From Desulfomarina profundi (GTDB lineage Bacteria; Desulfobacterota; Desulfobulbia; Desulfobulbales; Desulfocapsaceae): a stretch of DNA of 64,000 nt. Under the pieces are notes generated by a model. It was not told where the DNA came from, searched no databases, and was given only the letters and a program-made list of their open reading frames with translations. Below, piece by piece: positions 1 through 64,000 of the stretch (position 1 is its first letter; each line of letters begins with the position of its first letter). The DNA lies in assembly GCF_019703855.1 (NCBI RefSeq), contig NZ_AP024086.1:3802501-3866500 (forward strand), read 5' to 3'. The translations under genes and the position numbers were made by a program.

Positions 1-107
1 CCACAGTTAACACATTGGATCAGGCAAAACTTATGGCCTTTTGGAGTTGTGACATGGACAGCCTCAAACTCATGATGCTCACAAGCAGGACATTTTGATC
101 TGGCCAT
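1..107 (-). CDS. Zinc-ribbon protein, N-terminal fragment
   Basis: The gene starts at the ATG ending at 107 and runs off the left edge of the window, so only about 35 residues are visible. They begin MARSKCPACEHHEF and contain two CxxC pairs (CPAC and CVNC) about 28 residues apart, the usual layout of a small zinc ribbon. A purine-rich AGAGGTG sits seven bases before the ATG. The function is unknown; such ribbons occur in small nucleic-acid-binding or hypothetical proteins. I am confident about the reading frame but not about the role. Confidence 0.6.
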   Translation of the reverse strand, partial: MARSKCPACEHHEFEAVHVTTPKGHKFCLIQCVNC

Positions 108-432
108 AACAACACCTCTCGATAGAATTTGTTACTGTTCGGTGTGTAGCATACAATAACGGGAAAACACCAGCTGTTCAAGAAACTCTTGCAGAGCGGG
201 TACAACCCGAGGCAATATTATAATCACTCTACCGAGAAGTGTTATGAATTATTCTTCATTTTACCTCAAACTTCCACTTGAGAAAATGTAAATCAGTAAA
301 TTTGTCAAATACAGGAATGGAATTATCCGTCTTGTTGTATCTGGTCACAGGATTTGTAACCCTGTGTTTTCCTTTATCTTAACCTTGTAAATGATCAGGG
401 GTGCCGTAGATTCATGCAGGCGCGACTGGCTG
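108..432. other. Intergenic region with one hairpin
   Basis: This 325-base gap lies between the zinc-ribbon gene and the downstream end of the methyltransferase, both on the minus strand. I see no coding potential beyond short random ORFs. Its only recognisable structure is the hairpin at 346-366, listed separately. It presumably holds the promoter of the zinc-ribbon gene. Confidence 0.5.
341..385 (+). repeat. Hairpin repeat, copy 1
   Basis: A stem CACAGG (346-351) pairs with CCTGTG (361-366) around the loop ATTTGTAAC. The same 45-base block recurs at 5475-5518 with an identical loop core. There the stem has changed to CACATG/TATGTG, a compensated exchange at one pair and a G-U wobble at another. 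The surroundings (CTGGTCACA before, GTGTTTTC after) are also shared. It could be an RNA hairpin or a protein-binding dyad; the function is unknown. Confidence 0.5.
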
Positions 433-1083
433 CTATAGCCCACTATGCGGGCAGTCGCGACCGTGCGAATATGCGGTGCCCCTGACACTTACGTCTTGTT
501 TTGTTGGTCTCGTAAGATAAGTCAACCAGATATCATTGGTACAGACAGGCGATATATCCCGGCTGAATTCTACTGTTTTCATACCAAGCCGGGTGAAAAC
601 AGTTTCAAGATTATGCGATTCCCAGAGAGTGAAAACCCGACCATCCCGGGCTGTACTCCGTCCACAACCTTCCTTCAGGGTAATCAACAGGAGGCCATCG
701 GGTTTCAATCCCTTTTGTAACTTATCAAGAACCTTTGGGAGTTCATGGGGGTGCAGGTGGACCAGGGATGCAATAAGAAGCATGGCATCAAAAGCCAACC
801 GGGAAAAATCATGATCATGAAAATCCCCCTCAATAACGGGACATCCGGAATTCTCCCGGGCCAGCCGGGCAAGACCTGGAGATCGTTCAAACCCTGTTAC
901 AGAATACCCCCTGCGGCTGAGCCAGCACAGATCACGGCCAGAGCCGCAACCAACATCCAGAATAGTCGCTCTTTCAGGCAGATGTTCGGTTAAATGGGAG
1001 AGAAAAGAAGAAGGATCGATCATAAAGGTTCGATCATGGTATTCCTGAAAGTGCTCTGTGTAATAATTTGAATACAATACCAT
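433..1083 (-). CDS. Class I SAM-dependent methyltransferase
   Basis: A 216-residue protein with the SAM-binding motif I ILDVGCGSGRD at about residues 41-51, an acidic residue at the end of strand beta 2 (GFERS), and a motif II-like stretch FDAMLLIASLVHL. It is a Rossmann-fold methyltransferase of the small ubiE/tellurite-resistance-like type; the substrate cannot be read from sequence. The ATG at 1083 directly abuts the 166-bp repeat at 1083-1248. The leader of this gene is therefore the repeat itself, and no convincing Shine-Dalgarno is visible. Transcription presumably enters from or through the repeat. Confidence 0.8.
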   Translation of the reverse strand: MVLYSNYYTEHFQEYHDRTFMIDPSSFLSHLTEHLPERATILDVGCGSGRDLCWLSRRGYSVTGFERSPGLARLARENSGCPVIEGDFHDHDFSRLAFDAMLLIASLVHLHPHELPKVLDKLQKGLKPDGLLLITLKEGCGRSTARDGRVFTLWESHNLETVFTRLGMKTVEFSRDISPVCTNDIWLTYLTRPTKQDVSVRGTAYSHGRDCPHSGL

Positions 1084-1248
1084 GATGATCTCGTAAAAAG
1101 TCGTTCAACGTTCTCAGATGGACTCTGGAAAAACTTCGATATACAAGGCGTGGTGGTGTCGTGTAAGCGCAGGCGTACATAGAGTACGTCGAGCATTACA
1201 CGATCACCCCACAACGCAGTAGATCGGAGTTTTTACGAGTCCATCAAA
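1083..1248. repeat. MITE-like repeat family A, copy 1
   Basis: This 166-bp element is the exact reverse complement of 37417-37582. Its ends form an imperfect terminal inverted repeat built on CTCGTAAAAA. Its centre contains a long hairpin whose arms start CGTGTAA and end TTACACG. It carries no transposase. A 40-residue ORF inside it (starting MWGDRVMLDV) occurs in both copies only because the DNA is identical; I do not regard it as a gene. It sits between the OYE gene and the start codon of the methyltransferase. Confidence 0.85.
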
Positions 1249-1269
1249 CCATTATCCTTCAGATAACTC

Positions 1270-2340
1270 CTATGGCAGGGGTTCCGGAGTATAGGCAACA
1301 GCAGCCTCTTCCGACGTGTATCTCTTCAGATCCCTGTCTGCACGCACATCGTCAATCCAGTCTGGATTTAAAAGCAGTGATTTTCCTACGAGAATTATAT
1401 CGGCATCGTCGAGGGCGTTTTCAGCACTTGCTCTGTCATGGATACCACCGCAGATCAACAGGGGCAGATCAGTCATTTCCCTTGTCAGTCGGGCCATGTT
1501 TCGGTCGGTGCCGAAAGCAGGCTGATTATATTCATACGTGGAAACGGAGATGGCGTCAACAGGTTCCAGGGAGAGCAGACTGATGGTTTTCTGGTAATCT
1601 TCCTTTGATTCAAAGAGAGAAACATCCATGTCCGCAATTCCCCAGTTGGAAACCCTGACCATCAGTAACCGGTTCTTCGGTATAACTTTGCTGACAGCCT
1701 GTATGACTTCATGGAAAAAACGAAACCGGTTCTCTGTTGACCCCCCATATTCATCGTCCCGCCCGTTGGAATACCATGACAGGAACTGACTGATCAGGTA
1801 GCCGTGGGCACCGTGGATTTCCACACCATCAAATCCAGCCTCGATTGCTCCTCTGGCCGTTTCCACGAAACCCGAAATAACATGACTGATATCAAATCTG
1901 CTCATCATTTCCGGTACAGGATAGGGAGATTGGGTCAGTGGATTATCCTGGGTGGGCGCTATCCCACTCGGGGCAACAGTGCGACCAGCCGGATTCACTT
2001 CGGGCCATGACATACGGCCACAATGAAACATCTGTAGAATTGCGATTGCACCTTCCTGCTGAATTTTACGGACAACCGGTTTCCATGCATCAATCTGTTT
2101 CTGTGTCACAATTCTGGCTTGCCCGGGGTACCCCTGGGCACTTTCGTAATCAGTGAGAATAGCTTCCGTATAGATAATGGCAGCCCCATTTTTTGCCCTT
2201 CGCACCAGAAACTCAAAAACATCCTGCCTGGGAATCCCGTCTGTGGAAGCAGACATTCTTGTCATGGGGGCCACTCCTGTACGGTTTTTCAAGGTGAAAT
2301 TTTTTATCTTAAACGGTGAAAAAATTTTATCACTTTCCAT
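1270..2340 (-). CDS. NADH:flavin oxidoreductase, Old Yellow Enzyme family
   Basis: An FMN-dependent TIM-barrel oxidoreductase of about 356 residues. I place the start at the ATG ending at 2340 (MESDKIFSPF), which follows AAAGGAGAACC; an upstream in-frame ATG gives ten extra residues and lacks a ribosome site. Family marks are the N-terminal FSPFKIKNFTLKNR, the substrate-binding pair in GVEIHGAHGYL, the downstream YGGSTENRFRF, and the C-terminal phosphate-binding GGI and LVGKSLL. Members reduce activated alkenes, enones or nitro compounds. There are no C-terminal FeS or FAD domains, so it is the short OYE type. A family C repeat lies immediately upstream of its ribosome site. Confidence 0.88.
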   Translation of the reverse strand: MESDKIFSPFKIKNFTLKNRTGVAPMTRMSASTDGIPRQDVFEFLVRRAKNGAAIIYTEAILTDYESAQGYPGQARIVTQKQIDAWKPVVRKIQQEGAIAILQMFHCGRMSWPEVNPAGRTVAPSGIAPTQDNPLTQSPYPVPEMMSRFDISHVISGFVETARGAIEAGFDGVEIHGAHGYLISQFLSWYSNGRDDEYGGSTENRFRFFHEVIQAVSKVIPKNRLLMVRVSNWGIADMDVSLFESKEDYQKTISLLSLEPVDAISVSTYEYNQPAFGTDRNMARLTREMTDLPLLICGGIHDRASAENALDDADIILVGKSLLLNPDWIDDVRADRDLKRYTSEEAAVAYTPEPLP

Positions 2341-2355
2341 ATTGGTTCTCCTTTG

Positions 2356-2509
2356 ACCTAAATCCTGCAATTGGCAAGTTTACCCAGAGATGCGAGGCAT
2401 CAAGGGCGCAGACGTATTATTATACTTCAAGCCCTTGATAACGAAGCAGATTCGGTAAAATTTCCAATCCCGCAGGGCAAGGGAATAAAGAAAAGTGCAG
2501 GATTTAGGT
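2356..2509. repeat. Dispersed repeat family C, copy 1 (longest)
   Basis: A 154-bp element bounded by ACCTAAATCCTGCA on the left and its near-perfect inverse TGCAGGATTTAGGT on the right. Shorter relatives with the same ends are at 37247-37300 and 56349-56412. It begins 16 bases upstream of the OYE start codon, so it forms the leader of that gene. No ORF or transposase is present. Confidence 0.75.
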
Positions 2510-2586
2510 TTGATTTCATCTGGTCTGTATTGGCCGGATCAATCCAGACAACCGCAAAATGTCTGGCTGAGTTTCATTTGCTGTAC

Positions 2587-3234
2587 TCAAATAGTTTTTA
2601 AAACTTCCACTATATCAGCCGGCTCCAGTCTTTGTGTGTGATCAATATCGACAAAATGGTAGACTATTTTGCCTTCAGTATCGATGATGTAGGTCGCTGG
2701 TATGGGGATCCTGAACTGATCGTCACCATTGTGTTTTGGAATATCGATGCCCATTTTCATATAGATGGGGCGCAGTATTTCAGGGAGTTCCAGAACAAGA
2801 CCGAACTGTTCGGCAACCTTGTTTCCCTGGTCGGAAAGAACATCAAAGGTCAGTTCGTTTTTTTTCCTCGTGGAAAGAGAAAAATCCGGCATTTCGGGAG
2901 AGATGGCCACAAGCTTTGCCCCTGCCTCGTATATTTCCGGAAGAGATTTTTGTAGAGCGTACAGCTCCAGGTTGCAGTATGGTCACCAGCCTCCACGGTA
3001 AAAACTGAGAACAATGGGGGAGTTGTCCGGATAATATGTAACGGTTCTTTCCATGCCATTATGGTCAGGTAATGTGAATTCAGGTGCCCTGTCCCCTTTT
3101 TTCAGGCTCTTCTTGCCAGCTCCACGTTCCTTCAGATCCCGTACAGAACGTTCCATTGTTTCCAGGATATCCTGTGGTATTGCTTTGGCTTTTTCCTCAT
3201 TAAATTTTGCGATTTGTGCTTTTAATCCATCCAT
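2587..3234 (-). CDS. Peroxiredoxin-like selenoprotein (in-frame UGA = Sec84)
   Basis: One 215-residue AhpC/TSA-type protein read through a TGA at 2985-2983. The reading frame is open on both sides, and the sequence across the stop is FYRGGW-U-PYCNLELYALQ. Cysteine relatives have FYRGGWCPYCNLEL here, so the UGA replaces the peroxidatic Cys in a UxxC motif. Downstream come a normal peroxiredoxin core (KLVAISPEMPDFS, DVLSDQGNKVAEQFG) and the C-terminal IDTEGKIVYHFVD. The start follows AGGAGG. A hairpin begins 15 nt after the UGA (2955-2967). It probably reduces peroxides using thioredoxin-type donors. It is divergent from a TetR gene across three operator dyads, suggesting co-control. Confidence 0.9.
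2955..2967 (-). promoter_or_regulatory. Candidate bacterial SECIS hairpin
   Basis: On the coding strand, a stem GAGC/GCTC closes the five-base loop TGTAC, starting 15 bases after the UGA of the peroxiredoxin gene. Bacterial SECIS elements are short hairpins just 3' of the Sec codon with a GU-containing apical loop. Position and size fit, although the stem is only 4 bp. Confidence 0.5.
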
Positions 3235-3250
3235 GCTACAATCCTCCTAT

Positions 3251-3319
3251 ACTTGAATGTTTGTTCAAGTATAGTCATTCTTGAATGTTTATTCAAATTA
3301 ATTTTGAATAAACATTCAA
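3251..3319. promoter_or_regulatory. Three 16-bp operator dyads between prx and tetR
   Basis: The divergent intergenic region contains three inverted repeats: ACTTGAATGTTTGTTCAAGT at 3251-3270, TTGAATGTTTATTCAA at 3281-3296 and its mirror TTGAATAAACATTCAA at 3304-3319. TetR-family repressors usually bind such dyads in the promoter they share with a divergent target. The first dyad lies close to the peroxiredoxin start and the third 28 bases before the tetR start, so both genes are likely regulated. Confidence 0.8.
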
Positions 3320-3346
3320 GAAATCACAGTAAGCGCGGGTAATATT

Positions 3347-3937
3347 ATGGCAAGAACAGCTGAATTTGACAGGGAAGAGGTACTGCAGAAGGCAATGGAG
3401 CTTTTCTGGCAGAAAGGCTACTGCAAATGCTCCATGACCTGTCTGGTGGAGGCCACCAGGCTCAAGCCGGGCAGCATTTATGCCGCATTTCGTTCCAAAG
3501 AGGGGCTTTTTCTCGAAGCATTGAAATATTACGGCAGTCAGAGTACCCAAAAACTGGACTCCTGTCTGGAAAAGGCCGGCACCCCACTGGAAGGTATTCG
3601 ATTATTCTTAGAAATGATGGGCAATTCAATCGAAAAAGGTGAAAGACAGTATGGTTGTTTTCTGGTGAATACTATCCTTGAACATCCACCCGAAAATCAT
3701 ACAGTCACCAGGGAGGTGGCCCGGTATCTTGGCGCCATTGAATCCCGCATCCATGGTGCTCTTTCTTCAGCCCGGAAAAGGGGTGAACTTTCCCAGGATA
3801 AGAACCCGGAGACACTTGCCAAATTTATAATGGTAAATATCTGGGGTCTTCAGGTCCTCGCAAAAACAAACCCGGAAAGAAAAACTGTGCGGGCTGTACT
3901 TGATCAGATATTTGCACATCTTCACGAGGACATGTGA
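3347..3937 (+). CDS. TetR/AcrR-family transcriptional regulator
   Basis: A 196-residue regulator with an N-terminal TetR helix-turn-helix (FDREEVLQKAMELFWQKGY, then GSIYAAFRSKEGLFLEAL at about 45-65) and a helical ligand-binding C-terminal domain. Several cysteines lie in or near the HTH (CKCSMTC at residues 26-32) and another at about 102, which might make it thiol-responsive. That idea is inference. The gene is divergent from the selenoperoxiredoxin, with three matching operator dyads between them. Its stop codon overlaps the tag start, so tag and probably mntP form one transcript with it. Confidence 0.88.
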   Translation: MARTAEFDREEVLQKAMELFWQKGYCKCSMTCLVEATRLKPGSIYAAFRSKEGLFLEALKYYGSQSTQKLDSCLEKAGTPLEGIRLFLEMMGNSIEKGERQYGCFLVNTILEHPPENHTVTREVARYLGAIESRIHGALSSARKRGELSQDKNPETLAKFIMVNIWGLQVLAKTNPERKTVRAVLDQIFAHLHEDM

Positions 3938-4539
3938 TGAAGAAAAACAGATGCAGCTGGTGTGGAGATGATCCACTTTACCGGGAATATCACGACAGGG
4001 AATGGGGAGTCCCCCTGCATGATGAAAAGAAGCTGTTTGAGTTTCTCTGTCTTGAGGGTGCCCAGGCAGGTTTGAGTTGGCTGACAATATTGAGGAAAAG
4101 GGCTAATTACCTGGAGGCTTTTGATCATTTTGATGTGGAAAAAATGGCAGGATATGATGAAAATAAAATTAAAAGTCTGTTACAGAACAAGGGGATTGTG
4201 CGTAACAGATTAAAAATAAATGCGTTTATCAACAATGCCCGCTGCTATCTTGACATGGCGGATAAAGGAGAAACTCTCGATTCCTTTTTCTGGAAATTTG
4301 TTGATGGTAAACCGATTCAGAACAGTTGGAAGTCACAGAAGGATGTTCCTGCGACAACTCCTCTTGCCGGAACTATCTGCAGGGAGTTGAAACAACGCGG
4401 GTTTCAGTTCGTCGGTGCTACTATCTGTTACGCACATATGCAGGCAACGGGAATGGTTAATGACCATCAGACAGACTGTTTCAGATATCGGGAAATCGCT
4501 CAACTGGCCCGTCCTTCCCAGCAGTCCAGGTTCATATGA
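3937..4539 (+). CDS. tag: DNA-3-methyladenine glycosylase I
   Basis: A 200-residue Tag-family base-excision enzyme that removes 3-methyladenine from DNA. Visible marks are the zinc-binding N-terminal RCSWCGDDPLYREYHDREWG, the catalytic-region E in LEGAQAGLSWLTIL, and the C-terminal GFQFVGATICYAHMQATGMVNDH with the paired zinc ligands (H and C). The ATG at 3937 overlaps the TetR stop as TGATG, indicating translational coupling. Confidence 0.93.
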   Translation: MKKNRCSWCGDDPLYREYHDREWGVPLHDEKKLFEFLCLEGAQAGLSWLTILRKRANYLEAFDHFDVEKMAGYDENKIKSLLQNKGIVRNRLKINAFINNARCYLDMADKGETLDSFFWKFVDGKPIQNSWKSQKDVPATTPLAGTICRELKQRGFQFVGATICYAHMQATGMVNDHQTDCFRYREIAQLARPSQQSRFI

Positions 4540-4567
4540 AAACAAACCATCATTACGTATAATTCCG

Positions 4568-5125
4568 ATGGACATATTAACCCTTACCGGCATTGCCGCA
4601 GGCCTGGCCATGGATGCTTTTGCCGTGGCCCTGAGTGCCGGAGTAATGCTTAATCCTCTTACCTTCAGGCAGTTGTTTCGGCTTGGATTCCATTTTGGTC
4701 TTTTTCAGGGGCTGATGCCGATTATCGGCTGGCTGGCCGGTATCAGTCTCAGGAAGTTTGTAACCGTTTTTGCCCCATGGATTGCGTTTATCCTGCTCTG
4801 TTTTACAGGAGGAAAAATGATCCATGAGGCGTTAACAGGAAATGATAAGCCGGTAAAACGAACCGATCCCACGCGGGGCATGACCATGGTCATGCTGTCC
4901 GTGGCCACTTCAATTGATGCGCTGGCTGTGGGTTTTTCCCTGTCGCTCCTCGGGGTTTCTATCTGGACACCGGCCATAACCATAGGGATTATAACTGCAG
5001 CACTGACAGTGATCGGTATGCTTCTCGGCAGCAGAATTGGAACTCTGTGGGGAGATCGAATCGAGATCCTCGGTGGGTTTGTGCTGATTGCTATCGGTCT
5101 GAAAATATTACTCGGTAGTGTGTAA
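4568..5125 (+). CDS. mntP: Manganese efflux pump MntP
   Basis: A 185-residue inner-membrane protein with six predicted helices, of the MntP (former DUF204) family that exports Mn(II). The two repeated halves carry the conserved acidic membrane motifs: GLAMDAFAVALSAG near residue 13 and VATSIDALAVGFSLSLL in the second half. The start is the ATG 28 bases after tag. There is no room for a manganese riboswitch, so expression probably comes from the tetR-tag transcript. Its 3' end overlaps the 3' end of the minus-strand thioredoxin-like selenoprotein gene by 18 bases. Confidence 0.92.
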   Translation: MDILTLTGIAAGLAMDAFAVALSAGVMLNPLTFRQLFRLGFHFGLFQGLMPIIGWLAGISLRKFVTVFAPWIAFILLCFTGGKMIHEALTGNDKPVKRTDPTRGMTMVMLSVATSIDALAVGFSLSLLGVSIWTPAITIGIITAALTVIGMLLGSRIGTLWGDRIEILGGFVLIAIGLKILLGSV

Positions 5126-5470
5126 CCTCAATTCTGCAGGCTTCAGGTGCAATCTTTTCAGTTCATTGATAATGAATTCTGCCGGTACTTTTTTTGTGAA
5201 GCCACCTGCTTCTTGACTATAGACCCGTCAGCCCAGGCCGAATTCCCTGCGGTCCCTGGCGGCTACTTCCACATCAATACCGTTTATCCGAACAGATGGA
5301 GAACCGAGAAATCCGGCCTCTTCAGCCTGGTCGGCATTTTCAATGACCATGGTTTCAACCCCAGCTTCAATCTTTGCCCCGGTCAGGAGATCAGCTACCA
5401 GTGTTTCTGTCTGCTGTCTTGATGAACAACCGGGGGCAACGAGGATCTCAATTTTTATTCTGATTGACAT
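5108..5470 (-). CDS. Thioredoxin-like selenoprotein (in-frame UGA = Sec81)
   Basis: A predicted 120-residue thioredoxin-fold protein. The first part reads MSIRIKIEILVAPGCSS with Cys15, followed by GFLGSPSVRINGIDVE, the cis-proline region. The frame then meets TGA at 5230-5228 and stays open for 39 more codons (RVYSQEAGGFTKKVPAEFII) to TAA at 5108. Cysteine relatives end with a GLACR-Y type motif followed by a Gly-rich turn and a last helix, which matches GLG-U-RVYS. The UGA therefore most likely encodes Sec. A hairpin begins 15 nt downstream. I use the ATG at 5470; a GTG at 5482 is an alternative and neither has a strong ribosome site. It is the last gene of the merR operon. Confidence 0.82.
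5198..5212 (-). promoter_or_regulatory. Candidate bacterial SECIS hairpin
   Basis: On the coding strand, a stem GAAGC/GCTTC closes the loop AGGTG, starting exactly 15 bases after the UGA. The GGU in the loop resembles the apical loop needed by SelB in known bacterial SECIS elements. It is the best-looking of the three candidate hairpins. Confidence 0.6.
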
Positions 5471-5474
5471 GTAA

Positions 5475-5518
5475 CTGGTCACATGATTTGTAACTATGTG
5501 TTTTCATTTACCTTGCAG
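5475..5518 (+). repeat. Hairpin repeat, copy 2
   Basis: This is a relative of 341-385 with the same loop ATTTGTAAC and the stem CACATG/TATGTG. It lies at the start of the thioredoxin-like selenoprotein gene and in the 50-base gap after the CPLC thioredoxin gene, so it could affect either transcript. Confidence 0.5.
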
Positions 5519-5533
5519 TACTCTTTTTTCAGT

Positions 5534-5800
5534 TTAACTGAGAGGTTGGCCTATTCCTGCGGCCATCAACCTGGTCTTTTCGGGTCCACGACCGGTGCAG
5601 CAGTCAGCAAGTTTTCCGTCTACGGCGACAGCGGGAACAGAATGAACACCCAGTTCTTTTGCACGGCTGATTCCTGGTGCACCATGCATGTCAACCACAT
5701 TGATATTGCAGGAGGAACAGGCAAGTGCGTTTACCAGTTCTTCTGTTTCTTTGCACAGGGGACATCCCGCACTGAATATTTCGATTTTTCGAGTTGTCAT
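5534..5800 (-). CDS. Thioredoxin-family protein with CPLC motif
   Basis: An 88-residue thioredoxin/glutaredoxin-fold protein. I start it at the ATG ending at 5800 (MTTRKIEIFSAGCPLC), which follows GGAGGAAG and overlaps the preceding stop as ATGA. The active-site pair is Cys13 and Cys16. Further cysteines (ACSSC near residue 30, LADCC near 70) could bind soft metals. The cis-proline region is SVPAVAVDG. Small proteins of this type accompany mer-like operons. It probably reduces or relays metal thiolates or the neighbouring selenoproteins; that role is inferred from context. Confidence 0.78.
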   Translation of the reverse strand: MTTRKIEIFSAGCPLCKETEELVNALACSSCNINVVDMHGAPGISRAKELGVHSVPAVAVDGKLADCCTGRGPEKTRLMAAGIGQPLS

Positions 5801-6207
5801 TTTTCTTCCTCCATCTTTGAGTATGGGGTTGAAACAGTTGTCTTGGAATTCTTCCGCGGCCAACTGTTCCACAATGAGGCTGCTATGAGCAAAGCCAGCC
5901 CGCTGTAAAAAAGGAATGGTATATCGATAATAAATTTTCCTGTTATAATGAGCAGTGATCCTGTAAGTCCTGTCCAGAAAGGTTTATATCCTCTTCGTCG
6001 TTTTGCTCTGAATGCCAGAAATCCGACAGACACAATCAATGCAGCAATGGTTATCCACAGCATGACAGTATCATTAATTAAAAATCCCAATCCGACCGAA
6101 CTGGCAAGGCCGGCATATGCCGGCCAGCAGGATGGTCAGAGCAGCCTTGGTAAAAGCGCTACACCGATTCCGGGAAGCGTCTTGGAAAACTGAATAATTG
6201 TATTCAT
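5797..6207 (-). CDS. MerT/MerC-like membrane selenoprotein (in-frame UGA = Sec24)
   Basis: A 136-residue membrane protein read through a TGA at 6138-6136. Translation gives LLPRLL-U-PSCWPAYAGLASS, a UPSC motif at the mouth of the first membrane helix. MerT/MerC-type transporters carry paired cysteines there. Three further hydrophobic segments follow (about 45-64, 75-92, 95-112), then a charged tail. The ATG at 6207 overlaps the merR stop and follows GGAGAAGATCC. If the UGA were a stop the product would be 23 residues, yet the downstream frame keeps a clear membrane-protein sequence. It probably imports Hg(II) or another thiophilic ion toward the partner redox proteins. The exact subfamily is uncertain. 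Confidence 0.8.
6108..6125 (-). promoter_or_regulatory. Candidate bacterial SECIS hairpin
   Basis: On the coding strand, a perfect 7-bp stem GGCCGGC/GCCGGCC closes the loop ATAT, starting 10 bases after the UGA of the MerT-like gene. It is the strongest stem of the three candidates. The loop lacks an obvious GU, so recognition by SelB is less certain. Confidence 0.5.
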
Positions 6208-6617
6208 GGATCTTCTCCTTCCGGTTCAAGGGCAGCAAGAATAGGGCATTGGTGAATGGGGCCACTGCCGCTGCACTGAAGAGTCAGTTGAGCCAGTGCT
6301 TCTTTCATTCTGTTCAGGTCGTATATTTTTTTTTCAATGTCCCGGATTTTTACCTCTGCTTTTATCTTCACATCGCTGCATGTTGCATCCTGATTCAAAC
6401 GCAGGGAAAAAAGCTCACCCACTTCCTGCAGAGAAAATCCCAGCTGTTTGGCTCTTTTAATAAACCGTAATTTATCTATTGCCTCAGGCGGGTATTGCCT
6501 GTAACCGGAATCAGTGCGTGGCGGTTCTTCCAGCAATCCCACCCGTTCATAGAAACGAATGGTCTCGACCCCAAGTCCAGCCTGTTTAGCAACCTTGCCA
6601 ATGGTAAGTGCTTTCAT
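6204..6617 (-). CDS. merR: MerR-type metal-responsive activator
   Basis: A 137-residue MerR with an N-terminal winged HTH (LTIGKVAKQAGLGVETIRFYERVGLL), the RQYP wing and a dimerisation helix. Cys80, Cys115 and Cys124 have spacings of 35 and 9, the same as the three Hg(II)-binding cysteines of the Tn501-type MerR. That makes Hg(II) the likely inducer. It is the first gene of its own operon, as in Gram-positive mer operons, rather than divergent. The matching promoter with a 19-bp spacer is 35 bases upstream of the start codon. Confidence 0.9.
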   Translation of the reverse strand: MKALTIGKVAKQAGLGVETIRFYERVGLLEEPPRTDSGYRQYPPEAIDKLRFIKRAKQLGFSLQEVGELFSLRLNQDATCSDVKIKAEVKIRDIEKKIYDLNRMKEALAQLTLQCSGSGPIHQCPILAALEPEGEDP

Positions 6618-6651
6618 TTATGACCTCACGTTGTTGTTTTCCTCATCTTTA

Positions 6652-6682
6652 CTATAATCTCTGTAGTATACTACGGAGTCAA
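6652..6682 (-). promoter_or_regulatory. MerR-type promoter and operator
   Basis: On the minus strand the -35 TTGACT (6682-6677) and the -10 TTATAG (6657-6652) are separated by 19 bases, the over-long spacing typical of MerR-activated promoters. The spacer holds the near-perfect dyad CTCTGTAGTATACTACGGAG (6659-6678, plus strand), where MerR would bind and untwist the DNA. It drives merR and the three genes after it. Confidence 0.88.
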
Positions 6683-6758
6683 GGTATAAGAGCAAAAATA
6701 TACAGCGAAACCTGTTTCTTTTTCTCAATGACATACAAAATTCAGCCCGGGAAACATA

Positions 6759-6796
6759 CCACATCTCAAGCTGGACAGGGTTTCATGGGGAATCAG
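6759..6796 (+). repeat. 38-bp repeat family D, copy 1
   Basis: This block matches 23694-23731 at 33 of 38 positions without gaps. Its core is GGGTTTCATGGG. It covers the last codons and the stop of letB. The second copy lies upstream of the Cache gene. The role is unknown. Confidence 0.45.
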
Positions 6797-9482
6797 ATTT
6801 CTTTTTTTCTGTCATGAGGACAAGATCAGGATTCCAGTCAAGCCATTTTTTTTCGGCTTTATCATGGAGAGTGAAGCGTTCTCCGGGTTCAACAGGGCCT
6901 CCGTTTTCTTCATTTTCCGGTGTAGCCAGAGCGATTCCCCCTTTCAGGATCGACTGCAGGGATTCTGTGGCAACAGTGAGTCCGGAAAACAGTCCACCTT
7001 CAACTTTTATTCCACTGACGTTCCAGAATTTGGTGTTTTTCCGAACTATGGCCATATAGCGTGAGTCGATGGTTATAAATACCAGGACCTTTCGAAAAGA
7101 CGGGTCCAGCTCCGCACCGGTGACGTGGCCAACCTGCACCTGCCTGTAATACACCGGAGAACCAGTGTCCAGTGATCCCAGGTGGCGTGTTTCCAGGACA
7201 AGACCAAGGCCGGTGCTGTTGGCAATTTCTGTGTAAGGAGGGGAGTTCAGGGCCATAAAGGTTCGCTTGGGCGAGCCTGCTCCCGGCAGAAACGTAAGAA
7301 AAGGACCAAAGACCAGGCTCTTGACATTGCTGACTCCGGAAAAATCAATCTTCATCTGTTCCACCCAGAACCGGGTTTCACTGCGAAACAGTGGAGTATA
7401 CTTTTTATCCACCCTGATCCGGGCAATAATTGTTTTAAGATTGGCCGCCATTGACAATTTTGACACCTTGCCGATTGTCATATTTTTGTATTTAACCGGG
7501 GAGCCTTCGTCCAGGTCAAGGCTGTTTTCAAGGTGAACTGATAGTTCCAGATAGTCACTTTTCCGGGCTTCTTCAAGGTTTTTGTAGAGAACAAAGGGCT
7601 GCCTGGGCGCAGTTGTTCCCGGTTTGGAGATGCACCCCAGGCCACCGGAGAAAACCGACTGGAGTGAACCGGTTTGAACCGTGATACCTTCCAGGTCACC
7701 TGTGACCTCGATACCGCTTATATTGTAGAAGCGGGTCGATCCATTCACCAGGTTTCTGTATTGGTCTGCGACAATGCAGTCAATAAGAACCTTTTGTCGA
7801 TCTTTCGTCAGGTTGAATTGTTCTATCTGTCCAATTTTTACATTTTTATGAAGAATAGGAGCGCCCACTGAAAGGGAGCTGGCATTGTCCGCCATAATCT
7901 GGAAACGTCTGCCTTTTGGCTGTAGTTCAGGGACAAGTTTTCTGGCCTCTTCGAGGCTTGAGTAGAGAATAAATTTTTCACCTTCAGCTGGAGCAAAGTT
8001 CTTTTTCTTTTTCAGCTTGTCCGGGGTTGTAAAGCTTATTCCTCCATAGAGCAATCGGGTAAGAGGGCCTGTTTTCAATTTGATTCCGGAAACATCAGCT
8101 GCGAGCTCAATGCCCTCCTGCTTCCAGAAGATACTCTGTCGGCTGAGGAAATGAAGGTAGCGATCGTAGATGAAAATAGTTGTTTTTGCAGTTGTTCCCG
8201 ATCGGTCGAGGTCCACATCAATGATTTCTCCAACCACAATGTTGCGGAAATAAACTGGAGAATTCACGGACAGGGTTACCGGGTCCTTCGAGGTGAGAAG
8301 AAAGCTTTTACCTGGTCGAAGTGGTTTCTGTGGAGGTGGTTCCGGTAGAATTTCAAAGTCATTTTTAAAGGCACCTCCCCCGGGCTGAAAGGTGATGTGA
8401 GGGCCGGAAATAAGCAGGCGCAGGTTTTCAATACCTCCGGGACTGATTTTTGGTTTCACCAGCCAGAAAACGGTGTTTTCCCGTAGAATCAGTTCTGCTC
8501 TCGGGTCAAGGAGGATATGAGCGGTCACGCTCCGTTGTTCATCGTCATTGAACTGGATTTCCTTGACGAACCCTGCTTCCAGCCCCCGGTACATAATTTT
8601 GGTTGCCCCTTCAACTATATTTTCACCGGAGGCAAGTTTCAGGGTCATGGGCAGCCCATAATTAGCCGATTCATAGTCGGGATAAAGCGGGAAAATGTGG
8701 CCATTTCGGGCAGCAGGACTTTTCTTGAGCTGATCGGGGGTGTGGAGAAGAATACCTCCACGCAGGAGTGAGGCCAGGGATTCCACCTGAATTTTCAGAC
8801 TGGGCAGTTTACCGCTGATCTGGACACCACTGACATTGCAGAAACGGCTTTTTGTCCGGACAAGATGACTGTATTCAGGCTTGATGAAAAGATCAATGAG
8901 GATATTTTTGTCGCCTTCCAGTTCATATTTTTCCACATCACCAATTTCAATATTTCTGTAGTACACACCGGTTCCTGTCTGGATTGAACCGAGTTTCTCA
9001 GCACGGAGCCGGATATGCAGGCCGGGAGTATCACGGGAGACGGGGGGGCTGGATGAAAGGCCTTTGAATTCGCGCCTGGGATTTTTTGAGGAACCGACCT
9101 GGATTCCTATGTAACTGCCTGAAAGAATGGTATCCAGTCCCTGGATGGAGGAGGCGGACAGTTCCGGACGAACTACCCAGAAGAGGGTATCTTCTACCAG
9201 GTAGTCGATGGCCGGTTTTTCCATTTTGACAATGGCTTTGACCTGCTGGTTCCCAAGATCAGGCACTAGTTTTTTGACCATGCCGATTGGGATACCCTTG
9301 GCCATTACCCTTGTTTTACCGGGAGTGATACCCGTGGCATCATTGAAAGAGATAACAATTTCTATACCACGGTTCTGGTAGCTGGTATACAGCAGCCATC
9401 CGCAGAGGCAGAGTGCGAGAATGGGCAGGATCCAGACGGCTGAAATACCACGTTGCTTTTGAATAACAGGTTGTTCCGACAT
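6783..9482 (-). CDS. letB: Seven-MCE-domain lipid transport protein LetB/PqiB
   Basis: An 899-residue protein with one N-terminal membrane helix (about 12-32) followed by seven tandem MCE repeats, starting near residues 38, 155, 276, 395, 530, 655 and 770. Each repeat carries the MCE pattern of a G-x-P/V-x-x-x-x-I-x-G turn (for example GKTRVMAKGIPIG, GTGVYYRNIEIG, GSPVYYRQVQVG). E. coli LetB also has seven MCE domains and about 880 residues. There it forms a periplasm-spanning hydrophobic tunnel that moves lipids between inner and outer membranes. It lies 49 bases downstream of letA, the usual pairing. Confidence 0.93.
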   Translation of the reverse strand: MSEQPVIQKQRGISAVWILPILALCLCGWLLYTSYQNRGIEIVISFNDATGITPGKTRVMAKGIPIGMVKKLVPDLGNQQVKAIVKMEKPAIDYLVEDTLFWVVRPELSASSIQGLDTILSGSYIGIQVGSSKNPRREFKGLSSSPPVSRDTPGLHIRLRAEKLGSIQTGTGVYYRNIEIGDVEKYELEGDKNILIDLFIKPEYSHLVRTKSRFCNVSGVQISGKLPSLKIQVESLASLLRGGILLHTPDQLKKSPAARNGHIFPLYPDYESANYGLPMTLKLASGENIVEGATKIMYRGLEAGFVKEIQFNDDEQRSVTAHILLDPRAELILRENTVFWLVKPKISPGGIENLRLLISGPHITFQPGGGAFKNDFEILPEPPPQKPLRPGKSFLLTSKDPVTLSVNSPVYFRNIVVGEIIDVDLDRSGTTAKTTIFIYDRYLHFLSRQSIFWKQEGIELAADVSGIKLKTGPLTRLLYGGISFTTPDKLKKKKNFAPAEGEKFILYSSLEEARKLVPELQPKGRRFQIMADNASSLSVGAPILHKNVKIGQIEQFNLTKDRQKVLIDCIVADQYRNLVNGSTRFYNISGIEVTGDLEGITVQTGSLQSVFSGGLGCISKPGTTAPRQPFVLYKNLEEARKSDYLELSVHLENSLDLDEGSPVKYKNMTIGKVSKLSMAANLKTIIARIRVDKKYTPLFRSETRFWVEQMKIDFSGVSNVKSLVFGPFLTFLPGAGSPKRTFMALNSPPYTEIANSTGLGLVLETRHLGSLDTGSPVYYRQVQVGHVTGAELDPSFRKVLVFITIDSRYMAIVRKNTKFWNVSGIKVEGGLFSGLTVATESLQSILKGGIALATPENEENGGPVEPGERFTLHDKAEKKWLDWNPDLVLMTEKKKSDSP

Positions 9483-9531
9483 TGATTTTCCTGACTTGTT
9501 GATTTTTAATTACCTGCAATATTAGGCAGGA

Positions 9532-10860
9532 TCAGTCCTCTTTTTTCTTCGTGCACGAAAAACAGCGATCCCACATTATGCGAGGGTCAAAGGTAATCGC
9601 AGCCCCCATGGTTGCGGCGACGACAAGACAGAAATAAGTTGCGGCAGGAGCGGCCTGAACGGAGCTGAAAAATCCGAAATCAACCAGGGCTGATAACAGG
9701 GCGATTACAAAAATATCGAGCATGGACCAGCGGCCTATAAAAGCTATAAAATGAAACATTTTCGTTTTTTTTCTCAGGAATCTTCGGGAGCATGGACGTG
9801 TTGAAAGCAGGAGGATCAGGAGTCCCACGATTTTAAAAACGGGTACCAGGATACTGGCAGTGAAAATGATCATTCCAATAAACCATGAACCATTGTGAAA
9901 AAAATAAATGATTCCATCAAGGATGGTGGAACGGTCAGGGATACCGAAGAGGTCAACCCGCATGATCGGGAGAAGATTTGCCGGAACAAGGAAGAGGGCT
10001 GAAGTCAGCACCAGCGCCCAGGTCCGGGGGATGGACTGATTTTTGCGGCTGTGCAGCCTGTCTCCACATCGAGGACAGGTAACCAAGTGTGAGGGTGACA
10101 GCTTATGGCAGGTATGACAGAGTGCCAGACCGTTGCGGTTGGCGGATACCTGGGGTTCTTTGCAGAGAGTCAGGGGGGTTTCTCTGGTTCTGGAATAAAA
10201 CTGTTTTTTCTCTCCCCGCTCAATGGTCTGCCAGAATATTTCCCGGTCGATCATGGTCGTGATTGCCATACTGATAAGGACAAGGGCGGAGAAGCAGAAC
10301 AGACCGATATGGTACTGGATATCTGCGCTGTCTTTCATTTTGATCACGGTTATCATGACACCGAGTAGATAGACTTCAACCATTGCCCATTCTTCCAGTT
10401 TGATATAGGCTTTGAACGCCAGAGGGAGAAAAGAAGGGTAATTTTCGCGATACAGGTTAAAACTGACAGTAAAAATAAGAATGAGAAGAAGAGCAGGGAG
10501 AACAAGAGCGGAAAGGAGCACCATGGATGAGACGATGAAATAGTCGTTCTGGAAAAAAATAATAATGGAGTCCACTATACTTGCACTGTCATGGAATCCG
10601 AAACTTTCAAAGGTCATGAGTGGTAGAAAAATCGACGGAAAATAGAGGAGCAGCCCGGTGATGCTGAGGGCCAGCACCTTGAGGATGGAATGTGAGGATC
10701 GTTTTTTTATGGTTGTGCCACAACGTGGGCACAGGACAGTATGGCCGGGGGCCGGATCGATGGCAGGCAACAGCATGTCACAGCCGCTGCAGGCTGTTAT
10801 CTTCTCCAGTATGTCCGCATCAGGTTTCAAAAAACGCTCCTTTCTGCTGATATGCTTCAT
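9532..10860 (-). CDS. letA: LetA/PqiA-type membrane partner
   Basis: A 442-residue inner-membrane protein made of two homologous PqiA halves. Each half opens with a four-cysteine zinc ribbon (CSGCDMLLP with CPRCGT at about 24-48; CHTCHKL with CPRCGDR in the middle) and continues with four membrane helices. The E/GxWSM(L/V)D(I/V)F-type signature is visible near the end of each half (EEWAMVEVYLLG, GRWSMLDIFVIAL). In E. coli LetA works with the MCE protein LetB in lipid trafficking. It starts 50 bases from the divergent prmA gene. Confidence 0.92.
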   Translation of the reverse strand: MKHISRKERFLKPDADILEKITACSGCDMLLPAIDPAPGHTVLCPRCGTTIKKRSSHSILKVLALSITGLLLYFPSIFLPLMTFESFGFHDSASIVDSIIIFFQNDYFIVSSMVLLSALVLPALLLILIFTVSFNLYRENYPSFLPLAFKAYIKLEEWAMVEVYLLGVMITVIKMKDSADIQYHIGLFCFSALVLISMAITTMIDREIFWQTIERGEKKQFYSRTRETPLTLCKEPQVSANRNGLALCHTCHKLSPSHLVTCPRCGDRLHSRKNQSIPRTWALVLTSALFLVPANLLPIMRVDLFGIPDRSTILDGIIYFFHNGSWFIGMIIFTASILVPVFKIVGLLILLLSTRPCSRRFLRKKTKMFHFIAFIGRWSMLDIFVIALLSALVDFGFFSSVQAAPAATYFCLVVAATMGAAITFDPRIMWDRCFSCTKKKED

Positions 10861-10911
10861 AACATAACCTTGATTTTCAGTGAACCTGTAAATGATACCA
10901 TTGGAAAAACA

Positions 10912-11822
10912 ATGATAAAAGTAAAAAAAAGATGGTTGAAACTTACCATTAAAACCAATCCGGTGCTTGTGGAATCCGTTGAGGATTTTCTTCTTGGTTT
11001 TCCCGGCATGGGTGTGGAAAGTGGTGCTGAAGGCGAAAAGGGGTTCGGCACTGTTATTGCCTACCTGGAGACCCCCGACCCCAATGTTGATGAAGTGAGG
11101 ATTCTCCTTGAGCGTGTTTCCCGCTATCTTCCAGAGCTTGCCAATGTGTTTGATGTCCCTGCCCCCGTATCAGCTGGACCATGATTGAGGAGGAAGACTG
11201 GGGCAGGAACTGGAAGGAACATTTTAAACCCTTTGCCATTCTTCCGGGGCTTGTGATTGCGCCGAGCTGGGAAAAATACAGGCCTGCGGCCGGAGAACAG
11301 GTGATTGAGATAGATCCAGGCATGGCTTTTGGGACCGGTCATCATGAAACTACGGCGATAGCCCTGGAGCTGGTGCGGGAGGGTCTCAAAAACAAGGAGA
11401 AAGACCTTACTCTGCTGGATGTGGGAACCGGCACGGGAATTCTCAGTATGGCTGCCGTGTTGTTTGGCTGTGAAAGGGTTCTGGGTATCGATAATGACCC
11501 TGACGCGGTGTCAGTGGCCCGGGAAAATGTTTTTGCTAACAGGATGATGGGGAAAATTGAAATTTCGGACCTTCCGCCCGCCGGATTGACTGATACATAT
11601 TATCTGGTTGTTGCCAATATCGTGCATGATGTTCTTGTGGACCTGGCGGATGATCTGGTACGGTTGACTTCAGCGGACGGACGCCTTGTACTTTCAGGTC
11701 TTCAGGTGGGCAGGCAACTTAATAATATTCGTATGATCCTGGAGAATAAGGGGATGTACTGTGAGCAGGAAGTGGTGAAGGGGGAATGGGGTGGACTGAT
11801 GCTGAAGAACGGTACGGGATAA
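10912..11822 (+). CDS. prmA: Ribosomal protein L11 methyltransferase, frameshifted
   Basis: The expected single PrmA chain appears as two ORFs, 10912-11184 (N-terminal L11-binding domain) and 11181-11822 (methyltransferase domain), in different frames. Adding one C to the C5 run at 11162-11166 joins them as PAPRISWTMIEEEDWGRNWK, which fits the PrmA linker. The corrected protein is about 303 residues. The catalytic domain has AFGTGHHETT, the SAM motif LLDVGTGTGILS and the substrate-site N-I motif VVANIVHDVL. The alternative is two genuine proteins coupled by the ATGA overlap. I favour a one-base deletion or consensus error. Confidence 0.85.
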
Positions 11823-11836
11823 CCCGTATTTTTCGA

Positions 11837-12208
11837 TTACTGTCCGGTTCGCAGGGGAGTGATCTGGTAATCGGTGTCAAATATAATGGCGATACCATCA
11901 TCCTCCTTGCGGATGACAACACCGGTGGCGGTGACCCATATATATTTTTTCTTATTTTTGTTAAGTTGTTTTAATGTTTCCATGGAGAGGATGAATTTCA
12001 ACTTTTTCAGGTCGTCGTACTGCAGTTGAAATTCAATCTGTACTTTGGCAGCCATGTCAAAGGGATGGGCGGTTTTCAGAAAGGCACCCCCGGGACTGAT
12101 ATTTGCCGCAACAGTTTCAACGACGGTTGACTCTTCAGTATGTCGGCAAGACATTCTGGCCTTGAGGTTCAGGGAAAAACGTTCCTGCTCGCGTTTGTCG
12201 GTAACCAT
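11837..12208 (-). CDS. PilZ-domain protein
   Basis: A 123-residue single-domain protein with the cyclic-di-GMP binding marks of PilZ: an arginine-rich start (REQERFSLNLKARM, an RxxxR-type motif) and ANISPGGAFLKT, equivalent to (D/N)xSxxG. It probably acts as a small c-di-GMP receptor. The window also encodes a GGDEF-EAL enzyme at 41.9-46.4 kb, but no direct link is visible. Confidence 0.82.
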   Translation of the reverse strand: MVTDKREQERFSLNLKARMSCRHTEESTVVETVAANISPGGAFLKTAHPFDMAAKVQIEFQLQYDDLKKLKFILSMETLKQLNKNKKKYIWVTATGVVIRKEDDGIAIIFDTDYQITPLRTGQ

Positions 12209-12297
12209 AGATTTTTCTGTGTTTAGGCTGTAAAAAAAGGAGTTTTATCCATTTGTACGGTAACATGGAAACGTTGTCAATTTGAATTTGGGGTACG

Positions 12298-13047
12298 ATG
12301 CATCGATTTTTATTTGATCCTGCCGATGAAAGCGGGAAAGAGTTTTTTCTTTCTGAAGAAGAATCCCGCCATATTGTCAAGGTGTTGCGGTTGAAACCTT
12401 CAACAATGGTGGAGTTGTTTGATGGTCGAGGTTCGGTGTACAGGGGCGAGATTCTGGAACTGGGGAGGCGGGTCAGGGTTCGATGCGGCCCCATACTGCC
12501 GCCGCTCGACAGTCAGCGGGTGGAAAAACCTGTGTGGGTAGCCCAGGGAGTGTTGAAGGGCAGGAAAATGGATACCCTGGTGCAGAAGTGTACTGAGCTT
12601 GGTGCCGGTCATATTATTCCCGTGGCAAGTGCACGCAGCCAGGGCAGAGCCGATACAAAACAGGATAACAAGCGGAGGCAGAGGTGGCAGCGAATTTCTC
12701 TTGCCGCCTGTAAACAATGTAAACGCGCTGCAGTTCCGCTCGTGGAGAAAACGCTCTCTTTTTCCGAAATGGTGCGGCTGGTTGAAACTGAAGGGAATCG
12801 AGATCAGTTGAAACTCCTCTTCTGGGAGGAGGAAAAGGAGAGGGGCCTGAAAGATCTGCAAAACCTGGAGCAGGCGGGATCTGTTGTTATTTTTCTCGGA
12901 CCTGAAGGTGGAATCAGCGAGGAGGAGGTAGCTCTGGCACGGGAACGGGGCTGGCTGACCGTTGGGCTTGGCTGCCGGATTCTGAGAGCGGAAACGGCCA
13001 CCCTGGCAGCACTCTCCATTATTCAGCATTATCTTGGAAATATGTAA
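12298..13047 (+). CDS. rsmE: 16S rRNA (uracil1498-N3)-methyltransferase
   Basis: A 249-residue SPOUT-fold enzyme. The N-terminal PUA-like domain begins MHRFLFDPADESGKEFFLSEEESRHIVKVLR. The C-terminal knot shows the RsmE signatures QKCTELGAGHIIPVASARSQ, VIFLGPEGGISEEEV and LGCRILRAETA. It methylates U1498 of 16S rRNA. It is followed three bases later by selU, so the two are probably cotranscribed. Confidence 0.95.
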   Translation: MHRFLFDPADESGKEFFLSEEESRHIVKVLRLKPSTMVELFDGRGSVYRGEILELGRRVRVRCGPILPPLDSQRVEKPVWVAQGVLKGRKMDTLVQKCTELGAGHIIPVASARSQGRADTKQDNKRRQRWQRISLAACKQCKRAAVPLVEKTLSFSEMVRLVETEGNRDQLKLLFWEEEKERGLKDLQNLEQAGSVVIFLGPEGGISEEEVALARERGWLTVGLGCRILRAETATLAALSIIQHYLGNM

Positions 13048-13050
13048 CAG

Positions 13051-14094
13051 ATGGCAGATTTAAAGAAAAATTTTCAGGAGGCAATTCTTGCTCCTTCCAG
13101 GCCGGTTTCACTGGACTTTGCCAGAAACAAAGGGTTTCGGATTATTGACGTTCGTTCTCCGGGAGAGTTTCAACAGGGAACGATTCCGGGAGCGGTGAAT
13201 ATTCCGCTTTTTGATGATGATGAGCGGGGTGTTATCGGTACCCTGTATCGTCATGCCGGCCATGGTGAGGCTGTTTCAAAGGGATTTGAGCTGGTGGAGA
13301 GTAATCTTGCCACCCTGGTTGAGTCCTTTCAGCCCTACAGGGGAGAGACAATTGTCATTTTCTGTGCACGGGGCGGTATGCGCTCACGATCAGTGGTCAA
13401 TCTTCTGGAACGGTATGGGTATTCGGTGTTTCAACTGGAAGGGGGGTATAAAAAATATCGTCATGAAATACTGGCACGCCTGGAGAGCTTTGCGCCAAAG
13501 CTGATCGTTCTCCATGGCCTGACCGGTTGTGGCAAGACCAGAATCCTCCAGGAGCTGGACAACAGTATCGACCTGGAAGATCTTGCCCGTCACCGTTCTT
13601 CACTTTTCGGAGCGATTGACCGGGAACCACGGAACCAGCGGGCGTTTGAAAGCCACCTGGTGCAGGCCCTTGAATCCCTTGGTCCCGAACCGTATTTTAT
13701 TGAAGGAGAGAGTCGGAAAATAGGGCGGGTTTTTATCCCGGGCCCCCTTGCCATGGCCATGAAGCACGGAGTATTAGTCCTGGTAAAATGCTCACTTGAA
13801 ACCCGGGTCAAAAGAATTATTGCAGATTATCCGGTTGAAGACGAAAAAACACTGGAGCAGATAGAAACAATTCTCAACTCCCTGCGACAGAAGATGGGGA
13901 ACCAGGCTGTTAATACGATGTGTTCAAACCTCAGGCAGGGGCGCCTTGAAGAGCTGGTTCGGCAATTGCTGGTTGATTATTATGACAGACGGTACGGAAA
14001 CTGCATGAGTGACTACAGCTATTCACTTGAAATTTCATCAGAAAATATTTCACAGGCGGCCCGCCGCCTGCAGGAATTTCGCATTTTCAGGTGA
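13051..14094 (+). CDS. selU: tRNA 2-selenouridine synthase
   Basis: A 347-residue SelU/MnmH/YbbB protein. The N-terminal rhodanese domain has the catalytic Cys105 in FCARGGMRS. The C-terminal part has a P-loop GLTGCGKT at about 156-163 and the family motifs AIDREPRNQRAFES and IEGESRKIG. It geranylates and then selenates 2-thiouridine at the wobble position of tRNA Lys/Glu/Gln using selenophosphate. Its presence shows that the cell makes selenophosphate, which supports reading the three UGA codons in this window as selenocysteine. Confidence 0.94.
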   Translation: MADLKKNFQEAILAPSRPVSLDFARNKGFRIIDVRSPGEFQQGTIPGAVNIPLFDDDERGVIGTLYRHAGHGEAVSKGFELVESNLATLVESFQPYRGETIVIFCARGGMRSRSVVNLLERYGYSVFQLEGGYKKYRHEILARLESFAPKLIVLHGLTGCGKTRILQELDNSIDLEDLARHRSSLFGAIDREPRNQRAFESHLVQALESLGPEPYFIEGESRKIGRVFIPGPLAMAMKHGVLVLVKCSLETRVKRIIADYPVEDEKTLEQIETILNSLRQKMGNQAVNTMCSNLRQGRLEELVRQLLVDYYDRRYGNCMSDYSYSLEISSENISQAARRLQEFRIFR

Positions 14095-14143
14095 TCCGAT
14101 TGCGGCATAAAAACCCTTCACTATGGAATTTTCAGATAAATGA

Positions 14144-14779
14144 TCAGGTTTTGCGAACCGGGTAGCGGATCAGAGTGACATAACGTTCCGGTTTACAGAA
14201 AGGGGTTCCCGGACTCCGCAGGTAGACCTCTTCATGGGGGCCGGAGATTTCGTAACCCTTCTCCGTGATATATTTTTTCAGCCTGTTCACTGTTGGTGCT
14301 TCATTTTCATAAGGGCCAAGATGGAGGATTTCCGCCATTTTTCCATAGTGCCGGTGATCAATTACGGCACTCAGTGTATCATGTTTGAGTTTTGGCAGCT
14401 CAGTAACGGCAGATGGCAGGGGAATTGCCGCTTCTCCCCGCCAGATCATGTTGGCAAAGACATGCTGACGTTTTTCGGCAGGCATATCAAAGTCCAGAGC
14501 ATTTTCATAGCGCGCTGAAGTGGGTGGAATTTTCCAGGGGATTTTAACTACTCCCTTCAATTTAAAATAATTTTTCATCAGAAAGCCGAAAACACCTTTT
14601 AACTCATCAGTGGTTGCCGTAAAGGGGACGACCAGGACCGTGGTGTCGCCAGGAGTCGTTACCCGTGGATTGCGCAGATGCTGATAACCGGAGAGGTCGG
14701 GTCCCTTGATCAGCAGAAAGAGAAAGATTCCACCACAGGCCAAAAGTGCTGCAAGTACGATCAGGACAAATTGTATCAT
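14144..14779 (-). CDS. Membrane-anchored GyrI-like (SOUL-type) effector-binding protein
   Basis: A 211-residue protein with one N-terminal membrane helix (MIQFVLIVLAALLACGGIFLF) and a GyrI-like small-molecule-binding domain. The diagnostic end is ILHLGPYENEAPTVNRLKKY, then EKGYEISGPHEEVYL and the closing Tyr-x-x-x-(I/L)-R-Y-P. Such domains bind hydrophobic ligands or act as inhibitors of enzymes such as gyrase. The exact role is unknown. It is upstream-adjacent to a WYL regulator on the same strand. Confidence 0.72.
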   Translation of the reverse strand: MIQFVLIVLAALLACGGIFLFLLIKGPDLSGYQHLRNPRVTTPGDTTVLVVPFTATTDELKGVFGFLMKNYFKLKGVVKIPWKIPPTSARYENALDFDMPAEKRQHVFANMIWRGEAAIPLPSAVTELPKLKHDTLSAVIDHRHYGKMAEILHLGPYENEAPTVNRLKKYITEKGYEISGPHEEVYLRSPGTPFCKPERYVTLIRYPVRKT

Positions 14780-14839
14780 TGCTGTTCTCCTTTGATTGAA
14801 TTTGACCTTATCTTACCCGGTTGGTATGACACCCGTATG

Positions 14840-15769
14840 TCATGTTTGATAAAGTTTTTCTATTTTTCTGGCTTTTTCCTGTAACTGGACCCGCATTTCT
14901 GCCGGTTCAATGAGTTCTGCCTTATTCCCCAGGCTCAATAACCAGGAGAGAACCCAGTCATTGTCCGGTACCTCGAAGTGGGCGAGTATATCGCCGTTTT
15001 CCTGGTATTTGAGAAAAGATTCCTCAAAATAATCCTCGATAGTATGCCGTATCTCCGCCGAAAATTTGACCTTCAGTTTGATCATCCGCGTATTGCCGGT
15101 ACACTGGTGGTCATAATGTTGGTATTGGCCGGGTCTGCGGTTGAATTTTATTCCAGTCAGGGTCAGTTCCGTCATTCTTGTCAGGCGAAACAGTCTGAAA
15201 TCATTTCGGAGCCTGCAATAAGCAAAAAGATACCAGGCTGTACTTTTAAAAATCAAGGTCATCGGTTCAACGGTTCTTCGGGACCTGGCGCCGTTTCCAT
15301 CACGATAGGAGAATTCAATGAGAAAACGGTCACCTATGGCACCTTGAAGAAGTTCTATTTTCTCTTCCTGGTGACGAATCCCCCATGGCATGATATCTAT
15401 GACGAGGCTACTGATCTGTTTTTGGACTTCACCCTGCCTGTCTGCAGGGATAAGGGCGTGCAGTTTTTCAATGGAACGGTCTACCTGACGGTTCTGGAAG
15501 GTGGCGTTGACCCCTTTCAGTATTGAAAGCATGGAAACCATATCATCAAGGGTCAAAACCTGGCGGTCCAGTCTGTAGCCTTCGACTATACCAACACCAC
15601 CTTTATTTCCCTGGTGGGTGACCACCGGAATACCTGCCCTGTTAATGGCATCGATATCACGGTAGATTGTCCGGGTGGAAACTTCGAAGTAATCGGCAAG
15701 TTCTCTGGCTTGGACTCTGTCCCTGTTCAGCAGCATGATAACAATGGATAGCAGGCGGTCTATTTTCAC
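14840..15769 (-). CDS. HTH-WYL transcriptional regulator
   Basis: A 309-residue YafY-type regulator with an N-terminal HTH_11 (LLSIVIMLLNRDRVQARELADYFEVSTRTIYRDIDAINRAGIPV) and a WYL ligand-sensing domain. The WYL region carries FLIEFSYRDGNG, TLIFKSTAWYLFAYCRLRNDFRLFRLTRM and a C-terminal WCX extension. WYL domains sense nucleic acid or small ligands. Its targets are unknown; the neighbouring GyrI-like gene downstream on the same strand is a candidate. Confidence 0.88.
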   Translation of the reverse strand: MKIDRLLSIVIMLLNRDRVQARELADYFEVSTRTIYRDIDAINRAGIPVVTHQGNKGGVGIVEGYRLDRQVLTLDDMVSMLSILKGVNATFQNRQVDRSIEKLHALIPADRQGEVQKQISSLVIDIMPWGIRHQEEKIELLQGAIGDRFLIEFSYRDGNGARSRRTVEPMTLIFKSTAWYLFAYCRLRNDFRLFRLTRMTELTLTGIKFNRRPGQYQHYDHQCTGNTRMIKLKVKFSAEIRHTIEDYFEESFLKYQENGDILAHFEVPDNDWVLSWLLSLGNKAELIEPAEMRVQLQEKARKIEKLYQT

Positions 15770-15893
15770 TGTAGATCAATTCTCCCGGGGATAGTCCGGT
15801 TTCTCATCGGTCCAGATTGTGTCATGAGAAATGCGGGTGAGGGTTATGAGCATATTTTATCATTTTGAAACTTAATAGTACTCAGATAACACC

Positions 15894-17237
15894 ATGAAAA
15901 CAGCATGTTTTTTCAGTGTCCTTATTTTAGCTGTCAACCTGTTGATGATTAACCTGTACGGGACTGATGTCCCATTCTGGGACCAGTGGGATTCCGAGGC
16001 GGAGCTCTATATTAAATGGGAGGAACATTCTCTCACCCCGCAGGATCTGATCAAACCCCATGTCCAGCACCGTTTTGCCGTTTCCCGACTCCTGAGAATA
16101 GCCCTGTATGAATTGCTTGGGGGCTGGTCACCCAGGGGCAATATGATTTTCCAGAGTTTCCTGGTGCCTTTGATTTTCCTGGTATTTTTCATTTTTGTCC
16201 GGGATAAACTGAGGGAAAAATGGAAACGCTTTGTTTTTTATTCTATTTCCGTGGCGGTATTTTTAGCCCCCCTCTACTGGGAGGTGATCCTCCTTGGCTT
16301 TCAAAGTCATTTTTACCTGTCTGTCATTTGGGGACTGCTGCTCATCCTGCTCGCATCCCGTCCTCCGGAAATGAAAATACTCTTCTGGTTTTTCCTGATC
16401 GGTATGGTGAACAGCTTTACTTCAGCGTCCAGCCTGGTACCTCTGCTGGTGTGTCTGGTGATTCAGCTGGTTTCCCTGATCGGTTTTGAACAGAAGCGGC
16501 AGGTTTCTTACCTGATGTTGGGAATAACGGTGTTTCTTCTTGTTTTCAATATGAAATTACTGGTGTTTCCCGCAAATCAGCAACAGTTGGGAGCCCACGG
16601 TTTTCTGGACCTGGTCTGGTTATCCCTTCAGGCTTTCAGCTGGCCGGTTGAATACCTTGGTATCCTCTGTCTCTGGCTTATTCCTGTAGCCGTTATTGTC
16701 TTTCGGTACAGGGTATGGAGTCCGGAAGGGATGAAGAGGCTGGTATCCTGTATTATTCGGGATAGGGCAAATCTTGCACTTTTCGGTTTTCTGCTCTGGC
16801 TTGTTCTTTCGATCGGTTCAATAGCTTTTGCAAGGGGAAATTACGCTCTCTTTGTCTCCAGATATATGAATATATATGGTTTTATGCTTTATACACCGTT
16901 TCTGCTGTATCTGTTGTTTTTTGACAGCGCACAGCTCAAATTTAAAAAACGGCAGTCCGGGATTCTGCTGATACTCTATATCCTGCTTGTTGCAGGTTGG
17001 GCCAGGGAGGGATTACAGGAATTTCAGAGATGTGTTCAATATAAAACAGATATGGATCGTATTAAAATGAATCTGGTGATGGCTCTGCAACTCAATGATC
17101 CCGGTTATCTCTACAGGCAGCAGCAGATCAAATATATATATGGTGCGCATCCTGATCCTGGAAAGGTCTTTACTCTGATGAAGAATCCTGCCCTGCGCGG
17201 AAAACTTTTATGGCTGCCGGAGAAAATCAGGAAATAA
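15894..17237 (+). CDS. Polytopic membrane protein, glycosyltransferase-like
   Basis: A 447-residue protein with around ten hydrophobic helices. The first extracytoplasmic loop has FWDQWDSEAELY and then PHVQHRFAVSRLL. An acidic DQWD-x-E with a following His-Arg pair resembles the active-site loop of GT-C membrane glycosyltransferases. No homologue name is certain. The gene stands alone between the WYL regulator and the nap operon terminator, on the opposite strand to both. I see no partner glycan genes. Confidence 0.6.
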   Translation: MKTACFFSVLILAVNLLMINLYGTDVPFWDQWDSEAELYIKWEEHSLTPQDLIKPHVQHRFAVSRLLRIALYELLGGWSPRGNMIFQSFLVPLIFLVFFIFVRDKLREKWKRFVFYSISVAVFLAPLYWEVILLGFQSHFYLSVIWGLLLILLASRPPEMKILFWFFLIGMVNSFTSASSLVPLLVCLVIQLVSLIGFEQKRQVSYLMLGITVFLLVFNMKLLVFPANQQQLGAHGFLDLVWLSLQAFSWPVEYLGILCLWLIPVAVIVFRYRVWSPEGMKRLVSCIIRDRANLALFGFLLWLVLSIGSIAFARGNYALFVSRYMNIYGFMLYTPFLLYLLFFDSAQLKFKKRQSGILLILYILLVAGWAREGLQEFQRCVQYKTDMDRIKMNLVMALQLNDPGYLYRQQQIKYIYGAHPDPGKVFTLMKNPALRGKLLWLPEKIRK

Positions 17238-17241
17238 AAAT

Positions 17242-17268
17242 GCCCTGAATCCATGACAGATTCAGGGC
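17242..17268 (-). terminator. Terminator of the nap operon
   Basis: A perfect 10-bp stem GCCCTGAATC/GATTCAGGGC with a 7-base loop, followed on the minus strand by ATTTTTATTT. It lies 23 bases after the nrfD-like stop. On the plus strand no T tract follows, so it mainly ends the minus-strand operon. Confidence 0.85.
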
Positions 17269-17290
17269 GTAACGGAAGCTGGATTGCTTG

Positions 17291-18511
17291 TCAGTCGGCA
17301 CCTTCATATCGCTGTTCAATAATCAGCGCGGTTCGGATCAACCAGGTCACTACCGTAATTCCCAGGCAGAGAATACCAAGGGTTACTCCCAGTTCAACCC
17401 AGGTGGGCAGGTAATCGACAACTTCTCCAAGGGGGGAGGGAATAAGTCCGGGGACAATTAAACCGATGCCCTTTTCCATCCACACCGCTATAAAAAGAAA
17501 GCCACAGGCGGGCAGGAGCACCTTCGGGTTGTCTTTGCCGGGGTTGAAGGCAATCACCAGAGTAGCCAGGAGATTAATAATGACCGAGGTCCATATCCAT
17601 GGAACAAGAGAATTATGACCGTCCATGCCGAAGAAGAGGTAGACGGCGGAGCTTGAATGGTGAGTTGGAAAGTAAAATTCCTTGAATATCTCGGAAAAGA
17701 GCATGATCAGGTTAACGATTGCTGAAATGGTGATGATCAGGCGCAGTTTACGGAAAACCTTTCGGTCTATTTTGTAGTCAGTGGTGCTGTGAATGATGGC
17801 AAGTATCAGGGCTATCAGGGCAGGACCGGCCGCAAAGGCGGAGGCGAGAAAGCGTGGTCCCATAAGGGGATTATTCCAGAATGGTCGTGCAGGAAGACCC
17901 TGGTAGAGAAAGGCTGTGACCATATGAATGGAAAAGGCCCAGAAGATTGAGAGAAAAACAAAGGGGCGGTATTTTCGTTCATCTGCCTTGCGTCCCATGT
18001 AATGGCTGTAAAGAATATAGGCGGGTACAAGACCGTTTAAAAGAAGATAGCCGTTGAGCACCAGGACATCCCAGGCCAGAATCGACGAAGGGAAATTAAA
18101 GAGGCCTATTCCCGGAATAAGATGCCATGCCTGAAGAGGTCCACCCAAATCCACTGCAATAAAGGACAGGCACATAACCAGTGCTCCCACGGCAACACCT
18201 TCACCGATGATGACCACCCTGTGAAAACCGGGATCATGAAACATGTAAGCGGGCAGGATCAGCATAACGGCTGCTGCCGCAACTCCCACCAGAAAGGTAA
18301 AATTGGAAATGTAGAGTCCCCAGCTGACAATGTCGTTCATTCCCGTTACCGAAAGACCAAATCTTGCCTGAAACGAGTAGGCATAGATACCGAATCCCAT
18401 GCCGAAGAGCAGGAAAATTCTGAAAATCTGGAAGGCAATTCCACCCCTGAGATTCCAGCGAACGGCATCGGTTAAAAAGGATTTAAGATTTTTATGGGGG
18501 ACTGCATTCAT
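17291..18511 (-). CDS. NrfD/DsrP-type quinol-interacting membrane subunit
   Basis: A 406-residue integral membrane protein with about ten helices of the NrfD/PsrC family. Recognisable segments are GLYISNFTFLVGVAAAAVMLI and the following QAWHLIPGIGLFNFPSSILAWD. The family has no cofactor of its own; it exchanges electrons with quinones and passes them to a FeS partner, here the gene just upstream. In this operon it probably takes the place of NapC or NapH as quinol-oxidising unit for periplasmic nitrate reductase. The best relatives may be DsrP or HmcC-like proteins. Confidence 0.85.
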   Translation of the reverse strand: MNAVPHKNLKSFLTDAVRWNLRGGIAFQIFRIFLLFGMGFGIYAYSFQARFGLSVTGMNDIVSWGLYISNFTFLVGVAAAAVMLILPAYMFHDPGFHRVVIIGEGVAVGALVMCLSFIAVDLGGPLQAWHLIPGIGLFNFPSSILAWDVLVLNGYLLLNGLVPAYILYSHYMGRKADERKYRPFVFLSIFWAFSIHMVTAFLYQGLPARPFWNNPLMGPRFLASAFAAGPALIALILAIIHSTTDYKIDRKVFRKLRLIITISAIVNLIMLFSEIFKEFYFPTHHSSSAVYLFFGMDGHNSLVPWIWTSVIINLLATLVIAFNPGKDNPKVLLPACGFLFIAVWMEKGIGLIVPGLIPSPLGEVVDYLPTWVELGVTLGILCLGITVVTWLIRTALIIEQRYEGAD

Positions 18512-18574
18512 ATCGTTCCTCTTGTGAGATAACTCGGCGATTGTTATTTAATAAAAACTAAATAGTTATGGCTG

Positions 18575-19543
18575 TTAATCAATGAAATACCAGAATTTCG
18601 GTTCAGTTCCGATGTTCTCTTTCATCCTGAAAACCTTTTTGTGTTCAAGGACGAAACGGATCTCGCTCTCCGGGTCAAGCAGGTTGCCGAACACCCGTGA
18701 TCCGGTGGGGCAGGCTTCCACGCAGGCCGGAAGGCGGCCTTTGCGGGTTCGCTGGATGCAGAAGGTACATTTTTCCATCTTTCCCTTTGGTCTTCTGCGG
18801 TTGCCGAGGTAGTGCTGTTTCGTGGTGAGTTCTTCTTTCGGTACTTCTCCCTGGCTCCAGTTGAAACGTCGTCCGAAGTAAGGGCAGGCGGCCTGGCAGT
18901 AACGGCAGCCTATACACCAGTTATAATCCACCACAACAATACCGTCAGGTTCCCTCCAGGTTGCCTTGGTGGGGCAGGCCTTGATACATGGCGCATTTTC
19001 ACAATGGAAACACTGAACTCCCATGTAGAATTTGTTTTCCACCGGTACCTTATGGTAGAACTGCCCATCTCCGGTACTGGGGTCTAGCTTGCCCGGTTCC
19101 ATTTCAAAGATCCGGATATACTGGGTATTGGTCTTTCGATCCAGGTTGTTTTCTTTTACACAGGCGGCGACACATTCCATAAATCCTTCACAGCGGGAGA
19201 TATTGAAAGCGTAACCGTAGAGAACGTTTTCTATCGGTGGGTCAGTGCCGATCTGGACATCCAGATCGTTCTGGATTTTTGCCAACCTCTCCAGTCGTTT
19301 TACCGTCTCCTTTTTCTCCTCTGCGGTCATCAGCCGGTAATGTTTTTTAAAATACTCCTGCCAGCGCAGTTTCATTTCTTCCGAGGTGGTGGTGTCTCCG
19401 GTAGCCATGCAGCCGGTAGCCAGAGCAGCGCTGCCCGCAGCCATGGCGATGGAAGCACCTTTCAGAAAAGATCGCCTGCTGCTCGGTTTTTCCAGAACAT
19501 CTTGAATTACTGTCTGTTTTTCATTTTTTTTGGGTGAACTCAT
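18575..19543 (-). CDS. NrfC/DsrO-like periplasmic ferredoxin (4x[4Fe-4S])
   Basis: A 322-residue FeS protein with a Tat signal (SSRRSFLKGASIAMAAGSAALATGC). The final Cys sits in a lipobox-like context, so it may be membrane-anchored. Four cysteine clusters are visible: CEGFMECVAAC, CFHCENAPCIKACP, CIGCRYCQAACP, and CTFC with CVEACP. This matches NrfC/DsrO/PsrB-type electron-transfer subunits. It would link the NrfD-like membrane protein to the periplasmic cytochromes encoded just before it. The start follows AGGAC and a stop-to-start gap of 11 bases from the cytochrome. Confidence 0.88.
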   Translation of the reverse strand: MSSPKKNEKQTVIQDVLEKPSSRRSFLKGASIAMAAGSAALATGCMATGDTTTSEEMKLRWQEYFKKHYRLMTAEEKKETVKRLERLAKIQNDLDVQIGTDPPIENVLYGYAFNISRCEGFMECVAACVKENNLDRKTNTQYIRIFEMEPGKLDPSTGDGQFYHKVPVENKFYMGVQCFHCENAPCIKACPTKATWREPDGIVVVDYNWCIGCRYCQAACPYFGRRFNWSQGEVPKEELTTKQHYLGNRRRPKGKMEKCTFCIQRTRKGRLPACVEACPTGSRVFGNLLDPESEIRFVLEHKKVFRMKENIGTEPKFWYFID

Positions 19544-19554
19544 GGTTAGTCCTG

Positions 19555-20169
19555 TCAGTTCAGCGGTACCGAATAGGTGGCCGGAAATCGTTTTGAGAAT
19601 CGTGGGGAATGCGGATTATGGCAACTGGCACAATTATAGATTACCCGTTCTCCTGCCCAGTTTGAGACCCGTTTGCCATGGGCCCCGCCGAGCCAGTCAC
19701 GTTTCTGGCGGAAATGGCACTGACCACAGAGTTTATAGCTGTGGTCAAAATCAATTTTTCTGCCTTTTTTATCTTCTAGAAAATCCCGGTCATCCTCACT
19801 GTGGCAGTCGATACAGCTCAGTTCATTACCTGCACGGCCATGGTTAATGATTACATTGCCATGGGTCAGTTCAAAGCCCTGTTTGACGAGAACCGGTTTT
19901 TCTCCATGGCAGTTGCTGCATTTATACCTTTTGATCTCCTGTTTGCGAGCGAGAACCCTGAATGATCCACCCCTGTATTCTTCCAGGGCAAGGACCGTTT
20001 TTCGGGTGACAGGTCGAACCTTTTTTACCGACCTGGCGTCAAACGGTTTGACCGTTTTTTTAATAGTGTCCAGAAACGATTTTTCGTTTGCCAGGGCAAA
20101 AGAGGTTAAAAGCAGCATGAGCAGGAGAGAGAGACCCGGTATGGCGAATGGAATAATTTGTTTCTTCAT
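19555..20169 (-). CDS. Tetrahaem periplasmic cytochrome c
   Basis: A 204-residue secreted cytochrome with a Sec signal (MKKQIIPFAIPGLSLLLMLLLTSFALA) and four CxxCH motifs: CSNCH, CIDCH, CGQCH and CASCH. Extra histidines can serve as distal ligands. It is analogous in position to NapM, the tetrahaem cytochrome of Desulfovibrio-type nap clusters, but I cannot show homology by eye. It likely carries electrons between the FeS/NrfD module and NapB/NapA. Confidence 0.82.
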   Translation of the reverse strand: MKKQIIPFAIPGLSLLLMLLLTSFALANEKSFLDTIKKTVKPFDARSVKKVRPVTRKTVLALEEYRGGSFRVLARKQEIKRYKCSNCHGEKPVLVKQGFELTHGNVIINHGRAGNELSCIDCHSEDDRDFLEDKKGRKIDFDHSYKLCGQCHFRQKRDWLGGAHGKRVSNWAGERVIYNCASCHNPHSPRFSKRFPATYSVPLN

Positions 20170-20186
20170 AAAGACCTGTCTCCCCC

Positions 20187-20849
20187 TTAAGGTTTACGTG
20201 CGAATTCCTGCAGAGGTGCCGTCTGTGGGGCTGGGACATGGCATTGTCGGCAGTTGCCACGCGCGGAATGATCAACCCGGATTTCAACCACAGCCCCCGG
20301 CCCGGTATGGCAGGCGATACAGTTTTCCCGCAGTTGCAGAGCATGGGGTATGGGTGGAGGTGAACTGGACAGAAACGATCTGCCCAGACGTGGTGGGACG
20401 ATGGATTTCCAGTTGGTTTCCACAAACTTTTCAGTTGTATTCACCTGGGCGTGACACTGGTAGCAGAGACTGTTTTCCGGGTGGGGGGTAACCGGAATGA
20501 ATTTGCCAAATTCCTGACTGTAACCACCCTCCCCGTGACAGGAAAGGCAGTCAGTCTCATTTCCACTGAAGGTCAGGTCTACCGGGTGGGGGATGGGTGG
20601 GGGGGAACCGGGATACTGGCGCCTGTCGTAGTAAGTCGCCAGGTTTCGGTCGCCTGAATCCGCAGACATGTAGGGTTGCGGGGTCTGGTCATGGGCATCA
20701 TAAATTTTTTTACCCTGATGATCAAATTTGTTAAGGTCCACACCCCGGTCGATTGTTGCGGAAAGAGCCTGAAAACTCGTAAAAACCAGTGCTCCAGCTA
20801 AAGAGAGTATGGTTACAAGTTTATTGCTTTGTATTGAGAGTTTCATCAT
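20187..20849 (-). CDS. napB: NapB-like tetrahaem cytochrome with duplicated domain
   Basis: About 220 residues with a Sec signal (LVTILSLAGALVFTSFQALSA). The family mark is the NapB entry YYDRRQYPGSPPPIPHPV and the end CIACHTGPGAVVEIRVDHS. Classic NapB is dihaem, but this protein has four CxxCH motifs (CLSCH, CYQCH, CIACH, CRQCH). The PPPIPH-(13-16 residues)-CxxCH-CxxCH unit occurs twice, so the haem domain looks internally duplicated. I start at the ATG ending at 20849, which follows GGAGAAAGC and overlaps the napA stop. It should pass electrons to NapA. Confidence 0.85.
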   Translation of the reverse strand: MMKLSIQSNKLVTILSLAGALVFTSFQALSATIDRGVDLNKFDHQGKKIYDAHDQTPQPYMSADSGDRNLATYYDRRQYPGSPPPIPHPVDLTFSGNETDCLSCHGEGGYSQEFGKFIPVTPHPENSLCYQCHAQVNTTEKFVETNWKSIVPPRLGRSFLSSSPPPIPHALQLRENCIACHTGPGAVVEIRVDHSARGNCRQCHVPAPQTAPLQEFARKP

Positions 20850-23164
20850 GCTTTCTCCAGTCTTACCGCACATTTTTTATAGTCTGGCTGCTTGGAAATC
20901 GGGCAGAAGGCATCAAGTGTTACTTCGTTGATCAGATAACTTTCATCAAAGAACGGTACAAACACCATACCCCGGGGAGGAACCCCACGACCCCGGATGG
21001 ATGCGGGCATTGTAACTTCACCTCTGCGGGAGATAATTTTTACCATTTCACCATTGACAACTCCAAGTTCGGCGGCATCTTCCGGGTTGATTTCCACATA
21101 GGAATGGGGAACAGCATTGTGGAGGACGGGGATTCTCCTGGTCATGGATCCCGTATGCCAATGCTCGATGACTCGTCCGGTATTGAGCCAGAAATTATAT
21201 TCACCGTCCGGAAATTCAGCAGCCGGCTCATAAGGACGGGCCCAGATCCAGGCCCTGTGGTTTTTCTTGCCGTAAAAATCGAAATCCTTGCCGTTGGTGC
21301 AGGCAGGATCATATTTCGCGTTAAAGCGCCATCGGGTTTCCTTGCCGTCGACAAATGGCCACTGGACACCGGAGCGTTTTTTCAGGACGGTATACGGGGC
21401 CATTTCATGTTTTGGTCCGGCATGAAATTTTCTGTATTCTTCCCAGATTTTACCGATGTATTCATCCTGGCTCCAGGGGAACTGTTTTTCAAAACCGAGT
21501 CGCCTTGCCACCTCGATGATCTGCCAGGTATCGGACATGGCTTCTCCAGGAGGTTTGACGATTTCGGCAAAATGCTGGGTTCGGCGCTCCGAGTTCCCAA
21601 ACATTCCTTCCTGTTCCACCCACATGGCGGCCGGCAGGATGACATCGGCCACATCAGTGGTGGGGGTCGGGTATACATCCGAGACGACGACAAAGCGGTC
21701 ATCTTTCAGGGCACCGTCACGGTAGCGGCGCAGGTTTGGCATGGTGACCATTGGGTTTGTCACCTGGATCCAGATAAACTTTATATCGCCCCGATCAAGA
21801 GCACGGAACATCTCCACAGTGTGATAAGTGGGTTTGGGATCGATGTTTTCAAGGGGAACATCCCATATTTCCGCCGCCATTTTGCGGTGATGTTCATTCA
21901 TAACTACCCCGTGGGGTAATTTATGGGTCAGGGTTCCAACTTCACGGACGGTACCGCAGGCACTTGGCTGTCCGGTGAGAGAGAATGGGCTGTTACCGGG
22001 AGTAGATATTTTCCCGACCAGCAGGTGGATATTGTAGACCAGGTTATTGATCCATGTTCCCCTGGTATGCTGGTTCATTCCCATGCACCAGAAAGAGGTG
22101 ACTTTCAGGTCTGGATCCCCGTAAAGGGCTGCCATGTACTTGATATTTTTTGCGGAAACGCCTGATATTTTTTCCACCTTTTCAGGAGTGTAATCTTCCA
22201 GGAAACGTTTATACTCTTCAAAATCAATTGATTCGGCTTTGTCCTTGAACGCGAAATGATCCTGGGTTCCATAACCGATATTGGTTTTACCCTTATGAAA
22301 GGAGACATGCTCGTTTACGAAATCCCAGTTTACCCAGTCATTTTTAATAATTTCGTAACAGATGGCGTTGGCAACGGCCAAGTCGGTCTGGGGCCGGAAG
22401 AGAATTGATTTATCGGCTGCCTGGCTGGTTCGTGTCGAGCGGGTGGCAAAGTCAATAATGGTTACATTGTTTCTTCGTTTTCGGTTTGCCAGCATACGGG
22501 AGAAGAGCACCGGGTGCATCTCGGCCATGTTGTTGCCCCAGGTGATGAAAACATTGGCATGATCCATATCCTCGTAGCAGCCCATGGGTTCATCGATACC
22601 GAAAGAAGTCATGAAACCGGTAACGGCACTGGCCATACATAATCTGGCGTTGGCCTCCACATTATTGGTACCGAGACAGCCTTTGAACAGTTTTGAGGCA
22701 ACATAACCATCGGGAATAGTCCACTGACCTGAACCGTAAATGGCAACCGAATCCTTGCCATGTTTCTCCATGGTTTTCTTGATCTTATCTGCGATGAGAT
22801 CAAGGGCCTCCTTGATGGGAACTTCGACCATCTCTCCATTTTTTCGAATCTTGGCAGTGGTGATACGATCTTTGGCGTAGAGTGCCTGAACGGAATGGTA
22901 TCCTTTCATGCAGCACAGGCCTTTATTGACACTGCAGTTGGGGTCGCCTTTCACGGCGACGGCCCTGCCGTCCGAGACACCTATCAGGACACCGCAACCG
23001 GTACCGCAGAAGCGACAGGGTGCTTTCTGCCAGGAGATTATACCGGAATTGTTTTTCAACTTCTGCCAGCTGCCGAAACTGGCGCCGGGAAAAAGTGCTC
23101 CGGCTGTGGCAACCGCGCTGCTTGCGGCCGCATACTTCAAAAACCTTCGTCTGTTGAGTTTCAC
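20846..23164 (-). CDS. napA: Periplasmic nitrate reductase catalytic subunit
   Basis: A 772-residue molybdopterin enzyme reducing nitrate to nitrite in the periplasm. It has a Tat signal (NRRRFLKYAAASSAVATAGA), a [4Fe-4S] site with Cys50, Cys53, Cys57 and Cys84, and the Mo-ligand Cys176 in NARLCMASAV. Further bis-MGD contacts (WGNNMAEMHP, GMNQHTRG, TGRVIEHWHTGSMTRR) agree with NapA rather than NarG or formate dehydrogenase. It is shorter than the E. coli enzyme (828) and close to the Desulfovibrio form. The start is GTG, overlapping the napD stop as GTGA, so it is translationally coupled to its chaperone. Confidence 0.96.
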   Translation of the reverse strand: MKLNRRRFLKYAAASSAVATAGALFPGASFGSWQKLKNNSGIISWQKAPCRFCGTGCGVLIGVSDGRAVAVKGDPNCSVNKGLCCMKGYHSVQALYAKDRITTAKIRKNGEMVEVPIKEALDLIADKIKKTMEKHGKDSVAIYGSGQWTIPDGYVASKLFKGCLGTNNVEANARLCMASAVTGFMTSFGIDEPMGCYEDMDHANVFITWGNNMAEMHPVLFSRMLANRKRRNNVTIIDFATRSTRTSQAADKSILFRPQTDLAVANAICYEIIKNDWVNWDFVNEHVSFHKGKTNIGYGTQDHFAFKDKAESIDFEEYKRFLEDYTPEKVEKISGVSAKNIKYMAALYGDPDLKVTSFWCMGMNQHTRGTWINNLVYNIHLLVGKISTPGNSPFSLTGQPSACGTVREVGTLTHKLPHGVVMNEHHRKMAAEIWDVPLENIDPKPTYHTVEMFRALDRGDIKFIWIQVTNPMVTMPNLRRYRDGALKDDRFVVVSDVYPTPTTDVADVILPAAMWVEQEGMFGNSERRTQHFAEIVKPPGEAMSDTWQIIEVARRLGFEKQFPWSQDEYIGKIWEEYRKFHAGPKHEMAPYTVLKKRSGVQWPFVDGKETRWRFNAKYDPACTNGKDFDFYGKKNHRAWIWARPYEPAAEFPDGEYNFWLNTGRVIEHWHTGSMTRRIPVLHNAVPHSYVEINPEDAAELGVVNGEMVKIISRRGEVTMPASIRGRGVPPRGMVFVPFFDESYLINEVTLDAFCPISKQPDYKKCAVRLEKA

Positions 23165-23412
23165 CTTAATTTCTCCTTAATTTTTTCGTCATCATAGCCA
23201 AAGGTCAGGCTCAGGGACTGAAGAGTCTGCAGCTGCTTCAGTTTTTCCTGGAGCTTTTCTTCGGTAGCTTTATCCGGTGTATCGGTTACGAGAACGACAA
23301 CTTCCCGGTTGTCGGATGGAATGACTTCACAGTGGGACAGGGAGGCAAGATCGGCACAAAGCATCTCCTTTGCACCATTTGCGGGAATGGCAAGATAGCT
23401 GAATATCGGCAT
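23161..23412 (-). CDS. napD: NapD-type maturation chaperone
   Basis: An 83-residue ferredoxin-fold protein beginning MPIFSYLAIPANG. It has the small NapD layout: a beta strand, a Cys-containing helix (KEMLCADLASLSHCEV), the VVLVTD strand, a long helix and SLSLTFGYDDE. NapD binds the Tat signal of NapA and holds back its export until the cofactor is loaded. It is the first gene of the nap operon and overlaps napA. The start follows AAGGAGTAAG. Confidence 0.88.
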   Translation of the reverse strand: MPIFSYLAIPANGAKEMLCADLASLSHCEVIPSDNREVVVLVTDTPDKATEEKLQEKLKQLQTLQSLSLTFGYDDEKIKEKLR

Positions 23413-23613
23413 TCTTACTCCTTCTGGTATGTTGAGTATATACTACAATGTAATAGTGTACTTCCCATGATAGCATATGAAGGGTCAGTTTCTTTGACTT
23501 AAGTCAAAGAGTTTGCCACATTGTAGCATATTGTAGTGCAAAGCAAAATATAAATTCTTTAAAATCAATGAAGTGAGGAAAGGATAGATCGTGTAATTGG
23601 ACAGGAGGAAAAT
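23413..23613. promoter_or_regulatory. Nap operon control region with FNR/HcpR-like palindrome
   Basis: The 20-bp perfect palindrome TCTTTGACTTAAGTCAAAGA at 23491-23510 has the TTGAC-N4-GTCAA form of CRP/FNR-superfamily sites. It resembles those assigned to HcpR, the nitrosative-stress regulator of sulfate reducers. Around it, ACTACAATGT (23442-23451) and inverted copies ACATTGTAG (23518-23526) and ATATTGTAGT (23529-23538) form a second outer symmetrical set that another regulator may use. No clear -10/-35 pair stands out. Confidence 0.65.
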
Positions 23614-23685
23614 ATGGGCACGGGTCTTAATAGAGTTCAATCACCCAAAAGAATATCAGTGATTTTTGACCGCGGCCTGGTCTGA
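23614..23685 (+). CDS. Possible 23-residue small ORF
   Basis: An ATG at 23614 preceded by the strong ribosome site AGGAGGAAAAT opens a 23-codon frame beginning MGTGLNRVQSPKRISV and ending TGA at 23685. It lies between the divergent nap operon and the Cache gene. It may be a leader peptide or chance. Only the ribosome site supports it. Confidence 0.3.
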   Translation: MGTGLNRVQSPKRISVIFDRGLV

Positions 23686-23693
23686 TAAAATCA

Positions 23694-23731
23694 CCACATC
23701 TCCAGAGGGACCGGGTTTCATGGGTAATCAG
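23694..23731 (+). repeat. 38-bp repeat family D, copy 2
   Basis: A gap-free relative of 6759-6796, with 33 of 38 bases identical. It lies just after the small ORF and about 150 bases before the Cache gene. The function is unknown. Confidence 0.45.
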
Positions 23732-23798
23732 AAAAAGAATAGTGAACACAGGTCTAAAATAAATGATCACTCAATTTGACATTCCTTCATTTTTGGTG

Positions 23799-23818
23799 AT
23801 ACGATTTTGAAATCGTAT
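23799..23818. promoter_or_regulatory. Perfect 20-bp palindrome before the Cache gene
   Basis: ATACGATTT and AAATCGTAT flank the dinucleotide TG about 60 bases upstream of the Cache-protein start. A perfect dyad of this size in a promoter region is a likely operator. The regulator is unknown. Confidence 0.55.
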
Positions 23819-23878
23819 TGAAGTGGTCAGATAGTTTCATCAGATGATAAATCCTCATTACAATTAACGGAGGCTGCA

Positions 23879-24352
23879 ATGTTCAGAAAATTATTTTTGT
23901 TTTTTATTCTTTTCGGGTTGATTTCCACATTGAATTTTTCAGTTGCTTTTGCCGCAAATGCAACCAGAGAAGAGTGTGTGGCTAAAGTTCAGGCTGCTGT
24001 CAAACTGGCACAGGAGAAGGGGGAAGAGGCTGCACTGGCACAGGTTGCAGATCCAAATGGCCCGTTTGTCTGGAAAGATTCGTATGTATTTGCTACCTCG
24101 GCTGACCAAGCTGTTACCAGAGCCCATCCGATTAAACCCAAACTGGTTGGAAAAAACCTTCTCCATGTGAAGGATGTCAATGGTGTCCTGATATTTTCCG
24201 AGATTTCCCGTGTTGCCAGCTCAGCTTCAGGAAAGGGCTGGGTAGACTATATGTGGCCGAAACCTGGAGAGAAAAAGCCATCTCAGAAACATACATATAT
24301 CGAAAAGGTTCCGGGAACAAATCTGGCCTTTGGAGCAGGATATTACGATTGA
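23879..24352 (+). CDS. Secreted single-Cache-domain protein
   Basis: A 157-residue exported protein with a Sec signal (MFRKLFLFFILFGLISTLNFSVAFA). Its mature part looks like one single-Cache sensor domain: FVWKDSYVFATSA, HPIKPKLVGKNLLHVKDVNG, GWVDYMWPKPGEKKP and the closing FGAGYYD. It has no membrane anchor or output domain, so it may act as a free periplasmic ligand-binding partner. The chemoreceptor 84 bases downstream, whose periplasmic domain is a helical bundle, is the obvious candidate partner. The start follows AACGGAGG. Confidence 0.78.
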   Translation: MFRKLFLFFILFGLISTLNFSVAFAANATREECVAKVQAAVKLAQEKGEEAALAQVADPNGPFVWKDSYVFATSADQAVTRAHPIKPKLVGKNLLHVKDVNGVLIFSEISRVASSASGKGWVDYMWPKPGEKKPSQKHTYIEKVPGTNLAFGAGYYD

Positions 24353-24370
24353 TGTCAGCAGGAATCGCTG

Positions 24371-24397
24371 GTAAGGGAGGAGAGAATCCTCCCTTAC
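24371..24397 (+). terminator. Hairpin between Cache gene and chemoreceptor
   Basis: An 11-bp perfect stem (GTAAGGGAGGA/TCCTCCCTTAC) with a five-base loop, 19 bases after the Cache stop. No T tract follows, so it is more likely an mRNA-stabilising hairpin or partial attenuator than a full terminator. Confidence 0.45.
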
Positions 24398-24436
24398 GGG
24401 CAATGGCAGTTATTGAACAGAGTAGATGGAATATTA

Positions 24437-26431
24437 ATGAAAAAGACTATATTGACTATTAAAAGTAAAATAATACTGTTGGCGGCAGTCGGAATATTTG
24501 GTCTGCTGTTTATTTCAGTAATAAATTACATCATAGATACTGCGAAGGTTCGTGATTACAGGGTGATGGATCTAAGTCGTGAAATTGTTCAGGTTATTCT
24601 AAATGAAGTTCTGATTATCAATACCTCCAGCACGACTGACCCGAAGGTGGACGCGTTTCAAAAAGAGCACAGCCATGCCGGCGAACTGATAGCGGAAATA
24701 CGGGCGCTGTCAAAAGGAGAGAAAATAGATGCAATCCTGCGGCGTATGGAAACCGCGGAAAAGAAACTTGCTGCAGTCGATAAGGCGTTTATAGAGACTA
24801 ATAAGATAATTGCCAATCATAAAAACCATATTCTCCAGGAAGTTTCTACTGTTGCTGAGGCTGTACTGAAAATTCTTGGCTCCATCAATGAAAAAGAGAC
24901 AGAGCTGGCCATGGAGGGTGATTTACTGTTACCGGCCACTATGGTTCTACGTGATGAAGTTAAAAATGTATTGAATACAGTTAATGAGAGAACTATTGCC
25001 ATTCAGAGCCTTTTCCTGGTCAATGACGGAAAGAAATTTAAAGAAGATATCAGGAAGTCACGCGAAAAAACCACAAGATTTTCAAAAAATGTTGAAACAG
25101 TCATTTCGGCAAAAATAAACGCGGATTATCAAAAGATATGGACGCAGATAGTGGAATCTTTTAAAAAAATAAAAAAGATGGAGGATGCTGTTTTTGTAGA
25201 ATGGCAGAAGAATCAGGCGCTTAACGGTGATCTGCTTACCATAAGCAGTGAAGCGCAACAGGCGGCACAGGGGATTTTGACCCTCGTGAAAGGAAATATT
25301 GCAGAGAATACAAAAACGGCAAATTTTACAGTTCTTGTGACTGTTTTTGCGGTACTCGTCTTGCTGGTTGGTCTGAGTATTGTCATTGTGAGAACGACAA
25401 TTGGTCCAATTAAGAATGTCGTCTCCAGATTGAAGGAAATCGCGGAAGGTGATGGTGATCTGACCAAAAGACTTGATGCTGTCAGCCGGGACGAGCTTGG
25501 CGCCCTTGCAACCGCATTTAATACTTTTGTCGAAAAAATTCAAAAAACCATCACAGATGTTACCGGAACTGCAGCAAGGCTGCATCAGTCTTCAGGTACC
25601 TTGACTACTATCGCGGGTCAACTGGCACAGGGAGTAGAGCAGACTTCCGGCAAGGCGGAAACAGTAGCGGTTGCCAGTGAGGAAGTCAGTGCCAATATGG
25701 GATCAGTGGCCGCTGCCATGGAAGAGGCCTCAACAAATGTTTCCCTTGTGGCAACAGCAACCGATGAAATGACGACATCCATCAATGAAATTGCAAAAAA
25801 TACTGAAAGTGCAAACAGTATTACAAATGAAGCTGTTACGCAGACAGCCGCATGTTCTGAGCAGGTTTTAACCCTGGGAGACGCTGCCGACGAAATCGGT
25901 AATGTACTTGAAACAATTACAGAAATTTCCGAACAGGTCAATCTTCTGGCATTAAATGCAACAATTGAAGCTGCAAGGGCGGGAGAGGCTGGCAAGGGAT
26001 TTGCTGTTGTAGCCAACGAAATCAAAGAGCTTGCCAAGCAGACTTCAGATGCCACCATGGAGATTAAGACAAAGGTTGAGGGTATTCAGCAGTCAACCCA
26101 GGGGACAGTTAAAGGTATTGAATCTATTTCTTCAACTATTAACCGTGTCCATGAAATAGTTGCCGTGATTTCAACTTCAGTGGAGGAACAACTGGCCACT
26201 ACCAATGAAATTTCAGAAAATATTTCCCAGGCATCAACCGGCATCGTGGAAGTAAATGAGAATGTTGCCCAGAGTGCAACTGTAGTGTCATCGATCGCCA
26301 GTGACATTGGTGAGGTGAATGTCGCAGCACATAAAATGGCCGATAACAGTGATGAAGTGAATAAAAACGGCAGAGATATGCGTAAGCTGGCAGAGGAGCT
26401 CAATGACCTTGTAACAACATTCAAGGTGTAA
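24437..26431 (+). CDS. Methyl-accepting chemotaxis protein
   Basis: A 664-residue chemoreceptor with an N-terminal helix ([21 protein letters not shown]), a large helical periplasmic domain (to about residue 290), a second helix ([22 protein letters not shown]), a HAMP domain and a cytoplasmic four-helix bundle. The signalling tip is [35 protein letters not shown] choose the ATG at 24437 over an upstream TTG. The periplasmic part lacks Cache motifs, while the preceding gene encodes a stand-alone Cache protein, so the two may work together. It ends at a strong terminator. Confidence 0.92.
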
Positions 26432-26489
26432 TCTGCTGCTGAAACATGGTAGGAGCATATTGTACCCGCTACCACCGAGGTGAAAGTTT

Positions 26490-26533
26490 CGCAGTGGGGC
26501 AGGAATACCTGCCCCACTGCGAATTTTTATTTT
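26490..26533 (+). terminator. Rho-independent terminator of the chemoreceptor
   Basis: A 14-bp stem CGCAGTGGGGCAGG/CCTGCCCCACTGCG with the tetraloop AATA is followed by AATTTTTATTTT. It ends the Cache-chemoreceptor transcript. It also shows that the next gene starts at 26540 rather than at an in-frame ATG upstream that would lie within the hairpin. Confidence 0.93.
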
Positions 26534-26539
26534 AAAAAA

Positions 26540-27175
26540 ATGAAAAAAATATGGATCTTGGGGGGTGGTAGATTTGGTCGTCTAGCCCTCAAGCATACTG
26601 CACGTCACCTTCCCCGGGCAGAAATAACGGTCATTGATAAAAGCGAGAAGCTGGAAAAGTTTTCCGGTGTTGAGGCTGTTCGCGGGGATGGGGTCAGCTG
26701 GCTTGTTCAGCACCTGAGCAGGGACAGTGATGTTGACCTGATTATTCCGGCCATTCCCGTTCATGTGGTGGCCGGGTGGCTGAAACTGGTGGCAACCAGA
26801 AAATATAAGGTCTCTTCTGCAACAGTCCCGGAATCGTTTGTGGCAGAATTACCCAATGTAATGGTGGGTGGTGACAGCACCGTTTATGTCAGTCATGCTG
26901 ATTTTCTTTGCCCGGACAACTGTGGAGAGCCTGAAAAGTTCTGCACTGTGACGGGAAAACCGAGAAGTGAAGATATGTTTAGTCTCCTGGAGAGTGCAGG
27001 GGCCCTGGTTATACGGAGCCATCAGCTCTATCCGGGGGTGGGTGGGATTTATCCGAAAGATTTATGGGTCCTTTATGACAGGATTGCTGGATTACCGGCA
27101 GAACCGATCCTTGTCGCTACCGCCTGCAGATGTCATGGGGTGGTGGACGGCTTACTTTTTATCCCCCGTACCTGA
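26540..27175 (+). CDS. Rossmann-fold protein with Cys motifs
   Basis: A 211-residue protein starting MKKIWILGGGRFGRLAL, a dinucleotide-binding glycine-rich turn like TrkA/KTN or homoserine-dehydrogenase-like domains. An acidic residue follows at the second strand (ITVIDKSEKLE). The C-terminal half has CPDNCGEPEKFC and CRCHG, which could hold a metal or FeS cluster. I do not recognise the family. The last 24 bases overlap the 3' end of the convergent P-loop gene. Confidence 0.6.
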   Translation: MKKIWILGGGRFGRLALKHTARHLPRAEITVIDKSEKLEKFSGVEAVRGDGVSWLVQHLSRDSDVDLIIPAIPVHVVAGWLKLVATRKYKVSSATVPESFVAELPNVMVGGDSTVYVSHADFLCPDNCGEPEKFCTVTGKPRSEDMFSLLESAGALVIRSHQLYPGVGGIYPKDLWVLYDRIAGLPAEPILVATACRCHGVVDGLLFIPRT

Positions 27176-28132
27176 TATCTCCTGTGGTCTGCTTGAAATT
27201 TCATTTATAGATATTTCCAGTGTTTTCAGAATGATGCCGGTATATCTCTGGATAGTGTCCTGAATATATTTTCGCAGTTCCTCAAGGTCGCTGTTCAGCG
27301 TCTTTCCGAAGGGTACGGAGATAAACAGCTCAATATCATACCCTGAGCGCCCGATAACTACCTTGACCTTGTTGACCTGAACGTCGTCATCATATTCATC
27401 AATACAATGGAAAATCATCTGGGTCAGGGCAGCTTCAGAAATGGTTACTTTTCCCTTCTGGTTTCTCTGGTCCTGAAAATCAGGTTGGACGATGGATTTT
27501 TCAAAAAAACGGGACTTCTTTTCTCCGTTCTGTCGTTTTTCACCGCGGAAAAAAATCCGGATGGAATCGGAAAGGATTCTGGCATAGTCCCTCTTTACTT
27601 CAATTGCCGGTACAGGGATAACATGTTTTCCTTCTTCCGAGCGGGAACGGATGGCATCTTCAATATCCTTTTTACTGGCAATCTCCTCGATACGAATAAT
27701 CTCACTGATGGGTGGCAGATCAAGGCGTTCAGCAATTCTTTCCACCATTTTGTCGGAGGTGCCCAGGATCAGAACTTTTTTAATTTTTCTATCCTCGATA
27801 ACCTTGATGACATTTTTTCGTTGAACAGTATCGTTGAAAAGAGCAGTTTTTATGGCACTGAGATAGTGTTTTTCCTGCTTGGCGGATCGTCCTGCCAGAA
27901 TTGTATCACCATAGATAAGGAGTCCGTCGTCTATGATATAAGGAATTCCGATTTTTTCAGCCAGTAGTTTTGCTCGAAAACTTTTTCCGGTTCCACTTTT
28001 TCCCACCAGGGCATAGACTGTCATTCCTTTCAGTCGTCCTTTCACCCGGTTGAGGAACTGGTAGATTTCCTTGCCGGTAAGAAATACCCATTGACTTTCT
28101 TTACTCGTTTTTTCAGAAGACATGGCACTCAT
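27152..28132 (-). CDS. P-loop NTPase fused to an Asp23-like domain
   Basis: A 326-residue protein. The N-terminal NTPase has the Walker A VGKSGTGKS at about residues 43-51 and a helix-strand pattern ending in KKVLILGTSDKM. The C-terminal segment (about 228-312) reads KVTISEAALTQMI, then VNKVKVVIGRSGYDIELFISVPFG and a final amphipathic helix-strand. This resembles the Asp23/Gls24 family. Asp23 proteins are best known from the Firmicutes cell envelope, and fusion to a P-loop domain is unusual. The biochemical role is unknown; it may be a regulatory ATPase. Confidence 0.65.
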   Translation of the reverse strand: MSAMSSEKTSKESQWVFLTGKEIYQFLNRVKGRLKGMTVYALVGKSGTGKSFRAKLLAEKIGIPYIIDDGLLIYGDTILAGRSAKQEKHYLSAIKTALFNDTVQRKNVIKVIEDRKIKKVLILGTSDKMVERIAERLDLPPISEIIRIEEIASKKDIEDAIRSRSEEGKHVIPVPAIEVKRDYARILSDSIRIFFRGEKRQNGEKKSRFFEKSIVQPDFQDQRNQKGKVTISEAALTQMIFHCIDEYDDDVQVNKVKVVIGRSGYDIELFISVPFGKTLNSDLEELRKYIQDTIQRYTGIILKTLEISINEISSRPQEISGTGDKK

Positions 28133-28266
28133 ATTGTACCTGGATACGAAATATGAATTCTCCAGGAAGTATAGCTGTTCGGGCTTTTTCTGCAGCAGTC
28201 AGCTACAAAAGCCATATTGATACGGTGTCTCCTTCTGTTTTACCAGAATATCGGGGCAGTTGACAC

Positions 28267-28426
28267 GTGCCTGTCCATAAATGGCCTTTTTGCTCGATTT
28301 CTGCGTCGCTACGAAAAATAAAAATGCTCACATATGTCTAATATGCTGCGCTTTTTATTATTCTATGCTCCTCGGAGTCTACGCTTACCTGAACTCGAAC
28401 AAAAAATCTCATTTCTGAACAGACAC
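28267..28426. repeat. MITE-like repeat family B
   Basis: A 160-bp non-coding element with imperfect ~31-bp terminal inverted repeats. The left end starts GTGCCTGTCCATAAATG and the right end, read inversely, GTGTCTGTTCAGAAATG; both run into a T-rich stretch and then TCGA. It is the main content of the 386-base gap between the P-loop gene and the thioesterase. Only one copy is present in this window. Confidence 0.65.
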
Positions 28427-28518
28427 TAACACACAACCCGATTTTTCTCCGTCTGTTTACTCTATACATTACCCCGGCGTTTTCAGCTACCTTGAAAAGA
28501 AGATCAGAACAATTGATG

Positions 28519-28986
28519 CTACTGCCCTGTTTGGGATTTCTGTCTGCGGGCTATTTTGAACAGGGAGTTGAAACGCATAACTTCACGTTTCTTTTCATCC
28601 ATTACCACGGCTTCTCCCCGCAGGATCCTCTCTCCTTCCCTGGTAACGGTTGCATGGGCCGTGACCCGGCCCTGCCTGACTGCGGCAAGGAAAGTGGAAT
28701 TGAGCGAGAGCGTCGCAAAATGGGTTCCCGGTGGCAAAAGAGATTTGCAGGCCATGGCCACGGCAGTATCAGCAAGACCGGTCAGTGCCCCGCCGTGGAG
28801 CAGTCCGGCCCCTTGGGAAAAGTGGTGGAAAAAGGGCATGGAGAGTACTGCTTTGCCATTACTGATCTGTTCAATTTTCATGTGAAGAAGTTCTTCGAAA
28901 GGTGCGCAGCTCAACCAGCTGTCAAGTTTTACATGGTGAGGGCCGGTAGAAAGTTCCATGCTGGAGCTGGATTGATTGTTTTTCAT
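28519..28986 (-). CDS. PaaI-type hot-dog thioesterase
   Basis: A 155-residue hot-dog-fold acyl-CoA thioesterase. The core is QGAGLLHGGALTGLADTAVAMAC, with HGG and the downstream D/E-x-x-x-x family layout, followed by FATLSLNSTFLAAVRQGRVTAHATV. Such enzymes hydrolyse aryl- or medium-chain acyl-CoA esters. It stands alone between repeat B and the bat operon end. Confidence 0.85.
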   Translation of the reverse strand: MKNNQSSSSMELSTGPHHVKLDSWLSCAPFEELLHMKIEQISNGKAVLSMPFFHHFSQGAGLLHGGALTGLADTAVAMACKSLLPPGTHFATLSLNSTFLAAVRQGRVTAHATVTREGERILRGEAVVMDEKKREVMRFNSLFKIARRQKSQTGQ

Positions 28987-29071
28987 AATTGTCCGGTTTA
29001 TGTATTTTTCATCAGTTCAGGCAAAAGGGCTTTGGTTTGGGTGAGCTGGTGATTTCAGGGCAGCAAGGTTT

Positions 29072-29823
29072 TTACCGCATACGGGGGACTATTGGTTCAA
29101 TATCCCTGGCGCGTATCCATCCTGACCTTCCTGTGTCATCTTTTATGTATACGAATTCATGATGTTTTTTTTCGGGAAAGACAAGACGCCCCGCCTGGAT
29201 GGAACCGTTTGATTTGGAAGAATCAAACGGAGAGAGAAGCAGGCGGCTTCCCTCGGTGGTCACTACCCAGGCATGGTAGGCTGGATATCTGTAAAACGCA
29301 CCGGCCGCTGAAAGGGCAATGAGGAACAGGCAGGCAACTGAAACAGTTCGTTTCAGTGCAGTGGACAGGGGAGTCGCAGGGTGGCAAGCTGCAGCAGGGT
29401 AAAGATGACCAGGAAAACCAGGCTGGTGAGGAGCCACTGGTCCATATTCAGTAATTGGAAAAATTTTTCAGACCAGGAAAATTCTCTCGCATAGAGACCG
29501 TTTTTCTTTCTGAGCAAATGCAGGTTACCTTTGATATCCGAATCGGAAGGATCCAGGCGGAGAGCACGCTCATAATTGAGGATGGCTTTACCAGGTTGTC
29601 CCGAATGCTCATAACTGACTGCCAGGTTAAAGAGAACATCAGCACTGTAACCCGATTTCTGGACCAGTTTTTCATATAGTTCAGCAGCAGTTCCATATTC
29701 ACCTTTTCCCATGGCCTCATTGGCCCTGGTAAAAAGACTCCTGTTGTCCGCTGTTGAAATGGCAGCAAGGGAGAATGTTGCAAGGACAACAACAAGTATT
29801 CCAGCTGAAAATCGGTGTTTCAT
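29072..29823 (-). CDS. batE: BatE-like TPR/SH3 protein, frameshifted
   Basis: The last gene of the bat operon. The first frame (29823-29353) has a signal peptide, TPR repeats (ANEAMGKGEYGTAAELYEKL, VLFNLAVSYEHSGQPGKAIL) and a first membrane helix. The second frame (to 29072) has another helix and a bacterial SH3-like end (LLLSPFDSS, FVYIKDDTGRSGWI). Adding one C to the run at 29368-29371 joins them as LATLRLPLSTALKRTV, giving about 250 residues with the normal BatE layout. Without this the protein loses its SH3 domain. It overlaps batD by four bases. Confidence 0.8.
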
Positions 29824-31600
29824 AGCAGGTCCTCCAGTTCATGCCGGAGTTGCTCAAGATACTCATCCATTTGTTGGCTACTGATGCCCTTTCCTCCATA
29901 ACCGGCTTCTTCTGCTACTGCAAATATTTCTGTCAACGGGCTTGTCCGGTTTATTCTTTTTTGAATATCAGCCAGGGTCAGCGCAGATGGAGCTATTCCC
30001 CAGGTGGGGCCCAGTTGCTCCTGTATAGTCTGGCGGCAGAGGGAAAGAAAGAGGATGTCATCCTCATCTTTCCGGGCTTGTTCCAGTTTCTTGAAATTGC
30101 GTGAGAACCGTTCACGATTTTCTTTCTTTTTCTGTCGTTGGGGGTTGTTTTTTCTATTCTGCTGAATGATTCGCAAGATCGCAACCATGAAAAGCAGGAT
30201 AATGCAACACCCACCAACGACAATGAACCAGAGTTTTTTGTAGAGTGGTTCAATAGTCTGGTGAAACGTACCTTTTTCCAGGTGAAGAAGAGACATCCCG
30301 ACTTTTTTCTTTTTCGATTTTGTTGGTTGGCCAGGTTTTTTTTCTACTGGTTGTGATGTTATCGGCCTGTCGGGAGGAGGGGCTATATTCACAGCCAGGG
30401 GAGGACTGGTGACGGTTTCATACTGTTGCTTTTCCGGATTGAAAAAGCAGAAAGAAAGTGAGGGAATTTCCTTGATACCACTGTTTTTGGCAACGATGGC
30501 CAGCTCGTATCTTTTTTTTCCGGACAACGCGTCCTCTCCCGAAATAAAATCAGTGGTGGGGGTATAGGTTTTCCAGTCAGAGTTTTTGGGAAAAACAGGA
30601 GGTTCCACTCTGTCAAAATTCCCATTTCCCTTGATTTCAATGGTGAGTGTAATGGGTTCTCCCACTTCAGCCTTCAAGGGGGCAGCAGTGACACCCATCT
30701 CAAAATTACCGATAGCCCCAGTGAAAATTTCCGGTTTACCTTTCTCGGGAAGATCGATGATCTCAAGATTAACTCTTTTACTGCTGACCTTGATGGGCTT
30801 TTCCTCCATTCCTCCGAAAAAATTGTTGAAAAACGGGTCATTGAAAATATCTCCAAAGGAAGCCATGGGACGACGTGTTCCGGGAAGCATCTGTGTCGCA
30901 TCAAGAGAAAAGCTGATGAAATGTTTACCGGCCTTGATCCCTGTGACAGCCGCGTTCCAACTGAGGACGTTATAGGTTTTTCCGCCGATATTTTCACGGT
31001 GTCTTTCAGGTTTATCGTCCAGGGGTGCCATGACGACCCCATCACCATGAAGGACAGGCAGGGAGTTGATATTTATTCGATACTCGCTGTTAAAGCAGAC
31101 TTCTATTTCAATTGGTATGATTTCACCGGTATAGTGCCTGCCCGGAGGTGTCAGCCGGATGAAGGCAACCTGCTGCTGCATGGATGACGGAGAGGAAGAT
31201 GGCGAAGCAGTACCGGTACTCGCTGTCACTTCAAATTCGAGCCGGTTTGTGTGGACAGTCGTATTTCCGGCGGTGACGGAAATCGGCGGTATGCTGTATT
31301 GTCCAGGGCTGAGCGGTTCCACCAGGTAGGTGTTGGTGATGGAGGAGGTGTAGCTGCCATTGATTATACTGATTTGTGAGGACTGTCCTCGACTGTGGAA
31401 GCGTACTCCCTTGACCTCGGGCAGGTCTATATCAGCGGAACGGGCGCCGTTTACGGTGACAGTCAGACGTGCTGCCCCGGTGACGGGAAAAGTATTGCTG
31501 TCAAGAAACGCTTTTGCCGTAATTTTGGCAAATACAGGGGTGGGCACAATTGCCAGCAGAACCGTCAGTTGTAAAAAAATGATCAGTTTTCCCAAGTGCA

Positions 31601-31601
<1 letters not shown>
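29820..31601 (-). CDS. batD: BatD (oxygen-tolerance family) protein
   Basis: A 593-residue exported protein with a signal (LIIFLQLTVLLAIVPTPVFA) and repeated Ig-like BatD domains. Examples are VKGVRFHSRGQSSQISIINGS, YLVEPLSPGQYSIPPISV and GEPITLTIEIKGNGNFDRVEPP. A membrane helix follows at about 455-480, then a charged cytoplasmic tail. BatD proteins interact with the vWA proteins BatA/BatB at the membrane. The original aerotolerance role is debated; MoxR-bat systems are now viewed as chaperone-like or metal-insertion machines. Confidence 0.9.
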
Positions 31602-33526
<1,925 letters not shown>

Positions 33527-33539
33527 ATTTCAATTCCTC

Positions 33540-34526
33540 CTACGGCAGTTTTTTGCGGGCAATATATATTTCAACAGCCAGCAGGAGGAGGGCTGCCAGA
33601 ACAAGAAAAGGATAGAGTTCCCGGTAGTGCTCAAATTTTTTTATTTTCCGTGTCGTTGTCTCCATTTTATTTATTTCATTATAGATTTTTTTTAATGATT
33701 CTGTGTCAGTGGCACGAAAATATCGGGCACCGGTCAGTTCAGCAACCTTTGTGAGGGTTTCTTCGTCTATATCTACCCTTGCCCGGACAAGTCTCTGGCG
33801 CCCAAAGGAGTCAATGACCGGCATGGGGGCCTCTCCCCGCGTACCCGCTCCAATTGTGTAGACTTTTATTTTCAGGGTATTTGCGGCTTCCGCGGCAATC
33901 AGGGGCGGAATGCGGCCGGCATTATTCATTCCGTCCGTCAACAGGATCAGAATTCGTGATTTGGATTTATTTTCCCTCAGTCTGTTTGTCCCACTGCCAA
34001 TGGCAGATCCGATGGCGGTACCATCTTCCAGCATACCGGTCTGCAGTGATTCCAGTCTTCTGCGCAGCCAGTCATGGTCAAGTGTAAGTGGGCTGACCAG
34101 GTAGGGACGGCCGGCAAATGCCAGCAGACCGATACGGTCATTGGGACGTTCTGAAATAAATTCATCCATTACTTTCTTTACAACTTCAAGTCGATTAGCT
34201 GGTTTTGAATTGAGAGTAAAATCCATAGCTTCCATGGAGCCTGAGACATCAACTGCCAGAATAATATCAATGCCTGATGCTTCTATTTCAGTGGTACTAC
34301 TTCCCTGCTGCGGCCTGGCAAGGGCGAGGATCAGGAGAGAGAGCACGAGCAGGCGAAAGAGCAGGAGGAGAGTACCCGGTCGTGCCTTGGGTGTTGTTGC
34401 CAGGACCGCAGCGAGGGTCGTAGAAGAGAATTTCAACGCGGGTGCCTTTCCTTTCCTGCCGTAAAGGACGGCAAGAAGGGGAAGCAGGAGTAGAAGCCAG
34501 AGAAATTCGGGGTGGAGGAATCTCAT
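33540..34526 (-). CDS. batA: BatA-type vWA protein
   Basis: A 328-residue membrane protein with helices at about 7-22 and 50-70, a vWA domain with intact MIDAS DVSGSM (about residues 94-99), the second-loop T in PLTLDHDWL and D in LLTDGMNN, and a C-terminal helix (LYPFLVLAALLLLAVEIYI). It overlaps the DUF4381 gene upstream and is 13 bases before batB. It likely works with BatB and the MoxR ATPase. Confidence 0.92.
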   Translation of the reverse strand: MRFLHPEFLWLLLLLPLLAVLYGRKGKAPALKFSSTTLAAVLATTPKARPGTLLLLFRLLVLSLLILALARPQQGSSTTEIEASGIDIILAVDVSGSMEAMDFTLNSKPANRLEVVKKVMDEFISERPNDRIGLLAFAGRPYLVSPLTLDHDWLRRRLESLQTGMLEDGTAIGSAIGSGTNRLRENKSKSRILILLTDGMNNAGRIPPLIAAEAANTLKIKVYTIGAGTRGEAPMPVIDSFGRQRLVRARVDIDEETLTKVAELTGARYFRATDTESLKKIYNEINKMETTTRKIKKFEHYRELYPFLVLAALLLLAVEIYIARKKLP

Positions 34527-35176
34527 TGCTGTCCCTCCTCTTTTCCCTTTGTCGGTCGGGTCTGTTCGATAAAGGAGACGATGGATTGTTCCATGCTCTC
34601 GATATCTTCCAGATCAGGTATCCGGTGAGCAAATTTGGCCAGATCACAGAGATGGAAACAGGTTTTCAGGGAATTATACCAGGTTGAAGGGATGCTGTTG
34701 TTTTCCTCCTCTCCCAGGGCCCGCAGGAATTCATTACTGGTCTGTCTGGTTGTTTTAAATCCGAAACGGGACTCCACATATTCCCGTAAAACGGCAGAAA
34801 CCTGCTGTGTGTACTGCAGCGGCCGGGTGGCTTTTAATCCCGATGCGTTTCTCAGGTCCGCCAGGGCACGGTCCCAGGGAGTAATCCCTGGTGCTTCATG
34901 TTTTTTTCGGTTTTTCAAAAAAGTGATAAGAATAAAAGAGAGCGCAAGCAGGAGAAGAGCTGCGCCGCTGTAAAGCGCCCATGGCCTTTTAACGGGGAGG
35001 GGAACAGGGCCCCGGATGTCCCGCAGTTCGGTTGCTGCCTGGTTCTTTTGGCCGGTCTGGTGCTGTCCCGGTCCCGGGAGCAGTCGCAGGGACTGGCTGT
35101 CAGCCGAAACCGAAGAGACGGAAAAGGACAGGGTGATACCCGCAAAAAAGAGAGTGAGAAAAAGCAGCCTTTTCAT
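34523..35176 (-). CDS. DUF4381-type membrane protein of moxR-bat operons
   Basis: A 217-residue protein with a signal peptide (MKRLLFLTLFFAGITLSFSVSSVSA), a helix at about 66-86 and a helical cytoplasmic domain with the conserved LREYVESRFGFKTTRQTSNEFL. This gene position between the DUF58 and vWA genes is standard in moxR-bat clusters. The molecular role is unknown. Confidence 0.8.
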   Translation of the reverse strand: MKRLLFLTLFFAGITLSFSVSSVSADSQSLRLLPGPGQHQTGQKNQAATELRDIRGPVPLPVKRPWALYSGAALLLLALSFILITFLKNRKKHEAPGITPWDRALADLRNASGLKATRPLQYTQQVSAVLREYVESRFGFKTTRQTSNEFLRALGEEENNSIPSTWYNSLKTCFHLCDLAKFAHRIPDLEDIESMEQSIVSFIEQTRPTKGKEEGQQ

Positions 35177-36087
35177 GGAGCGACCCTCCCTTTCCGTTTA
35201 CCGAAAAAACCTGTGAGAACAGGAAGGCAGGGAGCATCTGTGCTGAGATCCATTATGTCTATTCCCGCGGAACGTAGTGTTTTTTTCAGTTTTATTCTCC
35301 TGGTTTCAGCCAGTTCCGCGTACTGTTTGCGAATACGGGGGTCGGATGTGTCAAGTTCGATCTGCTCTCCGCTTTCCGCATCTTCCAGGGCCAGCCACCC
35401 CACATCGGGAAGGATGAATTCACGGGGATCGCTGACCACAACAGCGATAAGGTCATGGCGCCTGGCGGTAACCCGCAGCTTGGGGTGCAGGCTCTGGAGT
35501 GATGTTTCGAAATCGTCGCTGAAACAGAAATCAGAAAGGAGAAAGGTGACACATTTTCTCTTGATGACCCGATTGATGAAATCCAGGGGGAGCTTGAGAT
35601 CAGTTTTTTTTCCTTTTGGTGAAAAGAAGAGGATTTCACGTATAATTCTGAGAATATGAGTTCTTCCCTTCTGGGGTGGAATATAGAGTTCCGTGAAGTC
35701 GGTAAAGAGCAGCAGCCCCACTTTGTCATTATTTTTCACTGCGGAAAAGGCAAGAATAGAACCTACCTCCGCCATTAGCTCACGCTTGGATATCTCTTTT
35801 GAACCGAAATCTCCGGAGCCGCTGATATCAATGAGCAGCATGATGGTCAGCTCCCGTTCTTCTGTGAACTTCTTCACGTGGGGAATCCCGGTGCGGGCAG
35901 TTACGTTCCAGTCGATGGAGCGGATATCGTCTCCTGGAACATATTCGCGCACCTCGTCAAAGTTCATCCCCCGTCCCTTGAAAACAGACTGGTAGCTTCC
36001 CGCCAGACTGTCGTTGACAAGTCTTTTGGTGCGGACTTCTATCCTCCTGACCTGTTTCAGGATTTTTCTGGTGAGCTGACTGTCCAT
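35173..36087 (-). CDS. DUF58 vWA-like protein
   Basis: A 304-residue soluble protein with the DUF58 signature REYVPGDDIRSIDWNVTARTG and a vWA-like fold holding LLIDISGSGDFGS. DUF58 proteins are constant partners of MoxR ATPases. It starts 10 bases after the moxR stop and overlaps the DUF4381 gene by four bases, so it is translationally coupled. Confidence 0.92.
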   Translation of the reverse strand: MDSQLTRKILKQVRRIEVRTKRLVNDSLAGSYQSVFKGRGMNFDEVREYVPGDDIRSIDWNVTARTGIPHVKKFTEERELTIMLLIDISGSGDFGSKEISKRELMAEVGSILAFSAVKNNDKVGLLLFTDFTELYIPPQKGRTHILRIIREILFFSPKGKKTDLKLPLDFINRVIKRKCVTFLLSDFCFSDDFETSLQSLHPKLRVTARRHDLIAVVVSDPREFILPDVGWLALEDAESGEQIELDTSDPRIRKQYAELAETRRIKLKKTLRSAGIDIMDLSTDAPCLPVLTGFFGKRKGRVAP

Positions 36088-36096
36088 TCTTCCGTT

Positions 36097-37129
36097 CTAT
36101 GGTACCGGCACAGTGTCCAGGATTTTTCTGATGATATCCTCGCTGTTGATTCCTTCCGCCTCTGCCTCGTAGCTGATGCGAAGTCGATGGCGCATGACAT
36201 CCACGGCACTGCTTTTCACATCATCCGGGGTTACGTAACCTCGTCCCGCCAGAAAGGCAAGGCTGCGGGCCACCGCCTTGAGGTTGATTGTCGCACGGGG
36301 GAGGCTCCTGTTTCGATATAATCTTTCAGGTCAAGCTGAAAATTTCCAGGATCACGTGTGGCATAGACAAGGGAGACGATATAATCCTTGATCTTGTCGT
36401 CCATGTAGATCGTGTTGACTGTTTTTCTTGAGGCAAGAATATCGTCCGGAGTGACAATGGGCAGGATGTCGATTTCATTGTCGGTTCCGTCAAAGGCATC
36501 CAGGATACGGCGCTCTTCCTCCATGGTCGGATAGTTGATTACCACCTTGAGCATAAACCGGTCCACCTGCGCTTCCGGCAAGGGATAGGTGCCTTCCTGT
36601 TCAATGGGATTCTGGGTGGCGAGAACCAGAAACAGCTCAGGCAGCGGGAAACTTTTCTCACCTATTGTCACCTGTTTCTCCTGCATGGCTTCTAGCAGGG
36701 CAGACTGCACCTTGGCAGGAGCCCGGTTGATTTCGTCCGCCAGGATGAGGGAGGCGAAGATCGGTCCCTGTTTGACCTCGAAACTTGTCTGGCGCGGATT
36801 GTAGATTTCCGTACCGATAATATCGGCGGGCAGCATGTCTGGAGTAAACTGGAGACGACGGAAATCTGTCTGTACCGCCTTTGCCAGGGTCTTGACGGCC
36901 AAGGTCTTGGCAAGGCCGGGTAGACCTTCCAGGAGAATATGTCCGCCGGTCAGCAGGCCGATCAGCAACCTGTCCAGCAGATGTTCCTGGCCGATGATCA
37001 CCTTGGCCATTTCACGACGCAGGGGGCGACCCAGGCGGAGCCGAGTCTGACGGCTTCATTGATTTCCTGGACGGAACTGTAGATGTCGCCACTGTTGTTT
37101 TTGCTGATGGTTGGTGGTGGTGTTTGCAT
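36097..37129 (-). CDS. MoxR-family AAA+ ATPase, two frameshifts
   Basis: The first gene of the bat operon. Its core frame has Walker A GLPGLAKTL, Walker B ILADEINRAPAKVQSALLEAM, sensor VLATQNPIEQEGTYPLPEAQ and DRFMLKV. Both ends are out of frame. Adding one C to the run at 37022-37026 gives an N-terminus starting MQTPPPTISKNN and running through WVAPLRREMAKVIIGQE. Adding one to 36297-36301 gives the missing C-terminus (SPRATINLKAVARSLAFLAG and on to DTVPVP). The corrected protein is 344 residues and fully typical. As sequenced, the core alone lacks its C-terminal lid. Confidence 0.88.
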
Positions 37130-37227
37130 AACTGTTCCTTCAATCTGATGAAATGCGGGTGGCTACTGTATGACTGTTGAATAGTATTGACTATACCATG
37201 GAATAATTACGTATTCCTTTCATTAAT

Positions 37228-37243
37228 ATTACAATGTTGTAAT
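37228..37243. promoter_or_regulatory. 16-bp palindrome upstream of moxR
   Basis: ATTACAATGTTGTAAT is a perfect dyad about 100 bases upstream of the moxR start. It resembles the ACTACAATGT and ACATTGTAG elements before the nap operon. It may be an operator; the regulator is unknown. Confidence 0.4.
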
Positions 37244-37246
37244 GAT

Positions 37247-37300
37247 ACCTGAATCCAGCATTTTCCCACCCTCCGGGATTGCCAATTGCAGGATTCAGGT
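37247..37300. repeat. Dispersed repeat family C, copy 3 (short)
   Basis: A 54-bp element with ACCTGAATCC at one end and its inverse GGATTCAGGT at the other, closing on CCTCCGGGATT. Read inversely it starts like the other copies (CCTGCAATTGGCAA), then diverges. It looks like an internally deleted relative of 2356-2509. Confidence 0.65.
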
Positions 37301-37416
37301 GATATGAGACGTGGAGAAAAAAAGAATGTGTCAGCACGTTTATTCAGAAAATGGATCAACTGATGACTGTTGAACAGGATTTGATGATATTTACCATATC
37401 AGGTGACAGGGTAAAA

Positions 37417-37582
37417 TTTGATGGACTCGTAAAAACTCCGATCTACTGCGTTGTGGGGTGATCGTGTAATGCTCGACGTACTCTATGTACGCCTGCGCTT
37501 ACACGACACCACCACGCCTTGTATATCGAAGTTTTTCCAGAGTCCATCTGAGAACGTTGAACGACTTTTTACGAGATCATCA
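37417..37582. repeat. MITE-like repeat family A, copy 2
   Basis: The exact inverted copy of 1083-1248, 36 kb away. It lies in the 481-base gap between the convergent end of the sortase-system kinase and the moxR promoter region. The apparent ORF starting at 37451 is part of the repeat. Confidence 0.85.
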
Positions 37583-37610
37583 AATTTAATACTTGGTGCT
37601 ATTCGCTGCC

Positions 37611-39772
37611 TCAATTCGAAGTGGTGCTTATCGGCAACCGAACAGTGAATACGGCCCCCGTTCGATCATTCTGGAGGGATGACGCCCTTACACTGCCCTG
37701 GTGGTGGGCAACTATGGTCTGAACGATATACAGGCCCAGGCCAAGGTGAGGCCTCGTACCCTTCTGCTGTCTGAAAGAGACCATGGAAGAGAATATCTGT
37801 GTTTCAAATTCCTGCGGGATGGGTGTTCCCTCATTTATAACCCTGAGTTCCAGAAAATCATACTCTTGCCGAAGGTTGATTTCTATGGGTGTCTCTTCAG
37901 TGTGAAAACTAATGGCGTTTTCAATGAGTTTGTCGAGCATCTGGCGGATACGTGCCGGATCTCCATGGAGCATATGGGGGAGCTCCGGGGAATTGTACAC
38001 AAAATTGATACCGGGAAAGGCCTGCTTCCAGCCGTGATTCAGCCACATTTCGATTGCCCGGCTCAGGTCAAAATCTTCCTTGAAGTCGTGGGTCAGGGCC
38101 TCGCTGAGGTTTGTGGCATCGCGAACAGCTGTCAGCAAGGTTTCCAGACGTTCAATATCTTCCAGGGCCCAGTCGAGATAGTCCCGAATTCTTGGGGATG
38201 GGTCACTCATCTCCTGGGCCATATTTTTTAATGAAGCAGAGATGCCCGCCAGGGGTGTTCTGATTTCATGTTCCAGGTTGTCCGCCATTTTCTCACGGTA
38301 TTCAATCTGACTTTTCAGTTGGTCAAGCATGGATGAGAGGGTACGGGAAAGATCGCCGATTTCATCGCTGGCAGAAGAGGGGGCAATGGTTGTGATGATC
38401 TGACCGTTGCTGCTGATGGCTCGTGATGCCTGGTTGCCCAGTTTTCGGATCCGGGATGAGAGGCGTGAGGCAAAGAAGAGCAGGCCGAACCCCCGATAAC
38501 AAAGGCAAGGACGGTAAAGGTGAGGGATTCTTCTATGACTTTATTCTGCAGGGCGAGAATGGAGTTCGTTGTCTGCTCAACCACCACGGCTCCTACAATT
38601 TTGTTCTGTTCCAGAAGGGGTACGATGGCTGCCATTATTTCCACCTGCTGTTCTTTTGGAAAATAGCTGGTGACGGAACTCTTTCCCTCCAGACCCTCTT
38701 TTATACCTTTCAGGTCAAGGGTGGTGGGTTGGGGACGCGGAGTGACGATGTTGACTGAAAAAGGCTGGGTAAACAGGCGGTACAGGGGGGAGAGGATGGC
38801 ATAGATCTTTGCATGGAGGTTTTCGAGCAATGTCTTGTCTTTCTTTTTATTGTTGCTTTCCGCGGCAAGAGAACCATAACTGGCTCGTATTCTCTGGTTG
38901 GTGTCGACTATCAGTACCCTTGAATGGGGGCGGTCAAAGGACTTGAGCAGTTTTTCTATGGTTGTGGATTCCGACAGGAGCCAGCCAAGTTTATCGGCAC
39001 TCTCCGTGGCTGCGGTGCCGATCAGGCAGGTCATTGTCCTTTCCTTTTCGTCATCCACATCACCGATGGCAAAGGCGAGTTTCTGACCGATAAATTTCAT
39101 GGGAATTCTCAGCTCGATGATGTATCCGCCATCAGTCTCTTCCCACATGCCCTGGATGGCCGGTTCCATTCGCAGGGGGATGGCAGCGAACCGGTATCGG
39201 GGCATGAGAAAGCCGTTTATCCAGCCTGGTTTTGTCGTGGTTACAAGATAGCGGTGCATCCTGCCGTTTTTATCTTCAATACCTATCTGCAGATGGTCAG
39301 AACGGTTCAGGCGGAGTGAGTTGGGATTCCGGTAGACGATTTTATCGTCTGTCACAAGGAAAAGAGCATAGAGATATTTGCCCCGTACTCCCACCAGGTG
39401 CTTGAAGTGAAGGGAGCCAGCTGTATAATTGTAGTTTTTTTCAATAAAAAGAATATGTTCCCTGCCAAATGTCCTTGCTTCAGATAGAAACGGCTGCCAG
39501 TCATCAGTCTTGCCGTTCAGTCGCATGGGGTTGGTCAGTTTGTAAATATAAAGGTCCTTGGCCGGATCCAGGGAATGGAAAATTTCTCTGTCAAACAGGC
39601 CTGTCCTTCCACCGAGAGCTGAGGAAACAGCACGTGCCGCAAAGAGCAGTGTTTTTTTCCGGCTTTCAACCAGGTCTTTTTTGATGATATCGCTGAACCG
39701 GAAGCCGATAAGAGGAATCAGCAGGAGCAGCAGGGAGACAAGGGTCAGCTTCAGTCGCAGAGAAAATCGCAT
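37611..39772 (-). CDS. PdsS-like sensor kinase of the dedicated sortase system, frameshifted
   Basis: The corrected protein is 720 residues. Frame one (39772-38315) holds an N-terminal helix and a long extracytoplasmic domain including a CBM9-like stretch (NPMRLNGKTDDW). It also carries a second helix that runs out of frame after VIGG. Frame two (38330-37611) holds the HisKA H-box NLEHEIRTPLAG and the HATPase region (GLGLYIVQTIV). Adding one base at the C5 run 38490-38494 restores the HAMP linker (FGLLFFASRLSSRIRKLG). Architecture and the adjacent regulator match the proteobacterial dedicated sortase system. Confidence 0.82.
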
Positions 39773-39775
39773 TGA

Positions 39776-40480
39776 TCAATCGGTAAGCCAGCGGTATCCC
39801 ATACCGTATTCGGTTCTGATACTGTCAAAATCGGCATCCATTTCCCGGAATTTATCCCTGATCCTCCTGATATGGGCAGTAATCGCATTGTTGGTAACAA
39901 CGGCGTTGGCAGCTTCCATCAGCTGTTCATGGGATTTGACATGGCCGGGAATCCTGACAAGAGAATGCAGAATCCAGAACTCGGTGAGTGTCAGGGGAAT
40001 GAGATGTTCCTGCCAGAATACCTGTTTTCTTTCCTCGTTGATTTGCAGGCTGCCCACATGGGTAATATGGTCATTTTTTTCAGAATGCAGTTCCCCTTTC
40101 AAAGATTCCACGATTTTAAAGAGAGCGGAAATTCGAATCGGCAGGAAATCAAGGGTTGTTGTGTCCTTGGTCAGGTAGTCCCAGGCACCGAGGCGCAGCC
40201 CGGAAACCCGGTCCAGATCGGAGTCTCTTGCCGTCAGAAAGATAATGGGAATTGTCGGGGAAAGCTGGCGGAGCTCCCGGCACAGGTCAAACCCGCCTTC
40301 CATTTCGTCCTGCAGCATCACGTCCAGGATGGCAAGATCAGGGAGACTGTTTTTAAAGGCGGCCAGTGCTCTCGGGCGGTCGGGATAACTCTGCACCCTG
40401 TACCCCTCACGCTCAAGGGCCTGGGAATAGTTGGCACGGAGAGAATCATCGTCTTCAACAAGGGCGACTGTATAAATCAT
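39776..40480 (-). CDS. PdsR-like OmpR-family response regulator
   Basis: A 234-residue regulator with a receiver domain (VALVEDDDSLR, phospho-acceptor Asp in LAILDVML, Thr in IFLTARD, Lys in YLTKD) and a C-terminal winged HTH (LTLTEFWILHSLVRIPGHV, ITAHIRRIRDKFREMD, GMGYRW). It lies four bases from its kinase. It most resembles PdsR of the dedicated sortase system, whose usual targets are the sortase and its substrate, here at 49.5-52.5 kb. Confidence 0.85.
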   Translation of the reverse strand: MIYTVALVEDDDSLRANYSQALEREGYRVQSYPDRPRALAAFKNSLPDLAILDVMLQDEMEGGFDLCRELRQLSPTIPIIFLTARDSDLDRVSGLRLGAWDYLTKDTTTLDFLPIRISALFKIVESLKGELHSEKNDHITHVGSLQINEERKQVFWQEHLIPLTLTEFWILHSLVRIPGHVKSHEQLMEAANAVVTNNAITAHIRRIRDKFREMDADFDSIRTEYGMGYRWLTD

Positions 40481-40591
40481 TGTTTTTTCAGTGTGTTGAG
40501 TTAATTCAGGTATTTCAGTTTAAAGTATGCTCTTCAATGGACCATACCTGACAAATCTGCATTTATCCACTGCTTCCCCGGCCGTTATATT

Positions 40592-40632
40592 TTTTGTCAT
40601 ATTTTGTCATATTCTTTTTGTATCTTGTCATA
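40592..40632 (+). promoter_or_regulatory. Tandem-repeat element, candidate PdsR site 1
   Basis: Two adjacent decamers TTTTGTCATA (40592-40601 and 40602-40611) are followed 12 bases later by CTTGTCATA (40624-40632). They lie in the gap between divergent pdsR and a small-protein gene. OmpR-type regulators bind direct repeats with about 10-11 bp pitch. The same architecture occurs at 49257-49299 before the sortase target gene. Confidence 0.6.
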
Positions 40633-40775
40633 AAGTGCTCAGTTGATGGTCATTCTTTTCCTGTCTTTTTAGAATGGTTGAAGTGGCGGGAAATTTAATA
40701 ATATGTTGATTAACAGAATAACATATTTTCCATGGGATTTTTAAGGGAACAGCGCTGTTTTCATGGAGGTTGACT

Positions 40776-40994
40776 TTGAGACGTTTGTTTTTTCATGCTA
40801 ATAATAAAAAAAATAAAAACCGATTTGATCCCGGCAATCTTATGTTGCTTATCTATGTAACAGTCGTGCTGTTTTTTCTTCTTTTCGGCGGGCTGAGTCA
40901 TGTAAAGGCTGAAGACATGGACCCTTCCCGGCAAGTTAAGTTGCTTTCGGTATTACCTGTGACAGTACAGAAAATAATTGATAATGTACTGTGA
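40776..40994 (+). CDS. Small membrane protein, unknown
   Basis: About 72 residues from a TTG start that follows GGAGG with good spacing. A basic Asn/Lys-rich N-terminus (RRLFFHANNKKNKNRFDPGN) leads to one hydrophobic helix (LMLLIYVTVVLFFLLFGGLS) with a signal-peptidase-like VKAED end, then a short tail. It could be a small secreted or membrane peptide controlled by the regulator at 39.8-40.5 kb, given the tandem element upstream. No family is recognised. Confidence 0.45.
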   Translation: MRRLFFHANNKKNKNRFDPGNLMLLIYVTVVLFFLLFGGLSHVKAEDMDPSRQVKLLSVLPVTVQKIIDNVL

Positions 40995-41044
40995 TTTTAA
41001 ATTGTATTTGAGTTATTGATCAGAGGAATACTTGGGACAAGGGA

Positions 41045-41902
41045 TCAGTGACCGATAAGGGCAACAGCTGATTGCTGAATTCGTTCAAATTGTTTCCATA
41101 AATTGTTAAAAATATTTTCTGCTTCAACTGATTTAATTTCCAGAACTTCCAATGTCTCAAATGGAGGAGACCATTTGAGATGGAATTCAGCAGCTGCTAT
41201 CATGGAGATTGCAACGCCCACCAGGAGAGACATTTCCCATCCCTTGTTTCTGTAGTCTTTATTTTCATGAAATTCCATTGTCTGGGGCAGAGGATCAGGC
41301 AGACACCACAGTTTTCCGAGATAACCACCTGCTTCCCTGTATCCTGCACCTGTCTGTTCTTTCAGGGTTTGATCTATTGATATATTCTGATCCGACTGAT
41401 GCAAACGAAGCGCATGGGCAGTAGCTTGCGGGAGCTGGTGGGCCATCCACAGCAACCCGAGATTATGTAGAATTCCGGCAGTTCTGGCACTTCTGAGTAA
41501 GTCTTTGCCGGAGGTTGCGGCAGTCAGGTTGAAGGTTGTTTCAGCCACTGCCATTGCACGAACCCAATATTTATGAACATCAAAAGGCGGGCAACGACCA
41601 GGATCAAAAGGGGCTGAAATAGCAAGAGAAATGCTGATACTTTTGACAACACCAAAACCAAGTCTGGCACATGCTTCATCGAGTTCAGCAATCTTTCTGA
41701 TTGGTGCTGACCAGGCTGAATTTGCAAGGGAGATAAGCCGGATAACAATCGTGGGAAAGTTATGCAGTATTTCCGCAATCTCACCATAATCCAGAGTTTC
41801 ATCTTCAAATGCAGTCAGAAGAGTTGATACGGAAGATGGCAGAACAGGAAGTTGTGCACTGTTGAGAGTTTGGAAAACTGGATTTTCCCCGGTAGTTTTC
41901 AT
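41045..41902 (-). CDS. HDOD-domain protein
   Basis: A 285-residue HDOD protein: LPVLPSSVSTLLTAFED, then EILHNFPTIVIRLISLANSAWSAP, RLGFGVVKSISISLAISAPF and the degenerate HD region TAGILHNLGLLWMAHQLP. HDOD domains resemble HD phosphohydrolases but usually lack catalysis and act in signalling. Its start overlaps the 3' end of the giant kinase gene by four bases, so it belongs to that operon. Confidence 0.88.
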   Translation of the reverse strand: MKTTGENPVFQTLNSAQLPVLPSSVSTLLTAFEDETLDYGEIAEILHNFPTIVIRLISLANSAWSAPIRKIAELDEACARLGFGVVKSISISLAISAPFDPGRCPPFDVHKYWVRAMAVAETTFNLTAATSGKDLLRSARTAGILHNLGLLWMAHQLPQATAHALRLHQSDQNISIDQTLKEQTGAGYREAGGYLGKLWCLPDPLPQTMEFHENKDYRNKGWEMSLLVGVAISMIAAAEFHLKWSPPFETLEVLEIKSVEAENIFNNLWKQFERIQQSAVALIGH

Positions 41903-44900
41903 GACGTTTTCCCGATGATTGGAGCATTGGTAACATTTCCCGTGACAGCATTTCTGAAGTCTTTTTTTGCCATGTTCGGAATTTCTTCTGGAAACAAAGG
42001 CTTACTGAAGTAAAAACCCTGGACAATTTCACAACCGATTCCCCTTAATACAAGGAGTTGTTCCCTGTTTTCAACACCTTCTGCAATAACTGAATTTCCA
42101 AGGGCCTGGGCAGCCCCGATAATAGTACCGAGAAGAATTGATGAGTCCGCATCTTCCATCATATCAATGATAAACAGACGGTCAATTTTCAGGCAGTCTA
42201 TCGGTAAATTTTTCAGAGAGGCGAGGGATGAATAACCAGTTCCAAAATCATCGATAGCAATTTTTATTCCCATTTCTCTCAATTGCTCAAACATTGTTAT
42301 GTTTCCATCCAGATTCTGAACGACACTTTCTGTGATCTCAAGTTCAAGCAATTCAGGCGGAACATTGGTTTTTTGCAGAATCTGCTGAACAGTATTATAA
42401 AGTTCCGGTTCGTGGAAATGGATAGGTGAGATATTCACTGCCATTTTGAAATCAGAAATTTTCTCTTGTCTCCACTGTGAAAGTTGGTAGCATGCCGTTT
42501 CCAGTATCCAGTTTTCCAGAGATTTAATCACGCCTATTCTCTCGGCAACTTTGATGAAATCGTTAGGTGAAACCAGGCCCAGATCAGGATGTCGCCAGCG
42601 GACAAGGGCTTCCACTCCCGCCAGGCGTCCCCGGACAATATCTATCTGGGGCTGGTAATGCAGTTCAAACTGGTCCCTGTCAATGGCAGCCCGAAGTTCC
42701 TGTTCGAGCCATAAACGTTTTTCCGCCTGAATTGTCAGTTCCGGTTGATAAAAAGCATAACGATGTCTACCTTGGGCCTTGGCCGAGTACATGGCACTGT
42801 CTGCAGCTTTCAGCAGTGTCTGCAGGTTTTCCCCGTCCTCGGGAAAGTGGGCAATGCCGATGCTGCACCGGGGACGTAGTTCCCTCGCATTCAACATCAA
42901 TGGTTTGTTTATTTCTTCCAGGCAGCGATTGGCTACATCCGCGGCGACATATTGATCATTAACATGATCAACCAGTATACAGAATTCGTCTCCGGAAAGG
43001 CGGGCGACAAAATCAGTATCTCTTAAAATCATTTCCAGTCTTTCAGCAATTTTTTTCAGCAGTTCATCACCGGTATCATGGCCGAGGCTGTCGTTTACAT
43101 CTTTGAAGCCATCCAGATCGAGGTAGACTAGAGCAAAACGCTCATCCCGCCGTTTTGCCGCTTTTATAATATCCTCCATGTGTTTATAAAAATAGGCACG
43201 GCTTGCCAGTCCGGTCAGTTCGTCGGTGTAGGCCAACTGTCTGATTCGCTTCTGCGTTGCAATCTGTTGGGTGATGTCCTGTACTGTCCCCAGGATAATC
43301 TGTCTGTTGTTTGGAGCACATCCTATTTCCTGGTGTACAGTCATGGCGGGCCGGTTATTTACAATAAGCCTGTACTCGGCAGGTTGTGGCGGAGCACCCT
43401 CGGTCGTTGATATGACGAGGCTGTACACAAATTCCCGGTCATCAGGGTGAATCTGTTCGAAAAAGTCTTTCAGGGTTAACTGGTGAATATTTTTGGGATT
43501 GCCCATCATTTCAGCCAGATTGTCTGAAACTGTCAGTCGATCCGACAGAGCATCCCAACGCCAGAAGCCAAAACCTGCAATACGCTGGGCACTTGAAAGC
43601 TGTTCCTGGTTTTCCAACAGGTTTCTGGCATTGTTGCTCGCACGAAGCTGGAATTTGATCTGTTGAAGGAGAATGGGATAATTCACCGGTTTTACAACGA
43701 AGCCTGATGCACCTGATTCAAAGGCCATATCGACAGATTTGCTGTCTTCAAGTCCGGTAATCATCAATATCTGAGGGGGTGTATCTCTTCCATTTCGTGC
43801 AGCCTGCGACACACCTCAAAACCACTCATCCCTTCCATTAAAGCATCAAGCAATACGATATCCGGAAGAAAACGTTTGGCCATTACCAGCGCATCTTCAC
43901 CTTTTTCCGCTTCAAAGACAGTATACCCTGCGGCAGTCAACGCTTTGGATGTTGTCAGACGGAAAAAAGGGTCATCATCCACAAGAAGAATTTGTCCATC
44001 CTGTGAGAGGGATGAAGGAGCAGCCATAATTTTTTTGTTTTCTGAAACAGCTATATATTCTTTCTGTAATGCGTCAGCTACCTGTGGCAGCAGGTCTTCA
44101 ATCTGAGATACGAGAGTCAGTGCACGGGAGGAACCAGTATGTTCAGGAATGGCTTCCAGCTCTGCACAATATTTTGACAGTTCAACAGCACCCAGGGTTG
44201 CGCAACTGGATTTCAGCCGATGGGCAATTCTTTTGAGTTCGCTTCTTCTGTTGTTTTTCACTGCTTCTTTGATTGCAGCTATATCTATTGGAGAATGTTT
44301 ATGAAAATTATTTATTGCATTTGTGAGAATATCATGACCTGTTTCCTTGCTCAGATCATGCAATTGTTGCAATGCAGACGTATCCAGCAGGTTGCGGGGG
44401 CTTTTTGAAACGGAATAAGAGATGTTCTCCTCCGGTGTTTCATCAGGAAAAGAAATAATCCATCGGCGCAGTTCTTCCGCAAGCTGCTGACGACTGAATG
44501 GTTTACTCAGATAAGCATTCATTCCCGAAGAGAGGCACTGTTGAACAATTCCTTTCTGGACGTCTGCTGTCAAAGCAATAATGGGTACAGGGTCTCTTTT
44601 TTCTTCCTGTTCGATTCTGCGAATTTTTTCTGTTGCACTGAAACCATCCATTTCAGGCATATGGCAATCCATCAGGATGAGATCATAGTGGTGGCCGCTC
44701 CATGCATTCAGTACCTGTAGTCCGTTTTCAACCAGGTCAGCCTTGCAGCCTAATGCTGACAGCATTCCTATGGTAACATCCTGATTGACCTCATTGTCTT
44801 CTGCAAGAAGGATTCTTCCCCGGGAAAGAGGTTGAACTTTTGGAGTTTTTTCGTTTACTGATACAGTATGGCTGAGGGGTTGGGCATTTTGCAGTGAAAC

Positions 44901-46442
44901 AACAGGAAGTTCGACAGTGAAACGGAAACAAGCTCCTTTTCCAGGTGTATTAACGAGGTCGATATTGCCATCCATCATTTCCACCAGCCGTTTTGCGATT
45001 GCAAGTCCAAGGCCTGTTCCCCCGTGTTTTCGGGTTATGGTGCCGTCGCCCTGGCTGAAGGCATTGAAAATATGGAGCTGCTGTTCAAACGGTACTCCAG
45101 GGCCGGTGTCAGATACTTCAAAGAATATCGTCTGTCTTTTTTCTTGAACAGATTGTACTGTAACCCGAAGTTTTACTTTTCCCTGTTCAGTAAATTTAAC
45201 TGCATTACCAAGTAGATTGACCAGGATCTGTCTCAGTTTGACCGGGTCACCCGTAACCTGTGCCGGAAGTTTCCGGGGAAGATCAAGCTCCAGATCCAGA
45301 CCTTTATGATGTGCCTGTCCGGCAACAAGTTCCACTGTATTTTCCAGAAGAGAGCGTAGATTAAAATCTTCAAGGTTCAACTGCAGTTTGTTTGCTTCAA
45401 TTTTAGAGAAATCCAGAATGTCATTTATGACATCAAGCAGGCTTTTCGCGGAACGGTATGCCGTATCAGCCAGTCGTCGGGCACGAGCGTCCAAATCACT
45501 GTCCAGGAGCAGCTCAGTCATACCAAGTACACCGTTCATGGGAGTTCTGATTTCGTGACTCATTGTTGCCAGAAAATCACTTTTGGCCTGACTTGCTGCT
45601 TCGGCTGCTTCCCGGGCCTGCTCTGCTGCTTCTTTTGCCTGCACCAGGTTACGGGTACGCTCCCTGACTTTTTCTTCAAGTTCCTGTCGGTAAGATGCCA
45701 GGATGTCATCTCTTTCCTGAATCTGTCCGAGCATATCATTGAAATTTTCTATGATAGTAGCAATTTCATCGTTATTTTCCGGTGTCAGCCTGAGGCTGAA
45801 ATCCTGAGTGTCGGAGACTTTCTGCATGCCACTTAATAAATCGGAAATGGGAGTGGATATACGTTGCTGCAGGCGGTTTGACAGAAGTGACACTCCTCCC
45901 ATGATTAACGACCAGAGTAATGATGTAATTCCAAGGAAACGTAGAATTCTGTCATAAAGAGGTTGGAGGCTGGTGTCCATCCGGATAGACCCCAGGAACT
46001 CTCCTTTAAAGAATATGGGGCGATAAATATGTATGGTACTCCAGGTGATTCTGCTGCTATTAAATTGTTGGCCAGAGCTTTCCGGGGTGGGAATCCCCTG
46101 GCTATGGCCGTCATGGACTGTCCAGTTTTCTTCCCCAGGACGCTTGTAGATAGCGAATTGACTGTGGTCCATCTGATAGAGTACAGCACCCTTGACGCTG
46201 GGTTCTGTACTCAGTGAGCTGAGGAGCTTATTTGCCGTTTTCTGGTCATCAAAAGTCAAGGCTGCCGTTGAATTGGTGACCACGAAATCTGTCAACACCT
46301 CTGCCCGTTCCAGCAGCATCTCACGATAGCTGAAGAATTCAATACCCAGAAAAGCAAGAGCTGTGGCAAGCAGAGCAAGTCCGCTGGTCAGTAAAATCAT
46401 GTTTTTGATTTTATGGGCAATAGTTTCAGTCAGCCCTTTCAT
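41899..46442 (-). CDS. Giant hybrid kinase-phosphorelay-GGDEF-EAL protein, frameshifted
   Basis: The corrected length is about 1,514 residues. Domains in order: helix, periplasmic sensor, helix and HAMP; HisKA ([16 protein letters not shown]) and HATPase; receiver 1 ([24 protein letters not shown]); Hpt ([17 protein letters not shown]); receiver 2 ([23 protein letters not shown]); PAS; GGDEF with SGDEF; EAL ([27 protein letters not shown]). Receiver 2 is split: 46442-43764 ends early and 43812-41899 continues in another frame. Adding one C at 43775-43779 joins them as [12 protein letters not shown]. It can probably both make and degrade cyclic-di-GMP under phosphorelay control. Confidence 0.85.
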
Positions 46443-47029
46443 TTTGATGTTCCCTTAGGATTATCGTCAACAATGGTTGCAAGTTCCAGTAGCGGTGCGG
46501 CAATTTTCAAACCGGAGGTATGTACATGGCCGATATTAATTTTGAATCCGATTTGGCCATCATTAAGGACAAATTGAATCATTCCTCCCTGGTCGGCAAA
46601 TTTCTTGCTTTCGCCAATGGTCAGAATAGGTTTGTTCGCGAGGGTGTTTATAATGGAATTGAGATAAGAACGTTTTGAGTCACTGATAAAAACCAGTTGA
46701 CAGTTTTCATTGATTCCTTCGGATTGCATAAATCGATGGATGGAAATACGAGCATTGTTGACATATCTTTTTTGCAATGTATCCAGCAGAGAACCAAAAT
46801 CATCTTGTCCAAGGATACAGATGCCAAAACTGCCATCATCACCCTGACTGTATTGTTCCGGCCATTCGATAAATCGTGTTAATTTGTACAGCAGGGCAGC
46901 CTTCAGCTTGTATTCAGGGGATACAGATCCGGCTGCGACTATCTGGACGGAGATTACCATCAGGAATATAATTAGTCGAATTGTATTCCTGGTGGTGCGT
47001 GATTTCCAGTTGCAGATCATCCGTTTCAT
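46439..47029 (-). CDS. YfiR-like (DUF4154) periplasmic protein
   Basis: About 196 residues from the ATG ending at 47029, with a signal-like segment ([18 protein letters not shown]). It has the YfiR core: [38 protein letters not shown] and the closing [24 protein letters not shown]. YfiR represses the membrane diguanylate cyclase YfiN from the periplasm. Here it overlaps the start of the giant sensor kinase gene, so it probably modulates that sensor. A TTG at 47068 is an alternative start. Confidence 0.85.
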
Positions 47030-47064
47030 GTATTGAATTGTCTGAGGCGTTTGCAATGATACTG

Positions 47065-49125
47065 TCAAAAAAAGAGACGGACCTGTGCATATACTGCACG
47101 CTCAACTTCTGTTGTTAAAAACAGGTTCTCTCCGACAAATTCAGGATGACGGGAATCAAATAGATTCTGTCCTGTCAGGGAAAGCTCAACCTGTTCAACA
47201 GGGTGCCAAGCTAGGCGTGCATTAAAGCTTGTATAATTCCGGACGGAATCTTCGTAGAAGAAACTTGTTTTGTCCAGACTGTCGACATAGTAAAACCAGA
47301 AATCAAAATTCACTTCGTGGCTGAGATCCATGAGGGAGCGCAGGGAAAACTGGTTTGCAGGACTCGATCCTTTGGTAACTGTATTGGTGTTGCTCATATC
47401 GCTGCTCGAATTATCAAAAGAGCTTGAGATTTCAAGAAAACTGTAGTTTGCCTGAATTCGCCACCAGTCAAGTGGACGCCAGTCAAGACTTATTTCGAGA
47501 CCATAACTGTTTGCCGACATTTTGTTTCCGAAAACAGAATTCGAGAGAGGTGATGTACCTGCTGTCTGTTCAAAAGTCTGAAGTTTGTCATAATCGTGGT
47601 AAAAAAAGGCCAGGTCAACAGAGTAATTTTCTTTTGGTTGAACACGGTATCCGAGTTCATAGGCAATAACTGTTTCCGATTCAAAATTTTTATTTCCCTT
47701 TACGCGGAGTATCACAGGATCAAATTTAGGGGGGAGGGGAAGAATTCTGCTGATAATATTCGAACTTGCTTCTAAACGGGAAGGAGTTCTAACAGCCCGG
47801 GAAACTGCACCCCACAAGGTGTTTTTTTCATTTGCCAGCCAGACTATTCGAGCACTGGGTTGGATTTCCACCCCAGTATAGTCATTATGTTCGAACTTGG
47901 ATCCCAGGGTAAAACGTACAAGATGCGGCACGAGCTCAATTTCATCCTGGATGAAGCCACTGTAAAGATTTACTTCCTGGCTGTCAGGCAGAAACTGCAC
48001 CATAAATGAGTTTTTGAAGTCGTCTCTGATGGATCGATAGCCAATTCCCCATATTACATCATGGTTCTCCACTATTTTCAATTGATGCTGGAAGTCAATG
48101 TCAAGGGTGTCATGGGTCTGATCAAGGAAAATTTCAGAACGATCTGTATGGTCAAAATAAACCTGCAGGGTTGTGCTGGCCTGATCGGAGATTCGGTAAT
48201 TCCATTTGGCGAGCAGATTATAGCCTGATGATTCGATTGTGTCGTGAGTAGCCGGTGCAATGTAGAAAGGGGCGTATACCCCGTTTTCAGGATTTGAAGG
48301 ATCTTTCCATATATTGATGCGCTGGTTTTCATCGGCACTGTAAGCATCACCCTGCAGGGTCCAGCTGTATTTTCCCTTATAATGTCCGTCAACTCGGAAT
48401 CCACCCTGGGTTTTTTCCCAGCCGTCACCAGCATCTCCTCCCAGTGCCGGGGCATAAGAATCATCCCTGTTGTTGTACTTTAAATAGAATCTTCCAGTAA
48501 TATCAGATGAAAGATCAGTTCCATAGCGTAAAGATGCAAATCCTTTTTCTTTGTTTCCCGTACCGGCAGTCATCAGACCACCCTGTGTTGAACCGGTATT
48601 TTTGGTTATTATATTGATAACACCGTTAACAGCATTGGCACCCCATACTGTTGCTCCGGGTCCGCGGATAACTTCAATGCGGTCAATATCTTCGAGTAAC
48701 GTATCCTGTACATCCCAATAGACCCCAGAGAATGTAGGGCTGTAAACTGTTCTACCGTCAAGCATCACCAGGAGTTTGTTGGAAAACTGACTTCCAAAAC
48801 CACGACTGGTAATCACCCATTTTCCGGCATCGATATGAGCCACATGGATGCCTGGTGCCATCCGCAGCGCTTCCGCAATGCTGGTCACCCCTGAGCGCCT
48901 TATATCTTCACTGGTTATGACATAGACAGCGGAGGCAACCTCATTGAGCGGCTGCTGTTTTTTGGAGACAGTCGTAACCTTTATTGACAGGAGGTCTTCA
49001 AGGGGGAGGTCAAGGTAATCCGCTATGGACTCTTCAGCAGAAACCGGTGTCGAGGTCCCGATCAGCATACAGCAGAAGGAGATAACAATACCTTTAACGA
49101 TCAAGTCACTATTTTTCATAATCAT
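47065..49125 (-). CDS. TonB-dependent outer-membrane receptor
   Basis: A 686-residue receptor with a signal peptide (LIVKGIVISFCCMLIGTSTPVSA), then a plug domain (TVSKKQQPLNEVASAVYVIT, SIAEALRMAPGIHVAHID, RIEVIRGPGATVWGANAVNG VINIIT region) and a beta barrel ending in the aromatic AVYAQVRLFF. I start at the ATG ending at 49125. The promoter has a Fur-like box, suggesting iron control. Its operon continues with the YfiR-like and kinase-GGDEF-EAL genes, so it may serve as a sensor as well as an importer. The ligand is unknown. Confidence 0.92.
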   Translation of the reverse strand: MIMKNSDLIVKGIVISFCCMLIGTSTPVSAEESIADYLDLPLEDLLSIKVTTVSKKQQPLNEVASAVYVITSEDIRRSGVTSIAEALRMAPGIHVAHIDAGKWVITSRGFGSQFSNKLLVMLDGRTVYSPTFSGVYWDVQDTLLEDIDRIEVIRGPGATVWGANAVNGVINIITKNTGSTQGGLMTAGTGNKEKGFASLRYGTDLSSDITGRFYLKYNNRDDSYAPALGGDAGDGWEKTQGGFRVDGHYKGKYSWTLQGDAYSADENQRINIWKDPSNPENGVYAPFYIAPATHDTIESSGYNLLAKWNYRISDQASTTLQVYFDHTDRSEIFLDQTHDTLDIDFQHQLKIVENHDVIWGIGYRSIRDDFKNSFMVQFLPDSQEVNLYSGFIQDEIELVPHLVRFTLGSKFEHNDYTGVEIQPSARIVWLANEKNTLWGAVSRAVRTPSRLEASSNIISRILPLPPKFDPVILRVKGNKNFESETVIAYELGYRVQPKENYSVDLAFFYHDYDKLQTFEQTAGTSPLSNSVFGNKMSANSYGLEISLDWRPLDWWRIQANYSFLEISSSFDNSSSDMSNTNTVTKGSSPANQFSLRSLMDLSHEVNFDFWFYYVDSLDKTSFFYEDSVRNYTSFNARLAWHPVEQVELSLTGQNLFDSRHPEFVGENLFLTTEVERAVYAQVRLFF

Positions 49126-49199
49126 TCTCGGTTGAGAAAGGAAAGCGGGAAAATGGAAATAACGTATTTTTCTACAGTTATAAAGAATTATCCTTAATC

Positions 49200-49214
49200 T
49201 GAGAATCGTTGTCA
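49200..49214 (-). promoter_or_regulatory. Fur-like box
   Basis: TGAGAATCGTTGTCA (read TGACAACGATTCTCA on the minus strand) matches the 15-bp Fur core TGATAATGATTATCA at 12 of 15 positions and keeps its symmetry. It lies 75 bases upstream of the TonB receptor start. Confidence 0.6.
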
Positions 49215-49256
49215 AGGTGGAACTATATGATATGGTGCTTCTGCGAAACAGTATGC

Positions 49257-49299
49257 TTTTCCATCATTTTCCATCATCTTTTTTCTGTAACTTGTCATG
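49257..49299 (+). promoter_or_regulatory. Tandem-repeat element, candidate PdsR site 2
   Basis: Two adjacent decamers TTTTCCATCA (49257-49266, 49267-49276), then a T-rich spacer and CTTGTCATG (49291-49299). The order and spacing match 40592-40632: two abutting T4 decamers followed 12-14 bases later by CTTGTCAT. It lies about 200 bases upstream of the sortase target gene. Confidence 0.55.
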
Positions 49300-49501
49300 T
49301 TTTCTTCAGGCAAAGATCACTCTTCTCTATTCTGTTTACATAAAAGACTTCCCGGACAGCAGCGGCCTGCGTTGCAGATTGGGGCGTTTTTCAGAAAATT
49401 CCACTGCAGATAGTAATTCTGCCAAAGTCAGATTTCCTCAAACGAAAATTCTATTTTTTTAAGGCACCCTGAAGAGGTTATTTTTATTCCGGAGGTTATG
49501 T

Positions 49502-51580
49502 ATGAATATATTACCGTTTCATTTGTGGCAAAAAGCAGCAGAGAATCTTTTAAAACACAGCAACATGCAGAAGGGTGTACCTGTTCTTTTTCTGTTATTT
49601 TTTCTTTTTGCAGGAATAGGTTATGCGCAGATCCCGGAGCCGCACCAGGGAGAACTTCTTTTTACACGTGAAAATGGTCGTGCTGTTTCTGCGCCTCTAC
49701 TCTCCCAGGACATAGATATAGAAATAAGCGGGATTACCGCACGGGTTACGGTGAAGCAGGAATTTATCAATCTGGAGCAGGTGTGGCTGGATGCCCGCTA
49801 TGTCTTCCCTCTTCCTGATGCATGCAGTGTTGATCATTTGCTCATGCGTATAGGGGAAAGAGAGATAGAGGGAGTAATACAGGAAAAGCAGAAGGCCAGA
49901 CAACTCCATGAGGCGGCCCGTAGAGAGGGGAGGAAATCTTCTTTAGTGGAGCAGAACAGGCCTAATATTTTTACAACTGATATCGCCAATATTGCTCCCG
50001 GTGAAAAAATTTCTGTCAGTATTGAATATCAGCAGGAAGTGGTTCCGGTGGATTCCATTTTTTCACTTCGTTTTCCCATGGTTGTGGCACCCCGGTATAT
50101 TCCGGGAAAAGCGGTTCGGTTTTCTGCAACCGGGTGGGCGCCGGACACGGACCAGGTGACGGATGGCTCAGAAATCTCACCACCCGTCGACCTGGCTGGA
50201 GAAACGACGGTTCCGATCAGAATGAAGATTGATCTTGCCAGCGGTTTTCCCTTAAAAAGAATTGAATCTCTTTACCATGGAATCAAGGTGGAGGAGCTGG
50301 AGGAAGGGCACTATTCCATAACGTTGAACGGGGTGGTGAAGGCGGATCGTGATTTTGTTCTCGAATGGGAGGCAGAGGAGGGTAAAGAGACCACAGGAGC
50401 CCTATTTGCTGAAACCATGGGAGAAAACCAGTATATGCTTCTTATGCTTATGCCACCGGATACTGTACAGAATGGACCAGTGGCGAGAGAAGTTGTTTTT
50501 ATTCTCGATATCTCCGGATCCATGGCCGGATCTTCCATAGTTCAGGCGAAAAAGGCGATGGTACTTGCTCTTTCCAGGTTGCAGCCGGTGGATTCTTTTA
50601 ATCTCATTGTTTTTAATCAGGAGGCAAGATCACTCTTTACGGATTCAAAATCAGCTGACAGAAAAAATATCCAAAAAGCGCTTGAGTATATCAGTACATT
50701 ACAGGCAGATGGGGGGACAGAAATGAAGGATGCTCTTCTGCTGGCCCTGGATGGGAAACATCATCACAGGAGGATTCGCCAGGTCGTTTTTGTAACCGAC
50801 GGTGCCGTCGGCAATGAGGATGCACTTTTTGCGATTATTGAAAAAAGGCTCGGAGATTCCCGCCTGTTTACCGTAGGTATCGGTTCGGCCCCTAACTCTT
50901 ATTTTATGACCAGGGCGGCACGGGTGGGCCGGGGTACCTTTACTTATATCGGCAGGGTTTCAGAGGTAGGGGAAAAAGTGGGGATGTTGTTTAATAAACT
51001 TGAACATCCGGTCATCTCTGATATTCGTATTGATCTTGGAGGCAATGCAAGGAAAATCGAATATTATCCCAATCCTATTCCTGATCTTTACTATGGTGAA
51101 CCTCTTGTTGTCGCATTGAAAACCGGGTGGGAAAATGAATCTCTGCATATTACCGGCAGGGAGGCGGGCAATTTATGGGAAATGATTGGTGATGCCACAA
51201 AATTTGGCAAACGAAAAGGAGTGGGGACACTCTGGGCCAGGCGGAAAGTCCGTGCTTTCATGGAAGCACTGGCCCTGGGGGAGGATGAACAGAAAGTGAA
51301 GGATGTTGTTCTGAGAACAGCGTTGGAACACCATCTTGTAAGCAGGTATACCAGTCTTGTGGCTACTGATACCATGGTCAGCCGACCTGCGGGAACTGCC
51401 AGTGAACAGTCCATGGTGAAGACCCCTCTTGCCCATGGCTGGCAGGCGGCTGCCGTGTTCGGTGGTGGGTCACAGACTGCGACCTCTTCAGCACTTTTCT
51501 TGCTGCTTGGAGTTGTTTTTCTTTTTGTCGGACTGTTGTTTTGTGTAATTATCATAAAAAATGATTCAAAATGTGCCTGA
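49502..51580 (+). CDS. VIT/vWA surface protein, dedicated sortase target
   Basis: A 692-residue exported protein with a signal (GVPVLFLLFFLFAGIGYAQ). A VIT domain follows at about 45-180 (ISGITARVTVKQEFINLEQ), then a vWA domain with the MIDAS D336-I-S-G-S. The C-terminus has a short sorting-like signal: GSQTATSS at about 656-663, a hydrophobic helix and a KNDSKC tail. The canonical motif of this system is of the LPxTA/G kind; here the first residues read S-Q-T-A-T. The layout matches the marine proteobacterial sortase target family. The start follows GGAGGTTATGT. Confidence 0.88.
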   Translation: MNILPFHLWQKAAENLLKHSNMQKGVPVLFLLFFLFAGIGYAQIPEPHQGELLFTRENGRAVSAPLLSQDIDIEISGITARVTVKQEFINLEQVWLDARYVFPLPDACSVDHLLMRIGEREIEGVIQEKQKARQLHEAARREGRKSSLVEQNRPNIFTTDIANIAPGEKISVSIEYQQEVVPVDSIFSLRFPMVVAPRYIPGKAVRFSATGWAPDTDQVTDGSEISPPVDLAGETTVPIRMKIDLASGFPLKRIESLYHGIKVEELEEGHYSITLNGVVKADRDFVLEWEAEEGKETTGALFAETMGENQYMLLMLMPPDTVQNGPVAREVVFILDISGSMAGSSIVQAKKAMVLALSRLQPVDSFNLIVFNQEARSLFTDSKSADRKNIQKALEYISTLQADGGTEMKDALLLALDGKHHHRRIRQVVFVTDGAVGNEDALFAIIEKRLGDSRLFTVGIGSAPNSYFMTRAARVGRGTFTYIGRVSEVGEKVGMLFNKLEHPVISDIRIDLGGNARKIEYYPNPIPDLYYGEPLVVALKTGWENESLHITGREAGNLWEMIGDATKFGKRKGVGTLWARRKVRAFMEALALGEDEQKVKDVVLRTALEHHLVSRYTSLVATDTMVSRPAGTASEQSMVKTPLAHGWQAAAVFGGGSQTATSSALFLLLGVVFLFVGLLFCVIIIKNDSKCA

Positions 51581-51592
51581 ACTGACCTCTGG

Positions 51593-51679
51593 TGAACATT
51601 GTGTAAATTTTTCTGGGTCACTGATAATTGTCTCATTGTTTGTGTTCTATAATTATTCTCAAAATTGACACAATGTTCA
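51593..51679. repeat. 87-bp inverted-repeat element
   Basis: TGAACATTGTGT (51593-51604) and ACACAATGTTCA (51668-51679) are exact inverse copies, extended by AAATTTT/AAAATT inside. The element sits exactly where the nucleoside hydrolase remnant loses its homology. It looks like a non-autonomous element or an insertion scar, or less likely a bidirectional terminator. Confidence 0.55.
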
Positions 51680-51794
51680 TGAGAAATGCGGCATAGCCGT
51701 CATCAACATCGCAGTAGTGGAATATTCCACTTTTGTGTCCTATGGAAATATCTGTGTCAACCCAAATACGTTTCTGCTCCCGTGATGTTGTCAT
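51633..51794 (-). pseudogene. Remnant of an inosine-uridine nucleoside hydrolase
   Basis: 53 codons remain, starting MTTSREQKRIWVDTDISIG after GGAGAAGACATC. The sequence IWVDTDISIG...DVDDGYAAFL is the Ca-binding N-terminus of nucleoside hydrolases, with the DTD and DVDDG aspartates. About 20 residues later it ends in the inverted-repeat element, whereas the family is around 300 residues. It is a truncated, non-functional copy. Confidence 0.65.
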
Positions 51795-51934
51795 GATGTC
51801 TTCTCCGGTAAAATCATTGTCTGTCAGATTTGTTTTGCGAACTGTCATATTCGATGTGGTGAATCGTCATTCTCTTTGATTTTACTGATATCAAACAATT
51901 TTTCCCAGGATAATGAATTATATGGGTTTGTCTG

Positions 51935-52525
51935 ATGAAAAAGCGATTTCTTGTTCTTTATATTGTTTCTCTTGGTTGTTGTGTTGCGGGCCTGCTGTTG
52001 CTTTCGCTGGGTGGTTGGATTCGTATCAAGGCTGTGGTGGCCGGATATCTGCTGAGCAGATCCTGGGAAATGAGTCTTGAAAGCGGCAGGCCGGTCAAAC
52101 CTTGGCCATGGGCTGACACCTGGCCGGTGGGGCGACTCAGGACCGCGGACGGGAAAATTGATCTGGTGATTCTTGAAGGAGACAGCGGTGAAGTACTGGC
52201 CTTCGGGCCGGGTCATGTCAGCGGCAGTGACAGGGTTGCCGGTAGCGGGCATTGCGTTTTGGCAGGTCACAGAGATACCAGTTTTTCCTTTCTTCAACAT
52301 CTCAAAAAAAATGATGTATTGCTCCTCCGTGGATTGAACGGTCCTGTTAAATATTATTCTGTGCAATCCTTTCTGGTCAAAAGATCGAATGAACTTTATT
52401 TTGACAGCGAGGCGGATAACAGGTTGACCCTCATTACCTGTTATCCGTTCTCTGCTGTTGTTCCGGGAGGAAATTTACGCTACCTGGTTTTTGCAGAAGG
52501 TATTCCCTCAGGTGCTGTTCTCTGA
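51935..52525 (+). CDS. Class GN (marine proteobacterial) sortase
   Basis: A 196-residue membrane-anchored sortase with an N-terminal helix (LVLYIVSLGCCVAGLLLLSLG). The catalytic residues are visible: His112 in LAGHRDTSF, Cys169 in TLITCYPF and Arg182 in NLRYLVF. It would cleave and attach the C-terminal signal of the vWA protein encoded just upstream. No good ribosome site precedes the ATG. The truncated hydrolase and the inverted-repeat element lie between target and sortase. Confidence 0.93.
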   Translation: MKKRFLVLYIVSLGCCVAGLLLLSLGGWIRIKAVVAGYLLSRSWEMSLESGRPVKPWPWADTWPVGRLRTADGKIDLVILEGDSGEVLAFGPGHVSGSDRVAGSGHCVLAGHRDTSFSFLQHLKKNDVLLLRGLNGPVKYYSVQSFLVKRSNELYFDSEADNRLTLITCYPFSAVVPGGNLRYLVFAEGIPSGAVL

Positions 52526-52559
52526 CCGAAAAACGCGAATTTCCCATGAGAAATGCGGG

Positions 52560-54281
52560 CTAAAACTTGAAACTGTTTATTATTTCAGTAACCTGATGAG
52601 ACATGCTACTCAGTTTCTTTGCCCGGTTCTGGATCTGTATAGAGCTTTCGGAAAGGTCAGCAGCCGCTTCATTGACCTTACCTATGTCTCCGGAGATGGT
52701 TCCGGCAACAGTTGAACTGTGGGTGACATGTTCATTAACTTCCCTGATACCACTGGAGGTGCGGTTGATGGAATCGGCAATTTCAGCCGTGGCAGAGGAC
52801 TGTTCTTCTACTGCTGAGGCTATTTCTGTGACAATTGCGTTGATTTCATTGATAATTTTAGATATTTCATTGATTTCGTGTACTGTTGAGCCGGTTGTTT
52901 GCTGGACACCCTCGATATTCGATTTTATCTCCAGGGTTGCACTTGCCGTCTGCTGAGCCAGCTCCTTGATTTCATTAGCAACAACACCGAACCCCTTTCC
53001 TGCTTCTCCCGCTCTTGCAGCCTCGATAGTCGCATTGAGTGCCAGCAGGTTGGTCTGTTCTGAAATTTCAGTAATGGCCTCAGTCACCTTACCGATTTTT
53101 CCGGCCGCCTCTCCCAGTTCACCCATTTTTTCTGAAGCAGATTTTGCCTGCTTCACCGCGGTATCTGAAATGGATCTGGCCTTTTCAGAATTTCTGGCTA
53201 TATCGTGAATTGTCGCAGTCATCTCTTCTCCTGCTGCTGCCACCATATTGACATTGTCGCTCGATTCCTCCATGGTGGCGGCAACACTGTTCAGGTTACT
53301 GCTCATCTCTTCCGCCGACTGGGTCACATTGTCGGCCTGAATGGATGTAATACGGCAATTTTCCGCCATTTTTCCAGATATGGAGAGCAGTTCACCGGAA
53401 GATCGCTCCACGGAATTTGAATTGGAGGAAATGTTGATGATAATACTCTGCAGTTTTTCAATAAAAGTGTTGAACCATTCAGCCAGTTCATTAAGTTCAT
53501 CTTTTCCATTTATTTTCAGACGTTTTGTGAGATCGCCTTCTCCCTCGGCAATGTCCTGAAAATTGGCAATCAGCATTTTCAGACTTTTTACGATTCCGGA
53601 AATAATAAAAAGACTGAGAAGGGTCAGACCGATATAAATAATACCCACAGTGGCCAGCATATAGTAGGACCGACGTTCGGTAATGGCGGTCAGTTCCCTG
53701 TCTATTTTCTCAATTTGTGTTTCCAGTTTATCGGTATAGACTCCTGTCCCGATCCAGTAGTCCGTACCGGGAATTTCTTTTGCAAAACTGATTTTCGGCC
53801 TTGTGGTCCCATCAGGTTCTGACCAGTGATATTCAAGAAAACCACCGCCATTTTCAGCATTTTTCTTCAGAGCCCTGATGACATATATTCCGTTTTTATC
53901 CTGTAGGTCACCGAGGTCTCTGCCCTCGTTTGCCGGATTGGCCGGATCGATTATATTAGTGGTATTTCGGTAAATAAAGAAATAGCCGGAATCATTTTCT
54001 CCAGAGCGAATAGATTTGAGGATGGAGCGCATGGTGATGACATCCATGTCACTGTTTTTCCCATGGTTTATAAAGCCGGCTATTGATGATGCCAGAATTT
54101 CAGTTGCCACTTTGATCTTGATTTTGTGTGCATCGATGAGTACTGTTTTTGTCCTTTCAAGGCCTATATCTTTAATTTTGTTGAGATTCATCCAGGCGAA
54201 CTGGGCGTTGACAATGAACATGAAAAGGGTCATGGCCAGGATCAGATACATCCTGCCTCTGACTGTAAGTTTACTTAACAT
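52560..54281 (-). CDS. Methyl-accepting chemotaxis protein with Cache domain
   Basis: A 573-residue chemoreceptor with an N-terminal helix and a single-Cache periplasmic domain ([52 protein letters not shown]). A second helix, HAMP ([20 protein letters not shown]) and a signalling domain with [20 protein letters not shown] follow. The ligand is probably a small carboxylate, as often for this Cache type, but that is inference. Its 3' end is 35 bases from the sortase stop. Confidence 0.92.
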
Positions 54282-54528
54282 GGTATACTTCTCCTCATAA
54301 AAATAGATATTGAAAGCCGATAGCGTGCGTATTGTGCAGAAATTGTTGTGCAGTATGCTAAAAATTATATGGAAGGTTAAGGCGTATGGGATAGTTGTTT
54401 ATTTGTTGTATCACAGGGAAAATAAAATTGTCGAGTAAAAATTTATGGATTTAATACAGCAGTTGGCTATTTAAGGTGGGTGTCCAAGTTGTGCTAAATG
54501 TGCATGTCTGTCGTTACGTGCAACTGAT

Positions 54529-55101
54529 ATGAAAAACAGAGAGAAGAGTGAAAACGTGGAAAATGGTATTGTTAAAGTCCTGGTGACCCGGGAAGAGGTG
54601 GAGAAAACAGTAAAGCGGCTTGGGTCGGAAATAACCCGGTATTATGATGAAAAAGAGACCGACCTGCTGCTGGTAGGGTTACTGCGGGGATCGTTTGTTT
54701 TTCTGGCAGATCTTGTGCGGGAGATAAAACTGCCTCTTATGGTAGATTTCATGTCGCTTTCCAGCTACGGTGACGGCACAGTCAGCAGTGGGGATGTCAA
54801 AGTGGTGATGGATCTTGACACTTCTATTGAGGGAAGGGATGTTCTCATTGTCGAGGATATTGTCGATACCGGGAACACCTTCAGCAAGGTCATCAGAATG
54901 CTGAAAAACAGAAAGCCCCGATCTCTCAAGGTCTGTACTTTTCTTAATAAACCGGAATGCAGGATTGTTGATGTGAAGATAGATTTTTGCGGCGTTGATA
55001 TCCCCAATGAATTCGCTGTGGGATACGGGCTGGATTATGCCCAGAAATATAGAAATCTTCCCTATGTGGGGGTCCTTGACCCGGAAATTCTGGAGGAATA
55101 A
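54529..55101 (+). CDS. hpt: Hypoxanthine phosphoribosyltransferase
   Basis: A 190-residue purine salvage enzyme. The PRPP-binding motif is VLIVEDIVDTGNT; the flanking loops LLRGSFVFLADL and SLSSYGDGTVSSG and the C-terminal base site KIDFCGVDIPNEFAVGYGLDY are all present. It converts hypoxanthine or guanine plus PRPP to nucleotides. It is one base from the downstream thioredoxin gene, so the two are cotranscribed. Confidence 0.94.
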   Translation: MKNREKSENVENGIVKVLVTREEVEKTVKRLGSEITRYYDEKETDLLLVGLLRGSFVFLADLVREIKLPLMVDFMSLSSYGDGTVSSGDVKVVMDLDTSIEGRDVLIVEDIVDTGNTFSKVIRMLKNRKPRSLKVCTFLNKPECRIVDVKIDFCGVDIPNEFAVGYGLDYAQKYRNLPYVGVLDPEILEE

Positions 55102-55102
55102 C

Positions 55103-55534
55103 ATGAGTGATCTGGTTAGATGCCCTGGATGTGGGGCAAAAAACAGGATTGCAGCGGAGAAACAGCATCTCGTTGCAAAATGTGGAAAATGCGGAAGTAA
55201 ACTTCCAGCGCAGGGTGGGGTAATTGAACTGGATGACAGTGGTTTTCAACGAGTCGTTATGACGTCTTCCCTCCCGGTTCTGGTTGATTTTTATTCACCG
55301 ACCTGCGGTCCCTGTCATGCACTGGCCCCTGTTATTGATCAGCTGGCACGTCAGTATGCAGGGAGGGCCCTGATCTGTAAACTTGACACCAGTCGTCATC
55401 AGATGAGTGCGGCAAAGTTCAAGATTCGTGGTGTTCCCACTCTACTCTTTTTCAAAGGGGGGAAGCAGGTGGATCAGGTGGTTGGTGCAGTTCCCGCCCA
55501 TGAACTGGAGCAGAGACTTGACAGACTGTGTTGA
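55103..55534 (+). CDS. trxC: Thioredoxin 2-type protein with zinc ribbon
   Basis: A 143-residue protein. The N-terminal zinc ribbon (RCPGCGAKNR with KCGKCGSK) precedes a thioredoxin domain with the active site CGPC (FYSPTCGPCHALAP) and the cis-proline loop IRGVPTLLFFKGG. This is the TrxC layout, a stress-resistant cytosolic disulfide reductase. It could supply electrons to the peroxiredoxin and thioredoxin-like selenoproteins elsewhere in the window; that link is inference. The start follows GAGGAATAAC. Confidence 0.92.
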   Translation: MSDLVRCPGCGAKNRIAAEKQHLVAKCGKCGSKLPAQGGVIELDDSGFQRVVMTSSLPVLVDFYSPTCGPCHALAPVIDQLARQYAGRALICKLDTSRHQMSAAKFKIRGVPTLLFFKGGKQVDQVVGAVPAHELEQRLDRLC

Positions 55535-55536
55535 AA

Positions 55537-56208
55537 TTATCGCCAGGCAAAATATGGTTGCTCAAAATGGGCAACCCGTGTCTGTTTTCCCAGGAGGGCA
55601 ACTTCACGGAACTGGTAGAGTATGGCCGCAGTGGGGGTGGCAATCCAGGAGTTTCCCACCGGCATGAAGAGAATTGGATCTTCGGATTCAGGGGAGTTGT
55701 CTAAAACCGGAGCATCTTTTCTGAGAAGTTCCCGGCAGGAAATTCTGTGAATTGACGCCACCTCTTCCGGGTTGGCATGCAGGTACGGTGTTTGCCCGCC
55801 CCAGAGTATGACTGGAGTGATATGAAACCCGGACCTGGTGATGAAATCATCAAGACAACCCAGTATCCGGTCTTTTTTCAGGTGCAGTCCAACCTCTTCC
55901 GCCAGTTCCCGCAGGGCCGTTTCTTCCTCTGATTCTCCTGTATCAATGCTGCCTCCGGGCAATGCCCACTGGCCTGCATGGTTTTTCAACCTGGCTGATC
56001 GCCGGGTCAGGATCAGGGCTGCCCCCTCGTCTGTTTCGGGCAGGAGTCCTCCAATATTTCCAGAGTTACGGTAATCAACAATTGTAATTGCCACAGCAGC
56101 CCGTCGCAACCCTCTGTTATTGAGAGGTTTTCTCTTGAATTTTGTGAGATTGCTCTCTACCAATTCCCGAAGGCTGTTTGAGCAGGTAATGTTTTTCATA
56201 TTGTGCAT
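55537..56208 (-). CDS. Nudix hydrolase, CoA-pyrophosphatase-like
   Basis: A 223-residue Nudix protein with the box GGSIDTGESEEETALRELAEEVGL. Just before it is AGQWALPGGS, and an N-terminal part (RRAAVAITIVDY) precedes both. This resembles the NudL/CoA-diphosphatase group. It would cleave nucleoside diphosphate-linked substrates. It is convergent with trxC, two bases apart. Confidence 0.85.
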   Translation of the reverse strand: MHNMKNITCSNSLRELVESNLTKFKRKPLNNRGLRRAAVAITIVDYRNSGNIGGLLPETDEGAALILTRRSARLKNHAGQWALPGGSIDTGESEEETALRELAEEVGLHLKKDRILGCLDDFITRSGFHITPVILWGGQTPYLHANPEEVASIHRISCRELLRKDAPVLDNSPESEDPILFMPVGNSWIATPTAAILYQFREVALLGKQTRVAHFEQPYFAWR

Positions 56209-56348
56209 TCTGGATCCGGCATGGTTTCCCGGCGGTGTTTGTGCTGTTGTATAAGAAATGAATACATTGTCCCCAATGCCAGTTCCTTTTACAAGAGAAT
56301 GATGTCATTGACGGGAGCTGGAAGAAATAAAAGTAACAAAAACATACT

Positions 56349-56412
56349 ACCTAAGTCCTGCAATTTGCAAGTTTACCGGAGATGCAAGGCAGCAAAAGTG
56401 CAGGATTCAGGT
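56349..56412. repeat. Dispersed repeat family C, copy 2
   Basis: A 64-bp element from ACCTAAGTCCTGCA to its inverse TGCAGGATTCAGGT. Its first half matches copy 1 closely (TGCAAGTTTACC, GAGATGC, AAGGC). It ends 22 bases before the LysE-type start codon, just upstream of the ribosome site. Confidence 0.7.
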
Positions 56413-56433
56413 AGTATTTTCAGGAGTAATAAA

Positions 56434-57024
56434 ATGCTGGACAATATAGTGCCCTTTATACTGTTTGTCATTGCCATGACAGGGACACCGGGGCCGGGAA
56501 ATCTTACGATGATGGCGATCGGTCAGACAACAGGGTTTTCCAGTGCCATACCGTTTCTGCTGGGTACTGCGGTTGGCTGTATTCTCCTGGATACCCTGGT
56601 TGCCTGTGGCCTGGGTGAACTTTTGCTTGCATCACCCGCAGCGGCTTTGGCTCTAAAGGTTACAGGGCTTGTCTATATTTTTTACCTTGCAGGAAAGGTT
56701 TTGTTTCTTCAACTGGAAGGGAAAAAGGTAACGAAAAAGTTTTCTTTTTTTGAAGGGTTTCTGATCCATCCCCTGAGCCCGAAAAGCTGGGCCATGGCGG
56801 TTGTCGCCTTCAGCCAGTTTATGATACCGGAACAGGCTCTTCTGCCCCAGGTTGCAGTTTTTGTAGCAACTTTTCTCATGGGCCTTCTGGTTTTTCACAG
56901 TTCCTGGTGTGCGGCAGGGGCTTTTATCCCGAGATTGGTTCAGTCGCGGAGGACTCTTTTTTTTATTAATTGTATCATGGTCGTTCTGATGGTCGGAGCC
57001 ACGGTCTGGGCCATGCTGGGGTGA
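56434..57024 (+). CDS. LysE/RhtB-family exporter
   Basis: A 196-residue membrane protein with six helices and the family N-terminal motif MTGTPGPGNLTMMAIGQTTGF, then PLSPKSWAMAVVAFSQF. Such exporters remove amino acids or related metabolites. I start at the ATG at 56434, which follows CAGGAG; longer frames would run through the family C repeat. It is convergent with dctM. Confidence 0.88.
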   Translation: MLDNIVPFILFVIAMTGTPGPGNLTMMAIGQTTGFSSAIPFLLGTAVGCILLDTLVACGLGELLLASPAAALALKVTGLVYIFYLAGKVLFLQLEGKKVTKKFSFFEGFLIHPLSPKSWAMAVVAFSQFMIPEQALLPQVAVFVATFLMGLLVFHSSWCAAGAFIPRLVQSRRTLFFINCIMVVLMVGATVWAMLG

Positions 57025-57031
57025 CACAGAG

Positions 57032-58297
57032 TCAGCCGGCAAAACGGATCAGAGCGAGGCTGAGCCAGGGGAAATAGGTGATGATAATCAAGGTGACGAG
57101 GAGCAGGGCCAGAAAGGGGAGTGTGGATCGATAGAGTTCGGTGATCGGTTTTTCAAAGCGATAGGAGGCGAGAAAGAGATTCAGGCCGACAGGTGGAGTG
57201 CAGTAACCGATCTGCAGGTTTGTGAGAAAAATAATACCGAGATGGACAGGATCGACTCCGTAGCCTGTGGCAATGGGCAGGATCAGCGGGACGATCAGAA
57301 CCAGGGCCGAAAAAATATCGAGCATGGCCCCAACGATAAGCAGGAAGATATTTAACAGCAGGAGAAAGGTATACCTGGAGTCTATATAGGTCTGGATAAA
57401 GGTAAAGAGGCGTGTCGGGACCTCCTGGTCAATCAGGTAATTTGTTGAGGCCATGGAGGCCGCAAGAATAACAAGTATACCACCGAAAAGGATCATGGAT
57501 TTGCTCATGATGGAGGCAAGAGCGGAAAAAGGAATATCCCTGTGGATGAACAGTTCCACAACAAGGACATAAAGAGCTGTTACCGCCGCGGCTTCTCCGG
57601 GTACAAAGATACCGCCGTATATTCCCCCCAGCAGGATGACGGGCAATGGCAGCTCCCAGCCGATTTCACGAAGGGTGGTTATTTTTTCTTCCAGGGTAGT
57701 TTCGGGGGTATCAATCTCCCTTTTCGGACGCTGAAGAATGGAATAGCCCATCAGGAGAATGAGCATCAGGATGCCCGGCAGGATTCCGGCGAGAAAGAGC
57801 TGGTCGATTCTCGATTCGGCGATAACTCCGTAGAGGATCAGGGGCAGACTGGGGGGAAAGAGCAGACCAAGGCTGCCTGAGGAGGTGATAAGTCCCATGG
57901 AAAAACGCTCGGAGTACCCGTCTTTTAACAGCGCAGGCAACAGCAGTCCGCCAAGGGCGAAGATCGTCACCCCGGATGCACCGGTAAAAGCGGTAAAAAC
58001 GGCGCAGACCAGCAGGGTGATAACAGCCAGTCCGCCGGGCAGCCAACCGAGAAAGAGCTGTGAGAATTTCAACATCCGTCGAGGGGCCTTGCTTTCAGAA
58101 AGAAGAATACCGGCAAAGATAAAGAGAGGCAGGGAAACCAGCAGCGGGGTGTCAGCCAACCGTGACATTTCGATAATTACTACCGAGATATCGATATCGG
58201 CGGAGGAAAAGGAAAGCAGGGCCAGCGCTGATATAATCAGAAAAAGCGGAGTGCGCAGCAGGGCCAGAACCAGAACCAGAATTTTTAGAATATTCAC
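57032..58297 (-). CDS. dctM: TRAP transporter large permease
   Basis: A 421-residue DctM-type membrane protein with about 12 helices. Family segments include PLFIFAGILLSESKAPRRML, GASGVTIFALGGLLLP, GLITSSGSLGLLFPPSLPLILYG and NLQIGYCTPPVGLNLFLAS. It forms the Na+-coupled channel of a TRAP uptake system with the DctQ and DctP products upstream, each overlapping by four bases. Confidence 0.94.
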   Translation of the reverse strand: MNILKILVLVLALLRTPLFLIISALALLSFSSADIDISVVIIEMSRLADTPLLVSLPLFIFAGILLSESKAPRRMLKFSQLFLGWLPGGLAVITLLVCAVFTAFTGASGVTIFALGGLLLPALLKDGYSERFSMGLITSSGSLGLLFPPSLPLILYGVIAESRIDQLFLAGILPGILMLILLMGYSILQRPKREIDTPETTLEEKITTLREIGWELPLPVILLGGIYGGIFVPGEAAAVTALYVLVVELFIHRDIPFSALASIMSKSMILFGGILVILAASMASTNYLIDQEVPTRLFTFIQTYIDSRYTFLLLLNIFLLIVGAMLDIFSALVLIVPLILPIATGYGVDPVHLGIIFLTNLQIGYCTPPVGLNLFLASYRFEKPITELYRSTLPFLALLLVTLIIITYFPWLSLALIRFAG

Positions 58298-58815
58298 CGT
58301 CTGCCTCCCGCAATTTTTCGGTCAGGGGAGAAACAGCGGATTGCTGCAAGGATCGAACCTATCAGGTATTTGAAGGTCATCAGGGCAAAGGTGAGGAGAA
58401 AAATACTGTTTGGCACCCACGAGGGAAGACCGAACAGGGCAGTCCCGCCAAACTCCATTTCACTCTGAAGAAAGAGCCAGGAGGCAAAGGCCAGCCCCCC
58501 GGCGGCGGCTGTACAGAAAAGATCAGTGGCCAAAGCGACCCAGGGCCGCAGAAAGGAAGGGACAAGAAACCCCGTGAAATCAAGAGCAATATGCTTTCCT
58601 GCACCCGTTGCCTTCAGGCCCCCGAGGAGGCCGCACCAGAGAACAAGGTGCCTGAGGAGTGGGTCGGCCCAGATCAGTCCCCCGGATGTCCAGCGCATGA
58701 CAATCTGCAGACAGGCGAGCAGGAGCATGAGAGAGAGCAGGAGGCAGAGAAGAAGATCCTCTCCCCTGCCTGTCAGTCGGGCCAGTTTTTGTAACGGATG
58801 GGTTGGTGTACTCAA
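58294..58815 (-). CDS. dctQ: TRAP transporter small permease
   Basis: A 173-residue DctQ protein with four helices and the family stretch VMRWTSGGLIWADPLLRHLVLWCGLLGG followed by KHIALDF. It bridges the binding protein and DctM. It overlaps both neighbours, which indicates one operon. Confidence 0.9.
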   Translation of the reverse strand: MSTPTHPLQKLARLTGRGEDLLLCLLLSLMLLLACLQIVMRWTSGGLIWADPLLRHLVLWCGLLGGLKATGAGKHIALDFTGFLVPSFLRPWVALATDLFCTAAAGGLAFASWLFLQSEMEFGGTALFGLPSWVPNSIFLLTFALMTFKYLIGSILAAIRCFSPDRKIAGGRR

Positions 58816-59840
58816 TTATCCTTCCCGTTTTCCTGGTTTTTCCTGAACTCACTCAGCAGTGCTGTGGCCTGGGAATAGATTTCCGGAGAGAGGGATTTTT
58901 TCACAAGCTGCTGTACGGCCTCATCCCGTTTTTCTCGAAGCCTGCGGATTGTTCCCTTGTCTGCCTTGACGAATGTAACCCCTCTCTTTATCAGGACCTG
59001 CCTGGAATCAAGGTTACTGGCACGGGTGTTTTCAAGGAGGACGGGAAAATGCTTCGCGGCCGCCGTGTGGATAATTTTCTTATATTTTTCGGGTAGTTTT
59101 CCATACGCTCTGCCATCAAGAAGAAATACGCCATAGGCATACCCGTAGGGGACATCTGTAATGTATTTCGCCTTGGTGAACCACTGCAGGACAATGGAAC
59201 CGTAGAGGGAATTATAGACGGTATCCACAAGACCTGACTGCAGGGATGAAAGAACATCAGGAATGGAGAGCTGTACAGGGCTGATACCAAGTGCGGCCAG
59301 GAAGCTTTCAGAGACGGGGTCGCCTGAGGGACTCCAGTTGGAGGAATTTTGCAGGTCGCTGAGGGTTGCCACAGGTTTTGTGGACATGGCATAGATAAAA
59401 CCGACTTCAGTCATGGCCACAAGTTCCAGTCGTTTTTTCTGAAATTTCTCCTTGAAAGTGGGCAGCAGTCCTGCCAGGGTATAGTCTATCTCCTCGTAGG
59501 AATTGAAGAGGAAGGGGATAGCCATCACTCTGAAATCTGGCACGATTCTGGCGATTCCAGTCATGGTGAAACCACCGCCATGGAGTTGTCCCACCCGCAT
59601 TTTTCTGTACATGGCCTGATCATCTCCCATGACCCCGCCCGGGTAGACCCGGAAACTGACTTCCCCACCCGTTTTCTTCTTCACCTCCGCACCGAATTTT
59701 TTAAACTGCTGCACCCATACGGATCCAGCGGGGGCAAGGCTGCCGATTTTGAACAGGTATTTTGATCTGGCTTCCACCAAGTGTGCAGTCGACAGGAGAA
59801 TGAGAGTTACGGAAAAAAGAGTAAAGAGTCGTTGTTTCAT
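58812..59840 (-). CDS. dctP: TRAP transporter substrate-binding protein
   Basis: A 342-residue periplasmic protein with a signal (LFTLFSVTLILLSTAHLVEA) and the DctP fold: KIGSLAPAGSVWVQQFKKF, GGEVSFRVYPGGVMGDDQAM, and the selectivity region containing the conserved Arg that normally binds a carboxylate. TatT-linked TRAP proteins can bind other, more hydrophobic ligands, so a C4-dicarboxylate should not be assumed. It lies 33 bases after tatT. Confidence 0.9.
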   Translation of the reverse strand: MKQRLFTLFSVTLILLSTAHLVEARSKYLFKIGSLAPAGSVWVQQFKKFGAEVKKKTGGEVSFRVYPGGVMGDDQAMYRKMRVGQLHGGGFTMTGIARIVPDFRVMAIPFLFNSYEEIDYTLAGLLPTFKEKFQKKRLELVAMTEVGFIYAMSTKPVATLSDLQNSSNWSPSGDPVSESFLAALGISPVQLSIPDVLSSLQSGLVDTVYNSLYGSIVLQWFTKAKYITDVPYGYAYGVFLLDGRAYGKLPEKYKKIIHTAAAKHFPVLLENTRASNLDSRQVLIKRGVTFVKADKGTIRRLREKRDEAVQQLVKKSLSPEIYSQATALLSEFRKNQENGKDN

Positions 59841-59873
59841 AAGGTTTCGTGAAGTAGAGGGAGGAGGGACTGA

Positions 59874-60728
59874 TCATTCAGCAAAATAATCTTCCTCCAG
59901 GAGTCGCCTGGCTTTTCTTACTGCCAGTACATTACTCAATGCAAATTCCGGCGCACTGTCAATGGGGAAGTCAAGGATCTCCTTGAGCAGGGCATTATAC
60001 AGCTTTTTGTCCTGGGTCTGCCTGGCCAAGGTGGCGGCATAGGTTGCCTGGACAAGCAGGAATTTTCTTTTTGAGAGTTCCAGGGCCCGCTTGAAATGGT
60101 ATCTGCTGAGTTCCGGTTTTCCACCGAAAAGAGCAGGTTTGGCAGCATAATATCCTGCAAAAAAGAGGTGGATGGAGCCTGCCTCAAAAGTTTCGTCCAG
60201 TTCAAGGAGTCTGGCCATGATTTTTTCTATGACAACAAGGTCTGCCATGGCACCGGGAGAACCGTGCTGGGCCTGTACCCAGCTTATCCAGCCAAATGTT
60301 CCCCAGAATACGGAAGGGACGTCACCCTTGCCAAGTCCGGCAAGGCTTTTGTCAAATTCCGGGCCCTCCATCTGGTCCATGGGCAGAAAATGGCTCAGGA
60401 GCTTCAATCCGTATCCATGCGCTTTTTCCGTAATTGCAGCGATACGTTCTTCAGAAGCGCCGCATTCAGGGAGGGTCGCAGCATAGGCGCTGTAGGACTG
60501 GGCGCCGGTTCGCAGCAGGTTTTCGCTGTCCGGGGAACCGGCGATCATGCTGTCTATCATCAGCAGGAAGGCTGGTGCACCTTCGCAGACCAGTTCGGGG
60601 TCGGTCTGTTTCCTGAGGTTACCGGCAGCCGGTTCCACAAAGGTTGAAGTAAGCAGGGATGAGCATGAGGAAAAGGCTGCTACAGTGAAGAGAAGAACAG
60701 TTATTGTCCAGATAATGCGGATGGACAT
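59874..60728 (-). CDS. TatT-family TRAP-associated lipoprotein
   Basis: About 284 residues from the ATG ending at 60728 (MSIRIIWTITVLLFTVAAFSSC), with a lipobox at the Cys. The mature part is all-helical with TPR-like repeats (YHFKRALELSKRKFLLVQATYAA). Typical stretches are ELVCEGAPAFLLMIDSM and GSIHLFFAGYYAAKP. It resembles the TatT component known from Treponema, a trimeric lipoprotein that docks the TRAP binding protein. Gene order tatT-dctP-dctQ-dctM supports this. Confidence 0.85.
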   Translation of the reverse strand: MSIRIIWTITVLLFTVAAFSSCSSLLTSTFVEPAAGNLRKQTDPELVCEGAPAFLLMIDSMIAGSPDSENLLRTGAQSYSAYAATLPECGASEERIAAITEKAHGYGLKLLSHFLPMDQMEGPEFDKSLAGLGKGDVPSVFWGTFGWISWVQAQHGSPGAMADLVVIEKIMARLLELDETFEAGSIHLFFAGYYAAKPALFGGKPELSRYHFKRALELSKRKFLLVQATYAATLARQTQDKKLYNALLKEILDFPIDSAPEFALSNVLAVRKARRLLEEDYFAE

Positions 60729-60815
60729 GACAGGGCTCCGGGAAAGAATACAGAAGAATCCCCTCCCTCGCATCGAACCGGACCGACAAAAGAGGGGATA
60801 TATGGCTTTATTGCA

Positions 60816-61487
60816 TTATTGCTGCTGTGGCTGCTCTCCTGTGGCTGTGGAGAGGGCATCCTGGGTGGCCTTGACCACTTCCTTGGTGGCTTCAACCATA
60901 TTGTTCATCGCTTCCTTGACACCTGTTTCGGCCGCGGCGGTCTGCTGGGTGGTCTCATTTTTGACAATTTCCTTTCCCGTTTCCACTACCTCAACCGCCA
61001 CTCCCCTGGTTGCTTTCAGCATTTGCTCTGTGGCGGTGACCATTTGCCTGGTCATGTAAACCATATTATTAGTGGCGACGACAAGTTTTTCGACTGCTGC
61101 AGCAATTTCTTGACCTCGGGCATCGAGGTGGGGAGCGGGTTGTTCGGCTGCCGACGGGTATCTTTTCTGAAGATCACAGGGTTTGTTTACAGGAGATACT
61201 TCCTCTGTTTTTGTTTCTTCAGCAACCGTTGTTTCCTGTGGTTGTTCGGTGACCTGCTTCTGCTGACCGTGGTTATCCGCCGGTGCCGATTCGACTGTTT
61301 TTTCCACGACAACTTGAGTTTCTTCACTCTTTTCTTCTTTTATTACCACGTGCGGGGTGGTTGCCTGCTCCACTGTTGCCTGGATTTCAGTTTTCTTGTG
61401 TTTGGCCTGTTTTTTTTCATTTTTATCAGGAATACAGCCGGATACAAAGAGATAGCACAGGACGAGAATGATTATTCCATATTTCAT
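60816..61487 (-). CDS. Low-complexity lipoprotein, unknown
   Basis: A 223-residue protein with a lipoprotein signal (MKYGIIILVLCYLFVSGC). A charged Glu/Lys/Gln/Thr-rich linker spans roughly 20-110. The last ~100 residues look like a helical coiled segment of repeated MV-AT units (NNMVYMTRQMVTATEQMLKAT, MNNMVEATKEVVKAT). No enzyme motif is visible. It may be an envelope spacer or structural protein. Confidence 0.6.
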   Translation of the reverse strand: MKYGIIILVLCYLFVSGCIPDKNEKKQAKHKKTEIQATVEQATTPHVVIKEEKSEETQVVVEKTVESAPADNHGQQKQVTEQPQETTVAEETKTEEVSPVNKPCDLQKRYPSAAEQPAPHLDARGQEIAAAVEKLVVATNNMVYMTRQMVTATEQMLKATRGVAVEVVETGKEIVKNETTQQTAAAETGVKEAMNNMVEATKEVVKATQDALSTATGEQPQQQ

Positions 61488-61593
61488 TTTTTGCTCCTTT
61501 ATACATTAAGTTCAAGATAGAACAGTAGGTTTTGTGGGTTTCCAAGAAAAATGCAAGTCGAACAATATCATATATCCCGGGAGTTTTGAACTG

Positions 61594-62553
61594 TTATTTT
61601 GTGAGGCTGCCGGGGTTTCTGGAACTGTATATACCTGCCATTCCATTGATTTCAGAAATAATTATTCTTTGCAGTTCTGGTGGAGAGACCACTTTTGCAT
61701 GGCTTCCGTATTGCAGAATTTTCATGGTGATCTCTCTGAAATCACTGACGGGAAGTCGGAGCAGTAATCCCTCGTCGGTCTCTTTTGTTTCCTGATCTCT
61801 GTGCCAGAACTGGTTGCGAACCAGTTCCGCCGCCGTTCCCGTGAAGAGAATTTCGGCAGTACAGCGGAGACTACCTTTGAAAATGCCAAAGGATTCCTGC
61901 AGGCTTTGTCTGTCAATGCTCAGTCCTGGTGGAATCGGACTGTCGGTGATTTCCACGGTAGTGATTCTGGCCATATGAAAGAGGCGAACAGCCTCTCGCA
62001 GGTTGCAGTAGGCCAGCAGGTACCAGCGTCCCTGGTAGTTGTGAATGAGCAGGGGGGCGATTTTCCTGGTGCTGTTTTTTTTATCAAGAGCCTGATAGGA
62101 GATGTTCAGGAATTTCTCCCTGGCCAATCCGTCAGAAATTACGGTAAAAATATGGTGGTCAACAGTTTCCACTTCTATCCACTCGCAGGAAATTTTTTTC
62201 AGGAGTTTCCGGTAGTCCGGCAGGACCATGGTGGACAGTTTTTTTTCGAGCTGTTGTACTTCCGGCAGCTCTGCCAGCCCGGCTTCGCCGGCGAACCTGT
62301 TGAGCATAGTGAGCAGAAAAACAATGCGGGGGCCGTTTTCAAAGGGGAGGGCAAAGGATTCATCCCCGTATCTGTAACCGTTTTTTTCCCGGTCAAAGAC
62401 CAGGGGCGCCAGAAGGCGGTCCCGCAGGTAGGCAATATCTCTTTTGGAAGTTGCCGGGGAAGTTTCAAATTGTGCCGAAAGACTCTTTGAGTTGGGGAAA
62501 TTTCCCTTCACCACTTCCTGGTGGAAATAGAAGACCCGTTCAAGCAGGCTCAT
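61594..62553 (-). CDS. WYL-domain transcriptional regulator
   Basis: A 319-residue regulator with an atypical N-terminal HTH (SLSAQFETSPATSKRDIAYLRDRL) and a WYL domain (LNISYQALDKKNS, LLIHNYQGRWYLLAYCNLREAVRLFHMARI). A C-terminal WCX part follows. It starts four bases after the rpoN stop and may share its transcript. It is the second WYL protein of the window. The ligand is unknown. Confidence 0.85.
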   Translation of the reverse strand: MSLLERVFYFHQEVVKGNFPNSKSLSAQFETSPATSKRDIAYLRDRLLAPLVFDREKNGYRYGDESFALPFENGPRIVFLLTMLNRFAGEAGLAELPEVQQLEKKLSTMVLPDYRKLLKKISCEWIEVETVDHHIFTVISDGLAREKFLNISYQALDKKNSTRKIAPLLIHNYQGRWYLLAYCNLREAVRLFHMARITTVEITDSPIPPGLSIDRQSLQESFGIFKGSLRCTAEILFTGTAAELVRNQFWHRDQETKETDEGLLLRLPVSDFREITMKILQYGSHAKVVSPPELQRIIISEINGMAGIYSSRNPGSLTK

Positions 62554-62556
62554 GGG

Positions 62557-64000
62557 TTATTTGGCGTGTCTGCGATGTTTGACCGGAAGGATTTTCAACT
62601 GGTCCCTGTACTTGGCGACTGTCCTTCTGGCAATTTTTATATTCTGTTCAGCCAGTTTTTTTGCAATGGCATTATCGCTGAGCGGTTTGGCCTTGTCCTC
62701 TTCCCTGATCATTTTCTTGATCCGCGCCTTGATCGATTCAGCGGCCAGTGCATCTCCTCCAGTGCGGGGAATGGCCGTGGAGAAGAAGTATTTCAGCTCG
62801 TAAATGCCCTGGGGTGTATGGACATATTTGTTGGAGGTGACCCGGCTGATGGTGGATTCGTGCATTTCAATATCATCGGCCACATCTTTTAAAATCAGGG
62901 GACGCAGGTAATGGGGGCCGTGTTCGAAAAAATCACGCTGAAATTTCAACAGGCTTTCCACGACCTTGTATATGGTGCGCTGCCGCTGGTGCAGGGACTT
63001 GATAAACCAGTCGGCATTTTTAAGCTTGTCGCTGATATAGTTCTTTGATTTTTTTTCCAGATCCTTGCAGTTTTCCAGCAACTCCTGGTAATGGGAGGAG
63101 AGCTTCAGTCTCGGCAGGTCATCATCATTAAGGCGGATGACATATTCGCCGTCTATCTTGCGGACGTAGACATCAGGGACAATATAATTGGTATTTTCGT
63201 TGGTGTAGGGCAGTCCCGGAAAAGGAGAGAGTTCAGAAGTAATAAAATCAATTGCCCGACTGATTTCAGGTTTCTTCTTTCCGGTAGCTCTGGCAATTGC
63301 CTTGAAGTTGCGGGTAACAAGAAGGGGCAGGTGGTTTTTTACTATTTCGGCAGCCAGGCTGTTTTCCTTACCCATCCTCTCAAGCTGCAGGTAGAGTGAC
63401 TCACTGACGTCCCTGGCTGCAATGCCCGGAGGATCAAGGTCCTGAATCACTTCAAGAACATATTCAGCATCATCCCTGTCGCAGCCGGTTTCAGCCTGTA
63501 TCTGGTCCAGGTCGACTTCCAGAAAACCGTAGCGGTTGAGGTTGCCGATGATGAACAGGGCAATTTCCATCTCCTTTTCGTCCAGTTCGCAATGGGCAAG
63601 CTGCCATTGCAGGTAGGACATCAATCCCGGTTTTTCGGAAATAAATTCGAATTGGGATGGGGTATCGGCGGGGGGTGTTTCGTGGGCAAAGGAGAAGTTT
63701 GAATCAAAATTATTAGCGTAATCTTCCCAATTTACCTCACCCATCTTATCGGATATTTCCACTTTTTCCGTGACATCCAGCTCCCTGCCTTCTTCGCCGG
63801 TCTGTTCAACGGTTGAGGAGAGGGACAATGGATTTTCGATGGTTTCAGGGGTGGACAGATCCTCTTCCAGGGCCGGATTCTGTTCAATTTCCGCCTGGAG
63901 AGCATCGGAGAGTTCCAGCCTGTTGAGCTGAAGGAGCTTGATGGCCTGACGCAGCTGGGGCGTCATTACGAGTTTCTGGGCCAGCTTGAGCTGGAGTCTG
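62557..64000 (-). CDS. rpoN: RNA polymerase sigma-54 factor (partial)
   Basis: The gene runs off the right edge; at least 480 codons are visible. The N-terminal activator-binding region I reads KLVMTPQLRQAIKLLQLNRLEL. An acidic linker and the core-binding region (LGLDPPGIAARDV-like DLDPPGIAARDVSESL) follow. The C-terminal RpoN box ARRTVAKYRDQLKILP is intact, preceded by the HTH (IEMHESTISRVTSNKYVHTPQGIYELKYFF region). It recognises -24/-12 promoters with enhancer-binding proteins. Confidence 0.96.
   Translation of the reverse strand, partial: RLQLKLAQKLVMTPQLRQAIKLLQLNRLELSDALQAEIEQNPALEEDLSTPETIENPLSLSSTVEQTGEEGRELDVTEKVEISDKMGEVNWEDYANNFDSNFSFAHETPPADTPSQFEFISEKPGLMSYLQWQLAHCELDEKEMEIALFIIGNLNRYGFLEVDLDQIQAETGCDRDDAEYVLEVIQDLDPPGIAARDVSESLYLQLERMGKENSLAAEIVKNHLPLLVTRNFKAIARATGKKKPEISRAIDFITSELSPFPGLPYTNENTNYIVPDVYVRKIDGEYVIRLNDDDLPRLKLSSHYQELLENCKDLEKKSKNYISDKLKNADWFIKSLHQRQRTIYKVVESLLKFQRDFFEHGPHYLRPLILKDVADDIEMHESTISRVTSNKYVHTPQGIYELKYFFSTAIPRTGGDALAAESIKARIKKMIREEDKAKPLSDNAIAKKLAEQNIKIARRTVAKYRDQLKILPVKHRRHAK

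Follow-up and report, generated by a model that had tools for sequence, protein, structure and literature searches.

A mer-like gene cassette of Desulfomarina profundi with two predicted selenoproteins

A cassette on the minus strand of the Desulfomarina profundi chromosome was found, as read from the sequence, to join a MerR-type promoter, merR, a gene for a MerC-like transporter, a gene for a thioredoxin-like protein with a CPLC motif and a gene of the DF family (positions 6682-5108 of the window, i.e. of the whole 64,000-nt stretch of DNA analysed). One promoter thus precedes four genes, two of which (the transporter and the DF gene) contain an in-frame TGA. The cassette probably serves mercury uptake and hand-over, with selenocysteine (Sec) replacing Cys at two sites along the route of Hg(II). 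This matters since the genome with the cassette also has genes for making methylmercury. The features were located as follows.

6651..6682, minus strand: MerR-type promoter/operator with TTGACT, a 20-base spacer with the dyad CTCCGTAGTA/TACTACAGAG, and TATAGT.
6682-6677, minus strand: -35 element TTGACT.
6656-6651, minus strand: -10 element TATAGT.
6204..6617, minus strand: merR, 137 aa, with Cys80, Cys115 and Cys124.
5797..6207, minus strand: merC-like transporter gene, 136 aa, with Sec24 in UPSC; the true stop is TGA.
6136..6138, minus strand: codon 24 (UGA) of merC, predicted Sec; the homologous codon is TGA at 13 distinct loci and encodes Cys at 15.
6093..6138, minus strand: SECIS-like hairpin from the merC UGA, with a UGACC...GGUCG closing stem in 13 of 13 Sec loci.
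5534..5800, minus strand: gene of an 88-aa thioredoxin-like protein (putative carrier) with CPLC, CSSC and CC.
5108..5470, minus strand: gene of the DF family selenoprotein, 120 aa, with Cys15 and Sec81; an in-frame GTG at 5482 is another possible start.
5228..5230, minus strand: codon 81 (UGA) of the DF gene, predicted Sec; the homologous codon is TGA at 28 distinct loci and encodes Cys at 16 where the site could be read.
5198..5212, minus strand: SECIS-like hairpin past the DF UGA, GAAGC-AGGTG-GCTTC.

In the comparisons with related loci, rows duplicating one place were left out (L002, L004, L063, L103, L107), near copies were left out of most counts (L067, L076, L071), and L075, L078 and L100 were weak or cut rows.

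merR and the transporter gene overlap by ATGA, as do the transporter gene and the CPLC gene; the DF gene starts 63 nt past the end of the latter. The preliminary description had proposed such a four-gene array behind a MerR-type promoter without merA and merP. All four genes and the promoter were located on the minus strand, and the absence of merA and merP holds for the 64,000-nt window. The same gene order, which that description had suggested looking for elsewhere, recurs with TGA at both codons in 5 further genomes; the suspected alternation of Sec and Cys was borne out by their exchange at homologous columns in MerC-type and DF-type relatives, and the redox residues, a lack of whose conservation would have spoken against the proposal, proved conserved. 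An element of TTGACY plus dyad lies 5' of merR at 7 of the 11 Sec-MerC loci scored, by a scoring that had no shuffled control; no clear operator was found at L034, L039 and L042 in this scoring.

The regulator bears on the identity of the ion. Among the MerR-family models listed, the merR product matched TIGR02051 best (136.4 bits, under the cut-off of 150.85), followed by CueR (128 bits), a ZntR model (124) and CadR-PbrR (103.0). Its two closest solved structures are mercury MerRs (4ua1, 5crl), with CueR and CadR further off, and Cys80, Cys115 and Cys124 align with Cys of both, which we take to be the Hg ligands. Mercury genes also occur beside relatives of the cassette: MerA over its cut-off adjoins two Cys-type operons (at a distance from merC of 1.5 kb in G077 and 2.0 kb in G275), MerT follows the thioredoxin-like gene at L120, a single operon at L128 holds MerT-HMA, DF and the thioredoxin-like gene, and one genome has DF after MerTP. 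For the ORF beside DF in L128 a MerB identity had been considered and was wrong, Pfam assigning MerT and HMA. Because of the three MerR Cys, placed as in the solved mercury MerRs, and of merT, merTP and merA near relatives, Hg(II) is the likely ion of the cassette; the thiophilic ion suggested in the preliminary description is still the most likely one and is narrowed accordingly. It is possible, though unlikely, that the cassette acts on one or more other soft metals (Cd, Pb, Zn, Ag, Au, Cu), under a MerR-family sensor of different specificity. The score below the mercury cut-off, with CueR and a ZntR model close behind, would fit this, as would a cation-efflux family gene after the Cys-type operon at L037. 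Sensors of Cd and Pb have a similar three-Cys layout. Against it stand the rank of the mercury model, well ahead of CadR-PbrR, the nearer mercury MerR structures and the mercury genes adjoining relatives.

The preliminary description had pictured a MerT-like transporter with two redox carriers. The selenoprotein operon, its MerR-type control and two small thioredoxin-fold proteins stand; the MerT label was abandoned. No MerT model matched the transporter at E up to 0.1, and PF03203 (MerC) matched instead, with 36.1 bits over a gathering score of 27.6 (Sec written as Cys). The score against the NCBI MerC equivalog NF033784 was 35.3 bits, far under its cut-off of 140; on these model scores the transporter is a MerC relative, not an equivalog. 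MerT (PF02411) gave no match in the window's genome, in a search that matched no control genome either. The predicted metal-binding pair of the first helix is UPSC, and CPxC in Cys relatives; among MerC relatives UPxC is found in 13 loci and Cys at that place in 15. Positive loops fall on the cytoplasmic side across 23 aligned MerC sequences, which suggests four helices, with the N- and C-termini both cytoplasmic. Tn21 MerC has four cysteines and a cytoplasmic C-terminal cysteine pair. A two-cysteine C-terminal tail (at least 2 Cys in the tail) was present in none of the 13 Sec-type MerC proteins versus 14 of the 15 Cys-type ones; no p-value is given for this contrast, because the Sec-type forms are one clade in the MerC tree. 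Two sequences were exceptional: L071 is a Cys-type MerC without the tail, and L054 continues into a stretch rich in Cys. L071, a near copy, was retained in the tree and the tail count; L054 is also in both and lies outside the 13 Cys rows of the hairpin counts. One Cys/Sec change in a metal transporter thus accompanies the absence of a cytoplasmic cysteine tail.

The preliminary description had called one carrier a thioredoxin and the other thioredoxin-like. A thioredoxin fold applies to them, but neither is ordinary, one having three Cys pairs and the other an invariant Cys with a distant Sec. The CPLC protein matched PF13192 with 38.4 bits (cut-off 24.8); its nearest NCBI model was TIGR00412 (32.6 bits, under the cut-off of 62). 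Most of the relatives listed also have the three Cys pairs; for viral relatives, 7 pattern-matching stretches were obtained and none was confirmed. The DF protein matched NF049942 with 90.5 bits (curated cut-off 70), its predicted model has a thioredoxin fold (pLDDT 86.0), and its relatives share the invariant Cys and a distant Sec/Cys column. According to the consulted parts of the paper that predicted DF (PMC12013277), this hypothetical selenoprotein occurs in one genome, lacks a conserved domain and has no homologue containing TGA.

Five genomes encode DF and MerC as a single fused protein. The model of one natural fusion (L040) had a pTM of 0.48, with pLDDT block means of 45-66 for the linker and the region where the first helix begins, so that DF docking could not be placed on it. 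Linkage to merR, merC or the thioredoxin-like gene was seen for 7 of 28 Sec DF genes and 15 of 17 Cys DF genes, a comparison biased because some loci came from scanning for the thioredoxin-like protein or from searching for MerC; the other 21 Sec DF genes have none of the three within 1.5 kb. Restricted to places from DF searches alone (the best 30 loci of one search), the counts were 4/25 for Sec (L005, L098 and the places of L027 and L030) and 8/10 for Cys, the two unlinked Cys rows being L081 and L100, of which L100 ends before the Cys/Sec site. DF may have a wider role, as most Sec DF genes stand alone; for part of its loci, this orphan selenoprotein family gains a mercury-operon context.

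The following path is proposed for Hg(II). Judging from its residues and the operator, MerR would bind Hg(II) via its three Cys and open the single promoter, and local hairpins, SelB and tRNA-Sec would assist in decoding the UGAs of merC and DF as Sec. Hg(II) would then be taken on the Sec24/Cys27 pair at the first helix of MerC, moved inward and passed to two putative cytoplasmic carriers, DF with its Cys15 and Sec81 and the thioredoxin-like protein with its three pairs of Cys. Where relatives are of the Cys type, a CPxC tail of MerC or a fused DF domain may fill the place of the carriers. Candidate end points are precipitation with sulfide or selenide, redox release, and methylation by HgcAB. 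Some points tell against uptake and hand-over: no MerA was recognised that would consume Hg(II), MerR and MerC score below the mercury-model and equivalog cut-offs, most Sec DF genes stand alone, the best merC hairpin loop mostly lacks G (detailed below), and three Sec-MerC loci gave no clear operator.

The direction of transport might be the opposite. MerC could act outward or as a membrane trap, while DF and the thioredoxin-like protein remove Hg(II) or organomercury bound to cellular thiols and deliver it back to the membrane or to sulfide. Such thiol/selenol protection or efflux is rather improbable. It agrees with the thioredoxin fold of the carriers, the missing two-Cys tail of Sec-type MerC and the failure to recognise MerA in the window's genome, but MerC and MerT are described as importers in the consulted parts of PMC5715351, where MerT and MerE are said to need a TM1 Cys pair to transport Hg(II), and Cys relatives of the cassette adjoin MerA, which needs Hg(II) inside. 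The search for MerA in the window's genome gave 15 matches, none over the cut-off (best 347.6 bits versus 454.45); the six best were inspected, and the CC end was absent in all five with a complete end. MerA over the cut-off was likewise absent in 11 of the 13 Sec-MerC genomes, many of which are partial MAGs. MerB gave no match in the window's genome, in a search that matched no control genome either.

With uptake and hand-over as the preferred reading, the final sink is perhaps HgcA. HgcA was found in the window's genome with 414.4 bits (cut-off 275), and the adjoining ORF is HgcB-like. It is conceivable, though doubtful, that the cassette is a supply line for methylation that imports Hg(II) and hands it to HgcA. 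Similarly doubtful is the wider proposal that hgcAB bacteria without MerA possess a dedicated Hg-inducible line, from a Sec-gated MerC over Sec/Cys carriers to HgcA, by which at least some methylators would take up Hg across the inner membrane. The presence of HgcA and an HgcB-like ORF without a recognised MerA would suit such a line, and in the phylum sample HgcA exceeded its cut-off in 7 of 10 genomes with a strong MerC match versus 107 of 385 others (Fisher p 0.008). These ten genomes are not independent, however, three belonging to one family and two to one genus (4 of 7 when families are counted), and due to this kinship no enrichment of hgcA among MerC-operon genomes is claimed. Moreover, only 4 of the 13 Sec-MerC genomes have HgcA over the cut-off, hgcAB lies 1.5 Mb from the cassette in the window's genome, and a strong MerC match is missing from 107 of the sample's 114 hgcA genomes. 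According to the consulted parts of PMC12915048, Hg(II) membrane passage in methylating anaerobes is poorly understood, and mer-resistant bacteria are mostly aerobic and unable to methylate. A merR/merC cassette together with hgcAB and no recognised MerA in one genome offers a concrete candidate for Hg(II) uptake.

Rfam models at gathering threshold gave no match across the window, and the case for SECIS elements rests for this reason on comparison with Cys homologues. In merC, the four inner pairs of the closing stem form in 4, 0, 1 and 2 of 13 Cys loci, and the mean folding z of the hairpin was -2.3 for Sec versus -0.2 for Cys; the best hairpin loop is without G at 10 of 13 Sec loci. In DF, GG occurs in the best hairpin loop at 25 of 28 Sec versus 3 of 14 Cys loci, and folding z was nearly equal (-0.6 for Sec versus -0.2 for Cys). 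The Cys sets for folding z comprised 17 MerC and 16 DF rows with near copies among them (only L063, L002 and L004 left out). SelB (364.5 bits, cut-off 242.25) and tRNA-Sec (74.9 bits, gathering 47) were detected in the window's genome, and SelB in 12 of the 13 Sec-MerC genomes. The prediction that both UGAs are read as Sec, aided by the local hairpins, SelB and tRNA-Sec, is well supported. That they are real stops in broken or truncated genes is scarcely credible: merR and merC of the cassette do end in a true TGA stop, but the homologous codon is TGA at 13 MerC and 28 DF loci whose remaining protein is conserved, the codons TCG-GTC-GG are kept in 13 of 13 Sec MerC genes, and the genome has SelB and tRNA-Sec.

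Several known systems resemble the cassette in part. With MerC (PF03203; Tn21 merC) the transporter shares the Pfam match, a first-helix CxxC/UxxC pair, a short hydrophobic protein and an operon with merR; it differs from Tn21-type MerC in that Sec replaces the first Cys, the C-terminal two-Cys tail is missing and the operon is without merA, merP and merT. ABB16073.1, predicted to be a Sec-containing mercuric transporter, is treated as MerT-like in the consulted parts of two reviews (PMC13188914, PMC9312934); it belongs to PF02411 with Sec second (C/SxxU), whereas the protein described here belongs to PF03203 with Sec first (UxxC). A MerC-type selenoprotein is an addition, none having been found in the consulted parts of the 2026 review (PMC13188914). 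The SAO (Sec-assisted organometallic) operon, as far as described there, likewise combines several selenoproteins with metal or organometal chemistry, but none of the four cassette proteins matches a Sao model. The DF protein agrees with DF (NF049942) in family match and Sec; compared with the consulted account in PMC12013277, 28 Sec loci, a thioredoxin fold and a partial mercury-operon context are new here. The MTH895/ArsE thioredoxin-like family (TIGR00412) is the nearest model of the CPLC protein, which lies below its cut-off and has extra CxxC and CC pairs. Finally, the cassette shares with the canonical merR-T-P-A operon an Hg-type MerR, a MerR-type operator and a membrane transporter; it differs in having two selenoproteins and a thioredoxin-like protein with three Cys pairs instead of MerA, MerP and MerT, and from its gene content it appears to be a new version of the mer operon.

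One MerR-type promoter is followed by four genes:

6682-5108, minus strand: MerR-type promoter, merR, transporter gene (merC), short thioredoxin-like gene (trx) and second thioredoxin-fold gene (DF), in that order

The merR/merC and merC/trx junctions are ATGA overlaps, and in-frame TGA codons are located at codon 24 of the transporter and codon 81 of the last protein. Since merR and merC are both terminated by ordinary TGA stops, decoding as selenocysteine (Sec) must depend on context. The transporter, called MerT-like in the preliminary description, was identified as a MerC relative by a Pfam scan with Sec written as Cys (PF03203, 36.1 bits versus a threshold of 27.6), and no MerT model matched it. 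The last protein was assigned to the DF family (seleno)proteins (NF049942, 90.5 bits, cut-off 70), and the CPLC protein to Thioredoxin_3 (PF13192); its three Cys pairs (CPLC, CSSC and CC) are kept by most relatives listed. For the regulator, the mercury model gave the top score, yet below that model's cut-off. The closest solved structures were 4ua1 and 5crl, the latter annotated as a mercuric resistance regulator, and three MerR cysteines align on theirs. We take 4ua1 to be mercury-bound MerR and the aligned cysteines of both structures to be mercury ligands. Upstream of merR, a TTGACY element, a 20-base dyad spacer and a -10 element were found at most loci scored. Among the 11 distinct Sec-MerC loci scored, the TTGACY/dyad element was clear in 7 and absent before merR in L034, L039 and L042; the promoter region of L025 is cut by a contig end. 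A membrane-protein ORF (4415-5125, plus strand), MntP-like by eye, is convergent with the DF gene and overlaps its end by 18 bases.

Loci for comparison were gathered by searches of relatives and of the phylum sample and by a scan of named genomes, and all were mapped. The latter scan, with the Sec-free thioredoxin-like protein as query, yielded 39 loci. The order merR-merC(U)-trx-DF(U), with U denoting TGA read as Sec, was found in the window and five other loci (L024, L025, L026, L027, L030), and merR-merC(U)-trx lacking DF in L033, L034, L035, L039 and L042. L061 carries merR-merC(U) with the contig end falling within trx, and L052 merC(U) and a cut trx without a merR hit. In the Cys form, merR is followed by DF-merC-trx in L037, L040, L051, L064, L065 and, more loosely, L073; merR lies downstream of DF-merC-trx in L044 and is missing from the short locus L074, and L066, L068, L069, L070 and L072 have merR-merC-trx. 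DF and MerC are fused as one protein in L037, L040, L044, L051 and L064. The order in L128 is merR, a MerT-HMA protein, DF and Trx, and in L120 trx precedes MerT. In two genomes a MerA above cut-off is encoded close to merC, at a distance of 1.5 kb in G077 and of 2.0 kb in G275; it was also detected in the Sec-MerC genomes of L034 and L035, but on other contigs. The MerC profile matched 16 of the 395 phylum genomes, ten of them strongly (E < 1e-20), and the only TGA-bearing match was the window's own; the cassette is thus rare in this sample.

Reading of the TGA codons as Sec was assessed by comparison of 13 distinct merC loci with TGA and 15 with Cys at the homologous codon. SelB and tRNA-Sec are present in the window's genome. 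UGACC/GGUCG pairing occurs in 13/13 Sec loci; in the 13 Cys loci scored, the outermost pair of this stem is formed in 13/13 and the four inner pairs in 4, 0, 1 and 2 of 13, where the third letter of TGA can never agree with a Cys codon. At this site, Ser-Val-Gly is encoded as TCG-GTC-GG in all 13 Sec loci and variably in Cys loci, and the mean folding z was -2.3 (13 Sec rows) versus -0.2 (17 Cys rows). The best merC hairpin has a loop without G in 10 of the 13 Sec loci, unlike the textbook SECIS, and the lack of an Rfam match was also counted against a textbook SECIS. For DF, the best hairpin has GG in its loop in 25/28 Sec versus 3/14 Cys loci, and hairpins were stronger in Sec than in Cys loci; folding z was nearly equal (-0.6 and -0.2). 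SelB scored above cut-off in 12/13 Sec-MerC genomes (exception G447). Among genomes with the Cys form, it did so in 11/11 from the phylum and in 0/4 from the named-genome scan.

In the MerC tree, a branch with support 92/89 separates all 13 Sec forms from the rest, and for 94% of the 200 bootstrap trees one Sec/Cys change suffices. A two-cysteine tail is carried by 0/13 Sec and 14/15 Cys forms; as the Sec forms are one clade, its absence together with Sec counts as one coupled event. Two MerC copies of one genus differ here: L072 has a CPAC tail, and L071, ending early at a contig start, has none. The 28 Sec forms of DF likewise fell on one branch side of a quick tree (SH-aLRT 84). On this tree, linkage of DF to merR, merC or trx changed at least five times, three changes being forced by well-supported branches. 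DF has thus apparently moved into or out of mer operons repeatedly, an argument for shared function. However, no merR, merC or trx was found within 1.5 kb of 21/28 Sec DF genes; counting DF-search places alone, 4/25 Sec versus 8/10 Cys genes are linked. In L129, the lone Sec DF gene lies near genes for 2-oxoglutarate dehydrogenase E1 and for a chemotaxis receptor (similar ORFs in L130); in L131, the neighbouring genes encode weakly pterin-binding-like, Usp and DUF202 proteins (similar ORFs in L132).

A thioredoxin fold was predicted for the window's DF (pLDDT 86.0, pTM 0.78). Thioredoxins were the top Foldseek matches of this model (best E 0.0011, with probability 1.00 and TM-score 0.44), and no match had E <= 0.001. 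All 26 aligned sequences share Cys15, Cys or Sec at position 81, and Arg82. The DF gene of L095 and L097 (1498-1773) has two in-frame TGAs, at the usual Sec site and at the otherwise invariant Cys15 position, as if both members of the pair could be Sec. An extra TGA in the L006 gene (1501-1770), four codons upstream of the Sec site and Phe in relatives, is either real or a sequencing error. In the L040 DF-MerC fusion model, the DF domain was confident and the MerC part formed four helices of 16-23 residues; no reliable DF docking was obtained. In 23 aligned MerC sequences, Lys/Arg averaged 3.6 in the helix 2-3 loop and 1.8 in the C-terminal flank, compared with 0.3 and 1.0 for the remaining loops, which would place both MerC ends, and hence a fused DF, in the cytoplasm.

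The window's genome (single 4.3 Mb contig, completeness 95.6%) encodes HgcA (414.4 bits, cut-off 275; motif INVWCAAGK), followed by an ORF that resembles HgcB in its pair of CxxCxxCxxxCP clusters and its CC terminus; motifs of this kind are marks of HgcAB. Two ORFs named by eye, an ArsR-like regulator and a Cys-rich permease-like protein, precede them (L135, G000:C1:2310500-2315000), and may belong to a second unit under metal control, adjacent to the genes for methylation. None of 15 MerA matches in this genome exceeded the cut-off; of the six best, five had complete ends, none with the MerA CC end, and the sixth (L137) stops early. MerT and MerB searches gave no match in this genome, nor in any control genome. 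Of the 28 genomes compared, 5 have a MerA and 10 an HgcA that scores above cut-off; for the 13 Sec-MerC genomes the numbers are 2 and 4, respectively.

The family identities, conserved operon, Sec sites and regulator cysteines were demonstrated by comparison. We infer that Hg(II) is both inducer and cargo, that transport is inward, and in what order Hg(II) is handed over. Sec24/Cys27 of MerC would serve as the gate, because MerT and MerE depend for Hg(II) transport on paired cysteines in their first membrane helix, according to the accessible text of PMC5715351. As a guess, selenol may beat thiol at holding and exchanging Hg(II) in sulfide-rich cells. The sink could be sulfide or selenide precipitation, the dull option, or HgcAB, the bold one.

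In the accessible text of PMC12013277, DF is a hypothetical selenoprotein of one genome, without a domain or TGA homologues. DF and a Sec-containing MerT-type transporter both appear in the list of a 2026 review, in whose accessible text PF03203 does not occur (PMC13188914). NCBIfam and Pfam scans of the transporter gave no selenoprotein-type MerC model, and the literature searched, with most subscription papers outside its scope, contained no paper on a MerC selenoprotein. As DF and the Sec MerT type are already in print and no MerC selenoprotein was found, the cassette is a new form within mer systems, not one separate from them.
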